From: Blastocatellia bacterium
GTDB taxonomy: Bacteria; Acidobacteriota; Blastocatellia; HR10
Reading direction: 5' to 3'
Assembly: GCA_035573895.1 (NCBI GenBank)
Contig: DATLZR010000083.1
Span: 1 to 54,463, forward strand
Length of the DNA: 54,463 bases
In this document: positions 1 to 54,463 of the stretch, in pieces
Layout: each line of letters begins with the position of its first letter
Numbering within the stretch: position 1 is the first letter of the stretch
Notes under the pieces: generated by a model
Told to the model about the DNA's origin: nothing
What the model saw: only the letters and a program-made list of their open reading frames with translations
The model's database searches: none
Program-made: the position numbers and the translations under genes

Positions 1-2
1 TC

Positions 3-1217
3 GTCGTCAGTCCGGGAGTTCCTCTTACGCTCGAGCCGCTCGTGCGTGCCCGTGCCGCCGGTATTCCCATCATCAGCGAGCTGGAACTGGCGAGCCGATT
101 CCTCACCGGAACCCTCGTCGCCGTGACCGGCTCCAACGGAAAGACGACGGTGACAACCCTCATCGGAGAACTCCTGGCCGCGGCGGGGCTGGAGACCTTC
201 GTCGGCGGGAATATCGGTCGGCCGCTGACGGACTTCATTGGCCGGACGACGGAAGCGAGCGTCATCGTGGCCGAGGTGAGCAGTTTCCAACTGGAAGCGA
301 TTGAGACGTTCAGGCCTCAGGTGGCGGTGGTAACCAACATCAGTCCCGATCATCTCGACCGGCACGGAACGCTGGAGGCCTACATTCGCGCCAAGCGCCG
401 CATCTTCCTCAATCAGCAAGAGCGGGATTGGGCCGTGCTCAATGCCGACGATCCGGTCGTGCGAGAAATGCGCGAGGCGACACCCGCGCGACCGATTTTC
501 TTCAGCCGGAGAGAGCAACTGCACGAAGGCGTTTGCTTCCATGACGGGCGAATCGTTCTCCGCGCCGGAGGGGAGGAGCGGGAGCTGATCCGTCGCGAGG
601 AGCTTCCGCTGCGGGGCTGGCACAACGTGGAAAATGCGATGGCGGCACTCGGAGCGGCGCTCGCCGCCGCATCCCTTTCTCGAGTCGGTATGGACGAACG
701 GCACCGGGCGATGTCGGTGGCCGATCTTCTGCCGCTCAGCGATCACATGCCTTTTCGTCAGACCCTTCAGTGCTTCACCGGTGTGGAGCATCGGCTCGAA
801 TGGGTGGCGGCGATCCACGGCGTGGAGTACTTCAACGACTCGAAGGCGACCAACGTGGACTCGACCCTCAAGGCCCTGGACGCCTTCGAGGGGAACATCG
901 TGCTCATCCTCGGCGGCCGAGATAAAGGAAGCGATTTCACCGTCCTCCGTCCGCTGGTCCAGCAGAAGGTCAAGCACATCATCTTGCTCGGCGAGGCCAG
1001 CGCCAAGATCGCTCAGGCTCTGGCGGGAACCGTCCCCATGACACCGGCGGCGACGATGGCCGATGCCGTGCGGTTTGCCGCCGAACGGGCCGAGCCGGGC
1101 GACGTCGTTCTTCTGGCACCGGCCTGTGCCAGCTTCGACATGTTCGACAATTACGAGCATCGCGGGCGCGTCTTCAAAGCTGAAGTGGAAAAATTGCGGA
1201 GGAACAACCGACCATGA
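3..1217 (+). CDS. murD: UDP-N-acetylmuramoylalanine--D-glutamate ligase, 5'-truncated by the window edge
   Basis: Cytoplasmic Mur ligase that adds D-Glu to UDP-MurNAc-L-Ala using ATP. The reading frame is open to the left edge (from base 3 it reads [14 protein letters not shown]), so the GTG at 42 is internal and roughly 70 N-terminal residues lie outside the window. Visible motifs are the ATP P-loop TGSNGKTT, the central-domain [24 protein letters not shown], the C-terminal-domain signature [15 protein letters not shown] and [12 protein letters not shown]. It ends in an ATGA overlap with ftsW, which implies translational coupling inside the division/cell-wall cluster. The family assignment is secure; only the 5' end is missing. 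Confidence 0.96.
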
Positions 1218-2374
1218 CGACGCGGGGAGAATCCCGGCTTTTTCCTCGCACGGTGGGGGCAACGCGGCTGGCACCGAAGCTGATCAGCGATAAGTGGCTG
1301 TTCACGCTCAGTGTCGGATTGGTCATTTTCGGCGTCGTCATGGTCTACAGCGCCTCGGCCGTGCTGGCGGAGGAACGATTCGACAGCCAGTACTACTTCC
1401 TCGTGCGTCAGGCCATGTGGGCGGTACTCGGACTGACCGGGCTCATCGGGGCCATGCACATTGACTATCACGTCTATCAGAGGCCGCGCGTGGTCTTTCT
1501 CATCCTGGGCGTATGTCTGGTCCTGCTCATCGCCGTCTTCTTTTTCCCGCCGGTCAATCACGTTCACCGGTGGATTCGCGTTCGCTCGTTTTCCTTCCAA
1601 CCGTCGGAGCTGGCCCGCCTGGCGCTGATTATTTTCCTCGCCGCGTATCTGGACCGGCGGATTCCAGCGGGCATCAAGCAGTTCTGGATGACGTTGTTCC
1701 CGTGCGCCCTGGTGGCGGGACTTGTGATCGGGCTGATTTTGCTCCAACCCGATTTCGGCACGGCGCTCATGCTGGGTTTGATCCTGGCGACGATGTTGTT
1801 CATCGTGCGCGTTCCCCTGAAGCAGCAGGCGACGTTGCTCATTCCCCTGCCGCTGGTGATGTATCTGGCGCTCATTCGGGTTGACTGGCGGCTGGATCGC
1901 CTTCGCGCCTTTCTCGACCCCTGGCAAGACCCGCAGGGGCGCGGCTTTCAGGCCATTCAATCGCTGGTGGCGCTGGGCAGCGGCGGTCTCACCGGCGTGG
2001 GGTTTGCGCAGGGGAAACAGAAACTCTTCTTCTTGCCCGAACCCCATACGGATTTCATCTTCTCGCAAATCGGGGAGGAACTCGGATTGTTGGGAACCGG
2101 AGCGCTGGTCCTCGCGTTCGGGCTCATCTTCTGGCGAGGCGTTCGGATCGCCCTGCGGGCCCCGGACAGTTTTGGGATGCTGCTGGCGACCGGGATCATC
2201 GCTTCGATCACGCTCCAGGCCCTTTTCAACATGAGTGTGGCCGTGGGCCTGCTGCCGATTAAAGGGATGCCGTTGCCGCTCATCAGTGCCGGCGGATCGT
2301 CCCTTTTCATGACGCTGACGATGATCGGCATTTTGCTCAACATCGCCGAACAGGGGAAAGAGGATGCCGATTAA
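1214..2374 (+). CDS. ftsW: SEDS-family peptidoglycan glycosyltransferase FtsW
   Basis: Polytopic inner-membrane protein of 386 residues that polymerises lipid II at the division septum together with a class B PBP. Family signatures are visible: [26 protein letters not shown], the periplasmic loop [15 protein letters not shown] carrying the conserved Asp, and the C-terminal [14 protein letters not shown] short charged N-terminus precedes the first membrane segment near residue 31. The start ATG overlaps the murD stop (ATGA) and the end overlaps murG by 11 bases. It could in principle be the elongation homologue RodA, but its place between murD and murG argues for FtsW. Confidence 0.95.
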
Positions 2375-3587
2375 AGTTCTCATCGCTGCTGCTGGAACCG
2401 GCGGACATATTTTCCCCGGCATTGCCGTGGCGAAGGAATTTCGCCGCCGCGATCCCGATGCCGAGATCGTCTTCGTGGGGACGTCGGCCGGGCTGGAGAC
2501 GAAGATCGTTCCCCGCGAAGGGTTCGAGCTGGAGCTGATTGACATCGCCGGTCTCGCGCGCGTGGGACTGCGGGCCATGCTGCGGACGGTGCTCCGGCGG
2601 CTGCCGAAGAGTCTCTTTCAGAGCTGGCGACTGCTGCGCCGTCGCCGACCGGACCTGGTCATCGGTATCGGCGGATACGTATCGGGGCCGGTCGTGCTCG
2701 CCGCCGTCCTCTGTGGTATTCCCACGATGATCATCGAGCCCAACGTGTCCCCCGGTCTGACCAATCGGATTCTGGGACGCCTCGTTTGCCGGGCCGCCGT
2801 GAGCTTCCCGCAAACGCTCGCCTCCTTCGGCGACAAAGGTCGGCTGACGGGCAATCCCGTGCGACCGGAATTCTTCGCCTGCGCCGAGGCGTCACGACCT
2901 CTCGCGGCGACGACGCGGCGGCACCTTCTTGTTTTCGGCGGCAGTCAGGGGGCACACGCCATCAATCAGGTGATGGTGGAGGCGCTGCCCATTGTTTACC
3001 GACGGCTGACGAACGAGCGACCGGATCTGGAGTTGACCGTCACGCATCAAACGGGAGAACGGGATTACGCTTCGGTGCGCGCGAGCTATGAACACCTCGG
3101 GTTGGGAGATCGGGTCCAGACGGTTGTTTTCATTGACCGGATGGCCCAGGAGTTCGCGCGCGCCGATTTGATCATCTCGCGGGCGGGAGCCACGACGATC
3201 GCCGAGCTGACGGCCGCGGCCAAGCCGGCGATTCTCATCCCCCTGCCCACGGCGGCGGACGATCATCAGCGAAAAAATGCCGAGGCGCTCCAGCGTGCGG
3301 GAGCCGCGCGGTGTTTGCTCCAGGCCGAGGCGACTGCCGAGCGGCTGGCCGAGGAAATCCTGACGCTCATCGCGGATCCGGAGAAGCTGAGAGCGATGTC
3401 CGAGGCGAGTCGCAAACTGGCGACGCCGGACGCCGCCGCCCGGATTGTTGATCTCGCCTACGATGTCCTCAAAAGCGGCGCGCGGGACTCGACCCGGGCC
3501 GCATCGGCGACGCCGGATCGCCCGGCAGTCCGTTGTCTGGCGACCGCATGGATCGCAGCGCTGATTGTGGTGGGCGCGATGGGCTGA
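2364..3587 (+). CDS. murG: UDP-GlcNAc:lipid I GlcNAc transferase MurG, with an unusual C-terminal tail
   Basis: GT28 glycosyltransferase that converts lipid I to lipid II on the inner face of the membrane. The N-terminal glycine-rich loop [13 protein letters not shown] (residues about 8-20), the second-domain loop [12 protein letters not shown], the UDP-GlcNAc site [13 protein letters not shown] and the HQRKNAEAL segment are all present. At 407 residues it is about 40-50 longer than the usual 355-370. The extra is a C-terminal tail that first looks low-complexity ([11 protein letters not shown]) and then hydrophobic ([16 protein letters not shown]). The tail might help membrane association or be a by-product of a lost stop codon. 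It starts inside ftsW and ends 14 bases before murC. Confidence 0.94.
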
Positions 3588-3601
3588 TCTCTCATCGGCT
3601 T

Positions 3602-4975
3602 ATGCTCAAACGCATACGACACGTGCATCTGGTGGGAATTGGCGGAGTCGGCATGAGCGGCATCGCGGAGTTGCTGCTCAATCAGGGGTATCACGTGACC
3701 GGCTCGGACCTGAAAGCCTCCCCCGTGACCGAGCGATTGCAACGGCTCGGCGCCCACATCCGGATCGGTCATCGCGCCGAGAATGTGGGTTCGGCCGATG
3801 TCGTCGTCTACTCGACGGCGGTGCGATGGGACAATCCCGAACTCGTGGAGGCGCGTCAGCGACAGATTCCCGTCATTCCCCGGGCCGAGATGCTCGCCGA
3901 GTTGATGCGGCTGAAATACAGCATCCTCGTCGCCGGTTCGCATGGGAAGACGACGACGACATCAATGATCGCCACCGTTCTCGCACAGGCCGGACTCGAT
4001 CCCACCATCGTCGTGGGGGGACGGCTCCGCGCGCTGGACAGTCACGCCAAGCTCGGCAGCGGCGAGTTCATCGTCGCCGAAGCCGATGAGAGCGACAAAT
4101 CCTTCCTCAAACTGACCCCGACGTTCGCCGTGGTGACGAACATTGATCGGGAGCATCTGGATTTCTATCGCGATCTGGAGGAGATTCAAGAGTGCTTCGT
4201 TGAGTTCGTCAATCGGGTGCCGTTTTACGGATCGGTGATCGCCTGTCTGGATGACCCGAATATCCAGGCCATCATTCCGCGCGTGACGCGGAAACTGATC
4301 ACCTACGGTCTCTCCTCGCAGGCCGACGTGACGGCGGTGGAGGTGGACATGCCGGATTGTTTCCACGCCGCATTCACGGCGCGGTGGCGGGGCGAGCCGC
4401 TGGCGCGAATTGAGATGAGCGTCTCCGGTCTTCACAACGTCTACAATGCGCTGGCCGCGGTGGCTCTTTCACGGGACCTGGATATATCGCCGGAGATCAC
4501 GGCCAGCGCCCTGGCCGAATTCCGGGGTGTGGACCGTCGCTTCCAGGTGAAGGGGGAAGTGAACGACGTCCTCATCGTGGACGACTACGGACACCATCCG
4601 ACCGAGATCAAAGCCACTCTGGCTACCGCGCGCGGATGCAACAGGCGCACCGTCGTCGTCTTTCAGCCGCATCGCTATACGCGCACGAAGTTTCTCATGG
4701 ACGAATTCGCCCGCGCTTTCTACGATGCCGATGTATTGCTCATCTGCGACATCTATCCGGCGAGCGAGGATCCGATCGAGGGGGTGACGGCGCAGGTTCT
4801 GGCCGAACGCATTCAGAGCTTCGGCCACAAGGATGCGCGCTACGTCGGAGGTTTGGACGAAGCGGTCGAGGCGCTCCTTTCGCTGATTCGTCCGGGCGAT
4901 CTGGTGCTCACACTCGGTGCGGGGAACGTCTATCAGGTCGGAGAGAAGTTGCTCGCTCAGTTGGGAGGAAAGTGA
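3602..4975 (+). CDS. murC: UDP-N-acetylmuramate--L-alanine ligase
   Basis: Cytoplasmic Mur ligase that commits UDP-MurNAc to the peptide stem by adding L-Ala. The 457 residues show the N-terminal Rossmann segment [15 protein letters not shown], the P-loop [12 protein letters not shown], the metal-binding [31 protein letters not shown] and the C-terminal [14 protein letters not shown], in normal family order. The frame is open upstream to 3533, but the ATG at 3602 is chosen because the protein then begins [14 protein letters not shown] as in the family and the murG stop lies just upstream. The following ftsQ ATG is one base past the stop. Confidence 0.96.
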
Positions 4976-4976
4976 G

Positions 4977-6020
4977 ATGGCATCGGAACTGGGTCCACAG
5001 GTTGTTACACCGAGGAAGCGTCCGCGGGCCAGGACCTGGCCGCGCAGCCAGCAAGTCAGCGGCCGCGATCGTCGCCAGCCCGGGGCGCTCAGAAGCTGGC
5101 TGAGGGAGATGGGGCGGCGCGTGTCCGGTTCATTCCTTCTCCCGGCAGTGCTTCTGGTCGGACTCGCGATGGCCGCCTATGCGGTGGTGACGAGTTCCGC
5201 CTTCTCGCTGAAAAAGGTGATCGTGACGGGAACGTCGCAACTGAGCAGTGAGGACATCGAATCGCCCGTGCGCGAGCGGCTCCGCCAGAGCATCTTCGCC
5301 GCCGACCTCGAGACTCTCCGCGAGGAACTGAAGAAGATTCCTCTCGTCAAGGAAGCCGAGATCAGTCGCCTTCTCCCCGACACCATCATCGTGCGCCTAA
5401 CCGAGCGAACGCCCGCGGCGCTGGTGGCACGACTCAATCACACGCCGGTGGTCGTGGACGAGGAAGGGGTGATCCTGGGCGATTATCACCTGCTCGGAGA
5501 GACGACGATGCCGCTTCTGGTCGGTTGGGACGAAGAGGAGTCCGACCGCGCGGCGGATGAGAATCGCCGTCGCGTGGCGTTTTATCGTCAGCTCCGGGAC
5601 GTACTGAGCCGTCCGCCCGACTTGTGGAATAAGATTGACCAGGTCAACCTTCGCACTCTGGACGACGTCGTCATTCACCTGACCGAGAGTCCGGAGACGC
5701 GCCTGCATCTGGGGAACAAAGATTTCCGCAGCCGGCTCGAACTGGCCCTTGCCATCCTGGAAGCTCTTCGGAAGCATGACGCCGCCGGACTGCGTCGGCT
5801 GGGGATTATTCCCAGCGAGGAAATGCTCCAGGGAGATGTCACCGTCAGTTATCTCGATGTATCACAACCGACGCGAGTGGTGATCCGGCTCGCCGAGGTC
5901 ACGCGCAACCCCTCCATCCCGTCTGATGAGAAAGCACAAGCTCCGGTTCCATCCTCCAAGGGGATGTCACGTTCTGCTGCGACTCGTGACGCTCTGATCA
6001 AACGACATCGAACGAGGTGA
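4977..6020 (+). CDS. ftsQ: Cell division protein FtsQ (POTRA domain)
   Basis: Bitopic divisome protein of 347 residues. A basic cytoplasmic N-terminus of about 50 residues is followed by one membrane helix (about 52-71, FLLPAVLLVGLAMAAYAVV). Then come a POTRA domain (FSLKKVIVTGTSQLSSEDIE) and the FtsQ/DivIB beta domain (PDTIIVRLTERTPAAL, VVDEEGVILGD). The frame is open from 4917, but the ATG at 4977 follows a strong GGAGG ribosome-binding site at 4965-4969 and sits one base after murC, so it is preferred. The last 45 residues look disordered and basic. Position between murC and ftsA is classical for the cluster. Confidence 0.93.
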   Translation: MASELGPQVVTPRKRPRARTWPRSQQVSGRDRRQPGALRSWLREMGRRVSGSFLLPAVLLVGLAMAAYAVVTSSAFSLKKVIVTGTSQLSSEDIESPVRERLRQSIFAADLETLREELKKIPLVKEAEISRLLPDTIIVRLTERTPAALVARLNHTPVVVDEEGVILGDYHLLGETTMPLLVGWDEEESDRAADENRRRVAFYRQLRDVLSRPPDLWNKIDQVNLRTLDDVVIHLTESPETRLHLGNKDFRSRLELALAILEALRKHDAAGLRRLGIIPSEEMLQGDVTVSYLDVSQPTRVVIRLAEVTRNPSIPSDEKAQAPVPSSKGMSRSAATRDALIKRHRTR

Positions 6021-6023
6021 CTT

Positions 6024-7268
6024 ATGGCCAGACAAGAATCGCACATCTTCGGAGTAGACATCGGGACCACCCGTACCACGGCCGTCGTCGCTGAAATGAA
6101 CGACGAGGGCAAACTGGAAATCATGGGCGTTGGGGTGGCCGAATCCCGGGGTTTGAGGAAAGGAGTCATCGTCAATCCCGAAGCGGCTGCCGAACCGATT
6201 CGACGCGCTGTCGAAGAAGCGGAGCGGATGTCGGGATTGATCGCCGAATCGGTTCACGTCTCCATGTCGGGGACGCTGCTGAAGGGATTGAACAACCGGG
6301 GGATCATCGCCATCACCAGCGCCGATCGGCGGATCACCCGGGCCGACATCAAGCGGGTCATCGAGACGGCCTGCGTCGTGAGCCTGCCGGGAGGCCACGA
6401 GATCATTGATGTACAGCCCCAGGAGTACATCATTGACGGGCAAGATGGCATCAGTGATCCGCTCGATATGCTGGGAACCCGTCTGGAGGTCGCCGTCCAT
6501 ATCATTACCGGACCGATTACGGTCCGACAAAACATCGTCAGCGCCGTCAACCGCGCCGGACTGCTGGTGGCGGATGTGGTGCTGGAACCCGTCGCTGCTG
6601 CCGAAGCGACGCTGACCGAGGACGAACGCGAGTACGGATCAGCGGTGATCAACATCGGCGCGGAGACGACCAGTCTGGCGATCTACCAGCGAGGAGCGGT
6701 ACAGCATACGGCCATCTTCCCCCTGGGGGGAACACACTTCACCAACGACATCGCCTTCGGGCTGAGAACGCCCATTCCCGAGGCCGAGCGGATCAAGCGG
6801 ACCTACGGCTGCGTTCTGCCATCGCTGGCCGCCGAGAGCGACGAGGTCATCGAAGTCCCCAGCGTCAGTCGGCGACCGCCGCGAACGCTCTCGCGCCAGA
6901 TTCTCTGCGAGATCTTGCAGCCGCGTGCCGAGGAGCTGCTCGGCGTGGTCTACGATGAGATCAAACGGGCGGGCTACGAGCGGGAACTCTCCTCCGGGAT
7001 CATTCTCACCGGCGGGGGCGCACTGCTGCAGGGGCTCGCCGATCTCGCCGAACAAGTATTCGATCATCCGACGCGGCTCGGTTATCCCCTGGGCATCAGC
7101 GGCCTGTCCGATGATATTAATGGGCCGATTGCCACAACCGCCATCGGACTGGTCCTCATCGCCCACCGCGGACGGATGGGCCACTACTACCGAACGCCGT
7201 CGCAAGCCAAGGCGATGTCCCGAACGGCCGCTCGTGTCAAGAGCTGGCTGGGAAACTTTTTGTCCTGA
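6024..7268 (+). CDS. ftsA: Cell division protein FtsA
   Basis: Actin-fold ATPase of 414 residues that tethers FtsZ filaments to the membrane. The phosphate-1 loop FGVDIGTTRTTAVVAE lies at the N-terminus; the SHS2/1C insert follows (RKGVIVNPEAAAEPI, SGTLLKGLNNRGIIAI). The phosphate-2 segment (AVINIGAETTSLAIY) and adenosine loop (IILTGGGALLQGL) follow in order. The last residues, RTAARVKSWLGNFLS, can form the amphipathic membrane-targeting helix typical of FtsA. A GAGGTGA ribosome-binding site at 6014-6020 overlaps the ftsQ stop. A 165-base gap separates it from ftsZ. Confidence 0.95.
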   Translation: MARQESHIFGVDIGTTRTTAVVAEMNDEGKLEIMGVGVAESRGLRKGVIVNPEAAAEPIRRAVEEAERMSGLIAESVHVSMSGTLLKGLNNRGIIAITSADRRITRADIKRVIETACVVSLPGGHEIIDVQPQEYIIDGQDGISDPLDMLGTRLEVAVHIITGPITVRQNIVSAVNRAGLLVADVVLEPVAAAEATLTEDEREYGSAVINIGAETTSLAIYQRGAVQHTAIFPLGGTHFTNDIAFGLRTPIPEAERIKRTYGCVLPSLAAESDEVIEVPSVSRRPPRTLSRQILCEILQPRAEELLGVVYDEIKRAGYERELSSGIILTGGGALLQGLADLAEQVFDHPTRLGYPLGISGLSDDINGPIATTAIGLVLIAHRGRMGHYYRTPSQAKAMSRTAARVKSWLGNFLS

Positions 7269-7358
7269 TGGAAGAGTCCGGGGATTTCCAGATGATGCAA
7301 GGGATCGAAGACTATCGCTCGTGGTGGTGAGGTCCCCAGCACGACTCATCCGGAACCA

Positions 7359-7406
7359 AGCCTCGACAAAGACGAGGCTCATGATTTCGCTCACACAAAG
7401 TGAGCG
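7359..7406 (+). promoter_or_regulatory. Two tandem hairpins in the ftsZ leader
   Basis: In the ftsA-ftsZ gap two perfect 7-bp stem-loops stand 8 bases apart. The first is AGCCTCG (7359-7365) / CGAGGCT (7373-7379) with loop ACAAAGA. The second is CGCTCAC (7388-7394) / GTGAGCG (7400-7406) with loop ACAAA. Both loops carry the same ACAAA string. Neither stem is followed by a T-run, so they do not look like intrinsic terminators. They end about 20 bases before the ftsZ ribosome-binding site, so they may affect mRNA processing or translation of ftsZ. That role is inferred. Confidence 0.5.
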
Positions 7407-7433
7407 GGAACTCAATAACAGTGAGGAGGTAAA

Positions 7434-8591
7434 ATGATGCCAGCGGAGACGAAACCGGCAACCAACATCCTGAGATTAGACTTTGCCGACGAAGCCACCA
7501 ACGGCGCCGTCATTAAAGTCATCGGCGTCGGCGGGGGCGGCGGCAATGCCGTCAACCACATGATCGAGGCCCAGATTGATGGGGTTCAGTTTATCGCTGC
7601 CAACACGGATCTGCAGGCCCTGAGAATGTCCAAGGCCCCGATTAAACTGCAAATCGGGGCCAAGCTGACCAAAGGCCTGGGCGCGGGCGCCAATCCCGAA
7701 ATCGGTCGTCAGGCGGCGCTGGAAGACACCGAGAAGATCCTCGAAGTCCTCGAAGGAGCGGACATGGTCTTCATCACCACTGGCCTTGGCGGAGGGACGG
7801 GGACGGGAGCTGCTCCCATCATCGCCAGCCTGGCCACCGAAATCGGCGCCCTGACCGTGGCCGTTGTCACCAAGCCCTTTCACTTCGAGGGACGCCGCCG
7901 TATGCTCCAGGCCGAGCAGGGAGTCCGCGAACTTCGGGAGTGCGTGGACACGCTCATCACCATTCCCAACGAACGGCTCCTCTCGGTGGTGGATCGGAAT
8001 GTCTCTCTGGTGGATGCCTTCAAGATGGCCGACGATGTTCTCCGACAGGCCGTTCAGGGAATCTCCGACCTGATCACCGTGCCCGGGCTCATCAATCTCG
8101 ACTTCGCCGACGTCAAGACGGTCATGTGCGGGATGGGCATGGCGCTCATGGGCATCGGCACCGGCACCGGCGAAAACCGCGCTCTCGATGCAACAAAGAA
8201 AGCGGTGTCCAGTCCTCTGCTGGAGGAGACTTCGATTGAAGGAGCCAAAGGCGTCCTGATCAACGTGACGGGAGGACCGGATCTCACGCTCCACGAGGTC
8301 AACCAGTCCATCTCGATGATCCGGGAGATCGTCCACGAGGACGCCAATATCCTCGTGGGAGCGGTGATTGACGAGGGCATCAAAAACGAGATGCGCATCA
8401 CGGTGATTGCCACCGGTTTCGATTACTCGGCGTCAGCGGCAAACACGCCGGTGGCCACGCCGACCACGCGCGCGACCGGTTCACGCCTGTCTCAGCAATC
8501 GCTCCTTGGCTCCGACGCATTACCGGGGAATCCCTCGCGCTCTCACTCGGATCTCGATGTGCCCGCGTTCATTCGCAAGAAAGCCGATTGA
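7434..8591 (+). CDS. ftsZ: Cell division GTPase FtsZ
   Basis: Tubulin-like GTPase that forms the Z ring; 385 residues. The nucleotide site starts with [16 protein letters not shown], the tubulin signature is [11 protein letters not shown], and the T7 synergy loop is [11 protein letters not shown] variable linker rich in Thr/Ala/Ser leads to a C-terminal conserved peptide, [13 protein letters not shown], the binding tail for FtsA and other partners. A strong AGGAGGT site ends at 7430. Two ATG codons follow (7434 and 7437), and spacing slightly favours the second, giving MPAETKPA. The last gene of the cluster. Confidence 0.97.
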
Positions 8592-8893
8592 TGCCGAGAG
8601 GATTCGCCCGCGCAGTTCAGGGAGCGATCTTCCCGGTGACCTCCTTCTGCGGCATGGAGGGGAACCGGCAGAGTTACGCCGCAGGCTGACCGACAGGGCA
8701 TCGCGATGGGGGCTGACGGTGCTGTGACAACGGGATCGTCTCCGCTGGGGCCACCGTGAGGCCGTTGGAAACGTTCGCACATCCCGGGACGCCTCGCCTC
8801 TGCCCCCCGCGATGACTCTCTGATGGAGGCCGACGACGCAGCATGGGCGCCTTCATGCGGGTGAAAGAACAAAACCGCCCCGCGCACACAACC
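8592..8893. other. Convergent intergenic gap after ftsZ
   Basis: About 300 bases between the ends of ftsZ (+) and the phosphatase-like gene (-). Open frames here are short and have no recognisable homology. No clear hairpin with a T-run was found by eye. Confidence 0.4.
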
Positions 8894-10423
8894 TCAGCGG
8901 TCGCCTTGATGATCCGACCGTCGGCCTGCCCGGGCGACAACCTGATCGAGCGCCTCGTCAATGGAAACGACGTCGGGCAGAGGCGTGGTCGTCGTCATGA
9001 TGAATCCGGTCGAGGATCGGGCCGTCAGACTCCCGTGCGTGCCCTGAAGCCGAACGATTCGATCGAACGTTGAAGATCCAAAGAAGTAGCCATCGTCGAG
9101 GCTCAGAAGAAGATCCGCCGGGTTTTCCACCGGCCCATCAAATGCTCTCACCAACCGACGCAAGGCATCAGGATAGGGACCATCGGCAGTGGCGATGAAA
9201 AGTTCGTTCTGTCGGATGAAACCGTCGGCTTCGATCTTCCCTTCCCGGGTCAGTCGTTGCACAAGCGGCAGCAACCGAAGCGGATCCCCCTCGAGTGCCT
9301 CATAGCGATAGGCGTCCCGCTCCCGGTCAAAATGAATGCGAGCCCGGCCCCTCCGTCCTTCAACAAGTACCCCGCTGCCATCCCGGTAGACGGCCAAATC
9401 CACTCCTTCCAGATGCACGAGCCGCCGGGCAAGCTCCGGGACATCCTCGCGCCGGGCATACAGAGCAACAGCGCCGATGAGCCCATAGCGCGGGATGACA
9501 ACCGCTTTTTCCGGGCCCAGGCGATCGGCGAGCCTGTATCCCTGCGCCTGAAGAAAAGCTTCCAGAGGCACACGCCGACTGGGCACAAGCGTATTCCCGT
9601 GATCGGAAAAAAGCGTGATCTCCAGACGCCCCTCGCTCGTCAGAAACAACTCCCGTATCAGAGCATCAATCATCAACAGATACGGTCGAGCTTTCTCCGG
9701 CGAGCGAACATGGAGCATCGAATCGGTCGTCGCAAGATGCGCGATAAATACTCGCGCGCGCGTCCGAAGAAATGACCGATGCAGTCGCACCAGATCATCG
9801 CGCAACGCGCGCCCCGGAATCACAAAAGCCGGACCGCGCAGCCATCCGGGAAAGTCATAGTCGAGTAACCGATGGTAGGAGGTATCTTGCCGGAGGGTGA
9901 CGGAAATCCCGCCGCGAAGCCGATTCTCCTTTCGGTCGAAGTACCGGTTCTCATATCCTCGCACGGGGGGAGCCCGCAAAACGGTGGCGAGCGCGAGTTC
10001 GGAATCCGCGGGGAAGGTGCTGATCAATTTGCTCGGCGCATGAAATTCATGGAAAAAGCCCTGGTTCCAGAGATCGCGAATGACCTCATAGGGCACACCA
10101 TCGAGGCACAGCACGAGATGTCGTCCACCCTCCGAGACGCCGTTTGGCCGAAAGAAATCGGCGGTGAGTTCAGGACCGAGGACTCTCGTGAGCCGCTCGG
10201 CGCGACCATCGAAATCATCGTCGAGCTGAACGATTCGCTGCTCCGGGCGCGACGGTCGGTGATACTCCCAGCGGTCGGGCCGACCGTCCCGGTTGCGATC
10301 CTCCTGGCGGAGAAGCGCAAGATCAATCGGCAAGAGTCGCCCCCACTGATAGAGAGGGACAGCCGCACCGGCGAGGATGGAGATCGCGAACGAGACAGCC
10401 AGCACTCGACCCACCGACATCAT
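8894..10423 (-). CDS. Alkaline-phosphatase-superfamily hydrolase, membrane-anchored, with an N-terminal calcium-loop motif
   Basis: Protein of about 509 residues starting MMSVGRVLAVSF with a signal or anchor helix (SFAISILAGAAVPLY). A loop of acidic residues resembling an EF-hand or dockerin repeat follows (DRNRDGRPDRWEYH, then DDDFDGRAERL). The catalytic fold shows the superfamily metal-site strings LVLCLDGVPYEV, LFSDHGNTL and LQGTHGSLT. It is probably a phosphodiesterase, phosphatase or phosphoglycerol-type transferase facing the periplasm; the substrate cannot be read. The start ATG at 10423 overlaps the stop of the upstream sugar dehydrogenase in an ATGA arrangement, so the two are co-translated. 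An upstream start at 10444 is possible but less likely. Confidence 0.8.
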   Translation of the reverse strand: MMSVGRVLAVSFAISILAGAAVPLYQWGRLLPIDLALLRQEDRNRDGRPDRWEYHRPSRPEQRIVQLDDDFDGRAERLTRVLGPELTADFFRPNGVSEGGRHLVLCLDGVPYEVIRDLWNQGFFHEFHAPSKLISTFPADSELALATVLRAPPVRGYENRYFDRKENRLRGGISVTLRQDTSYHRLLDYDFPGWLRGPAFVIPGRALRDDLVRLHRSFLRTRARVFIAHLATTDSMLHVRSPEKARPYLLMIDALIRELFLTSEGRLEITLFSDHGNTLVPSRRVPLEAFLQAQGYRLADRLGPEKAVVIPRYGLIGAVALYARREDVPELARRLVHLEGVDLAVYRDGSGVLVEGRRGRARIHFDRERDAYRYEALEGDPLRLLPLVQRLTREGKIEADGFIRQNELFIATADGPYPDALRRLVRAFDGPVENPADLLLSLDDGYFFGSSTFDRIVRLQGTHGSLTARSSTGFIMTTTTPLPDVVSIDEALDQVVARAGRRSDHQGDR

Positions 10424-11745
10424 AATCGAATCACGTTCGCACAATTTCCGAGATCGCGAGTAGCGTTGCGCACATCCACGACGACCCGCGCGCGCTCAAC
10501 GACACGACGGTAGTCGAACGCCGAGTGATCGGTATGGATGAGAATGCAATCGGCCGCCTGAAGAAGTTCGTCCGACAGTTCGATAGAGGTCAGCACCGTT
10601 GTGTTGACGGTGACCTGGGGGATGTAAGGGTCGGCATACGACACCCGCGCTCCCCGACGCAGCAGCCCTTCTATGATGGCCAGTGCGGGTGATTCTCGGA
10701 CATCGGCCACGTTGCGCTTGTAGGCCACGCCGAGCACAAGCACGTGCGAGCCGTTGACGGGCTTCCCCTGCCCGTTGAGCGCCTCCGCGACCATATCAAC
10801 CACGTAATGGGGCATGAAGGAATTGATCTCCTGGGCGACGCCGATCAGCCGGGGTTCAAATCCGTGGAGTCGCGCCTTCCAGGTGAGATAGCTCGGATCC
10901 ACCGGAATGCAATGGCCACCGATGCCCGGCCCCGGATAAAACGGCATGAAGCCGAAGGGCTTGGTGGCCGCCGCCGAGATCACTTCCCACACATCCATCG
11001 AGAGAGCACGACACAGCAACGCGAATTCATTGGCCAGAGCAATATTGACGGCGCGGAAGGTGTTCTCCAGAAGCTTGGCCGCCTCAGCGACACGAGCCGA
11101 CGACACGCGATGGACGGTCGTCACAATCCGACGATAAAGCTGTTCGGCCAGGTCGCCACTGGTGCGACTCACTCCGCCGACGATCTTGGGAATGTCCCGC
11201 AACAGGTAAACCGTATTGCCCGGATCAATCCGTTCCGGGGAATAGGCGAGGAAGAAATCCTCATCCAGTTTCAATCCCGTTTGCTCGAACAGCGGCAGCA
11301 ACATTTCCTCGGTGGTTCCGGGATAGGTCGTGCTCTCGAGGATCACGAGCTGACCGTGATGAAGATAGTGCTGCGTTTGAGCGGCCGCGAGCCGGATGTA
11401 GGAGATATCGGGCTCGCGCGATTTATTCATCGGCGTGGGAACGCAGATGAGCACCACATCGGCCCGGGCCAGTGGAGTAAAATCAGCCGTGGCATGAAAC
11501 CGCCCTGCCCGTACCACAGCGTCCAGGCGTTCGGGGATGACGTCCGAAATGTAGCTCTTCCCTGCCCTCGCCTGTTCAACCCGATCCACATCCACATCAA
11601 TTCCCGTGACGGAAAAACCCGCCTCTGCAAATGCCACCGCCAGCGGCAATCCCACATACCCCAGCCCGATAACGGCGATCTGTGCGCTCGTTGTCTCGAT
11701 CTTTGCGGCCAGTTCTTGAGACGATTCCCGTTGACGGCTGCTCAT
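10420..11745 (-). CDS. Nucleotide-sugar (UDP-hexose / UDP-N-acetylhexosamine) 6-dehydrogenase
   Basis: Cytoplasmic NAD-dependent enzyme of 441 residues that oxidises a UDP-sugar to the uronic acid for polysaccharide synthesis. The N-terminal Rossmann motif is IAVIGLGYVGLPLAVAFAEAG. The dehydrogenase core includes VILESTTYPGTTEE, and the catalytic cysteine lies in GPGIGGHCIPVDPSYL. The C-terminal UDP-binding domain includes VLVLGVAYKRNVADVRESPA. The sequence style (long central region, PGPGIGGHCIPVDP) is closer to the WbpA/UDP-GlcNAc group than to UDP-glucose dehydrogenase, but that is not certain. ATG 11745 is chosen over the open frame to 11877 because AGGAGG lies 10 bases upstream. It overlaps the following phosphatase-like gene. 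Confidence 0.9.
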   Translation of the reverse strand: MSSRQRESSQELAAKIETTSAQIAVIGLGYVGLPLAVAFAEAGFSVTGIDVDVDRVEQARAGKSYISDVIPERLDAVVRAGRFHATADFTPLARADVVLICVPTPMNKSREPDISYIRLAAAQTQHYLHHGQLVILESTTYPGTTEEMLLPLFEQTGLKLDEDFFLAYSPERIDPGNTVYLLRDIPKIVGGVSRTSGDLAEQLYRRIVTTVHRVSSARVAEAAKLLENTFRAVNIALANEFALLCRALSMDVWEVISAAATKPFGFMPFYPGPGIGGHCIPVDPSYLTWKARLHGFEPRLIGVAQEINSFMPHYVVDMVAEALNGQGKPVNGSHVLVLGVAYKRNVADVRESPALAIIEGLLRRGARVSYADPYIPQVTVNTTVLTSIELSDELLQAADCILIHTDHSAFDYRRVVERARVVVDVRNATRDLGNCANVIRL

Positions 11746-12474
11746 TACGCTCAGGCCTCCTGGGGTTTGATGTAGAGGAGGTATTATTGCCAACGCAGCG
11801 CGCCTACGCCAGAAAAAGACGCACAACCAGTGGCCTACTCCGGATGAGCAGAAGAGCTGGCAACAGCAGCTTTCCAAACATCGTCAGGATAGAGGCAGCC
11901 GTTTCTCGGCGCTCTTTCTGGCGTGAAGCTCTCTGATCGGGTGGGCCTGGAAGACCCGAGCGACATCATTCGGTGGCAAGACGTGAGTCCTCTGCCCGGC
12001 AGACCCCTCCGGGACTTTCGCCCTGAACCTGCGCGCTCTGGCGAAATTGTCTCCGCCCCCGGCACCGCGCTGATGCTCGCTCTTTGGCCTTCCTCGATCA
12101 GATCTTCACACACGCAGCGGTTGCACCTGCGATCGGTGAAAAAGGATGTTGACACCCCCTTCCCATGTGGCCTACTATACCGCGCTGTATCTAACGCGGG
12201 CGTCTCCAGAGGCGAGGCCCGGAAGGTGCTGTGTGACGTATGAGAAGACCCCGGCGCTCACAGGCTAATTTCGATGACGACTCGGCTCCACTCAGGGGCG
12301 CTGGCCTGGACGGTGAGCGTCACCTAGAGCGTCGTGAATCGGTGAGAGAACGGCCAATGCGCGCACCGGCGCTTCTCGCCGAACGACACACCGGGACGAA
12401 GGAAAGAACTGGATGCCCCAACCTTTCTCTGCCGTAGAGTGCAGTAGCGCGGCTGGACGAAAGAAGTCGCCACC
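11746..12474. other. Intergenic region at the left border of the defence island
   Basis: About 730 bases without a convincing gene. Short open frames here match nothing recognised. The only interpretable item is the promoter-like sequence at 12149-12178. No tRNA or terminator was seen. Confidence 0.4.
12149..12178 (+). promoter_or_regulatory. Sigma-70-like promoter candidate
   Basis: A consensus -35 box TTGACA (12149-12154), an 18-base spacer and the -10 box TACTAT (12173-12178, 4 of 6 consensus bases). It points into the decayed left part of the defence island. Nearly 300 bases separate it from the first recognisable coding remnant, so its present target is unclear. Confidence 0.4.
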
Positions 12475-12813
12475 ATGTGCGAGGGTCTCCAGAGTGAAGG
12501 ACAGATTCTCACCGGCCCGCTCTTGAACGAACCGATGTGGGTAGTGACCGTGCGCGGGAAGGAGTCAGAGGCATGGATCGCCCGACCGGTCGGCGCACAG
12601 TCGGAACCGTTCCGCAAGATCACCGCGTCCCACATGGACGTTCCGACCCTGGAGGACCTCACGCAGTTGAAACACTCGCGCAAGGTCACCATCTCTGCTG
12701 GCGCAACCACGAAGGCCCGCGATCCCGGACGCACGGCACACCGCAAGGCCACACATTTTTTTAAGGACGCAAGCCGGATGAACTCCAACTCAGATGTTAC
12801 GTCCTGCCGCTGA
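12475..12813 (+). pseudogene. N-terminal fragment resembling a SNF2/DUF3883-type helicase
   Basis: The frame encodes 112 residues. The first about 70 resemble the start of large SNF2-like helicases often found in defence loci: LTGPLLNEPMWVVTV, then WIARPVGAQSEPFRKIT and a short acidic segment LEDL. Nothing of the helicase core follows, and the rest (TTKARDPGRTAHRKATHFF) looks non-homologous. It therefore seems to be a decayed 5' remnant of a gene of about 1000 codons. The match is from memory of the family, so the label is tentative. It marks the left end of the island. Confidence 0.4.
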
Positions 12814-12830
12814 TGAGGTGAAACCAATGG

Positions 12831-13271
12831 GTGCGCAGTCAAGGAAAAACTCCAAACCTCCGGATGGGAGCGGCGCCACCGTCGGCTACGAGGCTATGGA
12901 AAATGAACATCCGATTGTCAGCACAATCAAATAGGGGTGGTGCCACCGTCGGCTACGAGGCGGAACTGTGGCGCATGGCCGACGCCCTGCGCGGCTCGAT
13001 GGACGCCGCCGAGTACAAACACGTCGTCCTCCGTCCAATCTTTCTCAAAGGAGGCGAATTGCCGACCTGTCTCTCCATCGCCTGCCGGAATCCAGCCAAG
13101 ATGAACCTGGCGATTCGGGGAATTGACGGCGGCACTGAGCAGCACGACGCCTTCCCAGGCGACCGCTTCCCCGACCTCGAAGCTGATTACGTCCTGGCCA
13201 ACGCACCCTTCAATAGGAAGGAGTGGGGCGGCGAGCGGCTGTTAGCGGGCACAGGGAGCGATGGGAATTAA
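12831..13271 (+). pseudogene. hsdM: Type I restriction methyltransferase subunit, N-terminal remnant
   Basis: The frame carries pieces of HsdM in order. The N-terminal helical domain [20 protein letters not shown] and [13 protein letters not shown] come first, then [12 protein letters not shown] and the methyltransferase motif region [16 protein letters not shown] with KEWGGERL. Roughly 100-150 residues normally found between the first two blocks and [10 protein letters not shown] are missing. The catalytic NPPF is changed to NAPF. HsdM similarity stops near 13243, where the sequence gives way to the upstream region of the type II endonuclease gene; the HsdM C-terminus reappears at about 15900. 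The gene is therefore both internally deleted and interrupted. It is non-functional as a methyltransferase. Confidence 0.8.
12875..12961 (+). repeat. hsdM: 67-bp-spaced direct repeat at the start of the hsdM remnant
   Basis: The 20-mer GCCACCGTCGGCTACGAGGC occurs at 12875-12894 and again at 12942-12961. It encodes the ATVGYEA segment of HsdM. The first copy is followed by unrelated sequence, the second by the rest of the HsdM N-terminus. This looks like a local rearrangement or a partial second hsdM start. Confidence 0.75.
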
Positions 13272-14277
13272 TATAATGACCTTCGCAGACAGGAATAGCT
13301 GTAGGGGCGGATCCTTCTTTGAGGCTGCGCTGGCTGTCCCCGCGGAGGAGATCGAGTTCCTCTTCTCAGAAAGGATCCTTCTTCCATGGGCAGAGCATAT
13401 CCTGAATCCCAGGCGGCTTCGCGGCAGCGACTTCTTGATGCGTTGGTCGCAAGGCCGGTGGAGTGAAGAGCTGGTCGTGCAAGCTGTGAACAAAACCCGC
13501 CGATATTTCGCCTTGCCGTATGGTCCAAGCGGGACGGCTCCGAAAGGCGATGTCCGAGAGTTCGAGCTTTACTTTGAGCGTCTGGAGAAGGCAAGCCTCG
13601 GGAAGATGAAGCGGCCGGATTTACTGATATTCCGCACAGCCGACAGGGTCGAGATCGAGAAGCTCGTAGGCGATCTAGGCGGTCTGAAGGAGCTTCCGTT
13701 CACGGGCGAAAACGATCCACGTATGGTCAAAATTCTTGCTCTTGCGGTTGTGGCGGCGGAATGCGAAAACAGCTTGTGGATAGCGAAAAAGATGCCCGAC
13801 TACGGGAAGGTCCTAACACCACAGCGGAGGCTTGCGGGAAAGTTAGGGTTGAAGAAAAATGCCATTACTCCTACAATTGTTTTGAAACATGAGGACCGAG
13901 AACCATTGAGGGAGTGGCAGAAAACTCACGGGATTCCTGTACATATTTGGCACCTTTTCTACGACCTGGCTTTTGGGATCTCCCTCGATGATGCCGAACG
14001 ACTTATTAGGGAGGGCTACATTGAGGGAACGAGGCAAGTATTTCAAGCACCTGGGGGTGCCACAACGCAGAAAATCATCTACAAAATCTACTACCAACAC
14101 GCCTTTTGTTTGGGCGAAGTCGTCGAGACACCGCGACTGGTCGCTGCAAGCATCACCGACGACAACGGTCATATCCTACCCTACGTTAGATTCGAAGGCG
14201 GAAGGCTCGATTTGTCGTCTCAGGCCCTCGACGTCTTAAAAAGGCTTGCGCAGAGGAATCCGGAGCAGCGCCGATGA
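13261..14277 (+). CDS. Type II restriction endonuclease, AccI-like (tentative specificity)
   Basis: Protein of 338 residues directly upstream of, and overlapping, an adenine methyltransferase gene: the normal type II pair. A PD-(D/E)xK-like catalytic core is suggested by RPDLLIF (about residues 118-124) and [18 protein letters not shown] (about 166-183), a pattern of nuclease acidic residues. The overall length and the ECENSLW segment recall the AccI family, but this comes from memory and should be treated as tentative. Start alternatives are ATG 13261 and ATG 13276. The DNA here is visibly more A+T-rich than the housekeeping genes. It sits inside the split hsdM. Confidence 0.7.
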
Positions 14278-15830
14278 TGAGAGCACAACAGAAGTTCCCT
14301 CCAAGCGGTCCTGAGCGCGAAGCGCTGAGGGAAAGGGGGCAGTTTTGGACCCCTGATTGGATCGCCGAGGCAATGGTCGGTTATGTTCTTGCAGGCGGAA
14401 GCGACACCATCTTTGATCCTGCTGTCGGCGCAGGTGCCTTTTTCCGGGCAGCAAAAGTGGTCAGCCGACAACTTGGGCGAACGTGCAAGCTTATGGGCAC
14501 AGAGGTGGATGAAGAGGCGCTTAAAGAGGCGCAGGCCAGCGGCCTATCCGAAAGTGACCTGGCCCTGGTGGAGCTTAGGGACTTCGTACTGAATCCCCCG
14601 GCAGGTCCATTTGAAGCGATTGTTGCTAATCCGCCTTACATCCGGCATCACCGTCTTACGCAAACGCTTAAGGGACAGTTGCGCGACCTTGGCAAGAAAA
14701 TCATCGGCCAGTCACTGGACGGGCGGGCTGGGCTTCATGTCTACTTCCTGCTCCGCGCGCTTGAGCTTCTTGAGCCCGAACGAGGACGACTGGCCTTCAT
14801 CATATCGGCAGATATTTGTGAAGGCGTGTTTGCCTCAATTCTCTGGGATTGGATCAGCCGACGCTACCGGATTGAGGCGGTGGTGACTTTCGCCCCAGAG
14901 GCGTCCCCTTTCCAGGGGGTGGATACGAATCCCATCATCCTGATGATTCGCCGGACGGCTCCGGCGCCGCATCTTCTATGGGCTCGTTGCACGGAACCGG
15001 GGACCGCCGAGCTGAAGCGCTGGACCCTCTCCGGGCTGCGCTACCGGCCGACCAGCAGCTTGGAGGTTTTCGTGCGCAAGCTCGATGAGGCTCTGGCGAC
15101 GGGGCTGTCGCGGTCTCCGCGCGAGGCGGGCCTCAATGGGCCACGGCTTGGAGATTTCGCCAGTGTTCTTCGAGGCATCGCCACGGGCGCCAATGAATTC
15201 TTCTTCCTTACCCGCAAGCAGGGCGAAGCGCTGGGGATTCCGGATGAATTTCTCCGTAAGGCCATCGGCCGAACCCGCGATGTGCCGGGCAGTGTAGTGG
15301 ACGAGAGATTGCTCGCCGAACTTGAAGCCTTGGGTCGGCCAACGTTGCTTTTCTGCCCGGATGGTCGCAGGCTCGATCAATTTCCTCCCGCTGTGCGGCG
15401 GTATCTCGAGGAGGGAGAGAGGAAAGGGCTTCCCAGGCGGCCACTTTTGGCAACCCGTCGGCCCTGGTACAAGATGGAAGTAAGAAAGGCTCCGCCGATC
15501 CTTTTTGCCTACCTCGGTCGCAGGCATTCGAGATTCGTGAGAAACCTTGCCGGTGTAATACCACTGACGGGCTTTCTGTGCGTGTACCCTCGGTCTGATG
15601 ACCCGGCGTTTCTGGAAAAACTGTGGTCCGTACTGAGTCACCCCGCGACGTTGGAGAACTTAACTTTCGTGGGCAAGTCCTACGGGTCGGGCTGCATTAA
15701 GGTTGAACCCCGAGCGCTCGAACGCCTCATTTTGCCGGAGGATGTTGTCAGGAAGTCTGGACTGACGATACCACGGCGCAGTGTCCAAGAAGTCCTACCA
15801 CTGCAATGGGTGCCGCGCATTGGAGGCTGA
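14274..15830 (+). CDS. Type II N6-adenine DNA methyltransferase
   Basis: Protein of 518 residues with the SAM-binding motif [12 protein letters not shown] (about residues 47-57) and the catalytic motif [13 protein letters not shown] (NPPY at about 119-122), which defines an adenine-N6 methyltransferase. [12 protein letters not shown] at the N-terminus is typical of the motif X region in gamma-type enzymes. The C-terminal half would be the target-recognition domain. The start overlaps the endonuclease stop (ATGA), so the two are coupled: the methylase protects the site that the endonuclease cuts. Both genes look intact. The stop overlaps the first codon of the hsdM C-terminal remnant. Confidence 0.87.
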
Positions 15831-16141
15831 TGAAGGTGCAATCACAGGTAGCTTTCCATCCTCTTTCAGTGGAGGACGGTTGGGGTGAGGGCAACCCTGT
15901 GATGGCGGTGTATGCAGACATTCCAGGGTTTTGCATGGGCGCTGCACGGGAGGAGATCCGCCAGCACGGCTACGTCCTCACCCCCGGCCGCTACGTGGGC
16001 GCGGCCGTAGAGGAGGAAGACGACGAGCCCTTCGAGGTGAAGATGGCGCGGCTCGTGGCCCAGCTCCGCGAACAGCAGGCCGAGGCGACACGGTTGGATA
16101 TAGCAATTTGGAAAAACTTAGGGGAACTCGGGTATGAATGA
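15830..16141 (+). pseudogene. hsdM: hsdM C-terminal remnant, copy 1
   Basis: From about 15897 the frame reads the end of a type I Hsd[47 protein letters not shown] and the final coiled segment [18 protein letters not shown], ending GELGYE. It is the piece missing from the N-terminal remnant at 12831, so the type II pair interrupts the gene and replaces about 200 codons. The first 20 codons after the ATG at 15830 have no HsdM similarity. It is followed by an A+T-rich 77-base gap and fic. Confidence 0.8.
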
Positions 16142-16218
16142 GACCTTATTAACCGAAGGGGCGAGTTCGTTTAATAACTCCAAGGCTTATTTAACGAAAT
16201 GACAATAAGGAGATTCTC

Positions 16219-17406
16219 ATGCGGCGTGGCTTGACGGGACGTTATGAGATAAGCAATGTGGGCGGCGAGACCATCCGGGCATTCATTCCTTATCCGCTCC
16301 CGCCGAAACCGCCGCTTCAATTTGACACTCAGCGTCAACAACTGCTAGAACGCGCAACCGTAGCCTTAGGTCGGTTAGATAGCGTGACCTTGCTTTTGCC
16401 CGAACCTCATCTATTTCTCTATGCCTATGTGCGCCGAGAGGCAGTTTTATCTTCGCAAATTGAAGGGACTCAATCTTCATTAGCGCAGTTGCTGCTCTTC
16501 GAGCTGGAAGAAGCGCCGGGAGCGCCTCTTGATGATGTGATCGAGGTATCCAATTACGTGGCTGCCCTTGAGCATGGTCTCAAAAGGCTTAAGGAAGGCT
16601 TTCCGCTTTCGAATCGGCTTATTCGCGAGATGCACGCGATCTTGCTCTCCAGGGGGCGTGGAAGTGAAAGATCGCCGGGGGAATTCCGCCGTACTCAAAA
16701 CTGGATTGGAGGAACCCGGCCTGGGAATGCCCACTTCGTGCCCCCTCCTCCGCATTACGTAGAAGATTGCATGGCCCAACTGGAGCGATTCCTTCATCCA
16801 GAAGGCAATCCATATCCTGCTCTGGTGAAAGCTGCGCTGGCACATGCGCAATTTGAAACCATTCATCCTTTTCTCGATGGCAACGGGCGCATTGGACGGC
16901 TTTTGATTGCATTTATTCTTCACCACGACCGGCTGTTGTCTCAACCCTTGCTGTACCTCAGCCTTTATTTTAAGCAGCACCGCGCCGAGTATTATCGTCT
17001 CCTCGATCTTGTGCGTACCGAGGGCGATTGGGAAAGCTGGTTGGATTTTTTCCTGGAGGGCGTGGAGCAAACGGCAACCAACGCCGTCGTAACCGCCCGA
17101 CGCCTGCTGGCGCTTTTCCGGCAGGACGAACAAGCCATTCAAGGCTCACGGCGAGCAGCTTCTACGGCTTTGCGCGTGTTTCGGGTGCTCTGCGAACGCC
17201 CACTGGTGACTGTGAACCAGGTCTGTGCGCGTACTCAGCTCTCTTTTCCTGCCGCTGCGCGCGCCCTGGAGATATTGGCAAGCCTGAACATCGTCCGCGA
17301 GATCACTGGTCAGCGTCGCAATCGCGTGTTTGCCTATCAGAAGTACCTGGAGATTCTGAGCGAAGGGACCGAAATAAGTGACGACAGACGAAGGGATCGG
17401 AGTTGA
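16219..17406 (+). CDS. Fic-family AMP-transferase, class II (intramolecular inhibitory helix)
   Basis: Protein of 395 residues. The Fic catalytic motif HPFLDGNGRIGR is complete (residues 216-227). The inhibitory motif (S/T)xxxE(G/N) is present upstream as SSQIEG (78-83), so activity is probably self-restrained as in class II Fic proteins. The C-terminus (about 300-380) looks like a winged-helix DNA-binding domain (LVTVNQVCARTQLSFPAAAR). Such enzymes transfer AMP from ATP to protein hydroxyls; the target here is unknown. The gene lies between two hsdM 3'-end copies, a common position for fic genes in type I loci. Base composition is lower in G+C than in the flanks. Confidence 0.9.
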   Translation: MRRGLTGRYEISNVGGETIRAFIPYPLPPKPPLQFDTQRQQLLERATVALGRLDSVTLLLPEPHLFLYAYVRREAVLSSQIEGTQSSLAQLLLFELEEAPGAPLDDVIEVSNYVAALEHGLKRLKEGFPLSNRLIREMHAILLSRGRGSERSPGEFRRTQNWIGGTRPGNAHFVPPPPHYVEDCMAQLERFLHPEGNPYPALVKAALAHAQFETIHPFLDGNGRIGRLLIAFILHHDRLLSQPLLYLSLYFKQHRAEYYRLLDLVRTEGDWESWLDFFLEGVEQTATNAVVTARRLLALFRQDEQAIQGSRRAASTALRVFRVLCERPLVTVNQVCARTQLSFPAAARALEILASLNIVREITGQRRNRVFAYQKYLEILSEGTEISDDRRRDRS

Positions 17407-17488
17407 GTTGCGCGCCCAGCAGGCGGAGGCCCGCCGCCCGGATGAAGCCATTTGGAAGAACCTGAAGGAGTTAGGATATGACCCTTGA
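17378..17488 (+). pseudogene. hsdM: hsdM C-terminal remnant, copy 2
   Basis: A 37-codon open frame whose last 26 residues repeat the end of HsdM: ELRAQQAEARRPDEAIWKNL then KELGYDP. It overlaps the end of fic, and its last codons overlap the mntA start (GGATATGACC), reproducing the usual hsdM/hsdS stop-start overlap with mntA in place of hsdS. By eye it matches copy 1 well at protein level and moderately at DNA level, so it is not a recent exact duplicate. Confidence 0.7.
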
Positions 17489-17768
17489 GCGACTGTTGAA
17501 GGAGAAGCGGGAGGAGATCCTTAAAATCGCTGCCAAGCACGGCGCCCGCAACGTGCGCGTGTTTGGATCCGTCGCCCGCGGCGAAGCGGACGAGCAAAGC
17601 GACATAGACCTCATTGTGGAGTTCGAGCCCGGCCGGAGTCTCCTCGACCACGCGGCCCTCTGGCTCGAGCTGCAGGAACTGCTCGGGTGCAAGGTGGATG
17701 TCGTGAGCGAACGTGGCATCCAGCCGCGCATTCGTGATCGGGTATTGCGCGAGGCGATTCCCCTATGA
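17478..17768 (+). CDS. mntA: MNT-domain nucleotidyltransferase antitoxin (MntA-like)
   Basis: Small protein of 96 residues with the minimal nucleotidyltransferase signature RVFGSVARGEADEQSDIDLI (GSxxR and SDxDL metal ligands) and a second acidic site near KVDVVSE. In characterised pairs MntA neutralises HepT by adding AMP to its active-site tyrosine. The hepT start overlaps its stop by 4 bases (ATGA), as expected for a toxin-antitoxin operon. It begins inside the second hsdM remnant. Confidence 0.88.
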   Translation: MTLERLLKEKREEILKIAAKHGARNVRVFGSVARGEADEQSDIDLIVEFEPGRSLLDHAALWLELQELLGCKVDVVSERGIQPRIRDRVLREAIPL

Positions 17769-18103
17769 GGGATCCCAAAGAGCGCCTCAGGGACATCCTG
17801 GATGCCATCGCCCGCATCGAGCGCTATGCCGCCCGCGGCCGTCAGGCGTTCGAGCAGGACGAGCTGATCCAGGTCTGGATTATTCACCACCTTCAGGTCA
17901 TTGGTGAGGCCGCGGCCAATCTCGGCCGGGATTTTCACCAGGCGCACCCAGAGGTGCCGTGGCCTCAAATCGTTGCCATGCGCAATGTGCTGGTTCACGA
18001 ATACTTGGGAGTGGATCTTGAGGAAGTCTGGAGGACGGTGGAGCACGACCTGCCTGCCTTAAAGCAGGCTATTGGGAGGCTTTTAGAGACGCTGGAGGAA
18101 TGA
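17765..18103 (+). CDS. hepT: HEPN-domain RNase toxin (HepT-like)
   Basis: All-alpha protein of 112 residues with the HEPN/DUF86 pattern. The catalytic Rx4HxY motif is visible as RNVLVHEY (residues 73-80), preceded by the conserved helix VWIIHHLQVIGEAAANL. HepT proteins cleave RNA, including tRNA, until AMPylated by MntA. Gene order and the 4-base overlap support a working pair. It ends just before the third hsdM remnant. Confidence 0.88.
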   Translation: MRDPKERLRDILDAIARIERYAARGRQAFEQDELIQVWIIHHLQVIGEAAANLGRDFHQAHPEVPWPQIVAMRNVLVHEYLGVDLEEVWRTVEHDLPALKQAIGRLLETLEE

Positions 18104-18120
18104 ACATCACATCCGTGTGC

Positions 18121-18188
18121 AGCGCTCGTGAACAGCATGCCGAGGCACGACGGGTGGAGGATCCAGAAAAACCTGAAGGAGCGGGGGT

Positions 18189-18199
<11 letters not shown>
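18121..18199 (+). pseudogene. hsdM: hsdM C-terminal remnant, copy 3, frameshifted
   Basis: Bases 18121-18159 read SAREQHAEARRVE; after a frameshift, 18161-18199 read IQKNLKERGYGG and stop. Together they are the terminal helix of HsdM. The stop overlaps the hsdS ATG at 18189 (TATGGTGGG), which is the native hsdM/hsdS junction. This is probably the original hsdM end, with copies 1 and 2 brought in with their cargo. Confidence 0.65.
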
Positions 18200-19499
<1,300 letters not shown>

Positions 19500-19518
19500 G
19501 ATTCGGAGGGGCAAGCGC

Positions 19519-20913
19519 ATGAGCACGCGAAATTTAAATTTAAATGAAGATGATTGCTTCGAAATCGGTGGGGAGAGCCTCCTTCCGACCCCCACCTCGA
19601 TTTCTGGAGCGGATAAGCAGCTTGGCGACCAGGGTAGCAGACCGGACGAAGTTCTCGATGACATCCGGGTGCGTATCAGCACACTTCTCAAAGCAGAGAC
19701 CGTCTCTCTGCTCCTCGGTGCGGGTGCGTCGGTATGTTGCGGAGGCCAGTTAATTGGTTCTGTTCCCCCAGCCGTCGAGCAAAAGTTGTATGAACAATGC
19801 GAAGCGGAAATTGGGAAGCAACAGGTTCCGCAATGGCTCAAGGTCTTCTACCTAGCCGTGCGAGCCTGTGGTGCCCAAAACAGCCCCCGCACCGAAGAGG
19901 AGATAAGGGAGCGTCTCCAGCGAGTTAGCAGAAATGAGGCGGACAAACTCAACGCGAACTTCGAAAAGGTGCTGACGCAGCTTTACCGTTGGCGATCGGC
20001 TTTACCAGAGGCCGGTGGGCGGCTGCAAATTGATCAACCACTCACGCTTGATACCACTGCCAGAGACCTCGATGAAGCGCTTCAGCACGCAACCCGAGCT
20101 TTGGCATCTACATGCGTTCTTCCCGTTGTGGGGAAGGAAGATGGCCTTGGGTATTACAGAATCCTACTTCGTAAGTTGCTGACGCGCCCATTGAACCTCA
20201 AGCGCGTAAACATCTTCACGCTTAACTACGACACACTCGTCGAGCAGGCGGCCGACGCCGAAGGCATAGTTCTTCTGGATGGGTTTGTCGGGACCTTGCA
20301 CCGTGTGTTTCGCCCTGAGAGTTACGAGCAAGACCTGTACTTCCCGGCCGAGACCACTGAAGGCCGCGTTCACCGCTACGACCGTGTGCTGCACTTGTAT
20401 AAACTCCACGGTTCGATCACATGGAAGGCGTGCGAACCCACCATTGACAACCCTTACGGCGTTCAGTCGGTGCCGTTCGATCCGAGCGGCGCGGAGTCTC
20501 TCCTTATCTATCCCACACCGGCCAAGTATGGCGAGACACTGGGTCTTCCCTACTCAGAAATGTTTCGCCGGTTTGCCGCGAGCGTCGTCCGTCCGCAGTC
20601 GGTCTTAATCGTCATTGGCTACGGGTTTGGCGACGAGCATGTGAACGCAATTATCCGGCAAGCCCTCGCCGTCCCGAGCTTCATCTTGCTCATCGCGACC
20701 CCATCGGCTTCCAGCGACTTCGTCAAGACGCTCCGCGAACAGCGAGACCGCCGGGTCTGGATTGCCAAAGGGCCATCGATAGGAACTTTTGCAGGCTTTG
20801 TCGAGTACCTATTGCCGGACCTACGAGACGAGGAGATCCGCAAGAAAGTCCTCGAAACGCACCGTGCGCTCAGTAAGACAATGCCGTTGCAAGGAGACTC
20901 TGATGGCAAATGA
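19519..20913 (+). CDS. SIR2-domain NADase-like defence protein
   Basis: Protein of 464 residues with an N-terminal about 60-residue variable region and then a SIR2 fold: LLLGAGASVCCGG (about 65-76), IFTLNYDTLVEQA, the catalytic-His region LYKLHGSITWK (His about 297) and VLIVIGYGFGDEHVNAII. It belongs with SIR2 proteins that deplete NAD on phage infection rather than with deacetylases, because it is directly coupled to a HerA ATPase. ATG 19519 is preferred over the open start at 19468, which lies inside hsdS. The end overlaps herA by 11 bases. SIR2-HerA is an established defence pair; activity here is inferred. Confidence 0.87.
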   Translation: MSTRNLNLNEDDCFEIGGESLLPTPTSISGADKQLGDQGSRPDEVLDDIRVRISTLLKAETVSLLLGAGASVCCGGQLIGSVPPAVEQKLYEQCEAEIGKQQVPQWLKVFYLAVRACGAQNSPRTEEEIRERLQRVSRNEADKLNANFEKVLTQLYRWRSALPEAGGRLQIDQPLTLDTTARDLDEALQHATRALASTCVLPVVGKEDGLGYYRILLRKLLTRPLNLKRVNIFTLNYDTLVEQAADAEGIVLLDGFVGTLHRVFRPESYEQDLYFPAETTEGRVHRYDRVLHLYKLHGSITWKACEPTIDNPYGVQSVPFDPSGAESLLIYPTPAKYGETLGLPYSEMFRRFAASVVRPQSVLIVIGYGFGDEHVNAIIRQALAVPSFILLIATPSASSDFVKTLREQRDRRVWIAKGPSIGTFAGFVEYLLPDLRDEEIRKKVLETHRALSKTMPLQGDSDGK

Positions 20914-23092
20914 CTTCGAGATCGGCCGTGTGGTCGCCGTAGACACTGCCCAAGTGACCATCGAGCTAAATCCCGATTTGAAAGGGATGAGCCGAAATAC
21001 CTACGAAGGTCCCCAAGAAGTCGGGCGAATCAACTCCTATGTGATCATCCCGGTCGGGGCTCGGCGCCTGGTCGCCATGGTAACGCGCGTAGTGCTCGTC
21101 GAAGAAGCAGAGATGAGGGCTGATCGGACAATGGTTGCACTTCCTGCCACCCGCCGCCTGATGAAAGCTACGCTCATTGGTACCATTGAGGGCGGTTCGT
21201 TTCGACAAGGCGTGTCACTTTTCCCTGTGCTTGACGCTCCGGTTTACCTGGCTGGTCGGTCTGACCTGGACGCCCTCTTCGGTCCTATCGAGCAAGACAC
21301 CGGCTTAGCCTCAAACTCGGAGAACCCGGGGTACTGCATCCCAATCGGTGAGTCCGCAGTCATGCAGGGGCGAATTATTCGGATCAATCCAGATGCTTTC
21401 TTTGGTAAGCATGCCGCAGTCCTTGGGAGTACGGGGTCCGGCAAGTCCTGCACAATTGCCAGTCTGATCCAAGCCATTCGTGAGCAACCGGGAGTGAAGC
21501 GGACGATCTTCGTGATTTTGGACACGAACGGCGAGTACCGAACGGCATTCCAAAAGCAGAAGGACGATGGTAGTTGGGAGGATCTCGGACCACGGGGGAC
21601 GCTTTATATCCCGTCTGATCGGGTTGCGAAATCTGACCGGCTCGTGATTCCATACTGGTTCATGAGCTCGGAAGACTTTGTCCGGCTGTTTCAAGCTTCC
21701 AAGGGTGTGCAGCGGCCTGTTCTACTTGAGGCTTTGCGTCTCGCACGAAATGAAGCTGGTACTGCATCACGGCTCACTGTGCTGCGTGAGGAACTTATTC
21801 ACGAAATTAACCGAATTTGGTCGTTGTCCGGAAAGGATGAAAAGACCTCCAAAGATGTAAGAGACTTAGCACAAGGACTCAAGAACCGCATTAGTCAAGA
21901 TGACCTCACGACCGCATGGGGAGAGGCCGAGGTTAAGTATTCTCTGACCAAGGCCCACGTGGATAGGGCTTTAGATACTGTGTTGACTATTGCCTCGAAC
22001 CATATCGACAACGGCGTCTACCCTAAGGTCCTCCCCGCTGACGCTCGGAAAGTAATCCGCGACACCCTCGAGCCTATCTATGAGAAATTGACCGGGGCAC
22101 ACCTCGGTGAAAGCGGCGCAGATACCAGTCGGTCTGCAGATACTCCTTCATATTTCGATAAGTTGAAATTCCGCTCCCGGCACCTCGAGCGAGTTCTCTG
22201 CCGCGAGGAGTCAGGAGGTGCGAGGGCGCGTGATTACGTGGGTACGATGCTTATGCGAATCGACCGCCTGCTCACCGATCCGAGGTTCGATTTCCTGTTC
22301 GGTCCGGTTGGCCAAGCGATGCCGAATCCAGTGCATGCTTTGGCAACGTTTCTTCGTGACACCCTTGGCATCGGTGCGGCCGAGGCTCTGCAGTTGTCGT
22401 CCAAAGATGACGCTCCGGAGGGACAACTGCCCTTCTATGACCGCCAGCGTGCCGGCGAGAAGGCCGTTGATGTTGTTATCCTCGACCTGAGCCTGCTTGT
22501 GGCTGAAGTCTTAGAAAATGTGACCGCGCTGATCGGCCGTCTGATTCTCGAGTTTCTGCAGCGCTTGGGCGAGTACGGAGGCGAGGGCGCTCGGGGTTCG
22601 TTGCCCGTTGTCCTAGTCCTGGAGGAAGCCCACAACTACATCCAACAGCCGCGGTCCGCTGAGGAAGAATCGATTTCGCGGGTCCTCTTTGAACGAATCG
22701 CTCGCGAAGGACGCAAGTATGGCCTCGGTCTGGTGGTGGCCTCGCAACGGCCAAGTGAACTTTCCAGGACCGTGCTATCTCAGTGTAATAGCTTCATTGT
22801 CCATCGGCTGCAGAACCCTGAGGACCTGCGGTATTTTAAGGAAATCGTGCCGGCCATTTATGGTCCGATGCTTGATCAGATCCCAGCGCTCGCACCGCAA
22901 ACCGCGCTGGTCCTCGGCGAGTGCGTACCGGCCCCGGCGCTTGTTCGGATCCGCGAGGCACGCCCCGTGCCTAGGAGCCGCGACCCGAAGTTCTACCGAT
23001 ACTGGGTAACCGATTCTCCTCCGAAAGTCGATGTCGAAGCCATCTGCAAGCAGTGGGAGAACGCGAGTAATCAAGAGGAAGATAGCGGATGA
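20903..23092 (+). CDS. herA: HerA-family hexameric ATPase, partner of SIR2
   Basis: FtsK/HerA-type ATPase of 729 residues. An N-terminal beta-barrel (HAS-barrel, about 1-130) precedes the Walker A motif [10 protein letters not shown] (175-184), the sensor-like LDTNGEYRT, the Walker [13 protein letters not shown] (about 568-579) and a C-terminal arginine-finger region ([19 protein letters not shown]). ATG 20903 lies in the end of the SIR2 gene. In known SIR2-HerA systems the HerA hexamer scaffolds the SIR2 subunits into one large complex. The pair appears intact. The hsdR remnant starts 4 bases inside its end. Confidence 0.9.
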
Positions 23093-24544
23093 CCCCTCAC
23101 GCCCTCACTGAATCCACCGTCGAAGAGGCCGCCCTGACTTGGCTGGAATCCCTCAGCTGGCGGATTGCCTATGGGCCGAACATTGGGCCGGGCACTCTGA
23201 CCGCCGAGCGCGCCGATTACCGCGAGGTTATCCTGGCCCAGCGGCTGCGCGATGCCCTGGCGCGGCTCAACCCCGACCTTCCGGCTGAGGCCCTGGAGGA
23301 TGCCTTCCGCCGCCTCACGCATCCGGAGGGTGCCACGCTGGAAGCCCGCAACCGGGCTTTCCACCGCATGCTGGTAGATGGGGTCGAGGTGGAATACCGG
23401 CGCCTGGACGGGCGCATCGCGGGTGCCCAGGTTCACGTCCTGGATTTTGAAGACCCCGACAACAACGACTGGCTGGCTGTGAACCAGTTCACCGTGGAGG
23501 AGGGCCGCCATACCCGCCGCCCAGATATCGTCCTCTTCGTGAACGGCCTGCCCCTGGCCATCATCGAGCTTAAGAACCCTGCGGATGAGGAGGCCACCAT
23601 CTGGACGGCCTTCAACCAACTGCAGACCTATAAGGCGGAACTTCCCACTCTCTTTTCATTCAATGAATTGCTGGTCATCTCCGATGGCCTGGAAGCCCGT
23701 CTCGGGACCTTCATCGCGGGGCGCGAATGGTTCAAGCCCTGGCGGACGGTCGCCGGCGTTCAGATCGAAGACCAGAGCGTTCCACAGCTTGAGGTGCTTC
23801 TCAGGGGCGTGTTCGACAAGCCGTACTTCCTGGAGCTCCTCCGGGACTTCATCGTCTTCGAGGACGACGGCAGCGGGCGGCTGGACAAGAAAGTCGCGGG
23901 CTACCATCAGTTCCATGCGGTACGGGTGGCCGTGGCGGAGACGCTCCGCGCATCCAAGGAGCCCCTCAGCTCGGCCTGGGTCCGTGAACTCCTTATGAGA
24001 TATCAGACAGGCATCCAGCCCGGCGGGCGTCCGGGAGACCGCCGGGTGGGCGTTGTCTGGCACACGCAGGGCGCCGGCAAGAGCTTGACCATGGTCTTCT
24101 ACGCGGCCCGCATCGCCCGCGAACCGGAGATGGAGAACCCCACCATCGTGGTCCTCACCGACCGTAACGACCTGGATGACCAGCTCTTCGGCGTCTTTTC
24201 CCGCTGTCAGGACCTCCTGCGCCAGCCCCCAGTCCAGGCCGAGTCGCGCGCCCACCTGCGGGAGCTCCTCCGCCGCCCTTCCGGCGGGATCGTGTTCACC
24301 ACCATCCAGAAGTTCTTCCCGGAGGAGAGGGGAGACCGGCACCCTCTCCTCTCCGAGCGCCGCAACATCGTCGTGATCGCCGACGAGGCCCACCGGAACC
24401 AGTACGACTTCATTGACGGCTTCGCCGGCACATGCGCGACGCCCTGCGCCCAATGCCTTTTTCATCGCCTTCACCGGGAAGCTCACCGAACCGATGTTCG
24501 AGGCGATCTTCCGCCGAGCCCGCGAGTTGATGGAAACCCGGTGA
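23089..24544 (+). pseudogene. hsdR: Type I restriction endonuclease subunit, truncated and frameshifted
   Basis: The N-terminal half is intact: the PD-ExK nuclease domain ([20 protein letters not shown], about residues 145-165), the helicase P-loop [30 protein letters not shown] and the DEAH box [18 protein letters not shown]. After that the sequence shifts frame: the expected HMRDAL piece is in another frame, and FIAFTG (motif III) resumes in frame 2 from 24461. It continues directly into [20 protein letters not shown] and a stop at 24542. The rest of the helicase and the C-terminal domain, about 500 residues, are deleted. Translation in the original frame would run on to 24612. No active motor can be made. 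Confidence 0.82.
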
Positions 24545-24583
24545 GTTCCCCCCTCAGTCGGTGCGGAAAAGGAGAACACGCAA

Positions 24584-25138
24584 ATGCACGGAGACGTCAA
24601 CGAAGCCTTTGAGATTCTTTTGAACGAACTGGATGCTGCTCTCAAGGATGTGCGGGAGCGTGCAGCTGCAGCATCCCGGCAGGGCGACTATGAACGGGCG
24701 CAAACGGAGCTTGCACGGGCGCAACAGATAGAGAAGTTCATCGCCGATATCCACGCCAAGCGGCAACAGTGGCAAGCGCTGATCGGTAAGCCGCGCCGAC
24801 AGCGCGAGGGCAGAGGAAAGACCAAACCACTCCCGCGCGGACAGCGCACGCCGGAAGAGGCGTATCGTTTGCCCATCTTGCGCGCTCTGGTAGCGATGGG
24901 TGGTGAGGGCACGGTGTCCGCAGTTCTCGAACGTGTTTATCAAGAGATGGAGCCGCATCTGAAGCCCATTGACCTGAAGCCGCTGCCGTCGGATGCGAAG
25001 ACGCCACGCTGGCGCAACACAGCCCAATGGGCACGGAATTCCATGGTCCGCGAGGGTTTGTTGCGAAACGATTCGCCGCGCGGCGTCTGGGCAATCACTG
25101 AGCGCGGGCGGGCCTATCTGCGGCAGCACGGGCAATAG
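24584..25138 (+). CDS. Coiled-coil protein with a C-terminal Mrr_N-like winged helix
   Basis: Protein of 184 residues. Residues about 8-65 are rich in heptad-like Ala/Leu/Glu/Arg and likely coiled coil. A basic linker ([19 protein letters not shown]) follows. The C-terminal 95 residues resemble the winged-helix N-domain of Mrr-type restriction proteins: [37 protein letters not shown] and [13 protein letters not shown]. Such small proteins often sit beside hsdR and are presumed DNA-binding accessories. It appears intact although hsdR just upstream is broken. No nuclease domain is present. Confidence 0.65.
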
Positions 25139-25140
25139 CA

Positions 25141-25465
25141 ATGGGTGAACAGGAGGCATCTGGAAAAGGCGCGCAGCGTGTAGCGATGAACGGGGATTGG
25201 ATCAAAATGCCAGCGGAAGGGCAGTTCTTGCAGCGCAAATTCTGCTACGACTGGAGTGGCAGCAAAAGAACACCGCGGGGCCGAAGATCTCGTCCGCGAT
25301 GTGGTGGAGACGCTGCTGGCAATGGCAAATGCAGAAGGGGGTTCAGTCGTCCTCGGGATGGAAGATGATGAGGGCAGGCGCGTGACGGGGACACCCCGAT
25401 GCCAGGGTTCAGTCGTCCCCGGCTGGGGAGGTGACAGGACAGTTATCGGGATGCCGTCCGGCTGA
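25141..25465 (+). pseudogene. AlbA_2 (Schlafen-like) domain protein, N-terminal remnant with frameshift
   Basis: Two frames carry one family. Frame 1 (from about 25206) reads MPAEGQFLQRKFCYDWSGS. Frame 2 (from about 25271) continues as GAEDLVRDVVETLLAMANAE and GGSVVLGMEDDEGRRVTGTP. Together they match the start of AlbA_2-domain ATP-binding proteins that often accompany restriction loci. Similarity stops after GTP, so the gene is frameshifted near 25270 and truncated. A further fragment at 25441-25530 (YRDAVRLNLERVNTEVRHR) may be another trace of it or of a neighbour. Confidence 0.55.
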
Positions 25466-25594
25466 ACCTCGAGAGGGTTAACACCGAAGTTCGCCATCGC
25501 ACACGTCCCCCACTTCCGCCGCAAGTCGAGTAGGCCAGCGCCTTGTGGCACCTGGATGGTTGCATCTGGAAGGCGCAAAACGGAGGCGGCGTTA

Positions 25595-25697
25595 TACCCA
25601 TTGCGGATTGCGGAGGGGTGGATTTCGGATTTACAGGTCCCGATCCCGTAACCAGGTTATGCGCAATTCATGAGGGTTTTTCAAAAGGCAATGGGTA
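25595..25697. mobile_element. MITE-like element, copy A (103 bp)
   Basis: The ends are a perfect 10-base inverted repeat (TACCCATTGC at 25595-25604; GCAATGGGTA at 25688-25697), flanked on both sides by the 3-bp direct repeat TTA (25592-25594, 25698-25700). The interior has no coding capacity. The reverse complement of a segment at 37006-37107 aligns along the whole length with about 9 mismatches and one 1-base gap. Short size, terminal inverted repeats, target duplication and dispersed copies are what define a MITE; the mobilising transposase is not in the window. Confidence 0.8.
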
Positions 25698-25713
25698 TTA
25701 CTTGCCGGCCGGC

Positions 25714-25791
25714 TGAGTTATCGAACACCTTCGATCCTTTATTGAAGAGCCTCATCAAATTGCGTCAATAACGACGGTGTTCGATAACTCA
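25714..25791. repeat. 78-bp element with perfect 16-bp terminal inverted repeats
   Basis: TGAGTTATCGAACACC (25714-25729) and its exact complement GGTGTTCGATAACTCA (25776-25791) bound a 46-base centre. It lies 16 bases after the MITE-like copy A but shares no sequence with it. It could be a second miniature transposon, a pair of insertion-sequence ends left by a deletion, or a strong hairpin. No second copy was noticed in this window. Confidence 0.7.
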
Positions 25792-26339
25792 ACCTGCATA
25801 CTTACTCGAACCTGTCGGCGAAAAGCGCGGGGCAAGCATGTTTCGACTCTGGCAGAGGCGGCGTTATCGAGAGATCCCGTCCGATTATCAAGGGGCTTCG
25901 TGAAATTTATCTGCAAACGACAATTCTTGATGCCCTCAAACCTCATCGCATCCACGGCGTTATATGGATCCAGTGATGCCGGAGAGACCAGGACCACTGC
26001 ATCCCGCTTTGCCTAAACGATCTCCTCCGCTATGGCTGCGAAGGTTTAACGGAGAGACTATCAGGCGCCACTTTTTCACCCGCCGAAGGAATCAGGTCTT
26101 TTATCGTTTGCGGGCGAAAGCCTTCGCTCTCATGACGGGTTCTCCGGAAAATGGTGGACAGACCCGTTCAGCCTGTGCCCGACGCAGACTCGTTGTGCTC
26201 CTTTCATCGTTAAGGTTTTACCGGAGGGAGGAACCGGCGTGCTCGCCGACGTTCGCTCAAGCTCCGTCAGGACCTCACCGCGTGCCGTCTGGAGGATTGC
26301 CCCTGGAGCGATGCGCTCACCAGTTATGAGGGGGCTTCT
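25792..26339. other. Non-coding or decayed stretch at the right border of the island
   Basis: About 550 bases in which I recognise no gene. Several short frames are open, for example one reading IKGLREIYLQTTILDALKPH from about 25877, but none matches a family known to me. The region probably holds degraded accessory DNA between the repeats and the peroxiredoxin gene. Confidence 0.35.
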
Positions 26340-26873
26340 TTAGTCCCGCGGCAGAGAGGCGAGCAAAAGGGCATTGGGCGGATTGTCCGCGGCATGGCGC
26401 GAGTGGTAGGCGAAGCGAATGATCCCCGACCGATCAACGATGAAGACACCGGGTAGTTGTCGAGGGTCTCCGACGGGTTTACCCGCTCCGTATCCTTTTC
26501 GTACAGCCTGGAGTCCACGACGCCAGACCGATGGTCCAAGAAGTTGAACCAGTGATCCCCGACCGAGACCGAAGGCAGCAAAGGCCCTGCGCTCGGGATC
26601 GGCCAGGCAGGGGAACGGCAGATCGCGTTCCCGCCGGAAAGACTCCGTCTGTCGCTCATCGCCCTGAGTGATGACGACGATCTCAGCTCCCCGCCGACGA
26701 AATTCCTCATAATCGCGCCGTAACTCGGCGACGTGCTCGCGGCAAAACGGTCAGCCAAGATGCCGAACGAAGACGAGCACGACCGGCTGGCGCTGCCAGA
26801 AATGCGAGAGTCTGACCGTCTGACCATCGGTTTGCTTCAGCTCGACATCCGGTGCCGCATCTCCGATTCGCAT
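26340..26873 (-). CDS. Peroxiredoxin-like protein (AhpC/TSA superfamily), candidate selenoprotein with in-frame TGA at codon 41
   Basis: Read from ATG 26873 the frame gives MRIGDAAPDVELKQTDG, then VVLVFVRHLG, an in-frame TGA (26753-26751), and PFCREHVAELRRDYEEF, to a TAA at 26342-26340: 177 codons. The TGA stands where the family has the first cysteine of a CxxC redox motif (normally GCPFCREHV), so it would encode selenocysteine (UPFC). Everything after it is intact (IVVITQGDERQTESF, FPCLADPERRAFAAFGLG, GVFIVDRSGIIRFAYHS). A GGAGGG ribosome-binding site lies six bases before the ATG. The product would be a thiol peroxidase or disulfide reductase of the PRXL2/SelU-like kind. It lies downstream of rtcB. 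A simple nonsense mutation (TGC to TGA) is the alternative. Confidence 0.75.
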
Positions 26874-26954
26874 CCGATTCCCTCCGAGAATGTGACGCAC
26901 GCTTTCCAGCCTGCACACAGTCGCAGACCGGAAAGTCCGCGCTGCCTGTGTTCT

Positions 26955-28397
26955 TTATCCCTTCACAACGCCAATCGGTCGCAAACGAGCGACGCGACGG
27001 GCAATCCCGGCGGCTTCGACGACGCGGGCGACCTCGTTGACATCCTTATAGGCTTCGGGCACTTCTTCCAGCACACCATCTTTGCTGGCGGCTTTGACGA
27101 TAACGCCCCGACTGGCCAGTTGCGCTCGAACTTGATTAATGTCGCGTCCCTTTTTGGCGGCCGTGCGAGACATCATTCGACCGGCGCCATGACAACTGGA
27201 AGCAAATGTCTCTTCGGCCGCCGTGCCGATCAACACATAAGATGCTCGCCCCATATCTCCGGGGATGATCACCGGCTGGCCGATGGCGCGATAGGCTTCG
27301 TGCAATTCGGGATGGCCGGCGGGCAAGGCGCGGGTGGCTCCTTTTCGATGAACGAGCACACGCCGGGGCTCGCCATCTACCCGATGCGTCTCGAATTTGG
27401 CGATGTTATGCGCCACATCGTAGAGAATCTCCAGATCCCCCCTGTCTCCGAAATGTCGCTGGAAGACTTCTCGCACCCAGTGCGTGATCATCTGTCGGTT
27501 GGCGAAAGCGAAATTCGCCGCCGCATTCATCGCTCCGAGGTAATCCTGTCCCTCGGGCGAGGTGATATAGGTCGCCGCCATTTCTTTGTCCGGCAGACGA
27601 ATCTTGTACTTTTCCATCGCCGAACGCAGCACCTTCAAGTAGTCGGTGCACACTTGATGACCGAATCCCCGTGAGCCGGTGTGAATGAGAACGGTCACCT
27701 GTCCCGGCGACAGACCGAACGCCCGCGCTGCCGACTCGTCGAAAATCTCATCCACGTACTGGATCTCCAGGAAATGGTTCCCCGAGCCGAGCGTTCCCAG
27801 TTGGTCAGCTCCACGATGCTTGGCGTGATCGCTCGCCGCTTTGGGGTTGGCTCCGGGGATGCAGCCGCGCGACTCGATGTGATCGAGATCATCCTCCCGT
27901 CCGTATCCCTGTTCAACCGCCCACTGCGCGCCCAATCGGAGCACGTTATCCATCTCCGCCCGACTCACGCTGATTTGCCCTTCCCGACCGGTTCCTGACG
28001 GAACGGCATGAAACAGATCGTTGACGATTGCCTCCAGCCGGGACCTCACCTCATCGAGTTCCAGGTGGGATTTCAACAAGCGCACGCCGCAGTTAATATC
28101 AAACCCGATGCCGGCCGGCGAGACGACGCCTTCCTCGGCATCGGTCGCGGCCACGCCTCCGATGGGGAATCCGTAGCCCTGATGCACATCGGGCATGACG
28201 ATGGGCCGACCGACGATTCCCGGGAGAAACGCGAGGTTTGCTGCCTGCTCGAGCGACAGATCCTTCATCACCGATTCGAGCAATGTCTCATCCACGTAAA
28301 TGATCACATCGGTTCGCATCCCCGGCTTATAACTGCGAGGAATCATGTAGCGATAGTCATCGAGTTTGACCAGTTTTTCTCGCCAGTTCGTGGCCAT
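26955..28397 (-). CDS. rtcB: RNA-splicing ligase RtcB
   Basis: GTP- and Mn-dependent RNA ligase of 480 residues that joins 2',3'-cyclic phosphate ends to 5'-OH ends in RNA repair. Signature blocks are present: PDVHQGYGFPIGGVAA, GIGFDINCGVRLLKSH, LGTLGSGNHFLEIQ, VLIHTGSRGFGHQV and the guanylylation histidine in SSCHGAGRMMSRTAAK. ATG 28397 follows a GAGGAGG site 8 bases upstream; the GTG at 28406 overlaps that site and is rejected. A perfect TATAAT box lies 30 bases upstream on the same strand. The peroxiredoxin-like gene follows after 81 bases and may be in the same transcript. Confidence 0.96.
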   Translation of the reverse strand: MATNWREKLVKLDDYRYMIPRSYKPGMRTDVIIYVDETLLESVMKDLSLEQAANLAFLPGIVGRPIVMPDVHQGYGFPIGGVAATDAEEGVVSPAGIGFDINCGVRLLKSHLELDEVRSRLEAIVNDLFHAVPSGTGREGQISVSRAEMDNVLRLGAQWAVEQGYGREDDLDHIESRGCIPGANPKAASDHAKHRGADQLGTLGSGNHFLEIQYVDEIFDESAARAFGLSPGQVTVLIHTGSRGFGHQVCTDYLKVLRSAMEKYKIRLPDKEMAATYITSPEGQDYLGAMNAAANFAFANRQMITHWVREVFQRHFGDRGDLEILYDVAHNIAKFETHRVDGEPRRVLVHRKGATRALPAGHPELHEAYRAIGQPVIIPGDMGRASYVLIGTAAEETFASSCHGAGRMMSRTAAKKGRDINQVRAQLASRGVIVKAASKDGVLEEVPEAYKDVNEVARVVEAAGIARRVARLRPIGVVKG

Positions 28398-28426
28398 GAC
28401 CGTCACCTCCTCTTGTTCAAAACCAT

Positions 28427-28432
28427 ATTATA
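28427..28432 (-). promoter_or_regulatory. rtcB: -10 box for rtcB
   Basis: On the minus strand the sequence reads CCTATAATATGG, a perfect TATAAT. It is about 30 bases before the rtcB start codon and just upstream of the GAGGAGG site. No good -35 is visible 16-18 bases upstream. Confidence 0.45.
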
Positions 28433-28569
28433 GGCGATGGCATCTCTTAAACCTAGAAGCACGGGCATCAGGTGACCTCCCGATGGGGATGATCGTCGCC
28501 GGTCTCAAACCCGCCGAGGGACACGCCTTCCTCCGATCAGGAACGATGGCGAATCAGAAAGATGCTGAC

Positions 28570-28575
28570 TATAAT
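28570..28575 (+). promoter_or_regulatory. -10 box for the outer-membrane protein gene
   Basis: A perfect TATAAT in GACTATAATACGG. Expected transcription start is near 28582, between the candidate ATG codons at 28562 and 28607, which supports the later start. The -35 region is weak. It is divergent from the rtcB promoter 140 bases away. Confidence 0.5.
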
Positions 28576-28606
28576 ACGGCTCATTTTTTCGCTGCGAGGT
28601 CGGATT

Positions 28607-29389
28607 ATGGTGAGGAAGCTGGCATCAGGGAGAATCGTTGCGGCTCTGGCTTTCATCTTGTTTGTTTGCGGCACCGTTGAGGCTCAGGACATTTTCGAGA
28701 TTCAGGTCTACGAGTACCTGACGGTCCCCAAGAACAGATACAATCTGGAAGTCCACTTCAACTACATTGCCAGCGGGACGAAGGAACGGCAGGGACGAGT
28801 GGCTCCGACGGACAATGTCTTTCACCTGACGTTCGAGCTGACGCGGGGGTTGACCGATCACGTGGAACTTGCGGGTTATTTGATGCTGGCTCAGCGTCCG
28901 GGCGGAGGGTTCGAGTACGCCGGAGCCCGCATCCGGCCCCGGTTTCGCCTTCCCCGGTCCTGGCGGCTGCCGTTTGACTTCAGCCTCAGCACGGAAGTTG
29001 CCTTCCCTCGACCTCAATACGAGGAAAACAGTGTGACTCTGGAGATTCGCCCCATCATTGAAAAATCATTCGCACGATGGCGCCTGTCTTTTAATCCGGT
29101 GGTGGGCCGTGCCCTCAAAGGCCCCGAGAGCGATGCCGGTTTCGATTTTGAACCGGGAGCGAAAGTGGCCTACCTCGCCTCGACGAAAGTGGCGACGGGA
29201 ATCGAGTACTACGGCAGTCTCGGCCAGTGGAGTGACTTCCTCCCTCTCGGTGAGCAACAACATCTTCTCTTTCCCTCGCTGGACCTTTATCTGACCGAGA
29301 AGATGATGATCAATCTCGGTGTTGGCTTCAGCCTCACGGGCGTGAACGAAAAACTCATCCCCAAGATGCGGTTAGGGTACCGATTCTGA
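28607..29389 (+). CDS. Predicted outer-membrane beta-barrel protein, function unknown
   Basis: Secreted protein of 260 residues. A signal peptide (MVRKLASGRIVAALAFILFV, cleavage probably after VEA) is followed by alternating hydrophobic and polar segments rich in aromatic girdle residues. Examples are RYNLEVHFNYIASG, FHLTFELTRGLTDHVELAGY, WRLSFNPVVGRAL and MMINLGVGFSL. The last residue is Phe (MRLGYRF), the usual C-terminal signal for outer-membrane insertion. No enzymatic motif is visible; it may be a channel or structural porin-like protein. ATG 28607 is preferred over 28562 because of the signal peptide and the -10 box between them. Confidence 0.7.
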   Translation: MVRKLASGRIVAALAFILFVCGTVEAQDIFEIQVYEYLTVPKNRYNLEVHFNYIASGTKERQGRVAPTDNVFHLTFELTRGLTDHVELAGYLMLAQRPGGGFEYAGARIRPRFRLPRSWRLPFDFSLSTEVAFPRPQYEENSVTLEIRPIIEKSFARWRLSFNPVVGRALKGPESDAGFDFEPGAKVAYLASTKVATGIEYYGSLGQWSDFLPLGEQQHLLFPSLDLYLTEKMMINLGVGFSLTGVNEKLIPKMRLGYRF

Positions 29390-29483
29390 GGATTCCGCCG
29401 TCGTCGAGGTCTGAAGAGGGGACCGATCCGGCCCTCGTCCTCGCCCGTGAGCGGGGAGACGGTCAGGTCTCAGGTCAGCAGGC

Positions 29484-29930
29484 TCAACCGTCGGTCGGCG
29501 CGAGCGGACCCGCCAGGCAGGCGGCATATTCAGGGGGAAGGCTCCGGGGCCGCCCTTGGCCGTCCATGACGACGTGAACCGTGTGACCCCGAGCGAGAGG
29601 CTGTCCGTCGGGGGCACGACGAATATCATAGGAGAATGTCAGCGAGCGCCGACGGATTTCGCTCACCCAGGTGCGCACAATCAGCTCGTCATCGTACCGG
29701 GCGGACGAGAGATAACGACAGGTGGCCTCGGTCACGGCCAGATAGAGCCCGTACTCCTTCTCGAATCGGCGATACTCGAAGCCTCGTTGCCGACAGTATT
29801 CGCTCCGACCCACCTCGAACCAGACAAAATAATTGGCGTAGTAAGCCACTCCCATCTGATCGGTCTCGGCGTAGCGCACGCGCACGCGCACCTCGACGGC
29901 GTGATCCGGCACCGTTTTCTCCTCAATCAT
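29484..29930 (-). CDS. Acyl-CoA thioesterase, hotdog fold (YbgC / 4-hydroxybenzoyl-CoA thioesterase type)
   Basis: Protein of 148 residues. The hotdog active-site segment RYAETDQMGVAYYANYFVWF carries the catalytic Asp, and EVGRSEYCRQRG and RSLTFSYDIRR follow at normal spacing. It hydrolyses thioesters of CoA; the true substrate in this organism is unknown. The frame opens at 30002, but ATG 29930 gives the family-typical length and avoids running into the divergent metallopeptidase gene. It faces that gene across a 50-base gap. Confidence 0.88.
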   Translation of the reverse strand: MIEEKTVPDHAVEVRVRVRYAETDQMGVAYYANYFVWFEVGRSEYCRQRGFEYRRFEKEYGLYLAVTEATCRYLSSARYDDELIVRTWVSEIRRRSLTFSYDIRRAPDGQPLARGHTVHVVMDGQGRPRSLPPEYAACLAGPLAPTDG

Positions 29931-29933
29931 CGT

Positions 29934-29962
29934 TTGACAATTTCTCCCCCTTCGGTTACAAA
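29934..29962 (+). promoter_or_regulatory. Promoter candidate for the divergent metallopeptidase gene
   Basis: TTGACA (29934-29939), a 17-base spacer and TACAAA (29957-29962). The -35 is perfect and the -10 matches 4 of 6. The start of transcription would fall almost on the ribosome-binding site, leaving a very short leader, so this is tentative. Confidence 0.35.
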
Positions 29963-29980
29963 ACGACAGGAGATTGTGGG

Positions 29981-31429
29981 ATGGGAGGGGTGAAACTGTC
30001 AAAGGCTTGGCGGCTTTCCCGGAACGTTGGCAGCGGGCTCCTGATTCTCATGCTGTTGGGAACGCCGCCGTTGATCTCCGGTCGCTCGTGGTCCCGGGGC
30101 AGCGGCTCATCGAGAGAAAGCGTCCAGCAGGCCCCGCCCGTTTATCAGCGTCCCGTCATTGATCGAGGCGAACTGCTTCAGGCCACGCAGCAAATGCTTC
30201 ACTACGTGAGCGAGCTGCGGGGATTACCCATCCTTCATTCGGTGAAGGCTGCCCTTCAATCGCGCGAGGAGATTCGGCAAAGTCTCATCAAGGATCTCGA
30301 CGAGCGCACGACGAGTGACGAATTCGATGCTTCAACGAAGCTCCTGATCAAACTCGGCCTCGTCCCCCGTGATTTTAAGTACCGCGAGTTGCTCATTCGC
30401 ATCATCGAGGAACAGGTGGCGGGCTACTACCGCCCCAAGACCAAAAACCTCTATCTGGCGGACTGGCTAACGCTCGATGAACAAAACAGCGTCATGGTTC
30501 ACGAGCTGACGCATGCCCTTCAGGATCAGCACTTCCGGTTGGAGCGATTCTCGCGTCTGCCCAAAGGACAGAGCGATTACGAGCTGGCCATCACCTCGCT
30601 CATCGAGGGCGATGCCACGGCCGTCATGCTCAATCATCTGCTCAAACCGCAACGGCTCGATATCGCCTCCATCCCGATACCCCTCAGCGCCGTCTTCGAT
30701 CAGTTACAAAAGTCGGATGATGCCCGCATCAAGGTCCTCAACAGTGCGCCGCCGGTCATTCGTGAGAGCCTCCTCTTCCCCTACGCCTACGGCACGACCT
30801 TCGTCCAGTACATTTTGATTCACAGTTCGTGGAATCGCGTGTCGGAAGCCTACGCCGATCCTCCCGACTCCACCGAGCAAGTCCTCCATCCGGCGAAGTT
30901 CCTCCATCGAGATTATCCTGTGCGGATTCAGCTCCCGCGATTGGAGAAGGTCCTGGGTAAGAGTTTCGTCCACCGACTCTTCGATACCAATGGGGAGTTC
31001 GGCTACTACCTGATCCTCAGCCAGTACATTGACAAGGGGAAAGCCCGTCGAGCCGCCGAGGGCTGGGACGGCGATCAATTCGCCCTCTATGAGAACAAGG
31101 CAACGGGCAACACCCTTCTCGTTCTCTACTCGACCTGGGACAGCGAAGCAGATGCTGAGGAGTTCGCTCGCGCCTATGCTGAGCGAACGGTGGCCCGTTA
31201 TCCCGATGCCAGAGAAGTTCATCCGGCGCGCGAGATGACGACCCGGACGTGGGAGACAGCCGAAGGACATGTCCATCTCGAGCGTCAGGGACTCGACGTG
31301 CTCATCCTCGAAGGTCTGGATGAGGCGGCGATGAAGAAGTTCCCCCAACTGGTGAAGACGCTCTGGCAGAGCCGAAAGGTCGAGATGAAACCATCGGCAC
31401 ATCGCCTCCCGGCTCGACCCCCTCGCTAG
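29981..31429 (+). CDS. Secreted zinc metallopeptidase-like protein (HExxH)
   Basis: Protein of 482 residues with a positively charged start (MGGVKLSKAWRLSRN) and a signal or anchor helix (GSGLLILMLLGTPPL), so it acts outside the cytoplasm. The zinc-binding HELTH motif is at residues 174-178 in SVMVHELTHALQDQHF, preceded by EEQVAGYYRPKTKNLYLAD. It resembles the large family of uncharacterised bacterial proteins with a single HExxH and no recognised C-terminal domain. Protease activity is inferred from the motif only. ATG 29981 is preferred because it follows AGGAGA and starts a clear signal peptide; the frame is open back to 29636, where it overlaps the thioesterase gene. Confidence 0.75.
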   Translation: MGGVKLSKAWRLSRNVGSGLLILMLLGTPPLISGRSWSRGSGSSRESVQQAPPVYQRPVIDRGELLQATQQMLHYVSELRGLPILHSVKAALQSREEIRQSLIKDLDERTTSDEFDASTKLLIKLGLVPRDFKYRELLIRIIEEQVAGYYRPKTKNLYLADWLTLDEQNSVMVHELTHALQDQHFRLERFSRLPKGQSDYELAITSLIEGDATAVMLNHLLKPQRLDIASIPIPLSAVFDQLQKSDDARIKVLNSAPPVIRESLLFPYAYGTTFVQYILIHSSWNRVSEAYADPPDSTEQVLHPAKFLHRDYPVRIQLPRLEKVLGKSFVHRLFDTNGEFGYYLILSQYIDKGKARRAAEGWDGDQFALYENKATGNTLLVLYSTWDSEADAEEFARAYAERTVARYPDAREVHPAREMTTRTWETAEGHVHLERQGLDVLILEGLDEAAMKKFPQLVKTLWQSRKVEMKPSAHRLPARPPR

Positions 31430-31452
31430 AGAGCACCGGACCTAACCCCGCC

Positions 31453-32658
31453 ATGCCTGTCATCGGAGAGCAACAGGAGACCACGACGCCCCCTCTCAGC
31501 GGTGTGAGAATTCTCGATCTCACGCGATTGCTCCCGGGTCCGTATGCGACGATGATTCTGGCCGATCTCGGCGCCGAGGTGATAAAAATCGAAGAACCGT
31601 CTACCGGCGATCCGGCTCGATACCTGCCGCCGATTTCGGGGGATACCGGGACGGTTTTTCTCATCGTCAATCGAAACAAAAAGAGCCTCACCTTGAATCT
31701 GAAGGATCCGCGCGGGGTGAGAATCTTCCATCAGCTTGCCGGGACGGCCGACGTGATCGTCGAGGGATTCCGTCCGGGGACGACCGATCGGTTAGGCATC
31801 GGGTATGCCACGATTGAGAAACTCAATCCCCGGATCATTTACTGCTCGATCACGGGCTATGGTCAGACGGGTCCTTATCGTCACCGGGCGGGCCACGACA
31901 TCACGTACACGGCTCTGGCAGGTGTCCTCGGATTGACGAGCGACACACGGGGTGACCCCATTGTTCCGGGTGTTCTCCTCGCCGATCTGGGAGGAGCCCT
32001 GGCCGCGGCTATTGCCATCCTTGCTGCTCTCATCGCCCGCGAGAGGCAGGGTCGCGGACAGTATATTGACCTGTCGCTTCACCATGCCGCCTTTTCCTTT
32101 GCGCTCCTGGGGCTGGCATCAGTCCTGGCAGGCGAAGAGTTTCCTGTGGGTGCAAAGCACCCGCTCAGCGGAGGCTTCCCCTGGTACACCCTCTATCGCA
32201 CGCAGGACGGGAAATTTCTCGCCGTCGGAGCACTGGAACCAAAGTTCTGGCGACGACTGTGCGAGGTCCTGGGTCGGGAGGACCTTGCCGGGAAGCCGGT
32301 GAGCGATCCATCCGAGGCCGCAATGGTACGTGAGCAGCTTCAAGCGCTTTTTCTCTCCAAGCCACTGGCCGAGTGGCTTCACCACCTTAGTTCTCATGAT
32401 GTCTGCGTTGAACCCGTTCTGTCGGTGAGTGAAGCGATGACTCATCCCCAGGCCGAGCACCGCCAGGTGACGACGGAAGTGCGGCAGAGTGACGGTCGCA
32501 CTCTGGCTCAGCCGACGCCTCCCTATCGCCTGTCGGCAACGCCCGCCGGAATTCGCCGTCCGGCTCCTCGACTCGGCCAGGATACAGCCGCCCTTTTGCA
32601 CGCGCTCGGTTATTCCCAACAGGACCTCGCCCAGCTCCAGGAGGCCGGGATCATTTGA
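31453..32658 (+). CDS. CoA-transferase family III (CaiB/BaiF)
   Basis: Cytoplasmic protein of 401 residues with the family III pattern: VRILDLTRLLPGPYATMILA, LGAEVIKIEEP, NRNKKSLTLNLKDPRG, ADVIVEGFRPG, then the active-site region GYGQTGPYRHRAGHDITYTA with the catalytic Asp in GHD. Class III enzymes move CoA between carboxylic acids by an enzyme-bound mixed anhydride; formyl-CoA, carnitine, succinyl and racemase-type members cannot be separated by eye. It lies 23 bases after the metallopeptidase and one base before the M1 peptidase start, suggesting one operon. Confidence 0.9.
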   Translation: MPVIGEQQETTTPPLSGVRILDLTRLLPGPYATMILADLGAEVIKIEEPSTGDPARYLPPISGDTGTVFLIVNRNKKSLTLNLKDPRGVRIFHQLAGTADVIVEGFRPGTTDRLGIGYATIEKLNPRIIYCSITGYGQTGPYRHRAGHDITYTALAGVLGLTSDTRGDPIVPGVLLADLGGALAAAIAILAALIARERQGRGQYIDLSLHHAAFSFALLGLASVLAGEEFPVGAKHPLSGGFPWYTLYRTQDGKFLAVGALEPKFWRRLCEVLGREDLAGKPVSDPSEAAMVREQLQALFLSKPLAEWLHHLSSHDVCVEPVLSVSEAMTHPQAEHRQVTTEVRQSDGRTLAQPTPPYRLSATPAGIRRPAPRLGQDTAALLHALGYSQQDLAQLQEAGII

Positions 32659-32659
32659 G

Positions 32660-35203
32660 ATGTCACCGGGGTGGATTGTGAAGATTGCGGGAAGGATTCT
32701 CTTTCGCCATGGGCTCGCGCTGCTCCTGGTCTTTTTCGTCTGTGGGGCATTGTGGAACCCGCGCGCCCCAAGCCAGTCCTCCGATCTCGGCCAGGGGCAT
32801 TGTGACGACCCTCTTTTTCTCGAGCTGCGTCGCCTCACTCCCGCGACGGCCAGCGTCCCGATACATGGCGTAAAGCTTCGACGAGATGTTGCCACCCTCG
32901 CTTTTGAAGAAGGAACGTTTTACTTCCTCACACCGATTCGCGGCCGGGTCGTGGGAGCCGTCTTTATCGGCCAGGGGGTCTTTCGCCTCACGCCGCCGGT
33001 TGAAACCGAGAGGCGATTTCTCCGCCATCTCACTCAGTCCGAGGAGCTGATCGAGCCGTTCACTCAGGCGATTCTCTATTTCACCGACAAAACCTATGAG
33101 GAGCTGAAGGCGCAGGTGGAGATGAGCGATGCACCGCCGCCCCGTTCGGTGCGCGACGTTTTCAAGGAGCATCAACAGGTTGTTCGTCGGGAGCTGAAAC
33201 AATCGGTCGAACTGCGACTCCTGGCCGATCTCTACACCCCGTCGCGTCCGGGTTTTTTCACGGCCTTTCTCAAAGGGAAGAACCTCCCCCGGCTCGCCTT
33301 CGGCGTTGATCCTCTGGGATTCGCCCCCTCGTTGCCGAGTCCCGAAGAGGTGGGAGTGGCCAGTTATGATGAGACGACCAAAGGAATTTGGTCGCTCTTT
33401 CATCGCCAGGAAGAATACGCGGCGGGGACCGCCTCGATGGACGAAGATCACCGGGAATACGACATCACCCACTATACGATTGATGCGACGATTGGCCGCA
33501 ATGAGCGTCTGACGGCGCGAGCGGATGTGACGCTCGTCCCGCGTCAGGCGGGTTTGCGCGTGATCCGAATGATTCTTTTTCCCGCGCTACGCGTCAACGA
33601 GGTCAGGGACGGCCATGGTGCTACCCTCCCGTACATCCAAACGGACGAGGAGGAAGGAGGGGCCTTCGCGATCGTTTTACCGGAAGCGGTCCGCAAGGAT
33701 GAACCCCTTCGATTCATCATCTCCTATAGCGGGCGGGGAGCGATTCAGCAGAGTGGGACGGGCACCTACCTGTTGCTGCCCGAGGCGCGATCCACCTGGT
33801 ATCCCAATAACTGGCAGGTTGAGTTTGGTGATCGCGCCACGTTTGATCTCACCATTAGAGCGCCTCGGGGCGAAACCGTGGTGGCGACCGGAACTCTCGT
33901 CCGCCGGGAGCGCGAGGGAGACTATGACGTTTCTGTCTGGAGGTCGGAACATCCCGTCGTGGTCGCCGGGTTTAACTACGGGACCTTCAAGGTCCGCGAG
34001 CAGGATGATCACGGATTCCGAATCGAAGTTTACACCAATACATCCGAACCCGATGAGGTGAAGCAGATTCGACTTCTGGCCGAGCGGCTTGAGCAGCAGG
34101 GCGTCCGCCTTCCTCTCACACTGGGGACGCTCACGACCACGGGACTGGCGGAGCGTTCGCTGATCGAAGCGATCAACTCGATTCGCATCTTCAACGCCTA
34201 TTTTGGGAGCAATCCCTACGGGCGCGTGGCGCTGTCACAGCAGCCGGCGGCCTTTTTCGGCCAAAGCTGGCCGATGCTCATCTATCTGCCATACACCGCG
34301 TTTCTCGATGGAACGCAGCGACGGTCTCTCGGTCTCCCGGTGCGCTTCTCCGAGTTCACCGATGTCGTCGGCCCCCACGAAATCGCCCATCAATGGTGGG
34401 GACATCTGATCGTCTGGAAGACCTATCGCGACCAGTGGCTGTCGGAAGGGTTCTCGGATTTTTCCGCATCGCTCTATCTTCAGTTGGCCTACGATCGCGA
34501 TCCCGCCACGCGGTTGAACCGCTATCTGAAGTTCTGGCAGAGTCAACGGGAAGTGATAACGGAGAAAGCCCTGCTCGGCGTCATGCGGGCATCCCTTTCC
34601 CCCAATGGCGTGGGACCGCTTTCGCTTGGTGTGCGGTTGAACACGGGACGCACGTCGGGCGCCTACGAACGCCTGGCCTACGCCAAAGGGGCTTTCGTCC
34701 TCCACATGTTGCGGATGATGATGAATAATCCCCGCGCTTCCACCGGCCTCGGCGATGACCGCTTCATCGCCATGATGAAGGATTTCGTTCGCCGTTACAT
34801 GCACAAGGCCGCGTCCACCGAGGACTTCCAGCGCGTCGTCGAAGCCCACATGACGCCGGACATGGACCTCGACGGCAACGGGCGCATGGACTGGTTTTTC
34901 CATCAATGGGTTCATGGCACGGACATCCCTCATTACACGCTGGAGTATAAGATCGAGCGGCGCGAGGGTAAAATCATCCTCACCGTCAAGATCACGCAGA
35001 GCAACGTATCGGATCGTTTCAAAATGCTCGTTCCTCTTTACGCCGACTTCGGCAAGGGGCGCATCCTGCGTTTGGGTGTCGCTCGACTGACCGGCAACAG
35101 CTCAACCGAGACGCAGCTTACTCTTCCTCAGCTCCCCGAGCGGGTTTTGCTCAACGCCGCGGAAGACGTCCTCTCCACTCAACGGATCATCCGTCGGGAT
35201 TGA
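32660..35203 (+). CDS. M1-family (gluzincin) peptidase-like protein, membrane-anchored
   Basis: Large protein of 847 residues with an N-terminal helix (ILFRHGLALLLVFFVCGAL) that acts as signal or anchor. The gluzincin zinc site is complete: HEIAHQWWGH (His573, His577) and the third ligand Glu596 in QWLSEGF. The N-terminal about 240 residues are not M1-like; M1-like beta-domain sequence begins near residue 270 (DITHYTIDATIGRNERLTA). The classical GAMEN exopeptidase motif is not seen; the equivalent stretch reads QQPAAFFGQSWPM. It may therefore be an endopeptidase-like or divergent member. The ATG follows the CoA-transferase stop by one base. Confidence 0.82.
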   Translation: MSPGWIVKIAGRILFRHGLALLLVFFVCGALWNPRAPSQSSDLGQGHCDDPLFLELRRLTPATASVPIHGVKLRRDVATLAFEEGTFYFLTPIRGRVVGAVFIGQGVFRLTPPVETERRFLRHLTQSEELIEPFTQAILYFTDKTYEELKAQVEMSDAPPPRSVRDVFKEHQQVVRRELKQSVELRLLADLYTPSRPGFFTAFLKGKNLPRLAFGVDPLGFAPSLPSPEEVGVASYDETTKGIWSLFHRQEEYAAGTASMDEDHREYDITHYTIDATIGRNERLTARADVTLVPRQAGLRVIRMILFPALRVNEVRDGHGATLPYIQTDEEEGGAFAIVLPEAVRKDEPLRFIISYSGRGAIQQSGTGTYLLLPEARSTWYPNNWQVEFGDRATFDLTIRAPRGETVVATGTLVRREREGDYDVSVWRSEHPVVVAGFNYGTFKVREQDDHGFRIEVYTNTSEPDEVKQIRLLAERLEQQGVRLPLTLGTLTTTGLAERSLIEAINSIRIFNAYFGSNPYGRVALSQQPAAFFGQSWPMLIYLPYTAFLDGTQRRSLGLPVRFSEFTDVVGPHEIAHQWWGHLIVWKTYRDQWLSEGFSDFSASLYLQLAYDRDPATRLNRYLKFWQSQREVITEKALLGVMRASLSPNGVGPLSLGVRLNTGRTSGAYERLAYAKGAFVLHMLRMMMNNPRASTGLGDDRFIAMMKDFVRRYMHKAASTEDFQRVVEAHMTPDMDLDGNGRMDWFFHQWVHGTDIPHYTLEYKIERREGKIILTVKITQSNVSDRFKMLVPLYADFGKGRILRLGVARLTGNSSTETQLTLPQLPERVLLNAAEDVLSTQRIIRRD

Positions 35204-35271
35204 CCATTCCTTGCCGCGGGATCCTCTCCCTCTTCACTCGGAACGCTGACTTCGCGTAAGATTCACCGGCT

Positions 35272-35967
35272 ATGATGCGGCTGACATCGGTGTGGTATGT
35301 GAAAACGGGCCCTGTCCTCGGCGAATTGGGGGAGGATGTCCTGGCTCCCTTCTCGCACGTGGACATCATCAAGCGGGGTTCCTACCTCTACTTCCCGGAG
35401 GAAGCGGCGGAATATGTCTATCTCGTGCGCGCGGGAAGGATTCGGCTGATGCGACTCGAAGGTAATGAAGAAACCACAGTGGCTTTTCTCACTGGTGGGG
35501 ATGTCTTCGGCGAACTGTCGAAGGAAGGTCACCTGGCGACCGATGCGCTTGAGGTCATCGAGGACGTCGTCATCCGAACGCTCGAGCGGCGCCCGTTCGA
35601 TCAGTTGATCATGACGCCTCCGATCCGGGAGCTGAAGGCCGTACTCATGGGCGAGACCGACCGCCTGACCGTCACCATTCCCCTGGCGGAGGTGATAGAA
35701 ACAACTCCGCTCGAGCGCGTCTCTCGCTTGATCCTCAAGCTCACCGATGACGTGGGAGTTCCTCGCCTCGATGGGAATATCGAGATTCCTTTCAAACTGA
35801 CGGCAGAATCGCTGATTCATCTCACCGGGCTGTCGGAGGCAAGCGTCTCGGATGTTCTGAGCCGCTTGATCTCCGACCACCTGATTGAGATCGCCGGGCG
35901 ACGTATCATCGTGCGGAATCGGAAGGAGCTGACGAAAGTAGCCGCACGATCGGGGACTCCCTCCTGA
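35272..35967 (+). CDS. Crp/Fnr-family transcription regulator
   Basis: Protein of 231 residues. Residues about 25-115 form the cyclic-nucleotide-binding-type barrel (EYVYLVRAGRIRLMRLE, FLTGGDVFGEL). A long dimerisation helix follows, and a winged helix-turn-helix occupies the C-terminal end (LTAESLIHLTGLSEASVSDV). The Fnr-type N-terminal cysteine cluster is absent, so it is unlikely to carry an iron-sulfur cluster. The effector and targets are unknown. ATG codons at 35272 and 35275 are both possible. Confidence 0.9.
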   Translation: MMRLTSVWYVKTGPVLGELGEDVLAPFSHVDIIKRGSYLYFPEEAAEYVYLVRAGRIRLMRLEGNEETTVAFLTGGDVFGELSKEGHLATDALEVIEDVVIRTLERRPFDQLIMTPPIRELKAVLMGETDRLTVTIPLAEVIETTPLERVSRLILKLTDDVGVPRLDGNIEIPFKLTAESLIHLTGLSEASVSDVLSRLISDHLIEIAGRRIIVRNRKELTKVAARSGTPS

Positions 35968-35989
35968 TCATAGCGCGCCAATCACGAGT

Positions 35990-36739
35990 GTGAAGACGCG
36001 ACTTCGAGCCATTCCCCGTATGGTGTGCACCTGTCGGAGGCGCAACGAGTCGTGCGCTCCGCCGGCCCCTTCTGCTGGCCGACGAATCGGAGGCAACGTC
36101 GGTTCAGTCCAGACGGTCCGTCGGCTTTTGATGTTTTTTCTTCTCCTGCCTGGCCTCGCGGGCTGTGGGTCGCCCTTTCGCGTGCCGGAACGGGTGCGAA
36201 TTCCCACAAGCAGTCCCCACGACCGCGCCGCTCGCGCGGGATTGAGCGCGTCGGCAACGATGATCACAGATGAAGACCTTTTGTTCGAGCTTTTCCAGGC
36301 GAACCTGCGACTGGCAGGAATACTTCCCATCTATCTGGAGATGAGGAACGACGGGGCGGCTCCCGCCGGCTTGCGCGGAATGAAAGTGGAGGCCCACGAT
36401 GCCATGGGGCATCGCCTCGCCCGGGTTTCCCCGGAGGATGTTCTCCGACGACTCCACGACTACTACGGAGTCAGGCTCTACCGTCCCGCCTCGAAAAAGG
36501 AACTTCAAGAGCGCTTCAAGCACATCGGGTTCCCCTTCGATCATCCCCTGCGCCCCGGACAACATCAGGAGGGATTTCTCTTCTTCGAGCTTCCAAAAAG
36601 TCAGCACCCGCTCGAGGCAATCGGAGCCGTGACGCTCAGCCTGAGCGGCATCCGCTCGCCCGAGCAGGGAGAAATCTCTCTCGAACTCACTCTCCGGTCG
36701 GGATCGCGCCAGGAGAAACCGGACGCCGCTTCCCGATGA
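35990..36739 (+). CDS. Probable lipoprotein, function unknown
   Basis: Open frame of 249 residues. Residues 44-59 read RRLLMFFLLLPGLAGC, a signal peptide with a lipobox (LAGC), so the mature protein would begin at Cys59. The body is soluble and mixed alpha/beta in character; no known domain is recognised. The start is uncertain: GTG 35990 and ATG 36020 give an unusually long n-region, while ATG 36131 gives almost none. It is 22 bases after the crp-like gene on the same strand. Confidence 0.55.
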   Translation: MKTRLRAIPRMVCTCRRRNESCAPPAPSAGRRIGGNVGSVQTVRRLLMFFLLLPGLAGCGSPFRVPERVRIPTSSPHDRAARAGLSASATMITDEDLLFELFQANLRLAGILPIYLEMRNDGAAPAGLRGMKVEAHDAMGHRLARVSPEDVLRRLHDYYGVRLYRPASKKELQERFKHIGFPFDHPLRPGQHQEGFLFFELPKSQHPLEAIGAVTLSLSGIRSPEQGEISLELTLRSGSRQEKPDAASR

Positions 36740-37208
36740 TCCCCTCGCCGGCGTCCGGAGCATTCACTCCTGACTGCCTGAGGCCCCCGCCGAAATGCAG
36801 ATTTCCCCGCTATGCGTGTTCGCCGAATCGAACATCTGCCCCATGCCGTCGTGCTCCGGGATAGGTTCACGCACTTGTGACGCCTGGCAGCCGATATATC
36901 CGAGTTCAGGTGTACCCGTCTGACACGATGCTTTGCTGCCCGCGTCGCTGGCTGAGCCAATAACTGCCTGCTGCATCAACCAGCGTTCTGCTCCACTTCA
37001 TCTGATACCAGTTGCCTTTTGAAAAACCCTCATGAATTGCCCATAACTGGTTACGGGATCAGGACCTGTAAATCCGAAAATCACCTCTCCGCAATCCGCA
37101 AGTGGTATGAGGGTTCTTGATCAAGTCTGCGAGGCGGAGAAGATCATCCCGGTTCTTGAAAAATGCCGGGGTCGTCCCACGGGAAGGCGGGGAGAGCGGC
37201 TCCACCAA
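36740..37208. other. Convergent intergenic region carrying MITE-like copy B
   Basis: About 470 bases between the lipoprotein gene (+) and the glycosyltransferase (-). The MITE-like element occupies 37006-37107. The left part (36740-37000) holds short frames of no recognisable family and no clear terminator. Confidence 0.45.
37006..37107. mobile_element. MITE-like element, copy B (102 bp)
   Basis: Inverted relative to copy A. The ends are TACCAGTTGC and GCAAGTGGTA (one mismatch in 10), and the flanks are the 3-bp direct repeat TGA (37003-37005, 37108-37110). Aligned with the reverse complement of copy A it differs at about 9 positions and lacks one base. The independent target duplication (TGA here, TTA at copy A) shows two separate insertions. 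Confidence 0.8.
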
Positions 37209-39029
37209 TCAAGGCGCCGTCGTCCGGCACCGAAGCAAAATCCTGTCCCGGAAGGTGGCCAGCGGCCGACAGGTGAAGCGCTCCTCTCGTTGAAGGTCTC
37301 TCCAGGCCCTCTCGCTGGTGAGAACAAGGCGCGCGTTAAAGGAGGAGATAAACCGGTGCAGAGACTCTGGAGATTCGGCGATGATGACGTTGCCCCTGCC
37401 ATCGTAGAGGGAACGGGCATTGGTATAAAACGTCAGGGAATGATGCCAGGTGAAGTAGCCGATCAGTCTCTCTTCCGGTTGCGCTTGCTGCTGAACGATC
37501 ATGGCCAGGGGACGAAGCGACTCTCTCTCTTCCAGTCTCGGCTGGAAGACATCGAGCACCGGGAGGGCTATCCCCACAAGCCCGATCACCACCGTGGCGA
37601 TGAATCCTCGCACCTGCTTCTTCAGGATGAAGGCGAAAAGGATGACCGCCGTGACCGCACCGGGAACGATCACAGAGGCAATGTCTCGCACCGTGAGGCC
37701 GAAGACGCGCTGACTGTAGAAACAGAGGACGATCAGGACCACGACAATGAGAATGGGGATGCTCCACAGCGCAAGCGTCGCTCCGCGATCAACGCCCTCT
37801 TTCTGAATGGCAGCTTCTAGTTCCAGTGCGACGAGAAAGGCCAGAGCCGGCATCACGGGCAGGATGTATCCCGGCAGTTTCGATCCGGAGAAGGAGAAGA
37901 AAAGAACAGGAATCACGAGCCAGAGAAACGAGTAGATTCTCAACTGCGCGGTACGATCCTGCTCGGCGGTCATGGAGTCGGAACTCTGTTTCGAAGCAGG
38001 AATGCCTGCTCCACCCGGTGCAAGTGCGGGATCGGGTGAAGGCCCGCCTTCCGGCACAGGGGCAGAGGTCATGCCCTCGCCGTGTGTATGTCGCAGACCT
38101 TCCGGGGAGCGGGCGCGATGCCGGAAGAAAGACGAGACCCGGCCTATGATGTCTCGCACCGGACAGCGCGTCAGAGAGAGGATGAGCACTGGCGTCCAGG
38201 GGAATGCCCCTGCCAGCACCACGGGCAGGTAGTAGTAGATGGGACCGGGATGACGGAATTTGTTGCTGAGGAAGCGCTCGATGTGGTGGCTGATGAAGAA
38301 CTCCTGGATGAAGCTCCAGCCGTGTCGCGCCACCACCGGGACGTACCAGAGCGAGCATACCAGCAGCGTCACGGCCAGACCCATCAACAGTTCCCCGCGC
38401 CGGTTCTGGCGGGCCGGAGGGTGACTCAGGAAGAAGGCTCCAATGACGAGCGCGGGAAGCAGCAACCCGATGACCCCCTTGGCCAGGCAGGCCAGACCAA
38501 AGCACGCGAAGGCCGCGACGGTGAGCCATCGCCGATGAGACGTCCTCGATTCCATCGTGGCGAGAAAGAACAAGGCGAGACCGCCCGACAGGGTCGCCGA
38601 CAGAAGCATATCGGTGCTGGCTCCTCGGGCGAAGCTGAAGAGCATGGGATTAATGAGCAGCACCAGTCCGCTCAGCAATCCAAACCGGGGCGAGCGAATG
38701 CGACAGCCGACGAAGTAGATGAGAACGAGAAGCACCAGTGCGCTCACGGCCGATGGTAGTCGCGCGGCCCGCTCCGTCACGCCGAAGGCGGAAAAGCTGG
38801 CGGCCATGAGCCAATAAAGGAGAATCGGCTTTTCTAACCATGGCTGCCCTCCGATGGTCGGCGTGATGAAATCCCTTCGCTCGAGCATCTCGCGGGCGAC
38901 CTGAGCGTAGCGGGGCTCATCCGGTCCAATGAGCGCCATCGCTCCCAACCGAACGTAGAGGAAAAGGAAAGCGACGAGACACAAAAGGGCGAGGGGAATG
39001 AGAAGGTCTCTCTGCCGATGTGTTCTCAT
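37209..39029 (-). CDS. GT39-family (ArnT-like) membrane glycosyltransferase
   Basis: Integral membrane protein of 606 residues with about a dozen hydrophobic helices. The N-terminal loop after the first helix contains GPDEPRYAQVAREML, the acidic GT-C catalytic motif, followed by TIGGQPWLEKPILLYWL. Later RGASTDMLLSA and FISHHIERFLSNKFRHPGP match the ArnT/PMT-like family. It would transfer a sugar from a polyprenyl-phosphate carrier to lipid A or another periplasmic acceptor. A charged loop around residues 300-350 (EGGPSPDPALAPGGAG) is longer than usual. It is divergent from the Gfo/Idh/MocA gene across a repeat-bearing gap. Confidence 0.9.
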   Translation of the reverse strand: MRTHRQRDLLIPLALLCLVAFLFLYVRLGAMALIGPDEPRYAQVAREMLERRDFITPTIGGQPWLEKPILLYWLMAASFSAFGVTERAARLPSAVSALVLLVLIYFVGCRIRSPRFGLLSGLVLLINPMLFSFARGASTDMLLSATLSGGLALFFLATMESRTSHRRWLTVAAFACFGLACLAKGVIGLLLPALVIGAFFLSHPPARQNRRGELLMGLAVTLLVCSLWYVPVVARHGWSFIQEFFISHHIERFLSNKFRHPGPIYYYLPVVLAGAFPWTPVLILSLTRCPVRDIIGRVSSFFRHRARSPEGLRHTHGEGMTSAPVPEGGPSPDPALAPGGAGIPASKQSSDSMTAEQDRTAQLRIYSFLWLVIPVLFFSFSGSKLPGYILPVMPALAFLVALELEAAIQKEGVDRGATLALWSIPILIVVVLIVLCFYSQRVFGLTVRDIASVIVPGAVTAVILFAFILKKQVRGFIATVVIGLVGIALPVLDVFQPRLEERESLRPLAMIVQQQAQPEERLIGYFTWHHSLTFYTNARSLYDGRGNVIIAESPESLHRFISSFNARLVLTSERAWRDLQREERFTCRPLATFRDRILLRCRTTAP

Positions 39030-39109
39030 CGCTGCCGCGCATCCGATCGCTCCCTAAATATGACCGAGCTGAGCCGGTGGCGCAAGGCGCCGCTTCTGGA
39101 AAGAATCCC

Positions 39110-39166
39110 CCAACGGATGAAAGGTTCCAACGGATGATCGCATCGGCCGGTACTTTTAATCCGTGG
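39110..39166. repeat. CCAACGGAT palindromic repeat, copy 1a
   Basis: The left arm is CCAACGGATGAAAGG then TTCCAACGGAT (39110-39135). The right arm is degenerate, ending CTTTTAATCCGTGG-like at 39166. The arm itself holds CCAACGGAT twice. It is 90 bases from copy 1b. Between them lies a perfect 7-bp hairpin (GGTGAAG / CTTCACC). Confidence 0.65.
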
Positions 39167-39199
39167 GTGGTGAAGCTTTTCTTCACCTCCGCAATAACC

Positions 39200-39256
39200 C
39201 CAACGGATGAAAGGTTCCAACGGATAAACCAGCGGTTGGCCCATTTCATCCGTTGG
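39200..39256. repeat. CCAACGGAT palindromic repeat, copy 1b
   Basis: The left arm (39200-39225) is identical to that of copy 1a. The right arm ends CATTTCATCCGTTGG (39242-39256), the near-exact complement of the left end CCAACGGATGAAA. It lies in the divergent gap between the glycosyltransferase and the oxidoreductase. Confidence 0.75.
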
Positions 39257-39371
39257 CGCAGGTCATCCGTCGAGAAGCCTGCGCTCTCCGTTTTTTCGTC
39301 GCTCGTGACGCGCGTGATGCCCGGGCGATTCCCTCGACACCTTGCGCCATCTCTGATTAAATTAGGCCCGG

Positions 39372-40322
39372 ATGATGCGCGTCGCAGTCGTTGGCGTCGG
39401 TCAGATCGGCAAGGAGCATGCCCGCATTTATGCGTCGCTGCCCCAGGTGCGACTCGTCGGCGTGGCCGATATTGATCGCGGTCGTGGAGAGGCGGTCGCC
39501 ACGCGATATGGCGTCGCCTACTATGCGGACTATCGTGCTCTGCTCGATCAGGTGGAGGCCGTGAGCGTGGCCGTCCCGACCGAGAGCCACTGCGAGATCA
39601 CGTGCGACTTCCTCCGGCACGGCGTCTCGGTGCTCGTTGAAAAACCTCTGGCGCGAACGCTCGAGGAAGCCGATGCCATGATTCAGCAGGCCGAACGGAC
39701 GGGCGCGATTCTTCAGGTCGGTCACCTGGAGCGCTTCAACCCGTCGGTGCGAGCGCTCACGCAGATGGTGACGGAGCCGAAATTCTTCGAGGTTCACCGC
39801 CTGGGTATTTTCACCGAGCGAAGTCTCGACATTGACGTGGTCCTGGATCTGATGATCCATGATCTGGATATCGTCCTTTCGCTCGTTCGCGCTCCGGTTG
39901 TGGAGGTGAAGGCCGTGGGAGTTCCCATTTTGACGCCGTCGGTGGACATTGCCAATGCCCGGCTGGAGTTCGCCGATGGGTGCGTGGCCAACCTCACGGC
40001 CAGCCGCATTTCGCGCGAGAAGGTTCGCAAGCTGCGACTGTTTCAACCCAACGACTACATCTCGCTCGATTACTCGGAGAATCATCTCGATGTCGTCAGC
40101 CTTCAGCCCACGGGTCCGGGCGCGAAGCCGCTCATTCGCAGTCGCCGCCTGGAAGTGGAAAAGTATGAACCGCTGCGCGCCCAGATCGAATCGTTTCTGG
40201 AGTGCGTGCGGGAGAAGAAAAAGCCGCTCGTCAGCGGCGAGGACGGGCGACGCGCGCTGGCGTTGGCGCTGACGGTCGTCCGGCGAATCGAGGAGCACCG
40301 TCGGCGGGCGGGGATTGGTTGA
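39372..40322 (+). CDS. Gfo/Idh/MocA-family NAD(P)-dependent oxidoreductase
   Basis: Protein of 316 residues. The N-terminal Rossmann fold has MRVAVVGVGQIGKEHARIY; the sugar-dehydrogenase signature is HGVSVLVEKPLARTLEEA, and the substrate-binding histidine region reads LQVGHLERFNPSVRAL. The GHLERFNP string recalls UDP-GlcNAc 3-dehydrogenase (GnnA) of 2,3-diamino lipid A synthesis, but no lpx gene is adjacent, so the symbol is withheld. ATG codons at 39372 and 39375 are both possible. The gene reads divergently from the GT39 enzyme, which could also act on lipid A. Confidence 0.87.
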   Translation: MMRVAVVGVGQIGKEHARIYASLPQVRLVGVADIDRGRGEAVATRYGVAYYADYRALLDQVEAVSVAVPTESHCEITCDFLRHGVSVLVEKPLARTLEEADAMIQQAERTGAILQVGHLERFNPSVRALTQMVTEPKFFEVHRLGIFTERSLDIDVVLDLMIHDLDIVLSLVRAPVVEVKAVGVPILTPSVDIANARLEFADGCVANLTASRISREKVRKLRLFQPNDYISLDYSENHLDVVSLQPTGPGAKPLIRSRRLEVEKYEPLRAQIESFLECVREKKKPLVSGEDGRRALALALTVVRRIEEHRRRAGIG

Positions 40323-40347
40323 TCGGTCTGCTGTTTGGTACTATATT
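40319..40347 (+). promoter_or_regulatory. Promoter candidate for the tonB-like gene
   Basis: TTGATC (40319-40324), a 17-base spacer and TATATT (40342-40347), 85 bases before the ATG of the TonB-type gene. Both boxes are good matches with ideal spacing. The -35 overlaps the stop codon of the oxidoreductase. Confidence 0.5.
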
Positions 40348-40431
40348 GGTCGTCGAGGTAAGCGAAGATCGAGATGATGACCTCGGCCGCCAAAGAGAAT
40401 ACGTCGGAAGCGGCTTGGCGGGCTGTCGGGC

Positions 40432-41385
40432 ATGAGCGAGCGTCTGTTTGAAACTTTCGACATCCTCGAAGGGCGACCACTGGATGCGCGGCCTCGGCGC
40501 ATCGGCGCAAGCATCTCGTTTTTGTTTCATCTTCTGCTTTTCGGGGTGATGATATGGGTCTCGCCGAAGACAATGCCGACGGAACAGCCGGAGACCGAGG
40601 TGGTGGCCCAGGGGGCTCCCCCTCACATCATTGAGCTTGATGCTCCTCTCTATGCCCTTCCCCCCGAAGTCGTTCGCCAGTTAGCTGCCGTCAGCGAACT
40701 GACGCCACCGCGTCGTGCGGAGTATTTGTCGGAGAAGGAGACGATCGCTCGGGGCGAGCGCAATCCCACGCCGCAAGGATCCTCGTCGTTGCCAAAGGTC
40801 AGCGGCGGAAGCGGCCGGATAGCGTCTCTTCCCTCCTCTCCACCGGCTGAGTCGCCGTCGGAAAGAGAAACAGGAGCACGCCGCCGGGCGGTGGAGAAGC
40901 CCTTACCGCCGACGCTTCCTTCGGCCACGGCCCAGTCGGCTCCGCTATCGGGAAATAGTGACGGATTGCGCGAATCTTTCCTGGCGGCGCTCAGGGGCGC
41001 ATCGCCCCTTCCGCTTCCCGAAGTCTCTGGCGCACAGCAATCGGGTGTGACGCTTGAAGGTCCTCCCTCGGTGAACGCGCGGGCCGCCGAAGAGATGGAA
41101 CAATACCGTCGCTATCTGGAACGAGAAATCCAGCAACGATGGTTTATTCCTCCCGAGGCTCATTTGCTCACCAGTCCGACGACGGTGATTATCATCTTTG
41201 AAGTGGCTCGCGATGGGAAGCTCCTTCAAATTCGATTGAAACAATCGTCAGGTTTTCCGGCCCTGGATCGGGCGGCTCTGAATGCCGTTCGACTGGCAGC
41301 CCCGTTCCGACCGTTACCGAGCGCGTTCCTCTTCACGAGTCAGGTGTTCACGGACAAGTTCACGTACTTTCCTCCGCGCGGATAA
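40432..41385 (+). CDS. TonB-type energy-transducer protein
   Basis: Protein of 317 residues. A cytoplasmic start (MSERLFETFDILEGRPLDAR) precedes one membrane helix (about 24-43, ISFLFHLLLFGVMIWV). Next comes a long Pro/Ser-rich periplasmic linker (SSPPAESPSERETG) and a C-terminal TonB domain (REIQQRWFIPPEAHLL, VARDGKLLQIRLKQSSGFPA, LDRAALNAVRLAAPF). It should couple the inner-membrane proton motive force to an outer-membrane receptor; no exbB/exbD or receptor gene is adjacent. Ends 8 bases before the SpoIID gene. Confidence 0.85.
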   Translation: MSERLFETFDILEGRPLDARPRRIGASISFLFHLLLFGVMIWVSPKTMPTEQPETEVVAQGAPPHIIELDAPLYALPPEVVRQLAAVSELTPPRRAEYLSEKETIARGERNPTPQGSSSLPKVSGGSGRIASLPSSPPAESPSERETGARRRAVEKPLPPTLPSATAQSAPLSGNSDGLRESFLAALRGASPLPLPEVSGAQQSGVTLEGPPSVNARAAEEMEQYRRYLEREIQQRWFIPPEAHLLTSPTTVIIIFEVARDGKLLQIRLKQSSGFPALDRAALNAVRLAAPFRPLPSAFLFTSQVFTDKFTYFPPRG

Positions 41386-41393
41386 GGCTCGTC

Positions 41394-43703
41394 ATGGGCA
41401 GCCGTCGGATGGTTGCGCTTCTTTTGCTGGTGGGTTTTGGCTGGAACGGCGTCGCCGCCCTTCCGCCAGAGAGGGATGACATCTCGGCCTCCCCGCTGAT
41501 GTCACAGCGGCGGTCTCGTCCCCGTCATGTCAACCGAATGGGGGAGATGCCCGAATTCCCGTCCGAGGCCCCGACCTCGGAGCGGAGTCCGGAACCTACC
41601 GTTCGCATTGCTCTGGCCGTGGATGTGCTTCAGGCGACGGTGTCGAGCACAGCGCCTCTGGCCACCGTGCTTGACGATCATCAACAGCAGGTGGTCTTGC
41701 AGCATCGTGCGGTGAGCGTGACCCTCGACGCGACCGGGAAGGACAGTCCGCCCGTCTACGATGTCCGACTTGTCGCTCGGGGGGATCGCCGGACGACCGC
41801 GCCGCTCTTACGAAAAGTCCGATCTCAACTGAACGCGTCGGCGAGCGCGTCCTATACGCCCGCGACCGGAGAGATCATCGTGCGAATCGGACGATTTGGC
41901 AGCAAAAGCGCGGCCGAGGCAGTCGCGCGTCGGGCGCGGACTCTGGGATATCGTAGCGTTCGGGTAGTGCCTCTGGAGTCGAACGCTTCGGCCTCCAGCC
42001 GTCTGGTTGTTCGGACATCCGATGGCGCGCCAGTCATGCGTCTGACGGATCGAGTGACGCTCTTTCCCTCGGATCCGGAAGCAGCCGTAATCTTCAATAA
42101 TCGCGCCTATCGTGGGCGAATTCTCATCGTTCGCAATCCGCGCCATCGTCTGACGGTGATCAACGAGCTTGGTCTGGAGCAGTACCTGCTGGGAGTTGTT
42201 CCCAACGAGTTGAACCCGACGGCTTTCGCCGAGATCGAAGCCCTCAAAGCTCAGGCGGTGGCCGCCCGCACTTACGCTCTGCGGAATCTGGGCAAGTATG
42301 CCGGTGAAGGATACGATCTCTACGATGATGTGCGCTCGCAGGTCTATGGCGGGAAATCTTCCGAGCATCCGCTGGCCAGCCGGGCAGTGGAAGAAACGCG
42401 AGGCATTGTGGCGACCTACGGGCATCGTCCGATTGAGGCGGTCTTCACGTCAACCTGCGGGGGACGGACGGAGAATTCGGAAGCCATCTTCGGCAAGCCA
42501 GAGCCTTATTTGCGGAGCACCGTGTGCGCTCCGGAAAAGGGCTGGCTCGCACCGCAGGAAATCGTCACGACACGACGGGAGACACTGGATCGTACCCTGG
42601 CGCTGCTCCGTGTGGCTGGCGTCATGCTTCCGCGCCCCTTGACCGAGGCGGTCCTGGCCGAGAAGCCTTCGGCCGATGAGCTTCGGTCGTGGGTGGGGGC
42701 TCTGGCTCGCGCTCTGCACCTTCGGGCGGCAGCCCCCGTGGTGATGCCGACATCCTCGCGTCGGCACCCGAAGCTGCTCGATCGGTCGGGATTTGTTGAC
42801 CTGTTGGTGGAGAACTTTTATCCCGAGGGATATGCCGATCTCTTCTTCACCCCCGAAGATCTCGCGTATCTGCTCGATTATCCCGATGCCGATCAGATTC
42901 CCCGCTCGAGCCGGGCGTCGTTCGCCCTGCTGCTGAGCGATGGGATTCTCACTCCTTTCCCCGATGGCACGTTACGTCCGAAGGCTCCGATCGCGCGGCA
43001 GGAGGCCCTCACGATGCTCGGGCGAATGCTCGATCGCTTCGATTCCGCCGTCATTCAGGCGGGCCAGCTCATGAACGCAACGCCCACGACGCTCACGGTC
43101 AAGACGGCGCAGGGGAAGGCGGCGACTCTCTCCCTGGAACCCGACCTCTTCCTCTTCAAACAGATTGCCGGTCATGTGACTGCCAGCAGCGCGATTCGGG
43201 TCATCGGAGGTGAACGCCTTCGGTTTCACGTGAACTCCCGAGGCCGAATTGACTATCTGGAAATTGAACCGAGTCGAGCGGGTGTCGCCAGCGATCGTTA
43301 CTCGCCCTACGCCCACTGGGAAGTTAGCGTCACCCGAGACGAGATCTCCCGCCGCCTGCGCGACAAGGGGGTGATGGTCGGGCCGGTGGTTGACCTCAGG
43401 ATCGTTCGTCGGGGAGCGTCGGGCCGCGTGATCGAGCTGGAGATCATCGGACGACAGCACCGTCAGCGCGTCCGGGGACAGGCCATACGCACCCTCTTCA
43501 ATCTGCGAGACACGTTGTTTGTGATCGAACGGCGGAGGGACACAAGCGGAGCGATTCAGAGTTTCGTCTTCATCGGTCGCGGCTGGGGACATGGTGTCGG
43601 CTTGTGCCAGATGGGAGCCTACGGTCTGGCCCTGAGTGGAGCCAGCTACGACCGGATTCTCCGCACGTATTACCGAGGCATTCGCCTGGAGAAGCTCTAC
43701 TGA
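41394..43703 (+). CDS. SpoIID/LytB-domain secreted protein with an inserted S-layer-homology-like segment
   Basis: Protein of 769 residues with a signal peptide (MVALLLLVGFGWNGVAA). A SPOR-like segment (VRIGRFGSKSAAEAVARRAR) precedes the SpoIID/amidase-enhancer core: LGLEQYLLGVVPNELNP, EALKAQAVAARTYALRNLG, VFTSTCGGRTE. The core then pauses; residues about 480-550 resemble an S-layer homology repeat (LLLSDGILTPFPDGTLRPKA), and the C-terminal SpoIID motif GRGWGHGVGLCQMGAYGLA closes the protein. SpoIID proteins are lytic transglycosylases or amidase activators acting on denuded glycan. An SLH-like insert in such a protein of a Gram-negative is uncommon. Confidence 0.87.
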   Translation: MGSRRMVALLLLVGFGWNGVAALPPERDDISASPLMSQRRSRPRHVNRMGEMPEFPSEAPTSERSPEPTVRIALAVDVLQATVSSTAPLATVLDDHQQQVVLQHRAVSVTLDATGKDSPPVYDVRLVARGDRRTTAPLLRKVRSQLNASASASYTPATGEIIVRIGRFGSKSAAEAVARRARTLGYRSVRVVPLESNASASSRLVVRTSDGAPVMRLTDRVTLFPSDPEAAVIFNNRAYRGRILIVRNPRHRLTVINELGLEQYLLGVVPNELNPTAFAEIEALKAQAVAARTYALRNLGKYAGEGYDLYDDVRSQVYGGKSSEHPLASRAVEETRGIVATYGHRPIEAVFTSTCGGRTENSEAIFGKPEPYLRSTVCAPEKGWLAPQEIVTTRRETLDRTLALLRVAGVMLPRPLTEAVLAEKPSADELRSWVGALARALHLRAAAPVVMPTSSRRHPKLLDRSGFVDLLVENFYPEGYADLFFTPEDLAYLLDYPDADQIPRSSRASFALLLSDGILTPFPDGTLRPKAPIARQEALTMLGRMLDRFDSAVIQAGQLMNATPTTLTVKTAQGKAATLSLEPDLFLFKQIAGHVTASSAIRVIGGERLRFHVNSRGRIDYLEIEPSRAGVASDRYSPYAHWEVSVTRDEISRRLRDKGVMVGPVVDLRIVRRGASGRVIELEIIGRQHRQRVRGQAIRTLFNLRDTLFVIERRRDTSGAIQSFVFIGRGWGHGVGLCQMGAYGLALSGASYDRILRTYYRGIRLEKLY

Positions 43704-43793
43704 ATGAGCCCGCTCAGCAAGAATCAACGTTTGGGGGCGCTCCTTCTCTTCGGCCTCCTTTTGCTTGTGGCCTGGTACCGATGGATTCAGTAA
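43704..43793 (+). CDS. 29-residue single-span membrane micro-protein (predicted)
   Basis: ATG 43704 starts directly after the spoIID-like stop (one base overlap, TGAATG). The frame reads MSPLSKNQRLGALLLFGLLL then LVAWYRWIQ and stops at 43793. It has a polar N-terminus, a 14-16 residue hydrophobic helix and an aromatic/basic end: the layout of a small inner-membrane protein. Its last 13 bases overlap miaA, so it would be translationally coupled to both neighbours. It may be only a chance frame; conservation is untested. Confidence 0.45.
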   Translation: MSPLSKNQRLGALLLFGLLLLVAWYRWIQ

Positions 43794-44773
43794 GGCCCCG
43801 ACCCATCCCGGCGATTGTGGGCCCGACCGCATCGGGGAAGAGCGATCTGGGAATGGCTCTGGCGCGCCATTTTGGCGGCGAGATCATCAACTGTGACTCG
43901 GTTCAGGTCTACCGGAGGCTGGAGATCGGCACAGCGAAGGTTCCGATGTCGTGGAGGCACCTTGTCCCGCATCACCTCATAGACATCGTGGAACCGACGG
44001 AGAATTTCACTGCCGGGGAATATGCGCGACGAGCGCGGGCGGTGATCGAAGAGATCGAAGCGCGAGGACGACTGGCCATCCTCGTCGGCGGCACGGGGTT
44101 CTACCTGCGGGCGTTGCGCCAGCCGCTGTTTGAATCACCGCCGACGGATCTGGAGCTGCGTCAGCGTCTGACCCGGATACGGGAGCGCTGGGGAACGCAC
44201 CATCTCTATCGGATGTTGTGCCGGGTTGATCCTCCCACTGCCGGCCGCCTCTCACCCAATGACTGGTCGCGCATCACACGGGCGCTGGAGTACTACTTTC
44301 AAACGGGGCGACGATTGTCCGAGAATCAGATTCACCGACCTCCTCCGCCGGATTGTGCCCGGCGCATCGTTGTCATTGCTCTGGATCCGCCACGGGAGGA
44401 ACTTTACCGACGCATCAACGCGCGGGCGGAGGCCATGTTCCGCCAGGGGCTGGTGGATGAGGTCAAGAGTCTGCTGGACGCGGGAATTCCTCCATCGGCC
44501 AAGGCGTTTGGCGCACATGGGTACCGGCGGGTGATCCAGTACCTTCAGGGGAAGATTTCCCTCCCCCAGGCCATCGAACTGACGAAACAGGACACGCGCC
44601 ACTACGCCAAACGGCAGCTCACGTGGTTCCGACGAGAACCGGGCGTCACCTGGTTCAAAGGATTCGGCGATGATCCCCGGATTCAGGCAACGGTCATTGC
44701 ATTCCTCAGCGAGACCCATGACCTGCACCCCGCAGACGAACGTCAGAATGACGTTGAAAAGAGATCGGGCTGA
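43781..44773 (+). CDS. miaA: tRNA dimethylallyltransferase
   Basis: Enzyme of 330 residues that prenylates N6 of A37 in tRNAs reading UNN codons. The P-loop [18 protein letters not shown] lies at the N-terminus. It is followed by the substrate Asp in [27 protein letters not shown] and [10 protein letters not shown]; the C-terminal helix [17 protein letters not shown] leads to [18 protein letters not shown] 43781 is chosen because the protein then starts a few residues before the P-loop; the frame upstream to 43604 lies inside spoIID-like sequence. It precedes hfq, a classical pairing. Confidence 0.96.
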
Positions 44774-44804
44774 TGTTAGGTTTAACAGCCAACGTGAACG
44801 ATCT

Positions 44805-45110
44805 ATGACAGACGAACAGAGACAAAACGTGCTGGGGGAGGACACGTCCTTGGCAACGACCGAGCATAACGTTCAAGATGTCTTCCTGAACCATGTTCGG
44901 CGGGAACGCATGACGGTCACCATCTATCTGGTCAGCGGTGTGAAGCTCATCGGGAAGATCAAAAGCTTCGACAAGTTCTCGGTCCTGTTCGATGCCGGAC
45001 ATCAGGACATGCTGCTGTTCAAGCATGCCATTTCGACCATCTCGGTCGCCAAGCACAGTGAAGCCAAAGTGAAAGCGGGAGCATCGCCCTCTCCCGAAGC
45101 GACGCCGTGA
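44805..45110 (+). CDS. hfq: RNA chaperone Hfq
   Basis: Sm-like protein of 101 residues forming a hexameric ring that binds small RNAs and A-rich mRNA. An 18-residue N-terminal extension ([18 protein letters not shown]) precedes the core. Sm1 contains [20 protein letters not shown], then [19 protein letters not shown]; Sm2 contains [11 protein letters not shown], close to the usual YKHAISTV. ATG 44805 gives the family-like length; the frame is open upstream to 44670 inside miaA. The stop overlaps a possible GTG start of tmk. Confidence 0.94.
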
Positions 45111-45148
45111 GCCGACGGTCTACGGCCCGAGAGTGGTCAAACGTTCCG

Positions 45149-45829
45149 ATGAGAGGACGACTCATCACGTTTGAAGGCATTGACGGGTCCGGGAAGACGA
45201 CCATGGCAGCCCGGGCGGCTGATTTCCTTCGTCAGCACAACATCCCCTGTGTGACCACGCGGGAACCGGGCGGGACTCGCCTTGGGGCAGCCATCCGCGC
45301 GATCTTATTACCCTCGACGGCCGAGAAGAAAGTGACGCCGCTCACCGAACTGCTGCTCTACGCGGCGGACCGAGCCGAGCATGTGCGAGAAGTTATCCTT
45401 CCCGCTCTGGAGGCGGGGAAAATCGTTCTCTCCGATCGCTACATGGACGCCACCATTGCCTATCAAGGATACGGGCGAGGAAACGATCTGGAGTTTGTTC
45501 GCGCGCTCATGACCGTAGTGACGGCGGGCGTGCGTCCGGATCTGACGCTGCTCCTGGATCTGGACGTGGCGACAGCCGAGCGGCGTCTCCACGAGCGCGG
45601 CGGTCGAGGCGCGAACTGGCTCGATCGGGAAAGTCACGACTTCCACGAGCGCGTCCGCCGGGGCTATCTGGAGATCGCCCGATTGGAACCCGACCGGGTC
45701 GTCGTCATTGATGCCAGCGGATCGGTCGAGCACACCGCCGCGCGCGTGATCGAAGTGATCAGGGAGCGACTGCAAGGGTGGAGTTACGCACGGAGAAACG
45801 AGGAGAATCCGCCCGATGATGACCCGTAG
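45149..45829 (+). CDS. tmk: Thymidylate kinase
   Basis: Cytoplasmic kinase of 226 residues making dTDP from dTMP and ATP. It starts MRGRLITFEGIDGSGKTTMA with the P-loop GIDGSGKTT. TREPGGTRLG is the DR/EPGG loop; LSDRYMDATIAYQGYGRG is the substrate-binding DRY segment, and DLDVATAERRLHERG precedes the LID region. A GTG at 45107, overlapping the hfq stop, would add 14 residues; ATG 45149 is preferred because the family begins right at the strand. It is 12 bases before holB, matching the common tmk-holB order. Confidence 0.94.
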   Translation: MRGRLITFEGIDGSGKTTMAARAADFLRQHNIPCVTTREPGGTRLGAAIRAILLPSTAEKKVTPLTELLLYAADRAEHVREVILPALEAGKIVLSDRYMDATIAYQGYGRGNDLEFVRALMTVVTAGVRPDLTLLLDLDVATAERRLHERGGRGANWLDRESHDFHERVRRGYLEIARLEPDRVVVIDASGSVEHTAARVIEVIRERLQGWSYARRNEENPPDDDP

Positions 45830-45841
45830 CAACATCCGTCC

Positions 45842-46873
45842 GTGGCTCATTTGCTTGGGGGAAACATCTCGGTGGCCTTCGCAACGTTGATCGGCAATGA
45901 GAGCGTGAAGCACGCCCTTCGCACGGCCCTGGCGACGGGACGACTCGGCCAGGCATTGCTTTTCTCCGGTCCGAGCGGAGTGGGCAAACGGCAGTTCGCC
46001 TTAACTCTGGCCAAGGTGCTCAACTGCCATGCCCCCTCGGACAATGATTGTTGTGACCGGTGTCCGCCCTGCCGGCAGATTGAGCGGGGTGAGTTCCTCG
46101 ATGTGATGGTCATCGAGCCGGAAACTCACGTCCTCAAAATTGATCAAATTCGTCATCTCGTCCAACACGCTCTCTACAAACCCTTTCAGGGGCGAGCCCG
46201 CGTGTTCCTCCTCGATCCCGCCGATGCCATGAACGACCAGGCGGCCAATGCGCTGCTCAAAACCCTGGAGGAGCCACCGCCCACATCGTTTTTCATCCTC
46301 CTGACGACCCGGCCTCACCAGTTACTGCCCACGATTCGTTCGCGCTGTCAACACTATCGGTTCCAACCGCTCACGGTCCGGGAAGTGGAAGCGTTTCTGC
46401 GCCAGCGATTTCACCGTCCGGATTCGGAGATTCGCTTGCTCGCCCGCCTGGCCCAGGGTCAGATCGGACGGGCCCTCGCCATTGATCTCTCGGCCTACGA
46501 GGCGATGCGTCGGGAGATGATCGAGATTCTCACTTTGCTTGCTTCGGGGAATCGAACGCGACTGATCGGAGCGGCGGAATATCTCGGACGCCGGCTGACG
46601 CGAGAGGAATGCGAGGAGCGACTGGATTTGTTAACCGGTCTTCTTGTAGACCTCGTCCGTCTGATCGAGAAAGCGGAACCGTCCTCTCTGCTCAACAGCG
46701 ACATAGCCGACCGTCTCCTGCGACTGGCCGAGAAGCTCGGTCGTGAACGAATCGTTCGCCTCACGGAGCGGATAGAGAAATTTCGGAACGATCTTCGACG
46801 AAATATCCACCGGCAAATCGCGCTGGAAAACCTTTTTCTGAGCGAATGCGAACACGTACTATTGCAACGGTGA
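45842..46873 (+). CDS. holB: DNA polymerase III delta' subunit (clamp-loader)
   Basis: AAA+ clamp-loader subunit of 343 residues. The nucleotide-site segment FSGPSGVGKRQFALTLAKV is followed by a four-cysteine zinc knuckle (CHAPSDNDCCDRCPPCRQIE). The delta'/gamma signature follows: HVLKIDQIRHL, DPADAMNDQAANALLKTLEE, FFILLTTRPHQLLPTIRSRC. It binds delta and tau/gamma to open the sliding clamp. The start is GTG 45842 or a later GTG at 45872; the choice is uncertain. Directly after tmk, as in many bacteria. Confidence 0.93.
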   Translation: MAHLLGGNISVAFATLIGNESVKHALRTALATGRLGQALLFSGPSGVGKRQFALTLAKVLNCHAPSDNDCCDRCPPCRQIERGEFLDVMVIEPETHVLKIDQIRHLVQHALYKPFQGRARVFLLDPADAMNDQAANALLKTLEEPPPTSFFILLTTRPHQLLPTIRSRCQHYRFQPLTVREVEAFLRQRFHRPDSEIRLLARLAQGQIGRALAIDLSAYEAMRREMIEILTLLASGNRTRLIGAAEYLGRRLTREECEERLDLLTGLLVDLVRLIEKAEPSSLLNSDIADRLLRLAEKLGRERIVRLTERIEKFRNDLRRNIHRQIALENLFLSECEHVLLQR

Positions 46874-46880
46874 CGAGATC

Positions 46881-47438
46881 ATGAGAATTGAGGGAACAGC
46901 CACGATCAGGGCGCCGCGAGACATCGTATGGGACCTACTCATTGATCCGAACGTGATTGCCCGGTGCATCCCCGGCTGCCAGAAGCTGGAACCCCAGGGA
47001 GATAATCGCTATGCCGCCACGCTGGTTGTCGGTGTGGCCGCCATCCGCGGAACTTACGAGGGAACCTTCACGCTGAGCGATCTTCAACCGCCCGGGAGCT
47101 ACCGTATCGCCTTCGACGGAAAGGGGACGCAGGGTTTCGTCGCAGGAACCGGAACCCTCACGCTACAACAACAGGATGAGCACACCACGGTTCACTATGC
47201 CGGTGATATTCGCATCGGGGGTACACTCGCGGCTGTGGGTCAACGAATGCTCCAATCGGCGGCCCGGATGATGGCCGGCCAGTTTTTCACGGCCATTGAA
47301 GCCGAAGCCGAAGCGGCCCTGAAAGCCCGGGAGACGGGCCGCGCCGCCCCATCCGTTCGACACGGCATCGTGCTGACGTTGCTTCGCTCCTTGCGCAATC
47401 TCGTGAGAAACGTCCTTCGTCGAGCCTTCAAACGATAA
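46881..47438 (+). CDS. CoxG-like SRPBCC-fold protein
   Basis: Protein of 185 residues beginning MRIEGTATIRAPRDIVWDLL, followed by IDPNVIARCIPGCQ. It then reads RYAATLVVGVAAIRGTYEGT and ends with an amphipathic tail (RNLVRNVLRRAFKR) that could attach to the membrane. This is the CoxG/carbon monoxide dehydrogenase subunit G family, a START-like fold implicated in recruiting Cox or similar molybdenum enzymes to the membrane. No CO dehydrogenase genes are nearby, so the role here is open. It starts 7 bases after holB. Confidence 0.87.
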   Translation: MRIEGTATIRAPRDIVWDLLIDPNVIARCIPGCQKLEPQGDNRYAATLVVGVAAIRGTYEGTFTLSDLQPPGSYRIAFDGKGTQGFVAGTGTLTLQQQDEHTTVHYAGDIRIGGTLAAVGQRMLQSAARMMAGQFFTAIEAEAEAALKARETGRAAPSVRHGIVLTLLRSLRNLVRNVLRRAFKR

Positions 47439-47746
47439 GCCACCTCTCCCTGGACGGACGTCATCGGACACGACTGGCCGAGTTGGCGCAAGCCCAAGAT
47501 GTTGTCACACGACGCAAAACGCCCGGTCGAGATCAAGAACTATCCCCACGCTGATCCATCTACCGGATACCCCCGATGGGGTCATCCGAAATTCCAGAAA
47601 CGGAATTGACCTCCGGACAATTCAGCCGGTGGACAGCCGCCGTCGCATCTCCTAGAATACGCGCCGCATGAGTGAGATTCAGGGGGATCCGAGTCGTGAT
47701 AGGGCGCGAGAAGAAGACCGAACGATATCTATGCGAAGGAGAGTCA

Positions 47747-47806
47747 CCAGCGAATGAAAAATGCCAGCGGACGGGTGATTCGTGAGAATCTTTTATCCGT
47801 CCTCGG
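47747..47806. repeat. CCAACGGAT palindromic repeat, copy 2a (degenerate)
   Basis: CCAGCGAATGAAAAATGCC begins the left arm and AATCTTTTATCCGTCCTCGG the right. It follows the family pattern (direct CCAACGGAT pair then its complement) with many substitutions. It lies between coxG and dppA, 153 bases before copy 2b. Confidence 0.55.
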
Positions 47807-47899
47807 GGTTTTCGCATCAGTCCGCGCGTTTCGCGAGCTCTTTTCCGAGGACTCGTCCATGTGCTTCGCACGCCACCGAGGGTTGAAAAATGAGGTCTT

Positions 47900-47950
47900 C
47901 CAATGGATGAAAAACGCCAACTGCATCTGTTGGAACCTTTCATCCGTTGG
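47900..47950. repeat. CCAACGGAT palindromic repeat, copy 2b, in the dppA leader
   Basis: The left arm begins CCAATGGATGAAAAACGCC; the right arm is TTGGAACCTTTCATCCGTTGG-like, ending at 47950. It ends 25 bases before the dppA ATG, just before the AAGGAGGAG ribosome-binding site, so it would form a hairpin in the 5' leader. Flanking GAAAAATGAGG and GAGTTTTC also show partial symmetry. Confidence 0.7.
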
Positions 47951-47975
47951 CAGGAGTTTTCGTAAGGAGGAGCTA

Positions 47976-48878
47976 ATGAGACGACAGGTCGGTGTGGGAA
48001 TGTTTATCCTGCTTCTGCTCGGCGGGACCATGCCCTGCAATGCCCAACAGCGATTGAAGATTTACATTTCGGCGGATATGGAAGGGATCGCGGGCGTTGT
48101 GACCGACGAGCAGTTGGGACCGAACGGGTTTGAGTACCAGCGATTCCGCGAGTTCATGACCGCCGAAGTCAATGCGGCCATCGAAGCGGCGCGACAGGCC
48201 GGAGCGACCGACATCGTCGTGAGCGATTCTCACGGCAACGGGCAGAACCTGCTCATCGAGAAACTACCCAAAGATGTCACTGTTGTTCGCGCCTGGCCTC
48301 GACCGCTCATGATGATGCAAGGGATTGATGAGACCTTCGACGGAGCCATTTTCATCGGCTATCACGCCAGCGCCGCCAATCCCCAGGGGGTTCGCGCGCA
48401 CACGATCTCCAGCGCCCGGTTTGCTGATGTTCGCCTCAACGGGGTTTCGGTGTCCGAGGCGGTGATCAATGCCGCCATCGCCGGTCATTTCAATGTCCCG
48501 GTCATCATGATCTCCGGCGATGATGCCGCCGTCGGCGAAGCCGCCACTGTGCTCGGAAATATCGAAACGGCGGTCGTCAAATGGAACTACGGATTTCATT
48601 CGGCCCGGACGCTGACGCCGGAGGCGGCTACCGAGGTGATCCGCCAGAAGGTGCGGGCTGCTATCGGCCGAATCAAAGAGTTCAAACCTTACCGTGTGAG
48701 GACGCCGGTGACGCTGGAGATTCAATTCAAGAACTATCGCCCGGCGGAGATCCTGAGCTACCTCCCGATCGTTGAGCGGATCGGGTCGCGCACAATACGC
48801 ATGGTCGGCAAGGATATGATCGAGGTCTCAAAATTTCTGGAGTTCGTCGTCACATACGATCCATCGCTTGCGCCTTGA
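47976..48878 (+). CDS. dppA: M55-family D-aminopeptidase (DppA-like), secreted
   Basis: Protein of 300 residues. A signal peptide (VGVGMFILLLLGGTMPCNAQ) is followed by the M55 zinc site: KIYISADMEGIAGVV (Asp and Glu ligands), VSDSHGNGQNLL, FIGYHASAANPQG with the zinc-ligand His, and VIMISGDDAAVGEA. DppA removes N-terminal D-amino acids from peptides, probably cell-wall peptides in the periplasm. The ATG at 47976 follows AAGGAGG and starts the signal peptide; the open frame upstream to 47754 is built of palindromic repeats. Its 3' end recurs at 49976. Confidence 0.92.
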   Translation: MRRQVGVGMFILLLLGGTMPCNAQQRLKIYISADMEGIAGVVTDEQLGPNGFEYQRFREFMTAEVNAAIEAARQAGATDIVVSDSHGNGQNLLIEKLPKDVTVVRAWPRPLMMMQGIDETFDGAIFIGYHASAANPQGVRAHTISSARFADVRLNGVSVSEAVINAAIAGHFNVPVIMISGDDAAVGEAATVLGNIETAVVKWNYGFHSARTLTPEAATEVIRQKVRAAIGRIKEFKPYRVRTPVTLEIQFKNYRPAEILSYLPIVERIGSRTIRMVGKDMIEVSKFLEFVVTYDPSLAP

Positions 48879-48911
48879 GGCAAAGCGACGGCGAAGGGAG
48901 GATCGGTCATG
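48778..48911 (+). repeat. Direct repeat containing the dppA 3' end, left copy
   Basis: The last 100 bases of dppA plus 33 bases downstream, including the ATG of a truncated 6-codon frame (48909-48929), recur at 49976-50107. The right copy leads into the start of the amidohydrolase, so the left copy also keeps the point where that gene once began. Identity is high: one uninterrupted identical block of 43 bases runs from CATGGTCGGC to CTGGAG. Confidence 0.85.
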
Positions 48912-49136
48912 ACGAGGACTGCGCCGTAATTTTCGCCTCGACCTAACCGGGACTCCCGCTACTCTTGGCTGTGTCACTCGAACCCGTTCCACTTTTGATT
49001 CGGCAACGCGAGGGAAATTACACGGGGTCAGTCATCATTGGAGCCACCAGGGCGCTTGAATCTCCTATCGGATTGGGGCTACTATGGACAACCTGATGCG
49101 AGAGACGTGGTGACGACACGGGAGACGATCACGAGC

Positions 49137-49415
49137 ATGAAAAGTCCATCGCCAACGGAAGCCCGCGCCCAGCGCGGAGAAGCGATTTATCGGCAGTTCC
49201 TTCGCGATAAGCTGGAGCCGACGCACAAAGGAGAGTTCGTGGCCATCGAGCCTGACTCAGGCGACTACTTCCTTGGCAAGACCTCGCTTGAGGCTATTTT
49301 GAAGGCGCGCCAGAAACATCCCGACAAGGTTTTTCATGTGATTCGTATCGGACATCCGACGGTAGGGAAGATCGGGCGGTGCGGGCATGATTCGCGGATA
49401 CGTCAACGCGGATGA
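49137..49415 (+). CDS. Small conserved-looking protein preceding a retropepsin-like gene
   Basis: Frame of 92 residues from ATG 49137. The middle part EFVAIEPDSGDYFLGKTSLE then AILKARQKHPDKVFHVIRIG is a pattern I recognise from small proteins that precede retropepsin-like genes in many bacteria; its function is not known. The final 15 residues overlap the next gene by 29 bases. The gene lies between the two copies of the dppA 3' end. The start could be further upstream (49038), but the N-terminus there has no family-like sequence. Confidence 0.65.
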   Translation: MKSPSPTEARAQRGEAIYRQFLRDKLEPTHKGEFVAIEPDSGDYFLGKTSLEAILKARQKHPDKVFHVIRIGHPTVGKIGRCGHDSRIRQRG

Positions 49416-49746
49416 TGAAGCCGTCATTGAAGTAGAAATCATCGGCTCGGGGCTGATTGAGGCCGTCATTGACACAGGCTTCAGCGGTTTTCTCGTATTG
49501 CCCCGCACCCACCCATATAGTTCGACCCTCCCCGTAGTAGCCTCTGAGACCTACGACGTGGCGGGCGGACAACGCGTGACTTTTGATGTGGCTTTGGGGA
49601 AGATCCACTGGATGGGACAGGCCATGCTGGTGGAGATTCTTCTCAGTCCGGGGGCTGAGGTGCTCATCGGAACACAGGTGTTCCGAGGACAGCGACTGGA
49701 GATTGATTACGACAAGCGCACCGTTATGGTTGACTTCAGCCCCTAG
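49387..49746 (+). CDS. Retropepsin-like aspartic protease family protein
   Basis: Protein of 119 residues with the clan AA catalytic triad motif in LIEAVIDTGFSGFLVLP (Asp-Thr-Gly). The flap-like region (YDVAGGQRVTFDVALGKI) and the second hydrophobic motif with EVLIGTQVFRGQRLEID follow. It is the size of one retropepsin monomer, so the active enzyme would be a dimer. No signal peptide: cytoplasmic. It overlaps the preceding small gene by 29 bases. Proteolysis is inferred; no substrate is known. Confidence 0.75.
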   Translation: MIRGYVNADDEAVIEVEIIGSGLIEAVIDTGFSGFLVLPRTHPYSSTLPVVASETYDVAGGQRVTFDVALGKIHWMGQAMLVEILLSPGAEVLIGTQVFRGQRLEIDYDKRTVMVDFSP

Positions 49747-49975
49747 TCTTCCGATTCTCCTGAACGACGGGGTGAGAGAGTACCATGCGGCTGAATCTCA
49801 GAGCAGGTCGAATCGCCCCAATAAATAGCTCTCGTGCGAAAAGAATGTTCAGGCTCGATACGCGAGCAAATGAAGCACATTCAATGCAGCTATCGCGATA
49901 CCATGCGCGATGGCTCCGGCGAGCAACTCGCTATCCTCCTGCCTCTTGGGGAAAGCGTCATGCCGATTATCGGGG

Positions 49976-50075
49976 GATTGGATCACGCACAATAGGCATG
50001 GTCGGCAAGGATATGATCGAGGTCTCAAAATTTCTGGAGCTTGTCGTCACATACGATCCATCGCTTGCGCCTTGA
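49976..50075 (+). pseudogene. dppA: dppA 3'-end fragment
   Basis: The last 32 codons of the M55 peptidase gene reappear: GSRTIGMVGKDMIEVSKFLE then LVVTYDPSLAP and a stop. The preceding sequence is not dppA. It is the right copy of the direct repeat and sits immediately upstream of the amidohydrolase ribosome-binding site, so its ribosome-binding region (GAGGAGGT) now serves that gene. Confidence 0.85.
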
Positions 50076-50104
50076 GGCAAAGCGACGGCGAGAGGAGGTG
50101 GGTC

Positions 50105-51424
50105 ATGAGGACGTTACTCTTTCTGCTGCTGGGCGTCGGTGTGATTGTTTCGGGATCGGAGCCTGACGGCTTCTCTCAATCGAGCGAGCGTCCGCTGCGA
50201 GTGAACGGGCGGCGGATTGAGGAGCGGCTGATGGCGCTCGCGCAATTCGGCAAAAATCCCGAAGGCGGCGTCAGCCGCGTCGCCTTCAGCGACGCTGACG
50301 TTCAGGGTCGCCAGTACATCATCTCGCTCATGCGCGAGGCCGGTCTGACGGTGCGGATTGATCCGGCGGGCAACATCATCGGGCGACGCGACGGGAGCGA
50401 TCCGTCGCTTCCGGTCATCCTCTTCGGATCGCACATTGATTCGGTTCCGCGCGGGGGGAATTACGATGGAGATGTCGGCGTCATCGGCGCCATCGAATGC
50501 GTTCAGGTGCTCAAAGAAAACGGGGTGATCACGCGGCATCCGCTGGAAGTGGTCGTCTTCGCCGACGAAGAAGGAGGGCTCGTGGGCAGTCGGGCCATGA
50601 TCGGCGAGCTGACGCCGGAGACGCTCGACGTCATCAGTCACAGCGGCAAAACCGTGCGCGAAGGCATCCGGTACATCGGCGGCGATCCCGATCGCCTCGC
50701 GGAAGCCCGGCGGCGCAAGGGCGAGATCAAAGCCTATCTCGAACTCCACATCGAGCAAGGGGCGCGACTGGAGGCGGAGAAGGTTCAAATCGGCGTGGTC
50801 GAGGGGATCGTCGGGATCAACTGGTGGAACGTGACCGTTGAAGGGTTCGCCAATCACGCCGGGACGACGCCGATGGACCGGCGGCGGGATGCGCTGCTTG
50901 CGGCGGCTCACCTCATCATCGCTGTGAATCGCATCGTCACGAGCGTGCCCGGACAACAGGTGGGGACGGTCGGGCGCATCGCGGCTGAACCGGGCGCTCC
51001 CAACGTCATCCCCGGTCGCGTGGTGATGAGCCTCGAATTGCGCGACCTCTCGCGCGAGAAAGTGGCCTCGCTGTTTGAAAAGATTCAGCAGGAGGCGCGG
51101 GCCATCGAAGGGCGATTTGGCGTGACCATTCGATTCGATCCGATCCCGGCCAATTCGATCCCGGCGATGACCGACGAGCGCGTGCGCCGGCTCATCGCCG
51201 AATCCGCGCGCGAGCTGGGCCTGAGCTACATGTTCATGCCCAGCGGGGCAGGCCATGATGCCCAGGAGATCGCCCGCATCGCCCCCGTCGGGATGATCTT
51301 CGTCCCCAGCGTGGGCGGCATCAGCCACTCGCCCAGGGAGTACAGTCGGCCCGAGGACATCGCCAACGGGGCGAACGTCCTGCTCCAGACGATCCTCAAG
51401 ATTGATCGCGGAGCACTGCCCTGA
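50105..51424 (+). CDS. M20-family N-carbamoyl-L-amino-acid hydrolase / allantoate amidohydrolase, secreted
   Basis: Protein of 439 residues. A signal peptide (MRTLLFLLLGVGVIVSGSEP) is followed by the M20 dimetal core: VILFGSHIDSVPRGGNYDGD, VVVFADEEGG and YLELHIEQGARLE, then the lid-domain FANHAGTTPMDRRRDAL and the C-terminal GHDAQEIARIAP and GISHSPREY. The HyuC/AllC subgroup hydrolyses N-carbamoyl or ureido groups; specificity is not readable. A periplasmic signal on such an enzyme is unusual and may pair it with the secreted dppA product in amino-acid salvage. ATG 50105 follows GAGGAGGTGGGTC. Confidence 0.9.
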   Translation: MRTLLFLLLGVGVIVSGSEPDGFSQSSERPLRVNGRRIEERLMALAQFGKNPEGGVSRVAFSDADVQGRQYIISLMREAGLTVRIDPAGNIIGRRDGSDPSLPVILFGSHIDSVPRGGNYDGDVGVIGAIECVQVLKENGVITRHPLEVVVFADEEGGLVGSRAMIGELTPETLDVISHSGKTVREGIRYIGGDPDRLAEARRRKGEIKAYLELHIEQGARLEAEKVQIGVVEGIVGINWWNVTVEGFANHAGTTPMDRRRDALLAAAHLIIAVNRIVTSVPGQQVGTVGRIAAEPGAPNVIPGRVVMSLELRDLSREKVASLFEKIQQEARAIEGRFGVTIRFDPIPANSIPAMTDERVRRLIAESARELGLSYMFMPSGAGHDAQEIARIAPVGMIFVPSVGGISHSPREYSRPEDIANGANVLLQTILKIDRGALP

Positions 51425-51561
51425 TGCATGCTCAAGAGGCAGCGAAGACTTTCGAGCCTGAGACGCTTGCGCAAGCGCGAAAGCTTGCGCCACACAAACC
51501 ATATTTTTCGGAGAAATTGCTCATGTGCTCACGCACGCCACGAAGGGTGAAAATGGGTTCG

Positions 51562-51618
51562 CCAACGGATAAAAAGTACCAACGGATGGTTGATCCGTTG
51601 GAACCTTTCATCCGGTGG
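51562..51618. repeat. CCAACGGAT palindromic repeat, copy 3a
   Basis: CCAACGGATAAAAAGTACC opens the left arm, and GATCCGTTGGAACC then TTTCATCCGGTGG close the right. Both halves hold the core twice. Outer TGAAAAT and ATTTTCA lengthen the hairpin. It follows the amidohydrolase gene. Confidence 0.75.
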
Positions 51619-51671
51619 AAGATAATTTTCATGGGAGTCGCTCATGGGGGGTCCCAGACTTTCACCCAGAA

Positions 51672-51763
51672 CCCTTGAAAATGAGGCTCGCCAACGGATA
51701 AAAAGTGCCAAAGGATATTTGATCCGCTGGAACCTTTTATCCGATGGGGAGGATTTTCAAGGG
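51672..51763. repeat. CCAACGGAT palindromic repeat, copy 3b, with extended perfect outer arms
   Basis: The outer arms CCCTTGAAAAT (51672-51682) and ATTTTCAAGGG (51753-51763) are exact complements. Inside them the core element (51691-51747) repeats the family pattern. The full 92 bases can fold into one long interrupted hairpin. It lies between the amidohydrolase and the BNR protein gene, both on +. Confidence 0.8.
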
Positions 51764-51894
51764 AGTTGTCTCTGATGCAGTGGCGTGATCCCAGGACGAT
51801 AAACATCTGGAAGCGCCCGTTTCCAACGGGCCTGGCGCTCAGTTCCACGGAGCCCCCGGAGGCGTGCGCTCCCGGAGATTTTCGGAGGAGGACT

Positions 51895-54463
51895 ATGAGG
51901 GGCAAATACAAATCACATGTGGCTTCTTTCATCGTCGTTTTTGCAATGACGGCGAAGATGCTGATTCCGGTATGGGGTCAGCAAGTTCCCATCAGTTTTG
52001 AGGCGCTCCGGTATCGGTACATCGGACCGGTGGGCAACCGCGTCACGAGCATCGTCGGCGTGCCGGGGCAGCCGAATATCTATTATGCCGGAGCCGCATC
52101 GGGCGGCATCTGGAAGACAACCGATGGAGGCGTAACCTGGCAGCCGATCTTCGATGATCAGCCCGTATCCTCCATTGGCTCGCTGGCTGTCGCACCGTCG
52201 GATCCGAACATCGTGTGGGCGGGAACCGGCGAGGATTGCATTCGCAGTCACATCTCCATCGGCAACGGTATTTACAAATCGCTCGACGCCGGGAAGACGT
52301 GGATGCACATGGGCCTTGAGAAGACGGGCCGCATCGGACGCATCGTCATTGATCCACAGAATCCCGACATTGTTCTGGCCTGCGCCCTGGGCCATGCTTA
52401 CGGACCACAGCCCGAACGTGGCGTCTTTCGCACGACCGATGGAGGCAAGACCTGGGAGAGGACTCTGTTCGTTGACGAGAACACCGGCTGCTCCGACATT
52501 GCCATGGACCCGAACAATCCCCGGATTCTTTTCGCCGGCATGTGGCAATTGGAAATCCACACCTGGGGACGGGAAAGCGGCGGGCCGGGCAGCGGCCTTT
52601 ACATGAGCCGGGATGGCGGCGTGACCTGGAAGCGCCTGACGGGTCGTGGACTGCCCACGCGCGAGGTCGGCAAAATCGCCGTGGCCGTCGCACCGTCCAA
52701 TTCCAACCGGGTCTACGCCATCATCGAGACGGGCGATGGCGTCCCTTGGAAAGGCAAAGAGACGGACCGGGGCACGCTCTGGCGCTCGGACGACGGTGGG
52801 GAGACCTGGCGCGTGGTGAGCTATGATCACTATGTCAACGGGCGCGCTCACTACTACTCGCATCTGGCCGTGGCTCCCGACAACGAGAACGAAGTCTATT
52901 TCCTCACCGCCGCGTTCTCCGTTTCGTTTGATGGTGGCCAGACGATAAATCCGGTGCCTCCCGGATCCAGTCCCGGTGGTGACAATCACGAGATGTGGAT
53001 TGATCCGAAAAATCCCAACCGCATGGCCGTAGCCAATGATGGTGGCGTCTCGCTTTCGACGACGCGAGGCCGCACGTGGCAGCGCATTCAGCTTCCCATC
53101 GCGCAGATGTATCACGTCACGGTGGACAACCAGATCCCGTACTATGTCTACGGCAATCGCCAGGATGGGCCGTCAACGCGAGGGCCGAGCAACAGTCGCC
53201 TGATGGGATTTGGCGGCAGCCCTGGCATTATTCCCCGTGGCGAATGGCACTCGGTCGGAGGCGGCGAGAGCGGCTGGGCCACGCCCGATCCGGTGGATCC
53301 CAATATCATCTGGTCGAGCGCCTCGGGTTCAGGGAGCGTGGGCGGCATCGTCGTCCGCTACGATGAGCGAACCCGACAGGCCCGCAACGTTGAGGTCTGG
53401 CCCGATAGCACCATTGGTTGGCCGGCGGCCGAGCTGAAGTATCGCTTCGTTTGGACGTTCCCCCTGACGATCTCGCCGCACGATCATAACACGGTCTACG
53501 TCGGCAGCCAGTACGTGCATCGCACGACCGACGGGGGACAGAGCTGGCAGGTGATCAGTCCCGACCTGACGAGCAACGACAAGAGCCGACAACAAATCTC
53601 CGGCGGCCTCACTCCCGACAACATCGGCGTGGAGTACGCTCCGGTCGTCTTCGCCATCGCCGAATCGCCGCGGGAAAAGGGAGTCATTTGGGCCGGAACC
53701 AATGATGGTCTCGTGCACATCACCCGGGACGGCGGTCGCACCTGGACCAACGTCACGGCCAACATCCCCAACCTTCCCCCCTGGGGAACGGTGAGCAACA
53801 TCGAGCCCTCGCGCCATCAGGCCGGCAAGGCCTACATCACCGTAGATTTTCACCAGGTCAACAATCGCGACCCCTACGTCTATAAGACGACCGACTACGG
53901 GAAGACGTGGAAACTCATCACCAACGGAATTCCCAGGAGTCCGTTGAGCTATGCTCACTGCATTCGGGAAGACCCGGTTCGACCGGGTTTACTCTACCTG
54001 GGCACGGAAAACGCGCTCTACGTCTCATTCGATGATGGCGAAAACTGGCAGCCGTTGCAGATGAATCTTCCTCATGCGCCGGTTTACTGGCTGGTGGTGC
54101 AGGAGCATTTCAATGATCTCGTGGTGGCGACCTACGGGCGCGGCTTCTGGATTCTGGACGACATCACGCCGTTGCAGCAACTGACGCCGCAGGTTCTCGC
54201 GGCGGAGGCGCATCTGTTCGCTCCTCGGCCGGCTTATCGCTTCCATCCGATCACTCCACCGATGATGATGTCCAACGATCCGACGGCGGGTCAGAATCCA
54301 CCCTATGGAGCTTCAATCAACTACTATTTGAAGTCGGTGCCGAGCGGGGATGTGACCATCCGCATTCTCGACGCCAGGGGGCAGCTCGTGCGCACGCTTC
54401 AGGGCACCAAGCAAGCCGGCCTCAATCGCGTATGGTGGGATTTGCGGACGGAGCTATCGAAGG
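51895..54463 (+). CDS. VPS10/sortilin-type BNR-repeat protein, secreted, 3'-truncated by the window edge
   Basis: At least 856 residues; no stop before the window end. A signal peptide (HVASFIVVFAMTAKMLIPVW) precedes a beta-propeller built of BNR/Asp-box repeats: GGIWKTTDGGVTWQP, GVFRTTDGGKTWER, GLYMSRDGGVTWKR, TLWRSDDGGETWR, HRTTDGGQSWQV, HITRDGGRTWTN and others. The C-terminal visible part (YGRGFWILDDITPL, then VRTLQGTKQAGLNRV) resembles the beta-sandwich that follows in this family. Such large proteins are frequent in Acidobacteriota and may bind or cut glycans or peptides; the activity is unknown. ATG 51895 follows GGAGGAGG closely. Confidence 0.87.
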   Translation, partial: MRGKYKSHVASFIVVFAMTAKMLIPVWGQQVPISFEALRYRYIGPVGNRVTSIVGVPGQPNIYYAGAASGGIWKTTDGGVTWQPIFDDQPVSSIGSLAVAPSDPNIVWAGTGEDCIRSHISIGNGIYKSLDAGKTWMHMGLEKTGRIGRIVIDPQNPDIVLACALGHAYGPQPERGVFRTTDGGKTWERTLFVDENTGCSDIAMDPNNPRILFAGMWQLEIHTWGRESGGPGSGLYMSRDGGVTWKRLTGRGLPTREVGKIAVAVAPSNSNRVYAIIETGDGVPWKGKETDRGTLWRSDDGGETWRVVSYDHYVNGRAHYYSHLAVAPDNENEVYFLTAAFSVSFDGGQTINPVPPGSSPGGDNHEMWIDPKNPNRMAVANDGGVSLSTTRGRTWQRIQLPIAQMYHVTVDNQIPYYVYGNRQDGPSTRGPSNSRLMGFGGSPGIIPRGEWHSVGGGESGWATPDPVDPNIIWSSASGSGSVGGIVVRYDERTRQARNVEVWPDSTIGWPAAELKYRFVWTFPLTISPHDHNTVYVGSQYVHRTTDGGQSWQVISPDLTSNDKSRQQISGGLTPDNIGVEYAPVVFAIAESPREKGVIWAGTNDGLVHITRDGGRTWTNVTANIPNLPPWGTVSNIEPSRHQAGKAYITVDFHQVNNRDPYVYKTTDYGKTWKLITNGIPRSPLSYAHCIREDPVRPGLLYLGTENALYVSFDDGENWQPLQMNLPHAPVYWLVVQEHFNDLVVATYGRGFWILDDITPLQQLTPQVLAAEAHLFAPRPAYRFHPITPPMMMSNDPTAGQNPPYGASINYYLKSVPSGDVTIRILDARGQLVRTLQGTKQAGLNRVWWDLRTELSK

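Follow-up and report, generated by a model that had tools for sequence, protein, structure and literature searches.

Classical peroxiredoxins are recognized by the active-site signature PxxxT/SxxC, and SelL carries two selenocysteine (Sec, U) residues arranged as a UxxU diselenide. Peroxiredoxin (Prx)-like selenoproteins with a UxxC motif were reported in a survey of the Sargasso Sea (PMC1088965) and again in a 2006 survey of bacteria (PMC1794560), and recent reviews list Prx-like selenoproteins with both UxxC and UxxU (PMC9312934, PMC13188914). The literature searched contained no mention of "SelL-related" selenoproteins. The locus described here lies on a 54,463-nucleotide contig of a Blastocatellia bacterium (Acidobacteriota; GCA_035573895.1, DATLZR010000083.1), the whole of which is referred to as the window. 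Judged from sequence comparisons, the TGA at codon 41 of one of its genes very probably directs Sec insertion, making this a working selenoprotein gene and not a broken one. An earlier note on the same DNA had put the gene forward as a candidate selenoprotein, a proposal now strengthened by the sel genes of the genome, the TGA in relatives, equal selection on both sides of it, a link with selA, and hairpin covariation.

With TGA read as U, the minus strand yields 177 residues followed by a normal stop and contains a single in-frame TGA; the product of the gene (26873..26340) is MRIGDAAPDVELK...VFVRHLGUPFCREHVAEL.... Over the same interval, the plus strand is broken by other stops. The earlier note had described an otherwise uninterrupted 177-codon gene with one TGA at codon 41. 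The translation agrees, and both the coordinates and the description are accurate, save that the strand was left out. The good ribosome-binding site it mentioned corresponds to GGAGGG, positioned 6 nt 5' of the ATG (Table 1). A scan for sigma-70 promoters and terminators, by criteria that say little outside model species, returned none near the gene. The window has 38 stop-to-stop frames of over 300 codons, some of which are not genes; 27 of them terminate in TGA. TGA is thus not reassigned throughout the window, as the earlier note had held in calling it an ordinary stop there, and genome-wide reassignment was rejected on the same count. Standard gene callers would cut the gene at the TGA or omit it, and naming it as a Sec gene mends the annotation.

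Table 1. Features of the selenoprotein locus, in window coordinates
Feature	Position	Strand	Basis
SelL-related redox selenoprotein gene (predicted), 177 aa, GUPFC (U41-x-x-C44)	26340..26873	minus	Translation with TGA as U, NF040769, PF00578, AlphaFold2
Sec codon (predicted), in-frame TGA, codon 41	26751..26753	minus	Translation; same codon is TGA in L035, L036, L037, L064, L065, and L067
Cys44 codon, partner (putative resolving) Cys of UxxC	26742..26744	minus	Column invariant in 32-row alignment, U written as C
Ribosome-binding site GGAGGG	26880..26885	minus	Direct sequence reading
Candidate bacterial SECIS hairpin CG-U-CGCCG[AGUUA]CGGCG-CG, bulged U	26714..26733	minus	Energy, bSECIS model fit, homologue covariation
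rtcB-family RNA ligase gene	26955..28406	minus	RtcB-family matches, scores below curated equivalog cut-offs

The closest curated model is NF040769 (SelL-related redox protein), which the product matches with 183.1 bits against a cut-off of 120, residues 6-172 aligning to model positions 2-171; all 32 aligned homologues match this model as well. PF00578 (AhpC-TSA) scores 98.6 bits against 26, PF13911 (AhpC-TSA_2) scores 64.8 bits against 27 over residues 50-158 only, and the Pfam Redoxin model also matches. Residues F35, R37, U/C41, U/C44, R45, and D92 do not vary among the aligned sequences, and the TGA takes the place of the first, likewise invariant, Cys in RHxG[C/U]xxCR, the first redox-Cys position at which the earlier note had placed it. 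We assign the protein, from these profile matches, as a Sec (UxxC) member of the SelL-related redox proteins. Two other assignments were rejected. The stretch VFVRHLGU has V34 at position -7 and H38 at position -3 in place of Pro and Thr, a departure from the PxxxT/SxxC signature that sets the protein apart from classical peroxiredoxins, and its UxxC (UPFC) motif, not UxxU, sets it apart from SelL proper. The "SelU type" label offered in the earlier note holds for the fold, for the CxxC spacing (C44/C47 in PDB 9usa), and for the AhpC-TSA_2 match, but the curated fit is to NF040769.

The AlphaFold2 model (mean pLDDT, 95.6; pTM, 0.92), in which U41 was modelled as Cys, places this residue just before the helix spanning residues 42-53. 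Its best PDB matches are the peroxiredoxins Bcp4, Bcp1, BcpB, and AhpE, human PGFS (prostamide/prostaglandin F synthase; 9usa), and ResA. Within this predicted thioredoxin/peroxiredoxin-type fold, Sec41 would sit at the start of helix α1 with Cys44 one helical turn further on, an arrangement that points to Sec41 as the attacking residue. Sec41 may attack a peroxide or disulfide substrate and form a selenenyl-sulfide with Cys44 as the resolving residue; thioredoxin or a similar reductant could subsequently re-reduce the Sec41-Cys44 bond. A peroxide is marginally favored as the substrate. A tentative alternative is a ResA- or thioredoxin-like thiol-disulfide oxidoreductase that acts on a disulfide and is not a peroxidase, as suggested by the thioredoxin-like UxxC, the missing PxxxTxxC signature (V34 and H38 for Pro and Thr), and good structural matches to ResA; the closest structures by E-value, however, are the Bcp and AhpE peroxiredoxins, and PGFS is also close.

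Sec insertion requires dedicated genes, and the earlier note had proposed looking for selA, selB, selC, and selD, regarding their absence as evidence against a selenoprotein. All four are present in the genome that holds the window (G000; 3.9 Mb, 97% complete, a draft of 184 contigs). The selC gene (tRNA-Sec) on contig C49 scores 73.8 bits against a gathering score of 47, and ARAGORN calls the same tRNA as tRNA-SeC with anticodon UCA; selB on C86 scores 356.8 bits (cut-off, 242), selA on C5 scores 596.6 bits (cut-off, 268), and selD on C126 scores 369.2 bits. In the Rfam alignment, the tRNA-Sec (L009, 1501-1594) departs from standard pairing at the innermost positions of its acceptor stem, with a score well over the gathering threshold. 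The selD gene (L027, G000:C126:7770-8696) is a selenoprotein gene too, with an in-frame TGA at GAGUACK, which we take to be the site of the catalytic Cys/Sec in SelD. A second Sec peroxiredoxin gene (AhpC-TSA; L003, G000:C73:8639-9013) has its TGA within TGGU, corresponding to the TxxU motif of Sec peroxiredoxins. Given the sel genes and the TGA codons in selD and the C73 peroxiredoxin gene, the UGA codons of at least three genes in this genome most likely specify Sec. The Acidobacteriota lineage of the window can accordingly be listed as a maker of selenoproteins, with SelD, a TxxU peroxiredoxin, and the UxxC protein.

The in-frame TGA is widely conserved. In a phylum sample of 396 genomes, most best homologues contain one in-frame TGA, and the identical codon is TGA in G331 and G323 (64-65% identity), G074 (53%), HRbin08 (69%), and HRbin10 (66%). 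The TGA is shared by a Chloroflexota MAG and by JZ-3, an Acidobacteriota MAG that seems to represent the G323 genome itself; a contig search with the single protein as query yielded six relatives. Among the fetched loci, distinct homologues with the full motif carry U in 40 of 48 cases and C in the other 8. Two kinds of motif variant occur among the homologues. One locus (L089, G051) reads UVFP instead of UxxC, retaining the Sec with the partner Cys gone, and four from the same phylum (L046, L079, L090, and L102) have two in-frame TGA codons, giving the double-Sec UxxU motif of SelL type. When the window gene was compared with its nearest relatives, dN/dS was 0.15-0.22 after the TGA versus 0.18-0.21 before it, with synonymous sites near saturation. 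By this measure, purifying selection is equally strong on either side of the codon.

These data bear on a rival interpretation of the TGA, namely that it marks a pseudogene created by nonsense mutation or a sequencing error for TGC or TGT. Either event could leave one nonsense codon in a frame that is otherwise whole, and the genome is a draft in 184 contigs, but the TGA recurs in independently assembled relatives and in many distant homologues, selection is alike on both sides, and alignment with the Cys homologues, a check suggested in the earlier note, places the TGA exactly on the Sec/Cys column. The retention of TGA in relatives together with equal selection excludes sequencing error, including the TGC/TGT misreading considered in that note, and recent pseudogenization; we regard this interpretation as extremely improbable.

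The Sec interpretation is further linked to the distribution of selA, which scores above its curated cut-off in 250 of the 396 genomes. It is present in 38 of 39 genomes with a TGA-form homologue versus 212 of 357 others (Fisher's exact P = 2e-7, uncorrected for relatedness), and the only TGA-form genome without a detected selA is the fragmented G104. Among the Cys-form-only genomes examined, selA is missing in 3 of 13. Such tracking argues against termination at the TGA with the downstream part made separately, and against read-through as Trp, Cys, or Gly. Near-cognate tRNAs can in principle read through TGA, but here TGA always replaces the catalytic Cys and the TGA form carries SECIS covariation (below); for a separate product, inspection by eye revealed no internal ribosome-binding site after the TGA. 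We consider both variants very unlikely.

Decoding of UGA as Sec calls for a SECIS element, which the bacterial bSECIS model describes as a hairpin of at most -7.5 kcal/mol whose loop of 3-9 nt has a G in its first two positions and lies 16-37 nt after the UGA (PMC13188914). The candidate hairpin agrees with this model in loop, spacing, and energy: its apical loop AGUUA (26721-26725) starts 25 nt past the UGA and has the dinucleotide GU at positions 2 and 3, the 5' arm contains a bulged U, and the predicted energy is -8.9 to -10 kcal/mol. The GCCG and CGGC segments that the earlier note had seen as a possible hairpin after the TGA are the two halves of this stem. The most numerous group of homologues has a hairpin at this place too, its stem of as many as seven pairs closing an AGUU loop, again 25 nt after the UGA.

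Covariation was evaluated in a 26-row alignment. Stem positions pair in 80% of cells versus 67% in shuffles (0 of 500 shuffles reaching this value), cells changed on both sides number 22 versus 8.8 (0 of 500), and the covariation score is 0.390 versus a shuffle mean of 0.192 (0 of 500), with the best slid control at 0.167. As the rows are related, the shuffle counts are not probabilities, whereas the slid control preserves relatedness. The clade of the window pairs in a slightly shifted register and adds nothing to the covariation count. Codon choice shows a similar imprint: 25 of 34 Sec homologues use TTR for the Leu codon that gives the loop its UU, versus TTR at 78 of the 505 Leu codons elsewhere in these genes (Fisher's exact P = 1e-12, with related rows). 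The AGUU hairpin is missing at this place in the Cys homologues, and a simple model finds no hairpin in several Sec homologues (L045, L052, and L098).

Taken alone, the window sequence folds unremarkably, and the case for a SECIS element therefore depends on the homologues. A fraction of 0.15-0.17 of synonymous recodings of the same peptide equal the window hairpin, which is not significant; folding of the 41-71 nt region against shuffles gave no unusual stability; and an Rfam search of the gene region identified none of its families, the one match being a 12-bit snoRNA hit ascribed to chance. The bacterial SECIS search proposed in the earlier note thus leads to a SECIS-type hairpin 25 nt downstream that is backed by homologue covariation and not by the significance of the window sequence itself. 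SECIS-like hairpins occur in all three Sec genes of the genome at spacings of 23-26 nt; those identified by eye are GGACCU[GGUCG]AGGUUC, 26 nt after the UGA of selD, and GGCC-UAUCA[GGC]UGAUA-U-GGCC, with a bulged U, 23 nt after the UGA of the C73 peroxiredoxin gene. In the mechanism we propose, SelB and tRNA-Sec (UCA) would read the UGA at codon 41 as Sec, directed by the SECIS hairpin. The aligned hairpins can serve as a SECIS model for the family of this protein.

The genomic neighborhood gives a first hint, and no more, of what the protein may do in the cell. The selenoprotein gene is preceded on the same strand, at a distance of 81 nt, by an rtcB-family gene, and the two are possibly co-transcribed. 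The same two genes stand 82-87 nt apart in G331, G323, HRbin08, and HRbin10 (among loci L064, L065, L070, and L071), a mildly new conserved association. Around the pair in those four relatives, nothing matches the frames from the outer flanks of the window; the difference in flanks indicates that the two genes stayed together while their surroundings changed at least once. At the other fetched homologue loci, most of which reach ~1.5 kb per side, rtcB was not found nearby. PYROXD1 protects, and thioredoxin influences, the oxidation-sensitive active-site Cys of the human ligase RTCB (PMC12263435, PMC10653391). By analogy, the selenoprotein might keep the oxidation-sensitive active-site Cys of RtcB reduced, as a bacterial selenium counterpart of the PYROXD1/thioredoxin protection of RTCB; we consider this unlikely, and the adjacency to rtcB, seen in just one family, speaks for it only weakly. 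Elsewhere in the window, a type I restriction HsdR frame (23089-25138, plus strand) matches, in its best stretch, just the N-terminal part of TIGR00348 (model positions 2-263 of 674) and is followed by a short overlapping frame; it looks truncated or frameshifted.

Comparison with described systems places the predicted selenoprotein among known relatives. It matches the NF040769 family over its full length and shows no defining difference from it, representing a Sec (UxxC) member. The Prx-like thiol:disulfide oxidoreductase selenoproteins (PF00578, UxxC/UxxU; PMC9312934, PMC13188914) agree with it in Pfam family, motif, and Sec position; the reference protein of that family is WP_010940744.1. 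SelL is likewise Prx-like and has its redox motif at the same place, but the window gene encodes UxxC instead of UxxU. SelU/PRXL2, represented by human PGFS (9usa), has a similar fold (TM-scores of 0.75/0.81) and a similar redox-pair spacing, the mutated residues C44 and C47 of 9usa being a CxxC pair; identity to 9usa is, however, only 16%, and PF00578 and NF040769 both outscore PF13911. The TxxU peroxiredoxin encoded on C73 belongs to the same superfamily and shares the genome and the Sec machinery, but no Cys lies three residues beyond the U of its TGGU. Prx-like selenoproteins with UxxC have been known since 2005-2006, and the window gene is a further copy, in an Acidobacteriota lineage.
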